Of a DNA stretch of 21,232 nt, positions 1-21,232 are shown piece after piece; positions within the stretch are counted from its first letter, which is position 1; each line of letters starts with the position of its first letter. The notes beneath the pieces are model-generated. The model made no database searches and was not told the DNA's origin. It worked only from the letters and a program-made list of their open reading frames with translations. The position numbers and the translations under genes are program-made. Location of the stretch: IMG/VR virus record IMGVR_UViG_3300042542_003421, positions 1 to 21,232 of that record; one strand, given 5' to 3'. The stretch comes from a virus.

Positions 1-106
1 TCTTGAACGCGGGGTTACTCCGGTCCTTACTGGCGTTGTCCATGCTGCCCTGCGCTTTCGCAAGCGCGGCGGCGATCTCGTTGATGTGTTCTGACGTGGT
101 GAGCAT
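1..106 (-). CDS. erf: ERF-family single-strand annealing recombinase (5' part only)
   Basis: Read on the minus strand, an ATG at base 106 opens a frame that runs off the left edge after 35 codons, so only the N-terminus is present. The start is set by a strong Shine-Dalgarno (GAAGGAG, four bases before the ATG). The residues include INEIAAALAKAQGSMDNA, then SKDRSNPAFK, which closely match the usual opening of ERF (essential recombination function) proteins, whose N-termini have an (I)xxxAxALxxAQ helix followed by a conserved NPxFK. ERF proteins anneal complementary single strands in phage homologous recombination. The gene is first in a leftward operon with a good promoter just upstream (130-158). 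The call rests on 35 residues; the conserved core lies outside the window. Confidence 0.72.
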   Translation of the reverse strand, partial: MLTTSEHINEIAAALAKAQGSMDNASKDRSNPAFK

Positions 107-129
107 CGTTCTCCTTCGGGTGAGCCTGC

Positions 130-158
130 ACCATACGGCGCGGCCGTTTCCTCGTCAA
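130..158 (-). promoter_or_regulatory. Sigma70-type promoter for the leftward ERF operon
   Basis: On the minus strand, TTGACG (bases 158-153) is followed after exactly 17 bases by TATGGT (135-130). Both hexamers are near consensus and lie 25-50 bases upstream of the erf start. It lies back-to-back with the rightward promoter at 174-202. Confidence 0.6.
135..147. promoter_or_regulatory. Candidate operator, inverted repeat in the erf promoter
   Basis: ACGGC-N3-GCCGT is a perfect 5-base inverted repeat in the spacer between the -35 and -10 boxes of the leftward promoter. A dimeric repressor bound here would block it, and the XRE protein encoded next door is the obvious candidate. A palindrome this short can arise by chance in GC-rich DNA. 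Confidence 0.25.
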
Positions 159-173
159 GCCCATTCGTGTCGC

Positions 174-202
174 TTGCAATACGGGCGCGACCCCAGTAGA
201 CT
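174..202 (+). promoter_or_regulatory. Rightward early promoter, possibly giving a leaderless transcript
   Basis: TTGCAA (174-179), a 17-base spacer and TAGACT (197-202) form a plausible sigma70 promoter; each hexamer matches consensus at four of six positions. The -10 box ends six bases before the XRE start codon at 209, so transcription would begin at or next to the A of the ATG. No Shine-Dalgarno is visible before that ATG, as expected for a leaderless message. GTAGACTAC (196-204), a small palindrome, overlaps the -10 box. Confidence 0.45.
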
Positions 203-208
203 ACGGCC

Positions 209-478
209 ATGCACACTCCTCCCCGCTTTGCTGTACTCGGGCGCCTGTTGGCCCATCACCGTTCGCACCGCTCGCAGGAGTCGGTGGCGGACATCCTCGG
301 CATCAGCCGTACCACCCTGTCGCACGCCGAGCGGGGGTACATCCTCCTGAGCGGCACGACGCTATCGAAGCTGCTCCACCTGTACGACACGGACGGAGTA
401 GCGCCGGCACCGTCTCGCGCCGACAAGGTGACGATCTACGATGCGATCGTGGATTGCGGGGGGCTCCATGCTCTTTGA
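209..478 (+). CDS. XRE-family helix-turn-helix regulator (Cro/CI-like)
   Basis: An 89-residue protein. Residues about 23-45 read as an XRE-type helix-turn-helix (QESVADILGISRTTLSHAER), with the typical QxxxAxxLGISRxTLSxxERG pattern, followed by a further helix TLSKLLHLYD. It should bind operator DNA as a dimer. It is the first gene of the rightward operon and lies back-to-back with erf, the usual place for a Cro- or CI-like switch protein. There is no room for a CI-type cleavable C-terminal domain, so a Cro-like role or a short repressor is more likely. There is no Shine-Dalgarno, and the ATG sits where the promoter at 174-202 would start transcription. Its 3' end overlaps the next gene by 11 bases. 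Confidence 0.72.
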   Translation: MHTPPRFAVLGRLLAHHRSHRSQESVADILGISRTTLSHAERGYILLSGTTLSKLLHLYDTDGVAPAPSRADKVTIYDAIVDCGGLHAL

Positions 479-767
479 CCTTCGCCCCCTGAACCTCCCT
501 CCCGAGACGGCCCCGTTCCGCTTCGTCCACGATACCTGCCGCCACCCCACCGCCAAAGACGGCGTGCTCAGCGCCTCGCTCAACTGCGACAGCATCGGCT
601 ACTGGCATTGGGGGGCCTCGCATCATGTCGCCTGGCCGCTCGTCGTTGATGACGTTGCGTGGCAGGAAGCCGAGGCGACCGGCATCGAGCCCGAGCACGC
701 CGATGCGCTCGCGGCGGCTGTCGCGTGGATGCGGGCTCGGCTGGCGATGGTGGGGGAGGTGCCATGA
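468..767 (+). CDS. Hypothetical early phage protein (99 aa)
   Basis: I do not recognise a family. The start at ATG 468 is preferred over GTG/ATG codons upstream because a G-run (GCGGGGGG) stands just before it and the overlap with the XRE gene is only 11 bases. The protein has a mixed N-terminal half with several His, Cys and Trp residues (HDTCRHP near residue 21, YWHWGASHH near residue 45) and an acidic then Ala-rich helical C-terminus. It ends in an ATGA overlap with the following gene, so the two are translationally coupled. By position it is a small accessory protein of the early operon, with no function assignable from sequence. Confidence 0.6.
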   Translation: MLFDLRPLNLPPETAPFRFVHDTCRHPTAKDGVLSASLNCDSIGYWHWGASHHVAWPLVVDDVAWQEAEATGIEPEHADALAAAVAWMRARLAMVGEVP

Positions 768-1216
768 CCCGCCGCATCGGCCCACGGCACGCTCAGCGCA
801 TGATCGAGGACTGCACGCCGGGGCCGTGGCGGGTGCAGGTAGCAGCGTGCGACCACGAGGACGCGGCGGAACACGCGGCCATCAAGGGCGGCGGGTTCCT
901 GGTGGTCACATGCGTAGGCGAGCAGGACGCCGAGATCATCGCCGCAGCGCCTGACCTCGCATACTCGCTCGTGATGGCAGAGGGCGAGGCGGACGAACTG
1001 CGGGCGGCGCTGATCGTAAGCGAGGAGCGGCGCAAGATCGCGACCAACGAGGCCCGACGACTGCGCGACCTGATCGCCCTGTATGGACCAGTCGCGGCGG
1101 GCGACGAGCGCGACACGCTGGCAGAACTGGTGCGGCAGCGTGACGAGGCGCGAGAGGATGCCGAGACATACGCGCGCAGCATGAGCAAGGTGTGGGAAGG
1201 GCTGGCGAAGCCATGA
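764..1216 (+). CDS. Hypothetical phage protein with TPGPW and DAExIAAAPDL motifs (150 aa)
   Basis: The start is ATG 764, overlapping the previous stop as ATGA and preceded by GGGGGAGGT. Near the N-terminus are CTPGPWRV and then QDAEIIAAAPDLAYSLV. The pair TPGPW ... DAxxIAAAPxL recurs in small early proteins of many phages that infect high-GC hosts; their function is unknown to me. The C-terminal half (about residues 75-150) is charged and strongly helical, with EADELRAALIVSEERRK and LAELVRQRDEAREDAE, and probably forms a coiled coil that mediates oligomerisation. It overlaps the next gene by four bases. Early non-structural role inferred from position. Confidence 0.65.
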   Translation: MTRRIGPRHAQRMIEDCTPGPWRVQVAACDHEDAAEHAAIKGGGFLVVTCVGEQDAEIIAAAPDLAYSLVMAEGEADELRAALIVSEERRKIATNEARRLRDLIALYGPVAAGDERDTLAELVRQRDEAREDAETYARSMSKVWEGLAKP

Positions 1217-1566
1217 CCCCCACCCCCGCTCAAATCGCCCTCGCCAAGCGCGTGCCGTACTCCGTGCGCGACATCGCCGAGGCCATCGCGGCGGCAGAGC
1301 TCCGCGGCCACACCCGCGCCGTGCAAGAGACGGCCATCGCCTCGATCCACAAGGGAGCAAGCATGAACTCCGCCCACCTCGCCCGCGAGCTCTCCGACTT
1401 CGCCAAGCACGCCGCCAGCGCCGCCAAGGGGATGCGCGCCCTTGGCGATGCCAACGGCGGCCACTACAACGACGGGCGCGAAGCTGCGTTCGCGTGGCTC
1501 GCGTACCTGCTCCTCAACCCGGAATCGCACCTCATGCAGAAGCTGCGGGAGGAGGTGAAGCCGTGA
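1213..1566 (+). CDS. Hypothetical early phage protein (117 aa), possible internal start
   Basis: ATG 1213 overlaps the preceding stop (ATGA), favouring it over the GTG at 1192. The N-terminal 50 residues are a helical Ala/Arg-rich segment (DIAEAIAAAELRGHTRAV). The C-terminal 67 residues contain HLARELSDFAKHAASAAKG and an aromatic stretch AFAWLAYLLL. An in-frame ATG at 1363 (residue 51) has its own good Shine-Dalgarno (AAGGGAG, five bases away), so a shorter 67-residue product could also be made. I do not recognise a family. The gene ends in an exceptionally strong Shine-Dalgarno, AGGAGGTGA at 1550-1558, that serves the next reading frame. Confidence 0.6.
   Translation: MTPTPAQIALAKRVPYSVRDIAEAIAAAELRGHTRAVQETAIASIHKGASMNSAHLARELSDFAKHAASAAKGMRALGDANGGHYNDGREAAFAWLAYLLLNPESHLMQKLREEVKP
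1550..1558 (+). promoter_or_regulatory. Near-perfect Shine-Dalgarno for the 17-codon ORF
   Basis: AGGAGGTGA is complementary to the 16S rRNA tail over nine bases. The AGGAGG core lies seven bases before GTG 1563, an ideal distance, while the rusA ATG is 57 bases away. It therefore serves the mini-ORF rather than rusA directly. Confidence 0.6.
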
Positions 1567-1616
1567 CCCGCCGCCCGAAGTCCTCGCACGCGAACCGGGG
1601 CAAGGTCGCCCGATGA
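1563..1616 (+). CDS. 17-codon basic mini-ORF linking to rusA
   Basis: GTG 1563 overlaps the previous stop (GTGA) and the frame ends in an ATGA shared with the rusA start. The predicted peptide is MTRRPKSSHANRGKVAR, strongly basic with seven Arg/Lys and no acidic residues. Its Shine-Dalgarno is the best in the window. It may be a functional micro-peptide, or a translated leader that delivers ribosomes to rusA by termination-reinitiation. It is far shorter than usual gene-calling limits. Expression is inferred from the ribosome binding site and exact overlaps. Confidence 0.42.
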   Translation: MTRRPKSSHANRGKVAR

Positions 1617-2068
1617 CGTTCACCGCTACGATCCCCGGCGACCCCCGCGGCAAGGGCAGCGTGCGCGTCTACAACGGGCGAGCCATGAAGGACGCAAAGA
1701 CGGCCGAATACATGACGCGGGCTATTCTTGCGTTCCAGGGCGCCGCCGATGGATGGACCCGGCTCGATGGCCCGTGGTGGGTCGAGCTGCGGTGCTTCGT
1801 AGATCGGCCTGCGAGGCTCATCCCGAAGGCCAAGGCGCGCACGGCACAACCCCCGAGCGAGGCATTCGTGGCGCCGTGCAAGCCCGACGTGGACAACGTG
1901 GCAAAGGCCGTGCTCGACGCGCTGGTACAAGCCGGCATCGTTGCCGATGACAAAGCGTGCGTGAGCCTGCGGGTCCGGAAGTTCTACGCCGCGGTAGGCG
2001 ACTCGCCAGAGGTGCGCGTGGCGCTCGGCAGCGTGGGCGAGTGGTCGCTATCCGCGGAGGACCGATGA
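1613..2068 (+). CDS. rusA: RusA-family Holliday junction resolvase
   Basis: A 151-residue protein, slightly longer than E. coli RusA (120 residues). The N-terminus ATIPGDPRGKGSVRVYNGRAM fits the opening strand of the family. The catalytic signature is at residues 90-98: KPDVDNVAKAV, giving D92, D94 and K98, followed by LDALVQAGIVADDKACV with D112/D113. These match the three metal-binding aspartates and the lysine required by RusA. The enzyme cuts four-way DNA junctions symmetrically, resolving recombination intermediates or debranching DNA before packaging. It sits downstream of early regulators and opposite the ERF gene, so both ends of recombination (annealing and resolution) are encoded. 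The ATG overlaps the mini-ORF stop (ATGA) and the gene ends in another ATGA overlap. Confidence 0.9.
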   Translation: MTFTATIPGDPRGKGSVRVYNGRAMKDAKTAEYMTRAILAFQGAADGWTRLDGPWWVELRCFVDRPARLIPKAKARTAQPPSEAFVAPCKPDVDNVAKAVLDALVQAGIVADDKACVSLRVRKFYAAVGDSPEVRVALGSVGEWSLSAEDR

Positions 2069-2223
2069 CCACGCCACGGCCTCGACCCGACCCGATAAAG
2101 ACCGCCCGGCTCATGGAGGCTCTCCAGGTGCTCAGCGATGAGGCCAAGCGACTGCCGCAGGATGAGCGCCTACAAGTCATCCTCGCGAGCAACCGCATCC
2201 GGCAGCAGTTCGGATTGCTGTGA
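2065..2223 (+). CDS. Small hypothetical protein (52 aa)
   Basis: ATG 2065 follows GCGGAGGACCG, a good Shine-Dalgarno, and overlaps the rusA stop as ATGA. The product is highly charged and mostly helical, for example TARLMEALQVLSDEAKRL and LQVILASNRIRQQFG, with a Pro/Arg-rich first ten residues. No known domain is recognised. It ends in a GTGA overlap with the next frame, continuing the coupled early operon. Confidence 0.6.
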   Translation: MTTPRPRPDPIKTARLMEALQVLSDEAKRLPQDERLQVILASNRIRQQFGLL

Positions 2224-2438
2224 ACGCCGACCGCTACCCCGAGGTGCCCAGTTGGCGCGGCTTCGGGTGGATGCTGGGGCCGTGGCGAGTGCTCGGCATG
2301 GACCTCGACGGGCGAGTGCGCGTGGAGTGGTTCGAGCAGAAGGGGCGCCCCCGCGAATGGGTGAGCCTCGACCACCCTGATCTCGTGCAGCTCAAGCGCA
2401 GCGTGGCTAAGTGGCCGCCAACCCCGCGCCCGACTTGA
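2220..2438 (+). CDS. Small hypothetical protein (72 aa)
   Basis: GTG 2220 overlaps the previous stop (GTGA); no independent Shine-Dalgarno is visible, so translation probably depends on coupling. The product is rich in Trp (WRGFGWMLGPWRV, VEWFEQ, REWVSL), with an alternating beta-like pattern suggesting a small beta-sheet domain. It is the last gene of the first early block. Its stop lies inside TTGACA (2435-2440), and a new promoter region begins straight after. Family unknown. Confidence 0.58.
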   Translation: MNADRYPEVPSWRGFGWMLGPWRVLGMDLDGRVRVEWFEQKGRPREWVSLDHPDLVQLKRSVAKWPPTPRPT

Positions 2439-2450
2439 CAGGAAAAACGA

Positions 2451-2482
2451 GGTGTCCGGTGGTGTCCGTCTAAGGGTGTCCG
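2451..2482 (+). repeat. Three direct GGTGTCCG repeats upstream of a -10 box
   Basis: GGTGTCCG occurs at 2451-2458, 2461-2468 and 2475-2482. Start-to-start distances are 10 and 14 bases. The last copy ends three bases before a TATACT box. They occupy the place where RNA polymerase would contact a -35 box, suggesting binding sites for an activator or repressor. Confidence 0.5.
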
Positions 2483-2485
2483 CGC

Positions 2486-2491
2486 TATACT
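2486..2491 (+). promoter_or_regulatory. Promoter -10 element for the nuclease/primase-helicase genes
   Basis: TATACT (five of six consensus bases) lies about 50 bases before ATG 2542. No recognisable -35 hexamer stands 16-18 bases upstream; that position is covered by the GGTGTCCG repeats. A perfect TTGACA exists at 2435-2440 but is 45 bases from the -10, too far to pair with it. The promoter may be factor-dependent. Confidence 0.45.
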
Positions 2492-2541
2492 CTCGGTGAG
2501 ATCGTACCCGCGTTCTCCCGACAACGTGACCGGAGCCAGCC

Positions 2542-3060
2542 ATGGCGTTCACCTCAGAAGATGACTTTCTACGTCGGGTAGTAGGCCCCGACCTTTCCGC
2601 ACGCGGCTTCGATGTCCGCTACGAGATGACGTTTCTACTGCCCACCCTCGACGGTGGATGTCAGCAGCGGCGGGCTGATCTCTACATCACAGCGCCGCCG
2701 AGTTGGGAGCACTCAGGCCGCTGGCCAGCCATCGCCGTAGAGGGCAAGCGCCGCGATGGCGGCAGCATGGGCGATGAGATCGACGGGCTGCTACAGACCC
2801 GCTCCTGTCTCTACGGCTACCGCTTTCGGATCGGGGCCACGGACTATCCCCGCCCGTCGTTGGCGCTCTACGTCGATCAGCAGACGTGGGCGGCGCGAGG
2901 AGACGAGGACACGCCGCGAGAGTCCATGCTGGCCGACCGGCTCCTGTGGCGCGAGGGCGCCGCCATCCTCTTCGGCCCGACCAGGTGGCGTGGGCCTCGG
3001 TTCACATTCGCGTGTGTCGGCTCCCCTCAACGCTCCTACCTGCTGCCGGAGTTCGCATGA
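2542..3060 (+). CDS. Putative PD-(D/E)XK-fold nuclease (172 aa)
   Basis: ATG 2542 follows CCGGAGCC, a usable Shine-Dalgarno, and the frame ends in ATGA shared with the primase-helicase. Residues 44-50 (RADLYIT) and 64-70 (IAVEGKR) form two hydrophobic strands carrying D46 and E67-x-K69. This is the D ... ExK arrangement of the PD-(D/E)XK superfamily, with Q85 in a following helix and E28 in the first half as further candidates. Members include resolvases, exonucleases and restriction-like nucleases. A replication-linked nuclease would fit the coupling to the primase-helicase. The overall sequence is not close to any family I can name, so the assignment is by core motif only; a non-catalytic DNA-binding protein is the alternative. 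Confidence 0.5.
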   Translation: MAFTSEDDFLRRVVGPDLSARGFDVRYEMTFLLPTLDGGCQQRRADLYITAPPSWEHSGRWPAIAVEGKRRDGGSMGDEIDGLLQTRSCLYGYRFRIGATDYPRPSLALYVDQQTWAARGDEDTPRESMLADRLLWREGAAILFGPTRWRGPRFTFACVGSPQRSYLLPEFA

Positions 3061-5735
3061 CCAGCTTTCTTGATCTGCTCTTCACGGATGCCCTCGGCGA
3101 CCCCGTTTCCGGGTGGATCGAAACCCGGTACATCGAGGACCGCCGGAGCATGGTCCCCCCGATCCGAGAGTGGTGGGAGTCGGCCGAAGAACTCGCGGGC
3201 GCCCTGCCGTCGATCGCCGAGCGGGCGCAGAAGGACGGGCGCGCCGTGTTCTTCGGTGTGCTGCCTCGCGCCACCCGCGGAGACGGCACCGCCTCGAGCG
3301 CAGCGCCGGGTATGGTCGCGTGGTGTGACGTGGACTTCAAGGACGTAAAGGAGCCCGAGGCGCGCAGGCGGATCGCCGCGTTTCCCCTGGTGCCGTCGGT
3401 CGTCGTTCACTCCGGGCGTGGGCTGCACCTTTACTGGCTCATGAAGGAGCCGACCGACCCCGCTACCCTCCGTGAGATCAGCAAGCGCGCCGCCCATGCC
3501 CTCGGCGGTGACCGCTGCTTCGACGCCGCGCGAATCCTTCGGATGCCGGGCACACGGAACGTCAAGGCGTGTTGGGTGGATGACGCCTACCGTTTCGAGC
3601 CGTCCGCGCCCGTCGTGACCATCGAGTACGCCGACGCCGCGATGCGCTACAACCCTGACGACTTCGATGTGCTGCCCGAGGCGCCAGCGGACACGGAGCG
3701 GCGGGATACCGTGCTCCCGACCAACGCGGCGATCCCTGACGAGGTGTCGGAACGGGTGGCGAACCTGATCAAGAACCGCCCACGGCTTGCGCTCTACTGG
3801 CGCAGCGAGGGCAAGGAGTCGGGCGACACCAGCGGCAGCGGCTACGACATGAGCTTTGCCTGTTCGCTCATCCTGCACGGCGTGACCGACCCCGCCGAGC
3901 TGGCCGCCGCGGTAGCGGCAAGGCCGCGGGTAGCAGGAGGCAAGGCCCGCAGCAAGCGGGAGGTGTGGCGCACCGTCGATCACGCCCTCGATGTCATCCG
4001 ACCCAGTACGCATGATCAGGAGCGAACGGCGCCGGATGGTGGGCAACCTTACGCCGAGGAGGCCGCACCGCACGATGACGGGGGCGCGCTGGAATCGCTC
4101 GCCTCGTTCATCGATCGGATCAAGGCGGCCGAGAAGGACCACGTTGCGCTGAAGAAGATCGAGCTCGAACTGATGCACCCGTCGCTCATCGCCGACCTCG
4201 CGGCGGGCGACGAGGACCAGGTATCGCTGGCTCTCGCGGGGCTTTCGCTGCGCGGCTTCACCAAGCATGTGGAACGCATCGCCAAGGCCGTGAACAAGGC
4301 GCGGGCGCTCTTGGAGGGCGCACGGCAGCACGTCGCGGACAAGGCGCGGCAAGAGGCGCAGAAGAAGCGCAACGAGCGCATGATCGAAGAAGAGTGGCCG
4401 ATCACAAGGAGCGGGCCGCACCCCGGAGTCATGGCCGCCCTCTCCGTCCGCAAGGGGGCGCCGGCCATCTGCCACGCGAACCTCATCCTCATTCTGAAGA
4501 TGGACCCTCGATGGTCAGGACGCTTTAGGATCAACCGCATGGGCGACATGCTGGAGTTCGACGGTGCCCTCGTGGACTCCGAAGCGCGGCTCGTCAGCGA
4601 CATTACCGTTTGGCTTTCGCGCCACTACGACATCCACTTCCGGATCGAGGATGTCAAGGCCGCCGTCTACGCAACCGCCCTCTCCAACGAGTACCACCCG
4701 GTGCGGGAGTTCCTGTGTCAGCTCCCCCGCTGGGATGGCGTGGACCGGGTGGAGGTGCTGCTTACCGAGGTGCTGCACGTCAACGACGGCGCCACCAGTC
4801 AGGAGATGGACCTGTATCGTAAGTTCATGCGACGGTTCCTCATCTCGGCCGTGGCGCGAGCCATGAACCCCGGATGCAAGGTAGACACGGCGTTGATCTT
4901 CACGGGCGAGCAGGGCGCCAAGAAGAGCTCGTTCTTTCAAGCGCTCGCCTCCCCGGCATGGTTCGGCGACAGCCCGATCCCCATCGGGGACAAGAACGCG
5001 CCGATCCAGCTCCGCTCCACCTGGCTCTACGAGTGCGCCGAGATGGAGAGCCTGAACAAGCGAACGGCCGACGAGGTGAAGCAGTTTCTCTCGACCTCGC
5101 GCGACCTGTTCCGGAACATCTACGAGCGCAACGCGCGCCACTGGGGCCGACACTCGGTCATCTGCGGCAGCACGAACAAGCCCGAGTTCCTTTCCGACCC
5201 GTCAGGCTCGCGCCGCTTCTGGCCGATCCCCGTTCCTGACCACGCCGTGATCGACATCGAGCGCCTGCTGACCATTCGGGAGTCGGTGTGGGCGCAGGCC
5301 CTCGCCCTCTACCGTCAGGCGGTGGAACAGAAGAAGGTGGGCACGCCCGATGAAAGCTGCCGGTGGTGGTTCGAGCGCGACGAGGACCGCGACCGCGCCG
5401 AGCAGGCCCAACGATTCGAGGTGACCGACGTGTGGGATGGGCTCGTTATGGACTTCGTGGTTCGGATGATGGGCAAGTTCACCATCGCCGACATCCTGCA
5501 CGAAGGACTCTCCATGCAGAAGGAACGCATGGACCAGGCCGCCAAGAATCGCGTGGGCGCCATTCTGCGCCGGCACGGCTGGAAGTCAAAGCGGGCGAGG
5601 AGCGAGCACGACAAGTGCAAGTTCGTGGACGTGTGGGTGCGAGAGGCGACCGACGATGCGCCGAGCTCGACCCCCATCGCCAGCGTTCCGACGTGGCGAG
5701 ACGTTCCGATCAACGATGACGGCGTGCCATTCTAA
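3057..5735 (+). CDS. Primase-helicase: AEP-type primase fused to VapE-type SF3 helicase
   Basis: An 892-residue replication protein. ATG 3057 overlaps the preceding stop and follows CGGAG; in-frame starts upstream lie inside the previous gene and are rejected. N-terminal primase domain: catalytic DVD at residues 91-93 (VAWCDVDFKD), then HSGRGLHLYW at 118-127 with H124, and RILRMPGTRN at 159-168, the three motifs of archaeo-eukaryotic primases of the RepB-like type. A charged, helical linker spans about residues 350-460. The C-terminal half is a virulence-associated-E (VapE) ATPase: YHPVREFLCQLPRWDG, Walker A GEQGAKKS at 617-624, an acidic Walker B-like YECAEMES, and ICGSTN. The last about 60 residues look like a winged-helix DNA-binding tail (LRRHGW around 837-842, FVDVW). 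It should unwind and prime DNA at the phage origin. Confidence 0.88.
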   Translation: MTSFLDLLFTDALGDPVSGWIETRYIEDRRSMVPPIREWWESAEELAGALPSIAERAQKDGRAVFFGVLPRATRGDGTASSAAPGMVAWCDVDFKDVKEPEARRRIAAFPLVPSVVVHSGRGLHLYWLMKEPTDPATLREISKRAAHALGGDRCFDAARILRMPGTRNVKACWVDDAYRFEPSAPVVTIEYADAAMRYNPDDFDVLPEAPADTERRDTVLPTNAAIPDEVSERVANLIKNRPRLALYWRSEGKESGDTSGSGYDMSFACSLILHGVTDPAELAAAVAARPRVAGGKARSKREVWRTVDHALDVIRPSTHDQERTAPDGGQPYAEEAAPHDDGGALESLASFIDRIKAAEKDHVALKKIELELMHPSLIADLAAGDEDQVSLALAGLSLRGFTKHVERIAKAVNKARALLEGARQHVADKARQEAQKKRNERMIEEEWPITRSGPHPGVMAALSVRKGAPAICHANLILILKMDPRWSGRFRINRMGDMLEFDGALVDSEARLVSDITVWLSRHYDIHFRIEDVKAAVYATALSNEYHPVREFLCQLPRWDGVDRVEVLLTEVLHVNDGATSQEMDLYRKFMRRFLISAVARAMNPGCKVDTALIFTGEQGAKKSSFFQALASPAWFGDSPIPIGDKNAPIQLRSTWLYECAEMESLNKRTADEVKQFLSTSRDLFRNIYERNARHWGRHSVICGSTNKPEFLSDPSGSRRFWPIPVPDHAVIDIERLLTIRESVWAQALALYRQAVEQKKVGTPDESCRWWFERDEDRDRAEQAQRFEVTDVWDGLVMDFVVRMMGKFTIADILHEGLSMQKERMDQAAKNRVGAILRRHGWKSKRARSEHDKCKFVDVWVREATDDAPSSTPIASVPTWRDVPINDDGVPF

Positions 5736-6055
5736 GCGCGGCGCCAGCGGTCTACGAAGCCGCCATCCACGCGCGCACGAACAGGGCGCCAGCCACACCG
5801 CCTAAGCGCCCGGCCAAGGTTGTAGGCGTGCTGGAACTTCGTGGTCGTCAATCCCAGCGCACACGCAATCTCAGACAACGACGCGCCGTCCTTGATGTCG
5901 GCCAGAGCGCGCACAAGGTCGCTATCGTCATGAACGCGAGAGCTCTTGACGCGGCGCGTAGAGGCCGAAGCATATACCGCTGCGGACTTCTCCATTGCCT
6001 TGATGAAGGCTGCGTTGGCTGCGGTGTCCGGAAGCATGAGAATGAAGGTGAGCAT
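5732..6055 (-). CDS. Small helix-turn-helix protein resembling the primase-helicase C-terminus
   Basis: A 107-residue protein on the opposite strand; its stop codon overlaps that of the primase-helicase. I chose ATG 6055 (MLTFILML) with GGGGAA upstream. A further in-frame start at 6091 would overlap the promoter described at 6073-6101. Residues 56-83 form a helix-turn-helix (DGASLSEIACALGL then TTKFQHAYNLGRALRR). This is followed by CGWRPVRARVDGGFVDRW, which mirrors the end of the primase-helicase (HGWKSKRARSEHDKCKFVDVW). The shared N-x-x-G-x-x-LRRxGW ... RAR ... FVDxW pattern indicates a winged-helix DNA-binding fold of common origin. It probably binds the neighbouring TGTGCGCC repeats as an origin or transcription regulator. 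Its codon use is less GC-biased than that of its neighbours. Confidence 0.66.
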   Translation of the reverse strand: MLTFILMLPDTAANAAFIKAMEKSAAVYASASTRRVKSSRVHDDSDLVRALADIKDGASLSEIACALGLTTTKFQHAYNLGRALRRCGWRPVRARVDGGFVDRWRRA

Positions 6056-6072
6056 GAGTGTTCCCCGTGTCG

Positions 6073-6101
6073 ATAGTACCACGGCGCACACCTTGACGCA
6101 A
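6073..6101 (-). promoter_or_regulatory. Extended -10 promoter for the small helix-turn-helix gene
   Basis: On the minus strand TTGCGT (6101-6096), a 17-base spacer and TACTAT (6078-6073) preceded by TGG give a -35 plus extended -10 arrangement. It lies 18 bases upstream of ATG 6055. The spacer contains one copy of the TGTGCGCCG repeat (6082-6090), so a protein bound there would occlude RNA polymerase. Confidence 0.45.
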
Positions 6102-6247
6102 CGCCTGCGTGATGGTGAACGGCCATCGTCAGGGTTGTGCGCCCGAGGCTATTGGTGGCTAATCGCGGGACTGCGCGCCTATCGACTGGACAAGTGCGAA
6201 AACGAGTCGCGTTGTGCGCCCGGTGCGCCCCTACTTTGATGTACGGC

Positions 6248-6256
6248 TGTGGAAAA
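6248..6256 (-). promoter_or_regulatory. DnaA-box-like site
   Basis: TGTGGAAAA on the plus strand reads TTTTCCACA on the minus strand, one mismatch from the DnaA box TTATCCACA. It sits at the edge of the AT-richer island. One nine-base match is weak on its own; its position is what makes it notable. Confidence 0.35.
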
Positions 6257-6272
6257 CAGGTGTCGATCAATC

Positions 6273-6288
6273 AAAGAGCCATCTCTTT
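6273..6288. repeat. Perfect hairpin AAAGAG-CCAT-CTCTTT
   Basis: Six-base arms with a four-base loop lie in the AT-richer island and are followed by a pyrimidine run (CTCTTCTACTACC). The stem is AT-rich and too weak for a typical terminator. It could extrude in single-stranded origin DNA or be a protein site. Confidence 0.4.
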
Positions 6289-6314
6289 CTCTTCTACTAC
6301 CCTCTCATCATGGA

Positions 6315-6329
6315 ACATATACATATGTA
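6315..6329. repeat. AT-rich palindromes in the origin-like region
   Basis: ACATAT-AC-ATATGT (6315-6328) overlaps a perfect ten-base palindrome TACATATGTA (6320-6329). It lies just before the tandem CGCACAAG repeats, in the least GC-rich part of the window, and could be an unwinding element or a dimer-binding site. Confidence 0.35.
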
Positions 6330-6560
6330 CTACGCACAAGCGCACAAGGTAGAAACACCACGGTAGAAGCTGGCGTATCGATGTGCGCCGATGGGTTTAG
6401 GCTCGGGCGCACAAGGGGGGTTCACGGGCGCACAACGAAATAAGCGGCGTTCAATGGGGCCGGATGTGCGCCCGTGGTCGGAAAGCCCGATGGGATGCTG
6501 CTTGTCGCCACCGAGAGTGCGCGAGGTAGACAGGTGGCGGGGTGGGGAGTAGGCTAAGGC

Positions 6561-6713
6561 ATGTTCGGCACTGTCCAAACGCGCGACCTTCCCGCCCTCC
6601 TGGTCATCCTTGCGTGCGCGGTAGTGGAACGGGTGGTCGAGTCGAGGTGGTGCCGGCTCGCGGTGATGGCTGTGGGCACGGCGCTCGCGTCGTGGCTGGC
6701 AGTGGGAGGGTAG
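6561..6713 (+). CDS. Small membrane protein (50 aa)
   Basis: ATG 6561 is preceded by a purine-rich stretch (GTGGGGAGTAGGCTAAGG) that can act as a ribosome binding site. The product has two hydrophobic stretches, LPALLVILACAVV (about residues 11-23) and LAVMAVGTALASWLAV (about 33-48), separated by a charged turn ERVVESRWCR. It could be a two-helix hairpin inner-membrane protein. It ends just before the TerS ATG, and GGGAGGG near its end is the TerS Shine-Dalgarno. Small two-helix proteins at this place in phages can be holins or superinfection factors, but neither is shown here and the function is unknown. Confidence 0.5.
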   Translation: MFGTVQTRDLPALLVILACAVVERVVESRWCRLAVMAVGTALASWLAVGG

Positions 6714-6716
6714 GCG

Positions 6717-7238
6717 ATGGGCGTGCTGGTGCATGACCCGGCGTTGATCGCGGTTCGCGTGGCAGCGATGCTCTGCACGGGCGCGACGAACGTGGAGATC
6801 GCCGAGGAGATCGGCGCACACCGCAACACCGTCACGCGGCTGATTCAGTCGCCCGAGGTGCTGGAGGAGGTAGAGCGCATCCAGAACGACGCGCGGACCA
6901 GCGCCAAGCGCGTAGGGGCTGGGCTGCTCAACTCGGCGGTGGGAGTGTGGCGCGATGCCTTGAAGGCTACCGCCGGCCCCGCTGGTGAGTGCCCCCATTG
7001 TAGCGGGGCGCTCGACAGCCCGGCCGACCACGCCATCCGGCTCCGCGCCGCCGACTCGGTGGCCGATCGCTTCGGCCTGCCGAAGACGGAGGTGCAGGAG
7101 CTCACCGGGGCGCTCACGCTCGGGGAGAAGTCCGACGAGGAGCTGGCGCGCGTCACGCTGGAGGAGGCGATCGCCATCCTTGACGAGCAGGGCCACCACG
7201 AAGCAGCGGCGGCCGTTCGTGCCACTCTCGCGATCTGA
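6717..7238 (+). CDS. terS: Terminase small subunit
   Basis: A 173-residue protein starting at ATG 6717 after GGGAGGGTAGGCG. Residues about 24-45 form a helix-turn-helix (TNVEIAEEIGAHRNTVTRLI), followed by SPEVLEEVERIQNDARTSAKR, a long helix typical of terminase small subunits that build a ring and recognise packaging sites. A CPHC pair (C92, C95) lies in the middle and could be part of a metal site, although no partner pair is obvious. The acidic C-terminus (LGEKSDEELARVTLEEAIAIL) would contact the large subunit. The gene lies directly before terL with a 20-base overlap, the standard order. One GGCGCACA sequence (6813-6820), like the upstream repeats, lies inside it. Confidence 0.78.
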   Translation: MGVLVHDPALIAVRVAAMLCTGATNVEIAEEIGAHRNTVTRLIQSPEVLEEVERIQNDARTSAKRVGAGLLNSAVGVWRDALKATAGPAGECPHCSGALDSPADHAIRLRAADSVADRFGLPKTEVQELTGALTLGEKSDEELARVTLEEAIAILDEQGHHEAAAAVRATLAI

Positions 7239-8622
7239 CCTCCTCCGCGGCGCACGGGCGGCGAAGTCCAGGCACGAGCGGCGGGCGCAGGCTCCGATCG
7301 CTTACTCCCGCCTGTGGGATGTCGCGGCACCGCGGGCGAGCTCGCAGCGAGGAGCGGCGCGAGCGGTCAAGGGGGCGCTGGCGTTTGCCGTGCTGGGTGG
7401 GAACGGATCGGGCAAGAGCGCGCTGGCTGCGGAGTTCGCCGTTGCCGCGATGCTCGGGAGTCGCCACCCTGACGCCCGGCGATGGCTCGACGCCAACGGC
7501 CTCGACCTCGACACCATCCCGCCCTACCCCGGCCGCGTGCTGTTCTCGGCGCTCACGAGCAACGACAGCCGCAAGGTGCTGCGGGAGAAGGTGCGGCGCC
7601 TCCTGCCGGCGGGATGCAAGTGGCGTAACGAGCGGGGCGACGGTGAGGCCGAGGTCTCGGCACCGGGTGCGGTGGGCAACAACGGCACGATCGTCTTCAA
7701 GAGCAACGACCAGGGGGCGCGGGCGTATCAGGCTGACGAGTTCGACATCATCATTCTGGACGAGGAGCACGACTCGGCCGTGTTCGGCGAGTGCCTGATG
7801 CGGCTCGGTCGGCGCCCGTGGAAGGGCTGCTACATCCTCCTGAGCATGACGCCGCTAAAGGGCATGACGTGGGTTTACGACGACTTCCAGAGCGAGCCCA
7901 AGCCGGGCTACCGGTACGCTGAGATCGACGGCCGCGACAACCCGTACATCGACCAAGCGGGCCGAAAGCAGCGCATGGCGAGGTATGGCGAGCACGAGAA
8001 GGCGGCGCGCGAGTCGGGTAAGTTCGTGGCGCTCGAGGGGCTGGTCTACTCCGGGTGGAGCCGCGCGGTTCACCTCGTGCCGGCTACGCCCGTGCCGGCC
8101 GAGTGGCGCCGGGTGGCGGGGATCGACTTCGGCACGAGCAACCCGTTCGCCTGTTGCCTGTTCGCGATTGACCCTGCCGATGACGTGCTTCACCTCCTCG
8201 CCACGCACTACCAGGCGGGGCTACGGTGGGAGGAACACGCGGTCAAGCTGCGGGCCATGTTCGAGCAGTACGGGTGGCCAGAGACGATCTGGGCCGACCC
8301 CGAGGAAGCGAATGGGCGAATGACGCTGCGGAACCTCGGCATCGACACGCGGGCCGCGCGCAAGGACATCCGACCGGGCATCAACGCGGTAGCCTCGCGG
8401 CTCGCGCTCGACGCTCAGGGCTACCCGCATCTCGTCGTACACGACACGGTGGCCAATCGGCCGTTCGTTCGTGAGATCGAAGGCTACGTCTGGGCACCGC
8501 GCACCGGGGCGAAGGACTCGCCCGACCTGCCCTTGAAGGCGAACGACCACGCGATCGACGCCGCTCGCTACGCAGTCTACAACCTCGCCGCGGGAGTGGT
8601 GGACTGGGGAGCGTCGTACTGA
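7219..8622 (+). CDS. terL: Terminase large subunit (packaging ATPase-nuclease)
   Basis: A 467-residue protein from GTG 7219. No ATG is available before the conserved region, and this start overlaps TerS by 20 bases; the upstream extension of the frame lies inside TerS and is rejected. ATPase domain: Walker A GGNGSGKS at residues 60-67 and Walker B FDIIILDEE at 175-183. Nuclease domain (RNase H-like): GIDFGTSNPFA with D303, WADPEEANGRM with D360, and NDHAIDAARYAV with D447, giving the acidic residues that bind metals. The protein translocates DNA into the prohead through the portal and cuts concatemers. Length is normal for the family. It is followed by 40 non-coding bases and the portal gene. 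Confidence 0.93.
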   Translation: MPLSRSDLLRGARAAKSRHERRAQAPIAYSRLWDVAAPRASSQRGAARAVKGALAFAVLGGNGSGKSALAAEFAVAAMLGSRHPDARRWLDANGLDLDTIPPYPGRVLFSALTSNDSRKVLREKVRRLLPAGCKWRNERGDGEAEVSAPGAVGNNGTIVFKSNDQGARAYQADEFDIIILDEEHDSAVFGECLMRLGRRPWKGCYILLSMTPLKGMTWVYDDFQSEPKPGYRYAEIDGRDNPYIDQAGRKQRMARYGEHEKAARESGKFVALEGLVYSGWSRAVHLVPATPVPAEWRRVAGIDFGTSNPFACCLFAIDPADDVLHLLATHYQAGLRWEEHAVKLRAMFEQYGWPETIWADPEEANGRMTLRNLGIDTRAARKDIRPGINAVASRLALDAQGYPHLVVHDTVANRPFVREIEGYVWAPRTGAKDSPDLPLKANDHAIDAARYAVYNLAAGVVDWGASY

Positions 8623-8627
8623 GCGCC

Positions 8628-8656
8628 TTGACAACCTGTCATAGCCGTGCCACGCT
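8628..8656 (+). promoter_or_regulatory. Possible promoter with palindrome before the portal gene
   Basis: A perfect TTGACA (8628-8633) is followed after 17 bases by CACGCT (8651-8656), a poor -10 that ends six bases before the portal ATG. The -35 overlaps an inverted repeat TGACA-ACC-TGTCA (8629-8641). The geometry matches the leaderless arrangement of the XRE gene. The weak -10 keeps confidence low. Confidence 0.28.
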
Positions 8657-8662
8657 GTCGCC

Positions 8663-10741
8663 ATGGCGTGGCGCTTCCCCTCTTGGGCCGACATGGCGAA
8701 GGCCATCGGCTACGGCTACGAGGAGCCCAAGCAGCTCCCGCAGGTAGGCGCCTCTTCCGCCCCCGGCGCTGCGACCTTCGACCCTCACGCCTCGATGGCC
8801 GCGTTCGCCACGTTCCCGTGGGTGCGCGCGTGCGTCAACGCCATCGCCGACGACCTGAGCGGCCTACCGCTGCGCCTGACCCGCGGCGAGGGTGCCAACG
8901 AGCAGGTGATCGACCGGCACCCAGTGCTCGACCTCCTCGCGCAGCCGACCACGACATCCGACCGGACGATGTGGGAACGGCAGCTCATCACCTACTGGCT
9001 CCCGACCGGCACCGCCACGATCCTCCTGGTGGGCGAGCGGGAACCGGTGAGCCTGCCCCTGCTTCACCCCGAGGCCGTGCAGCCGGTGATGGACGAATAC
9101 GGGATGCTGGAGGGCGTGCAGTTCTCTCCGCGGCAGGGCGCCCCTCGTCGCTACTTCCCGGCCTCGTCGGTCGCGCTCGTGTCGCTCACCTCGTGGCAGG
9201 CCGATGCTCGGTCGCTGGTGGGCGAGGGTATGATCTCGGCGCTCGTGGACGACCTGAACGCCGAGCGAGGCGCGGCCAAGCTGGCGTCCAAGCAGGCGAA
9301 CCGTGGGCGGCCAGAGGCGATCATCTCCCCGGCCGACAAGGACCAGCAGCTTACGAAGGTGCAGCGCGACCAGATCGCCGCCGCTTACGCAGACTTCAGC
9401 GCCTCGAAGGCGCCCGCGTTCGTGATGTCGGGCGCGATCAAAGCCGAGTTCCCATCGTTCTCGCTCCGAGACATGGAGTTCGGCGAGCAACGCAAGATGA
9501 CGCGCGAGACGGTTCTTGGCCTGTTCGGCGTGCCGCCTACGCGCGTGGGCCTCCCGACCGCGAACTACGCCACCTCGAAGCAGCAAGATCAAGTCTACTG
9601 GCAGGGCTTGAAAGCGCACGCCGCGGTGATTGACGCGGCGCTCACCCGCATCGCTCGCCGGTTCGATCCGTCGATCCGGGTGGCGCACGACTTCAGCAGC
9701 GTGTCGGCGTTCCAGGAGTCGCGGGATGCGCGCCTCGACCGCGTGGCAACGTGGGTAACGCTCGGCGCCGATGCAGCCGAGGCCGCCGCTTACGAGGGAT
9801 TCGCCGATGCCCCGCTGACGATGGGCGCGGCTGACGAGGAGGAGCAGGAGGTAGCGCCCCCGGCGAAGTCCATCCTTCACCTGTTCCGCGAGGTCAACGG
9901 CGACGACGAGCCGGCCTCCGCGGTGATGGCGGTGCCCGAGGGCGAGGAAGCGCGCTCGGCAGCGTGGGGCGACTGGGTGGCCAAGATTCACACGCCCGCC
10001 GAGGTGAAGCTCGCGCGTGCGACCATGGCCGCGCTGAAGCGTCAGGGCGCGCGGGTGGCCGCTCGGCTCGAAACGATGCCGGTCCAGCTCAGCGCGGGCG
10101 CCGAGGTCCGCAAAGACCTGGTGCTCGACATCATGGGCTGGCTGTTCCCGGCCGACGAGGCGCGACTGTGGGCCGACTCGATGCGCCTGCCGCTGCGTGA
10201 GACGGTGCGCGCGGGCTTCCGCGACGGCGCCGAGCAGCTTGGGAAGGATTGGGTGTGGAGCGGCAGCGAAGCCGACCCGCTGACCGAACGGCGGCTCGCC
10301 GAGTTCGTCACGTTCACCGATGGGCCGACCAAGGACCGCGTGCGCGCCGCGGTGCAAGAGGGCATCGACGCGGGCGAGACAGTCAACGAGCTCGGCATCC
10401 GGGTACGCGGGTGCGGCGCGTTCTCGCCCTCGCGCTCGCTGCTCATCGCTCGCACCGAGACGACCCGCAGCCTAAGCGGTGGCCACACGGCCGCCTATCG
10501 CCGGTTCGCCGACGAGACGGGGCAGACCGTCAAGAAGCAATGGCTATCCGCCCGTGATTCGTCCGTGCGCGATGCCCACGCCTTCCTTGACGGGCAGACC
10601 GTGGGCGTAGCCGAGATGTTCACCGTACCCGCCGGGGAGTTCACCGGGGCGACTGCGGAAGGCCCTGGGGGGTTCACCGCCGCCGGCCTCGTGTGCAACT
10701 GCCGATGTGCAACCGTTCCCGTCATCGAGGAGGCCGCATAA
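8663..10741 (+). CDS. Portal protein fused to a MuF-like head morphogenesis domain
   Basis: A 692-residue protein. Residues about 40-385 are an HK97-type portal: FPWVRACVNAIADDLSGLPL, HPVLDLLAQP, QANRGRPEAIIS and EFGEQRKMTRETVLGLFGVP. An acidic linker (ADEEEQEV, about 389-398) leads to a helical region and, from about residue 585, a MuF / SPP1 gp7-like domain: LLIARTETTRSLSGGHTAAY, then W-x-S-A-R-D-S-S-V-R-D-x-H, LDGQTV and VCNCRCATV with C678, C680 and C682. The portal ring is the DNA entry channel and nucleates capsid assembly, whereas MuF-type proteins enter the head. Most phages encode them as two genes, so this is a fusion. No Shine-Dalgarno precedes ATG 8663. The stop overlaps the protease start (TAATG). 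Confidence 0.88.
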   Translation: MAWRFPSWADMAKAIGYGYEEPKQLPQVGASSAPGAATFDPHASMAAFATFPWVRACVNAIADDLSGLPLRLTRGEGANEQVIDRHPVLDLLAQPTTTSDRTMWERQLITYWLPTGTATILLVGEREPVSLPLLHPEAVQPVMDEYGMLEGVQFSPRQGAPRRYFPASSVALVSLTSWQADARSLVGEGMISALVDDLNAERGAAKLASKQANRGRPEAIISPADKDQQLTKVQRDQIAAAYADFSASKAPAFVMSGAIKAEFPSFSLRDMEFGEQRKMTRETVLGLFGVPPTRVGLPTANYATSKQQDQVYWQGLKAHAAVIDAALTRIARRFDPSIRVAHDFSSVSAFQESRDARLDRVATWVTLGADAAEAAAYEGFADAPLTMGAADEEEQEVAPPAKSILHLFREVNGDDEPASAVMAVPEGEEARSAAWGDWVAKIHTPAEVKLARATMAALKRQGARVAARLETMPVQLSAGAEVRKDLVLDIMGWLFPADEARLWADSMRLPLRETVRAGFRDGAEQLGKDWVWSGSEADPLTERRLAEFVTFTDGPTKDRVRAAVQEGIDAGETVNELGIRVRGCGAFSPSRSLLIARTETTRSLSGGHTAAYRRFADETGQTVKKQWLSARDSSVRDAHAFLDGQTVGVAEMFTVPAGEFTGATAEGPGGFTAAGLVCNCRCATVPVIEEAA

Positions 10742-11403
10742 TGAGCGACCATCGTACCGTTCTCGCCGTCCGCAAGTCGCTCACCCTTGACGGCGTGGAG
10801 CGTCAGGTGTTCGTTGCCTCCACCGCATCGAGCGACCGCATGGACGATGTGATCGACCAAGCAAGCTGGAAGCTCGACAACTACCGGATGAACCCGGTGG
10901 TGCTCACCGATCACGACTACCGCGCCGGCAACGTCGTCGGGCGTGGTGAGGTGTCGATCGTGGAGGGCGTGGGCCTCGTGCTCGATGTCGTCAAGTGGTC
11001 GAGCAAGGAGTACGCGCAGGCGGTCAAGCTCGACGTAGAGGAGGGCATCATCAACGCCGTTAGCGTGGGCCTTCGCCCCGGTCGCCGGGTGGCGCGCCGC
11101 TCGCTGCCCTCGACTGACCCGCTGCACCTCGCCGAAGGGTACGGCGAAGTCTACTACGATTGCGACCTGCTCGAAATCAGCATCGTAGCGGTGCCGGCGA
11201 ACGCCGAAGCGGTGGCCGTGCGGGCAGCGCAGAAGGCGAGCGCCGAAGAAATCGCGGACGCACTCCTTGACAAGTTGGCACAAGACCCCGCGCGACGTGC
11301 TATCATGCGTGACATGTTGGCAACCCCTGACAACGTGGCGCACCTGTTCGCCACCGATGACGCCAACGAAGCTTCTCCCCTCTCTCACCTCTTCGGAGCC
11401 TGA
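10741..11403 (+). CDS. Prohead (capsid maturation) protease, HK97 family
   Basis: A 220-residue serine protease. ATG 10741 shares an A with the portal stop and follows GAGGAGG. Conserved elements: NPVVLTDHDY with H58, INAVSVGLRP with the likely nucleophile S108, and CDLLEISIVAVPANAEA with E145, matching the His-Ser-acid arrangement of this herpesvirus-like protease family. It is incorporated into the prohead and trims the capsid N-terminal delta domain, allowing expansion. The extension after residue 165 (SAEEIADALLDKLAQDPARR) is helical and may bind scaffold or capsid. It precedes the capsid gene by three bases. A possible promoter for the capsid gene lies within its 3' end (11298-11306). 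Confidence 0.88.
   Translation: MSDHRTVLAVRKSLTLDGVERQVFVASTASSDRMDDVIDQASWKLDNYRMNPVVLTDHDYRAGNVVGRGEVSIVEGVGLVLDVVKWSSKEYAQAVKLDVEEGIINAVSVGLRPGRRVARRSLPSTDPLHLAEGYGEVYYDCDLLEISIVAVPANAEAVAVRAAQKASAEEIADALLDKLAQDPARRAIMRDMLATPDNVAHLFATDDANEASPLSHLFGA
11298..11306 (+). promoter_or_regulatory. Possible extended -10 promoter for the capsid gene
   Basis: TGC-TATCAT inside the protease gene is an extended -10 about 100 bases before the capsid ATG. The nearest -35-like TTGGCA (11275-11280) is 20 bases upstream, too far for strong use, with TTGACA (11267-11272) farther still. Coding constraint could explain the sequence. Confidence 0.28.
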
Positions 11404-11406
11404 ACC

Positions 11407-12870
11407 ATGGAAATCGAGATCAAGAGCAACGCCGACCTGATCGGCCAGTTCCGCGCCATCCACAAGGACATCGGCGACAACAAGGCCGCGCAGGACCGCG
11501 CCGCAGCCGACTTCGCCGACAAGCTCCGCGCCATCGAGGAGCGCAACGCCCTCGCCGGAAAGTCGATCGCCACGCCCGTCGGTGGTGAGGCCGCCCTGGT
11601 GTCCCGCTTCATGCGCGCCGATGGCAGCGTGAACCTTTCCCGCTCGGTGGAGCGCGTCGAGTTCGCCGGCCAGATGGTCGACGTGCAGCGCGACGGCCTG
11701 TTCACCGACGCCCCCGCTACCGAGTGGGATCGCGACCTGAAGGCCATCGGCCTCGCCGCCACCCTCTACCGCTCCGTGACCGGGCGCAACCCCGTCAGCC
11801 TGAAGGGCCGCCTTCTCGCCCACGCGGCGAAGGCCCCGACCGCGGGCGGGTTCCGCACCGCGCTGGAGAAGACCATCGCGAAGAGCATCAGCGACACCGC
11901 CGGATCGGGCGCCGAGTGGATTCCCGACACGCCGATCAGCGCGCTCTACGAGGAGTTCTTCACCCCCAACGGCATCGCCGCCCTCTTCGACGTGGTGAAC
12001 ATCAACGGCCCGATCATCGTGCCGAAGATCACCGACACCGGCCGCCCCTACCTGAAGGGCAAGGTTTCGACCAACGACCCCGACCAGTACACCGCGTCCG
12101 ACTTCACCTCCGATTCGCAGACCATCGAGGTGGCCGGCTTCGCGGCTCGCTTCCTGATCGACGATGCCGCGACCGAGGATGCGATCTTCGCGCTCGCTCC
12201 CGAGATCGCCAAGCGGGCCGCCCGCGCGATCGGCGACGGCTACGAGGACTGCATGATGAACGGCGACACGACCGCGACCCACCAGGACGCGATCGCCTCG
12301 TGGAACCTCCGCAGCCGTTGGGGCGCCTCCGGCCTCGGTGGCAGCGCCGACCACCGCCGCGGCTTCCTCGGGTTCCGCGCCCTCGCCGCTGACCGCAGCC
12401 TGACCGTGGACCTCACCGCCGCCCAGACCGCCGCGGGCGTGATGGGTTCGGTCGTGGGCGCCATGGGCGAGCTCGCCGCCAGCGACATCGCGCTCATCAC
12501 CTCCCCCGAGGTGCTGTACAAGAAGCTCATGGTTGATTCCAACGTCCTCACCGTGGATAAGATGGGCAACCGGGCCACGATCATGACCGGCCAGCTCGCG
12601 AGCATCGGCGGACACCCGCTGTTCTCCTCGCGCTGGATGGGCGCGGACCTCGCGAGCACCGGCCTCTTCACCAACTCGGGCGCCCTCTCGGGCCTCGTGG
12701 CGGTGAGCCGCAGCGAGTGGAAGCACTACGCCAGCCGCTCGGTCATGGTCGAGCAGGACAAGGACATCACCCGCGGCGCCTTCAACGTCGTGGCCACGCA
12801 GCGCAAGAGCCTGCGGACCCTGAGCGGGTCGTCCAGCAAGGTCGTGTTCTACGCCTACAACATGCTCTAA
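11407..12870 (+). CDS. Major capsid protein, HK97 fold
   Basis: A 487-residue protein from ATG 11407, preceded by CGGAGCCTGAACC. Residues 1-50 are a charged coiled-coil (DLIGQFRAIHKDIGDNKAAQ ... RAIEERN), the delta/scaffold domain of HK97-like capsids. The body carries features of the fold: SDTAGSGAEWIPDTPISAL, FFTPNGIAALFDVVNINGPI for the N-arm and E-loop region, then KRAARAIGDGYEDCMMNGD, and the C-terminal HPLFSSRWMGADLASTGLFT with VVATQRKSLRTL. Those sequences are typical of phage_capsid proteins. The prohead protease next to it should cleave after the delta domain. At 487 residues it is longer than HK97 gp5 (385), so extra surface loops are likely. Probably the most abundant virion protein. 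Confidence 0.88.
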   Translation: MEIEIKSNADLIGQFRAIHKDIGDNKAAQDRAAADFADKLRAIEERNALAGKSIATPVGGEAALVSRFMRADGSVNLSRSVERVEFAGQMVDVQRDGLFTDAPATEWDRDLKAIGLAATLYRSVTGRNPVSLKGRLLAHAAKAPTAGGFRTALEKTIAKSISDTAGSGAEWIPDTPISALYEEFFTPNGIAALFDVVNINGPIIVPKITDTGRPYLKGKVSTNDPDQYTASDFTSDSQTIEVAGFAARFLIDDAATEDAIFALAPEIAKRAARAIGDGYEDCMMNGDTTATHQDAIASWNLRSRWGASGLGGSADHRRGFLGFRALAADRSLTVDLTAAQTAAGVMGSVVGAMGELAASDIALITSPEVLYKKLMVDSNVLTVDKMGNRATIMTGQLASIGGHPLFSSRWMGADLASTGLFTNSGALSGLVAVSRSEWKHYASRSVMVEQDKDITRGAFNVVATQRKSLRTLSGSSSKVVFYAYNML

Positions 12871-12903
12871 CGAGCGCACCCCTTCCCACCAGGAGCCTCT
12901 ACC

Positions 12904-13281
12904 ATGATGACCGAGTTCACCGACCGCGTGAAGTGCGCGGGAACCGACGCAACCGATGCCGAATACCTGCTGAACGCTTCGCTCAACGCGGCGAAGATCA
13001 AGCGGGTCTACCTCGTGCCCAACGTGTCGGTCACGGCCAACGACACCAACTACATCACCCTCACGGTCAAAAAGGGTTCCACGACCCTCGTAACCCGCAC
13101 GACCACCGTTGCCGGCCTCGGCATGGTGGCGGGTACGGTGGAGTCCATGCCCATCACCGGCACGGGCGCCGACCTCGAACGTGCCGCCGCTGGCGTGTTC
13201 GCCGTGGCCGTGGCGAAGGCCGGCACCGGCCCCGCCTATGATTTCGATGTGGTGGTGGTGTACGAAGGCGTGCGCTCCTAA
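12904..13281 (+). CDS. Probable capsid accessory (decoration-like) protein (125 aa)
   Basis: Starts at ATG 12904 or the adjacent ATG 12907; AGGAG lies upstream. The sequence is almost entirely beta-strand-like: KRVYLVPNVSVTANDTNYIT, LTVKKGSTTLVTRTTTVAGL and YDFDVVVVYEG. The ND-x-NY-x-T pattern followed by Lys/Gly turns is seen in small virion proteins encoded next to capsid genes. Position right after the major capsid protein suggests a decoration protein, but no family name is certain, and a head-tail or fiber-like role is possible. Its stop overlaps the next gene start (TAATG). Confidence 0.55.
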   Translation: MMTEFTDRVKCAGTDATDAEYLLNASLNAAKIKRVYLVPNVSVTANDTNYITLTVKKGSTTLVTRTTTVAGLGMVAGTVESMPITGTGADLERAAAGVFAVAVAKAGTGPAYDFDVVVVYEGVRS

Positions 13282-13496
13282 TGAAGTCCTACCGGCTCGT
13301 TGGATTGCCGCACTACGCCGGCACGCGGGAGGGCTTGACGGCTCTCTGGCGTGCGGGCGAAGAACGCGCGCTGTCTGACGAGTCGGCGGCCTACATGCTG
13401 GCCACGTTTCCCGGCTCGATCGAGGTGGCGACGGTCGCCGCCGCGATGGAGTCCCCGCCGGTTGACAAGGCCATGCGCTCACCCCGGAAGGGCTGA
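13281..13496 (+). CDS. Small structural-region protein (71 aa)
   Basis: ATG 13281 shares one base with the previous stop. The N-terminus MKSYRLVGLPHYAGTREGLT is followed by WRAGEERALSDESAAYMLATFPGSIEV and a basic tail PVDKAMRSPRKG. The layout strand - Tyr/Gly turn - W-x-x-GE-x-R-x-L/V-xx-E-x-A - strand - Pro/Lys tail is common in small proteins of unknown role encoded between capsid and connector genes. A second protein with the same layout is encoded at 15159-15323. It may be a small capsid or connector accessory protein. Confidence 0.6.
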   Translation: MKSYRLVGLPHYAGTREGLTALWRAGEERALSDESAAYMLATFPGSIEVATVAAAMESPPVDKAMRSPRKG

Positions 13497-13499
13497 GCC

Positions 13500-14105
13500 A
13501 TGGCGTTGATCACCGCAGCCGAGGCGCGCGGGCACATCCCGCAACTGACCGGCACGGCCGAGGATACCCTTCTCGACCTGTGGATCGGACGCATCGGCGC
13601 CGTGTTCGCCGCGTGGTGCGACTACCCACCGTCAACGGCGGGCGCAGCGCCTACGATGGAGAGCACGAGTTACACCAGGTACATCGACGGCCCCGGCGGG
13701 CGTGAGCTCACGCTTGATGTGTGGCCCGTTACCGCGGTGGGTTCGATCTACGACGATGCCAACTGGACGTGGGCCGCTGCGGACCTTGTGGCCTCCGGGG
13801 ACTACGCGATCCTCGACGGGTCCATTGGCCTCGTGCTGCTCACCGAGACGGCATCGCATGGCAGTTGGGGCACGGCGCGCCGTGCGCTCAAGGTGACGTT
13901 CACGGCGGGGTACACGACCATTCCCGCGGCGCTGAAGATGGCGGCCATCCTCGCGGTTCGCAACGCTTGGAACCTGCGCGCTGAGCAGGGCCGATCCAAC
14001 GTGAGCGGCGGCGGTGTGTCGCTCGGGCTTCGTGACGAGGAGTTGCTATCCCCGGCGGTGCGGCAGGCGCTCGCTCCGTTCCGTTTGCCGCGGGCGCTCC
14101 TGTGA
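13500..14105 (+). CDS. Head-tail connector protein (gp6-like adaptor)
   Basis: A 201-residue protein from ATG 13500 with GGAAGGG upstream. The N-terminal part ITAAEARGHIPQLTGTAEDTLLDLWIGRIG is a helical segment typical of gp6 / gp15-type adaptors (LxxA, then short helices). A beta-sandwich-like insertion follows, GRELTLDVWPVTAVGSIYDD through YAILDGSIGLVLL. The end has LKVTFTAGYTTIPAALKMAAILAV, a common closing motif of this family (vxytaGy ... iP-x-x-lkxAil). Adaptors form a ring under the portal to dock the tail. Residues after 170 are variable. The stop overlaps the next GTG (GTGA). Strong call at family level. Confidence 0.78.
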   Translation: MALITAAEARGHIPQLTGTAEDTLLDLWIGRIGAVFAAWCDYPPSTAGAAPTMESTSYTRYIDGPGGRELTLDVWPVTAVGSIYDDANWTWAAADLVASGDYAILDGSIGLVLLTETASHGSWGTARRALKVTFTAGYTTIPAALKMAAILAVRNAWNLRAEQGRSNVSGGGVSLGLRDEELLSPAVRQALAPFRLPRALL

Positions 14106-14674
14106 CGGTGGCGATGATGGAGGCCCGCCTGTTGGAGTTGCGCGCGGCGGTGCCTCTCGCGGCTCGCGACGCGCTGGGCACGCTCGGGCAGCGTTCTACG
14201 GCGGTGGTGCGCGGCTTGCTGAGCGGCAACCGGCTCGCGGTTCGTTCGGGCCGGCTCCGCAACTCCGTGGGGATGGAAGTCAAGGCGACCGGCGAGGGCA
14301 TCGAGCTGGAGGTGTGGGCCGGTCGTGACGCAAACGTGCGATACGCCGCGCTGCAAGAGCACGGCGGCGTGGTGCGCCCCAAGCGCGGGCGGTTCCTCGC
14401 CATCCCGGTAGGGCCGGCAAAGACGGGCGCGGGCGTCACCAAGGGCGGTTGGGAGTCGCCCCGGACGGCGCCGGTCAAGCTGCGGTTTGTGCCCATCCGG
14501 GGCGGTACGATGGGCCGGCTCGTGATGGACCAGCGCGGCAAGAGCACGACCGCCTACATCCTCGTGCGCTCCGTGAGGGTGAAGCCCACGCACTACATGC
14601 GCGACACCGAGAACGCGGCTCGTGCGGCGTTCCCTGACCTGTTCGCGGACGCTCTCCAGCGGCGGGTGAGCTAA
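14102..14674 (+). CDS. HK97 gp10-like head-tail joining protein
   Basis: A 190-residue protein starting at GTG 14102 in a GTGA overlap; the ATGs at 14114 and 14117 are alternatives. Features of the gp10 family are visible: a first amphipathic helix MEARLLELRAAVPLAARDAL, SGRLRNSVGMEV, then WAGRDANVRYAALQEHGGVV and the conserved PKRGRFLAIPVGP. VKPTHYMRDTENAARAAFPD near the end matches the usual RPF/HYM-x-x-A-x-x-xxxxx helix. Members act at the head-tail connector or tail end and support tail completion. Position between the adaptor and the tail terminator-like gene agrees. The next gene overlaps by one base (TAATG). Confidence 0.78.
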   Translation: MTVAMMEARLLELRAAVPLAARDALGTLGQRSTAVVRGLLSGNRLAVRSGRLRNSVGMEVKATGEGIELEVWAGRDANVRYAALQEHGGVVRPKRGRFLAIPVGPAKTGAGVTKGGWESPRTAPVKLRFVPIRGGTMGRLVMDQRGKSTTAYILVRSVRVKPTHYMRDTENAARAAFPDLFADALQRRVS

Positions 14675-15162
14675 TGCCCACCAAGCTCACCACGCTGCGC
14701 GAGGGCATGGTTACGGCCCTGAGCGCCTGCACCATCGCGGGCGGCTACTACTACGACCTGAACGGCGACGGTCAGGTGATTTGCGGCGTGTACGAGTCGC
14801 CCCCGCGCTCGGGTGTGGCGGTGGTCATGCTCGCGGCGCTCGACGTTTCGAGCCGCATGGGGGAGCCCCTGGGGGCCTACACCCGCACGGCGACGTGGAC
14901 GCTTGCCTGTTGGGCGCCGGCCACGGTGGACAAGCCGGCAGAACGGATGCTCGCGCAAGAGCGGTTGCTTGACGACGTGACCCGCGCGCTTGAAATCGCG
15001 GTGCGATCCTCGTCGGGCGGCTTGTTCGGCTCCGGGTGGTACGACGTGCAGCTACTTGAGATGTCGGAAATCAGCGGACTCAACGGCGAGGCCGCCGGCT
15101 GTGTTACCTTCGGGGCACGGTTCGAGTTCTTCTGCCGCGCGAGCAAAGTGGGGGGCGTATGA
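14674..15162 (+). CDS. Tail terminator-like / minor tail protein
   Basis: A 162-residue protein. ATG 14674 overlaps the previous stop. The N-terminal helix LREGMVTALSACTI and the alternating strands VAVVMLAALDVS, ATWTLACWAP, and the helix AERMLAQERLLDDVTRALEIA fit the alpha/beta layout of gpU/gp17-type tail terminator proteins, which cap the tail tube and join it to the connector. DLNGDGQ (about residues 28-34) has a calcium-loop look but is probably a turn. A FEFF C-terminal strand ends the fold. Gene order (gp10-like - terminator - tail tube) supports the call. Overlaps the next small gene (ATGA). Confidence 0.65.
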   Translation: MPTKLTTLREGMVTALSACTIAGGYYYDLNGDGQVICGVYESPPRSGVAVVMLAALDVSSRMGEPLGAYTRTATWTLACWAPATVDKPAERMLAQERLLDDVTRALEIAVRSSSGGLFGSGWYDVQLLEMSEISGLNGEAAGCVTFGARFEFFCRASKVGGV

Positions 15163-15323
15163 AAGCGGTCAAGGTCGAAAGCACGGGCTACCGGGGCGAG
15201 TACCCCGCGGGCGTGTACTGGTCGCCCGGCGAGGTGCGCGAGGTGCCTGCGGACGCCGTGGAGGCGCTGCCGGTTGGCCTCGCGGTGGTGAAGCCTGCCC
15301 CCGCTCCGAAGGCCGCCAAATGA
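15159..15323 (+). CDS. Small tail-region protein (54 aa)
   Basis: ATG 15159 overlaps the previous stop (ATGA) and follows GGGGGGCGT, a good ribosome binding site. The product starts MKAVKVESTGYRGEYPAG, continues VYWSPGEVREVPADAVEALP and ends in an Ala/Pro/Lys tail. The layout matches that of the 71-residue protein at 13281-13496: an N-terminal strand, a Tyr-Gly turn, W-x-x-GE-x-R, an acidic helix and a Pro/Lys tail. It overlaps the next gene (AATGA). The function is not known. The good start signal and exact overlaps at both ends support it as a real gene. Confidence 0.62.
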   Translation: MKAVKVESTGYRGEYPAGVYWSPGEVREVPADAVEALPVGLAVVKPAPAPKAAK

Positions 15324-16081
15324 GCTGGCGCAGCTCCCTCGACACCTACCGTCAGCCGTTGTCGATCGACAACACGGCGGGAGCTGGGGGCGCATTCGAC
15401 GCGACGATTTCGATCCCGGCGGACTGGGATCACTTCTGGACTACGGTGCTGGCGACCGGCTACGACATGCGGGTAACGGGTCCGGACGGCACGACCGTCG
15501 TGAGCAAGCTCGATCTGGCCTCGTTCAACACCACGACGAAGACCGGCACGATCGAAATCCAGGACACCGCCCCCGCGGCGGGGATGCTGCAATACTGGCT
15601 CTATTGGGGCGATGCGACCTTGGGAACGGGGATTACCGCGTTCGTGCCGGCCTCGGCAAAGACGGGGCATATCGACCTGGGCGCCCCGGTGCCCGGCTAC
15701 CTGTTCGCGGCTCAGTCGCAGGAGCGGTTGGGCGATACGTCGCCAAAGAACGTGATGGCGAAGACCTCGGATACGACGGTGTTCGCGTGGATCGACTTCT
15801 CCGCGCTCATGCAGCGGCGGGTGCATGTTCACCCCGTGGCGGTTGGCTCGCACGAGCTCGAGTGCCTGAGCTACGTCACGGTTGCGGCGACGGGCGGGCT
15901 CACGGTCACGACTACCGGCACGCGCTACGAGGTGGGCGCCGCGGGCGCTGCGATCGTGCGGGTGCAAATCAGCGGCGGCACCACCGCTACCGACTACATT
16001 CTCACCGTCACGGCGGTTACCACGCTTGGCCGTACCCTCACGGCCAAGGTCGAGGTACTCGTGCGCGACATGAACGCATAA
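15320..16081 (+). CDS. DUF2341-like beta-rich virion protein (253 aa)
   Basis: ATG 15320 overlaps the previous stop; GAAGG lies upstream. Residues about 1-100 have the layout of DUF2341-type domains: WRSSLDTYRQPLSIDNTAG, ATISIPADWDHFWTTVL, YDMRVTGPDGTTVVSKLDL, and then ending in LQYWLYWGDA, the typical Y-W-G closing strand. Residues 165-253 form another beta-rich domain with the HPVAVGSHELECLSYVTVAA and DYILTVTAVTTLGRTLTAKV strands. Domains of this kind occur in surface and carbohydrate-facing proteins. Encoded between the terminator and the tail tube, it may decorate the tail or neck. No direct evidence of ligand binding is available. Confidence 0.6.
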   Translation: MSWRSSLDTYRQPLSIDNTAGAGGAFDATISIPADWDHFWTTVLATGYDMRVTGPDGTTVVSKLDLASFNTTTKTGTIEIQDTAPAAGMLQYWLYWGDATLGTGITAFVPASAKTGHIDLGAPVPGYLFAAQSQERLGDTSPKNVMAKTSDTTVFAWIDFSALMQRRVHVHPVAVGSHELECLSYVTVAATGGLTVTTTGTRYEVGAAGAAIVRVQISGGTTATDYILTVTAVTTLGRTLTAKVEVLVRDMNA

Positions 16082-16091
16082 GGGGGCTCCC

Positions 16092-17033
16092 ATGGCCTAT
16101 TCTGGTTTCGGTTCATTCGTTGGGTTCGGCGCGGAAAGCACCTGGGGAACGGCGGTCAGTCGTACCAAGTTCTTCCGCCTGCTCTCCTCCTCTCTCCGTC
16201 GCAACGTGTCCAAGGTCAAGCGGGAGACGCTGTACGAGGGCACCGGCCTCGTGTCGCGCCGCTCGTTCGTGGCTCAGGACGACGTGGGCGGCTCGGTGAC
16301 CTTCGAGGGCACCTATGAGGACATGGGCCTCATCCTGCATCACGCGATGTGGTCGAGCTCCACGACCGGCCCCAGCGGCTCGGACTATGCGCACACCTAC
16401 ATCCTCGGCGCGACCGCCCCGGCGGGCGGGCTGACCATCGAGATCGCACAGGGCACCGGCTCCGCGATCGTGTACGAGGGCTGTCGGATCGCCAAGATCA
16501 AGATGAGCGTCGAGGCCGGCGGGCGGTGCGTGGTGGAGATCGAAATCATCGGGCAGACCTCGGGCGCTCCCACGTCGGCGGGTACGCCCACGTTCGGCAC
16601 GAACGAGGTGGAGATGGAGCACCACCAGTTCTCCCAAATCACCTGGAACTCGACGGCCTACGACCTCCGCACGTTCTCGCTGGAGCTTGACAACAAGCTG
16701 GACCGTCGGCAGGTGCTCGGGACCAAGCTGACCGCGGACCCCAAGCCCTCGGCGCTTCGCGACGTGTCCATGATGGTCAGCTCGGACTACGAGAGCGACA
16801 ACTGGCAGAGCGGGCTCACCGCCCACACGCAGGCGAGCGCGGTCATCAGCGCCACCGCGTCGGCCCGGTCGATCACCTTCACCATGCACAACGCCTACAT
16901 CGAGACGGATGAGATCGGCGTGAATACACACGGCGTGCTCCCCGAGTCGATCAAGCTCGTGGGCCAGAGCGACGCAACCAACCGCGGCCTCGCGGTCGTG
17001 GTCGTCAACACCCAGAGCACCGCCACCTCGTAG
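16092..17033 (+). CDS. Major tail tube protein
   Basis: A 313-residue protein from ATG 16092 after AAGGGGGCTCCC. The opening GFGSFVGFGAESTWGTAVSR (aromatic strand then GxExTWGT) is characteristic of siphovirus tail tube proteins, which stack as hexameric rings. The remainder is beta-rich with VGGSVTFEGTYEDMGLIL, CRIAKIKMSVEAGGRCVVEI and FSLELDNKLDRRQ, the latter being the usual l-x-l-x-N-x-ld motif of the tube fold. It ends with a loop-rich C-terminus with many Thr/Ser. Directly followed by the assembly chaperones and tape measure gene, in standard order. The virion is thus most likely a long non-contractile tail type; no sheath gene appears here. Confidence 0.82.
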   Translation: MAYSGFGSFVGFGAESTWGTAVSRTKFFRLLSSSLRRNVSKVKRETLYEGTGLVSRRSFVAQDDVGGSVTFEGTYEDMGLILHHAMWSSSTTGPSGSDYAHTYILGATAPAGGLTIEIAQGTGSAIVYEGCRIAKIKMSVEAGGRCVVEIEIIGQTSGAPTSAGTPTFGTNEVEMEHHQFSQITWNSTAYDLRTFSLELDNKLDRRQVLGTKLTADPKPSALRDVSMMVSSDYESDNWQSGLTAHTQASAVISATASARSITFTMHNAYIETDEIGVNTHGVLPESIKLVGQSDATNRGLAVVVVNTQSTATS

Positions 17034-17041
17034 GAGTTCCC

Positions 17042-17503
17042 GTGAGCCTGATCAACAAGTGGAGCGAGGGCAAATGCAAGGTGGTCCCCATCACCCATGA
17101 TGGCGCCACCGTGTACGCTCGCGTTCGAGCGGCCACTCAGGGCGAGATGCAGGCTCAGGCGCTCTTGCCCGGCAAGGCGGGCGCCAAGCCGAAGGCGACT
17201 GACCCTGAGGTCGCGACCGCCATGCACGAGCGGCTTCTGAACGCTTGCGTGCTCGCCATTGGCGAGACGGAAGCCGAACTGGAGCCTTGCACCATCCAGC
17301 GACACGAGCGCGATCCGGTTCGCCCTGGTACTCGCGGGATGCCGTTGTACGCGCTGCCCGCGGCGGTGGCCAACCAGCTTTCTGGCGTCGTCCTCGACCT
17401 GACGATTGGAGGCGGGTGGCGCGAAACGCTGGCCACCTTTCCCGGTCCCGCTGCTCGCGACGATGGACGCGATGGCGGCGAGGTATCGGGTGCTACCGTC
17501 TGA
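17042..17503 (+). CDS. Tail assembly chaperone (gpG-like), with likely frameshift extension
   Basis: A 153-residue protein from GTG 17042 with AGGAG five bases upstream. It is an alpha-rich protein with AQALLPGKAGAKPK, ATAMHERLLNACVLAIGE and LPAAVANQLSGVVLDL, of the size and position of the lambda gpG class. This chaperone coats the tape measure protein before tail assembly. The last about 18 residues after LATFPGP (Arg/Asp/Gly-rich) look non-family-like, while the overlapping +1 frame reads on as a good protein. A TTT-CCC-GGT-CCC-GCT stretch at 17438-17452 is a plausible +1 slip site. The shifted product would be about 196 residues. Confidence 0.72.
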   Translation: MSLINKWSEGKCKVVPITHDGATVYARVRAATQGEMQAQALLPGKAGAKPKATDPEVATAMHERLLNACVLAIGETEAELEPCTIQRHERDPVRPGTRGMPLYALPAAVANQLSGVVLDLTIGGGWRETLATFPGPAARDDGRDGGEVSGATV

Positions 17504-17633
17504 GCTGCGGGACATGAGCGCGGAGGACTTCGCGTTCAATCGCGCGGCCTACGATGCCGGGTTTGAGCGGCGGCAACTCGCGGTGCAGAGCCTCGGCGGA
17601 AAGGCTATGGCGGTGGTGGAGGTCGGCCAATGA
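17442..17633 (+). CDS. Frameshifted C-terminal (gpT-like) part of the tail assembly chaperone
   Basis: Read in the +1 frame relative to the gpG-like gene, this segment gives PVPLLATMDAMAARYRVLPS and then ELRDMSAEDFAFNRAAYDAG, ending just where the tape measure gene starts (ATGA). VLPSELRDMSAEDFAFN is reminiscent of the T extensions of siphovirus chaperones. Possible independent starts, ATG 17463 and 17472, have no Shine-Dalgarno and lie inside the upstream frame, so independent initiation is unlikely. The fusion would arise by slipping at TTT-C or CCC-G near 17438-17450. The direction (+1 or -2) differs from lambda's -1 shift. The start given here is the first shifted codon; it is an inference. 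Confidence 0.58.
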   Translation, partial: PVPLLATMDAMAARYRVLPSELRDMSAEDFAFNRAAYDAGFERRQLAVQSLGGKAMAVVEVGQ

Positions 17634-20053
17634 GCACCACGGGGGTATCGTTCAAGGTCGAGGCGCAGACCCCCGGCTCCGCTTCGCTCGACGGCATGGC
17701 TCGTGCGGCGGCGCTGCTTGCCCAGCGAGAGGCAGAGCTAACCGCGCAGATGAGGGCGGCGGCGGCGGCCTCGATGTCCGTTTCCGACGCAGAGCGAGAC
17801 GCGGCGCAAGCGATCCGGACGGCAACGATTGCGGTCGAGATGAAGGCCGATGCGCTTGGGCTATCGGTCGCGCAGTTGCGGGCGATGGAGGCTGCAACGT
17901 CGCAAGCGGCGGCGTCAGAGGAGCGCGCAGCCGCGGAGGCCGCGCAACTTGCGGCGGCCTTGTCGGCGGTGTCGGCAGCGGAGGAGCGGGCAGCTACGGA
18001 GGCCGCGCAACTCGCCGCACACGCTGCATCGCTCAGCACAGATGAAAGGCAACTTGCGGCCTCGATTCGCGAGACGACCGCCGCGGCCGAGATGAACGCT
18101 AAGGCCCTTGGGCTGACCGGCTCGCAATACTCGCAACTCGTAGCGGCGAAGGCGAAGGCGAAGGCGGAACAGGACAGGCTTACGGCCTCGATGGCTGCGG
18201 GCTCAAAGGGCATGGACGCCGCCGGCTACGCGGCCGGTAACCTCCGCTTCCAGATGTACGACGTTGGGCAATCGCTCGCCATGGGCATGAACCCCATGAT
18301 GATCCTCGCCCAACAGGGGCCGCAAGTCGCGCAGGCGTTCACGCAAGCGAGCCAATCGGGCGCGACGATGGGCGCCACGATCAAGGCGGCGCTGGGGCCT
18401 CTCGCGGTGGCTTTGCCTGTGGTGGCGGTGGCCGCGGCTGGGCTCGCTATGGCGTACCAGGGCCTCACCGCGGAGAGCGAGTCGGCGGCGGCCGCACAAG
18501 CGGCGCTCGCGCTTGGGCTAAGCCACACCGAGGAGTTGACCCGCGAGGCCACGCGCAGCACGGCGCGGTTGCAACTCATCATGGAGGGCGCTTCCAAGGA
18601 GGCCATCGCAGCGGCGGACACGTTCTATTCGACCGGCGATGCCTACCGCGAGGCCACGAAGGAGAGCGACGCTCTGATCGCATCGCACGTCAAGCTGCTG
18701 GAACTGAAAGGCGTACCGGACTCGTGGGAGGTGGCCATCGGTGGCGTGTCGCGGGGCATGGGCGACCTTGCAGACGCGATCGACCGGGTGGACGGCGGTA
18801 TCTCCGGGCTCGCCGTCAACACGGGCCTATTCGCCTTCCTGTCGTCGGCGATGGACGGCGTGAGCACATCCACGAAGGAGCTCGAACGGGAGTTGCAGGC
18901 GGCGGTCGTGGGCCAACTCAAGATGCGCGATGCAACGGACGACGTGCGCCGGGCGAAGGCGGCCGAGTCCAACGCCACGCACAAGCAGACCGAAGGGAGC
19001 AAGGCCCACCGGAAGGCGGCAAAGGAGGAAGTGGAGACGTTGCAGGCTCAGGCGCGGGCCTTGCAGGCGATTACCCTCGGTTGGATCGCATCGGCCGCCG
19101 CGGAGATGGACGCCGAGCGATTCGCCCCGCCCCCGGTGAGCGAGTGGGAAGCCCTCGCGAACCAGATTGACCAGTTGGTGCCGCAAAAGACCCTGAGCGA
19201 CATGGAGAAGTTGGCCGAGCTGTCGGCGCGTGTGACTGAGGCGCTTGCGATGGGCAAGCTCACGCCCGACCAAGCCAAGGCCCTGCTGGCGCAAATCGAC
19301 ACGACCGGCACCGCCATCACCGCGGCGAACGTGCCGAGCACGGCCGGCACCGCGGGCAAGGTGGGGCAGGCGCTCTCCTCCCCGCTGTCCGCGGTGGCCT
19401 CGCTCCACCCCATCGCTGAGGCGGTCTACGCGGGCCTCCAGAGCGCCGCGAACATGCAGGACGGCAGCAGCGTGTTCACGGAGGCGGCGGACCTCATCAC
19501 GAGCGCGCTGGGCAACCTCGGCGCGTTCGTGGAGTCGGCCTTTGCGGCGGCCGGCGACATCATCGCCAACGCGCCCCGTGTGCTGGTTGAGGCGCTGCCG
19601 GAAATCTTGCAGGCCATCATCGACGGCATTCCGATGCTGGTAGAGTCGATCGCCGCGATGGCGACCGGACTGGTCACCGCGCTTGCGGAGGCCCTGCCCC
19701 AAATCCTTCCCGACCTTGTGATCTTGCTTGGCAAGGTGTTCATCGGCGCGGTTCCCATGATCGCAATTGCGCTGGCTACCGCGCTGCTCGATCCGGCGTT
19801 CTACGTCGCGATAGCAGAGGCGTTCGCCGAGGGGCTCGCGAAGGCGCTGAGCACCGACGCCCGCGGAGAGGAGCAGTTCCTCGGCTCCGGAACCACGGCC
19901 GGCGGCGGGTTCAGCCTGTTCGGCATCCAGCTCGCCAGCGACACGAAGCCCAGCGGCAACAGCAAGCAGAGCATCTTTATCGAGGCGGGCGATCTGTGGG
20001 GCGACTTCACGCGCGAGATCGGCATTGAATCCGGCAAGCTCGGGAGGACGTGA
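17630..20053 (+). CDS. Tape measure protein
   Basis: An 807-residue protein from ATG 17630 with GGAGGT six bases upstream. Residues about 30-190 are Ala/Glu/Arg-rich coiled coil with repeats (97-117, 118-138, and a related pair 53-89 and 137-173). Then comes NLRFQMYDVGQSLAMGMNPM followed by MILAQQGPQVAQAF, a conserved tape-measure element. Hydrophobic segments follow at about 262-282 (GPLAVALPVVAVAAAGLAMA) and about 690-725 (LPDLVILLGKVFIGAVPMIA). Length sets tail length: at about 1.5 angstrom per residue this predicts a tail near 120 nm. The protein occupies the tube lumen and is delivered first during DNA entry. Its start overlaps the gpT-like frame stop (ATGA). The final 80 residues are Gly/Ser-rich. 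Confidence 0.9.
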   Translation: MSTTGVSFKVEAQTPGSASLDGMARAAALLAQREAELTAQMRAAAAASMSVSDAERDAAQAIRTATIAVEMKADALGLSVAQLRAMEAATSQAAASEERAAAEAAQLAAALSAVSAAEERAATEAAQLAAHAASLSTDERQLAASIRETTAAAEMNAKALGLTGSQYSQLVAAKAKAKAEQDRLTASMAAGSKGMDAAGYAAGNLRFQMYDVGQSLAMGMNPMMILAQQGPQVAQAFTQASQSGATMGATIKAALGPLAVALPVVAVAAAGLAMAYQGLTAESESAAAAQAALALGLSHTEELTREATRSTARLQLIMEGASKEAIAAADTFYSTGDAYREATKESDALIASHVKLLELKGVPDSWEVAIGGVSRGMGDLADAIDRVDGGISGLAVNTGLFAFLSSAMDGVSTSTKELERELQAAVVGQLKMRDATDDVRRAKAAESNATHKQTEGSKAHRKAAKEEVETLQAQARALQAITLGWIASAAAEMDAERFAPPPVSEWEALANQIDQLVPQKTLSDMEKLAELSARVTEALAMGKLTPDQAKALLAQIDTTGTAITAANVPSTAGTAGKVGQALSSPLSAVASLHPIAEAVYAGLQSAANMQDGSSVFTEAADLITSALGNLGAFVESAFAAAGDIIANAPRVLVEALPEILQAIIDGIPMLVESIAAMATGLVTALAEALPQILPDLVILLGKVFIGAVPMIAIALATALLDPAFYVAIAEAFAEGLAKALSTDARGEEQFLGSGTTAGGGFSLFGIQLASDTKPSGNSKQSIFIEAGDLWGDFTREIGIESGKLGRT
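17918..18043 (+). repeat. 63-base tandem repeat within the tape measure gene
   Basis: Two copies, 17918-17980 and 17981-18043, encode EERAAAEAAQLAAALSAVSAA and EERAATEAAQLAAHAASLSTD. Most bases of the first half are identical. It probably arose by tandem duplication inside a coiled coil, a common way for tape measure proteins to change tail length. Confidence 0.6.
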
Positions 20054-20943
20054 TGGGTACGCCAACGCTCTACTACTACCCGACCGGCGGGCGCACGCTC
20101 GAAACGGTGGACCTCGGCGAAGAGCTCACCGACCTGACCGCGGTGCCGGCCATCCGGCGCGAGGACGCCGTAGCCCTTGACGGGTCCATGTCTACCGTCG
20201 TTCTCGGCCCGCTGTGGACCGTGCGTATCGTACTGGAGCGGTTCGGCTCCCCCGGCGCGTCAGCGTTGGAGCGCAAGTTGCAGGCGCTCGCGAACCACCT
20301 ACGCCGCGGGGGCTTGTGCGGCGTGGCGCTCAACAGCGACAAAGCGTGGTGCGGGAGCCAGCGTGGCGCGACCGGACGCGGGTACACCTACGTCGCCACG
20401 GGCGGTAACGCCTTCGCCCCGTGGGCCTCGGGGGCTACGCTGGCGAGCGGCGACGAGGTGGCGGTAGAGGGTGCCCCGCCGGACTTCTCGCACGAGGTAC
20501 ACGGCGTCTCCTCGATGACCGGGACGCGGCAAGTCAACCTGAGCGAGCCGATCATCTTCGACCGGGTAGGCGGGTGGACCCGGCATCGTGACTTCTGGCC
20601 GGTCTGCTACATGAGCGCGGAAGAGGCGGCGAAAGACCCGATCACGCACGACCATCGGCGGAACTACACGCTCGACCTTCGCCTGGTGTTCTCGCCGGCC
20701 ATGCTGGCCACGTTGCTCGGGAGCATCGGCACGGGCGCCCCGGCGGGCGCGTTCAGCGTCGGGAGCGGCGGTGGCTGGTCGCCGTCGGTGTCGAGTTACG
20801 CCAAGCTGCCCGGTGACGGGTCCATGCTCGGCGCCCCAAGCGGCTCCGCAGGGCTTGGGCTCATCACGACCCCGACCTATTCGAGCAACGGGCGCAGCCT
20901 GGAAGAGCTTACCGGGCGCAAGACGATGGGGCCGGCGCGGTGA
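20053..20943 (+). CDS. Distal tail protein (296 aa)
   Basis: ATG 20053 overlaps the tape measure stop (TGATG), preceded by GGGAGG. A GTG at 20050 is a weaker alternative. The protein begins with beta-rich LYYYPTGGRTLETVDLGEEL and a LGPLWTVRIVLERFGS strand-helix, then LERKLQALANHLRRGGLCGV. Later come AVEGAPPDFSHEVHGVSSMT and YTLDLRLVFSP. The last about 60 residues are Gly/Ser-rich and end in a charged helix EELTGRKTMGP. Genes directly after the tape measure normally encode distal tail, hub or baseplate proteins, and this fold pattern fits a Dit-like role, but no exact family is recognised. Confidence 0.6.
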   Translation: MGTPTLYYYPTGGRTLETVDLGEELTDLTAVPAIRREDAVALDGSMSTVVLGPLWTVRIVLERFGSPGASALERKLQALANHLRRGGLCGVALNSDKAWCGSQRGATGRGYTYVATGGNAFAPWASGATLASGDEVAVEGAPPDFSHEVHGVSSMTGTRQVNLSEPIIFDRVGGWTRHRDFWPVCYMSAEEAAKDPITHDHRRNYTLDLRLVFSPAMLATLLGSIGTGAPAGAFSVGSGGGWSPSVSSYAKLPGDGSMLGAPSGSAGLGLITTPTYSSNGRSLEELTGRKTMGPAR

Positions 20944-21232
20944 GCTGGTCCGCCAAGTTCATTGACGATCTCGCGTCGTCGTCGCTTACGCCCGTGTGGA
21001 GGCTTCAGCGTGTTGAGCTTCACACGGAGGCGGGCGCCGAGACGCGCATCTACTCGCACTCGGGTACGCCACGGATTCGCCGGGTTCGGATCGACGGCGC
21101 CAAGCTCAACGACTACGACCTAACGACGACGTGGGGCCGTACCGTGGTCGAGCTCGTCGGCGATGACCTCGGGGCGCTTGCGGACGCAGGCCCGCGTGGC
21201 ACCTTCTGGGCGCTTTACCTCGGGTTTCCCGG
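20940..21232 (+). CDS. Minor tail protein, start only (truncated by window edge)
   Basis: GTG 20940 overlaps the previous stop (GTGA), and the frame stays open to the right edge, 97 codons plus two bases. No Shine-Dalgarno stands directly before it, so coupling is likely. The visible part begins MSWSAKFIDDLASSSLTPVW and contains strands RLQRVELHTEAG, RIRRVRIDGAKLN and TVVELVGDD, followed by TFWALYLGF. This is a beta-rich protein such as a tail hub or tip component. Its position after the distal tail-like gene is the main reason for the call. Confidence 0.5.
   Translation, partial: MSWSAKFIDDLASSSLTPVWRLQRVELHTEAGAETRIYSHSGTPRIRRVRIDGAKLNDYDLTTTWGRTVVELVGDDLGALADAGPRGTFWALYLGFP

Follow-up and report, generated by a model that had tools for sequence, protein, structure and literature searches.

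A two-orientation iteron array downstream of a VapE-type primase-helicase gene as the probable replication origin of a tailed phage

The virus analyzed here carries, between its primase-helicase gene and its packaging genes, a gap of about 500 nt (roughly 6059 to 6560) with short repeats in both orientations, which raises the question of whether replication starts there and, if so, which protein reads the repeats. The window, i.e. the whole stretch of DNA that was analyzed, is an entire IMG/VR virus record of 21,232 nt, and its genes include those for a RusA resolvase, a VapE-type primase-helicase, TerS, TerL, the portal, and head and tail proteins. From the helicase end at 5735 to TerS at 6717 it holds an opposite-strand ORF that overlaps the helicase stop by 4 nt, the gap, and a small ORF. 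We consider it very probable that the array is the replication origin of the phage, and that the copies of TTGTGCGCCCG are the binding sites of the C-terminal winged helix of the adjacent primase-helicase. This reading brings together the computed array and its AT-rich core, the position of such arrays across the helicase family, their co-transfer with the replication module, the covariation of the repeats with the helicase C-terminus, and a winged-helix model. The features involved are listed below.

3057-5735, plus strand: VapE-type primase-helicase, proposed initiator (PF05272, 1e-63; PHROG DNA helicase/primase families; PDB 7pds by sequence and fold)
5412-5627, plus strand: C-terminal winged-helix domain, proposed iteron reader (model H-E-H-H-E-E, pLDDT above 90; iteron similarity tracks this segment)
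5732-6058, minus strand: small ORF of 108 aa, HTH-like by eye only
6082-6474, no strand: candidate replication origin formed by the iteron array (TGTGCGCC matched exactly seven times, TTGTGCGCCCG four times, both orientations)
6083-6090, minus strand: iteron copy TGTGCGCC, exact match
6135-6145, plus strand: iteron TTGTGCGCCCG, exact 11-mer
6212-6222, plus strand: iteron TTGTGCGCCCG, exact 11-mer
6231-6340, no strand: AT-rich island within the array and candidate site of melting, with palindrome TACATATGTA at 6320-6329
6382-6389, plus strand: iteron copy TGTGCGCC, exact match
6404-6414, minus strand: iteron TTGTGCGCCCG, exact 11-mer
6425-6435, minus strand: iteron TTGTGCGCCCG, exact 11-mer
6464-6474, plus strand: iteron ATGTGCGCCCG, one mismatch to TTGTGCGCCCG
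6561-6713, plus strand: small ORF with a hydrophobic, membrane-protein-like product, the first gene to the right of the cassette junction and common to the near-twin contig L006

The short unit TGTGCGCC has eight exact matches in the 21,232 nt, where 2.2 are expected, and seven of them fall within 6083-6472 (6083-, 6136+, 6213+, 6382+, 6406-, 6427- and 6465+, the sign denoting the strand). Counting the degenerate copies at 6172, 6222 and 6338 as well, the figure of about ten copies given by an earlier, sequence-only reading of this DNA is a fair one. The same reading had reported four identical 11-base copies in both orientations within some 400 bases, and TTGTGCGCCCG indeed occurs exactly four times, at 6135+, 6212+, 6404- and 6425-; the scan of both strands that it had proposed found zero further copies in the record, so that the 11-mer is confined to 6135-6435, as is characteristic of the short origin-specific sites of SaPIs and PICIs. 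The array is the densest repeat cluster in the window: when the whole window was simulated 60 times with a first-order Markov model, no 450-nt cluster held more than five copies of any 8-mer (seven observed) or more than two of any 11-mer (four observed).

No other 100 bp of the window are as rich in A+T as positions 6231-6330 inside the array (59% versus 33% overall), and at the 60-nt scale just 0.02% of windows are equally AT-rich. The AT-rich island noticed earlier is therefore a real feature; the ten-base palindrome is present as well. The left copies (6083-6222) and the right copies (6382-6474) flank the island, which is the SaPI/PICI layout. The DnaA-box-like site that had also been pointed out exists, since TTTTCCACA at 6248-6256 on the minus strand is one mismatch away from TTATCCACA, but a role for DnaA finds no support, given that such sites are not enriched in the 0-500 nt downstream of the helicases of relatives (0.09 vs 0.15 per kb). 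A further one-mismatch site is present at 12552. A DnaA-dependent origin, resting on one degenerate site, was accordingly rejected. GC skew on the 21-kb fragment gave no decisive origin signal.

The position of the array was compared across the helicase family. Relatives were collected from viral contigs, bacterial genomes and phage records and reduced to 64 loci below 70% identity, window included; each locus of about 9 kb was searched for the 9-mer cluster of highest density, wherever it lay. Clusters with four or more copies were present in 41 of the 64 loci. In 34 of these 41 the densest one lay between -20 and +1000 nt relative to the helicase stop, where 5.1 would be expected (binomial 1.5e-24), and both orientations are represented in 30 of the 34. 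Related primase-helicases have thus mostly retained a two-orientation array beside the gene. Of the seven exceptions, five (L054, L232, L233, L238 and L286) have a cluster that lies within the 3' end of the helicase gene or straddles it. When one mismatch is allowed, seven or more copies fall within 450 nt in 59% of the helicase 3' regions, versus 0% and 2% in two control regions of equal size taken from those loci; by this measure a third of the relatives lack a strong array, 21 of the 64 having fewer than five copies near the helicase. The AT-richest 60 nt are within the top 5% of the respective locus in 28 of 44 arrays. In L054, L232, L233 and L238 the array is inside the helicase 3' coding tail, about 100-800 nt before the stop, where an origin would be translated.

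Comparison of the per-locus consensus units revealed a weak consensus, ..tGgGACA, to which the repeat unit of the window fits poorly, and hence the latter is not claimed as a member of it. A relative with the window's own unit was found neither among the sampled relatives nor in a pattern scan of viral contigs, and the phage collection contains no DNA-level relatives of the array region. The scan for paired GGGCGCACAA returned 46 matches, mostly in one orientation, several of which on inspection were in-frame coding repeats; none of the contigs concerned matched the three query helicases detectably. Two approaches were set aside: EM motif discovery, applied to the raw downstream regions, ended up in alternating sequence of low complexity, and the eyeballed pattern GGTNGNACA, 5-fold enriched and better than 297 permuted patterns, had been picked from the same data and is not evidence. 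Two loci deserve mention in their own right. L029, a contig with a related TerL, carries a dense array of CATGCGCCC at 1418-1658 (11 copies, both orientations), and L319 has four copies of GGCGCACA, a unit that resembles the window's, at 2736-3000, upstream of an ORF that is integrase-like by eye.

The best candidate for the protein that reads the repeats is the primase-helicase itself. Its listed ORF starts at GTG 2886; ATG 3057, which overlaps the preceding stop as ATGA, is probably the true start and the longer reading likely an artefact, so the searches, which used GTG 2886, were run with a probably wrong N-terminus. The same ATGA overlap, between the ORF at 2542-3060 and the helicase gene, suggests translational coupling. 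Folding the C-terminal domain from its sequence alone gave a poor result (pLDDT 60), which was discarded in favor of an alignment-based AF2 model of residues 520-949. This model has a mean pLDDT of 91, and at its end is a winged helix of the order helix-strand-helix-helix-strand-strand. The best fold match of this model is 7pds, the staphylococcal PriRep1 with dsDNA (E 2.6e-23), also the top match by sequence; the two proteins share a VapE-type ATPase and a fold over about 450 alignment columns that include the C-terminal part, whereas identity in the structural alignment is about 18% and the host and the iterons are others. The SaPI5 primase-helicase (PDB 7ola) is a weaker fold match than PriRep1. 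In terms of fold and domains (VapE, the modelled winged helix, the 7pds match) the protein is therefore a helicase with a C-terminal DNA-binding domain, as an initiator of this kind would be, and self-loading is predicted.

In a sample of 67 loci, the similarity between iterons was compared with the identity between proteins. Iteron similarity follows the identity of the C-terminal ~70 residues when core identity and GC are held constant (partial rho 0.22, reached in 0 of 300 permutations, a count that is not an exact probability because the loci are related by descent), and it does not follow core identity once the C-terminus is held constant (0.01). On pairs with core identity below 45% the C-terminal value is 0.165 (0 of 300). 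All remaining 70-residue slices give lower values, of which the highest, 0.18, belongs to the slice just before the C-terminal domain. These values point to the C-terminal domain as the likely iteron reader.

The same results bear on the possibility that the array is an operator, with repeats that are sites for the product of the ORF at 5732-6058, or for another regulator, and control divergent transcription. The copy at 6083-6090 is just upstream of the start of that ORF, as an operator could be; however, the repeats are spread over 390 nt with an AT-rich core in their midst, repeat similarity goes with the C-terminus of the helicase, and in most relatives the array starts no more than 30 nt from the helicase stop, which leaves no space for an intervening ORF. 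Family and relative searches with the 108-aa product found none. We regard an operator array as unlikely.

A partition or copy-control site of a phage-plasmid, with iterons that serve segregation or incompatibility instead of initiation, is very unlikely. Iteron arrays can play such roles in plasmids, but an AT-rich core is a hallmark of initiation sites, and no ParA/ParB-type gene was recognized among the window ORFs scanned. Partition or copy control could be a secondary role of the array.

The comparison that separates the array from the packaging genes comes from L006, a contig from another metagenome that is a near-twin of the window. Both are 99% identical from 6549 rightward (TerS, TerL, capsid) and 94% identical at 1362-1579, while window positions 1580-6548 have no homology to L006, in which the counterpart is 228-5352. 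Array, primase-helicase and resolvase gene all belong to the exchanged block, which on the right ends somewhere past the final repeat (6474) and ahead of the small ORF at 6561. In L006 the replacement module encodes a D5-type primase-helicase with no detectable similarity to that of the window, and its gap, which lacks the window array, has a different repeat set: CGGACA occurs five times in a mirrored pattern, at three places to the left of an AT-rich stretch and as TGTCCG at two places to the right, a pattern matched by 1 of 2000 shuffles. Two contigs with proteins related to the D5-type protein of L006 have repeats as well, GTGTCCG at 7265-7342 in L128 (66% identity) and 13 copies of TGGGACA in the gap of L129 (52% identity). 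Since the block was swapped and the right-hand packaging genes were kept, the array travels with the replication genes, and the repeats change with the initiator while TerS is constant. As an observation in itself, the pair represents a clean replacement of a whole replication cassette, Holliday-junction resolvase gene included, between phages that are otherwise 94-99% identical.

A packaging site (pac/cos) bound by TerS had been named, along with a control array, as the main alternative and would suit an array about 240 nt upstream of terS, but it is rejected as extremely unlikely, because L006 retains TerL and a 99% identical TerS without the window array, and the arrays of relatives adjoin the helicase whatever gene follows, those next in the Marinobacter phage PS3 and in LPPA36 not being annotated as terminase.

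The earlier proposal that the adjacent primase-helicase uses this origin is thus supported by the confinement of the array, the position of the arrays of relatives, the L006 swap and the C-terminal covariation; the poor fit to the consensus, the small ORF between helicase and array, and the relatives with few copies weigh against the origin reading. As no relative with the window's unit was found and the unit fits the consensus poorly, the cognate pairing of this iteron with its own helicase is proposed by analogy, from the family-wide rule and the L006 exchange. We infer iteron binding, melting of the island and initiation at the array, in the following sequence: the C-terminal winged helix of the VapE-type (PriRep1-like) primase-helicase would bind the TTGTGCGCCCG copies in both orientations; once bound on either side of 6231-6340, the protein would form two helicase rings, in line with the proposal for SaPI Rep; the rings would melt the AT-rich island; and synthesis would start from primers made by the protein's own N-terminal primase part.

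In a wider context, the evidence leans toward the SaPI/PICI-type origin extending beyond satellites and being a general, swappable origin of VapE-type tailed phages and prophages, in which helicase and array pass between phages as one cassette, with a lineage-specific iteron that a fast-diverging C-terminal winged helix reads under a learnable protein-DNA code. For uncultured phages this would provide an easy rule by which to locate origins, namely 3' of the VapE-type primase-helicase, and it suggests a single type of origin common to satellites and full phages. The dozens of initiator-iteron pairs are material for learning a recognition code, and the pair formed by L006 and the window is a natural case of cassette exchange with unchanged packaging genes.

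Several known systems resemble the one described here. In phage P4, the α protein combines primase, helicase and C-terminal winged-helix iteron binding, as proposed for the window protein; in contrast, the P4 origin is split between ori and crr, both with iterons, whereas that of the window seems to be contained in one gap. The Streptococcus thermophilus phage Sfi21 likewise has a noncoding origin with repeats near its primase gene. The closest likeness is to SaPIs and PICIs (S. aureus SaPIs; EcCICFT073 in E. coli). SaPI origins are directly 3' of rep, and Rep reads the iterons via its C-terminal domain (PMC7581432); PICI origins always consist of two iteron sets flanking an AT-rich region, an organization stated to be common to no other known replicon (PMC6092414). 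Judged from its sequence, the window array has this known architecture, with iteron sets around an AT-rich core 346-739 nt past the stop of the primase-helicase, but with another repeat unit, a small ORF in between, and, as carrier, not a satellite but a tailed phage that itself encodes terminase, portal and tail proteins. For Cch2 of SCCmec, the isolated C-terminal domain binds direct repeats of the putative origin downstream of the operon (PMC7581432); this D5-type system, with three 5-nt iterons, is nearer to the module of L006 than to that of the window. Part of this picture may have been published already; the kind of origin is familiar from satellites, whereas its proposed broad use in tailed phages, the cassette exchange and the winged-helix covariation go beyond PMC7581432 and PMC6092414.
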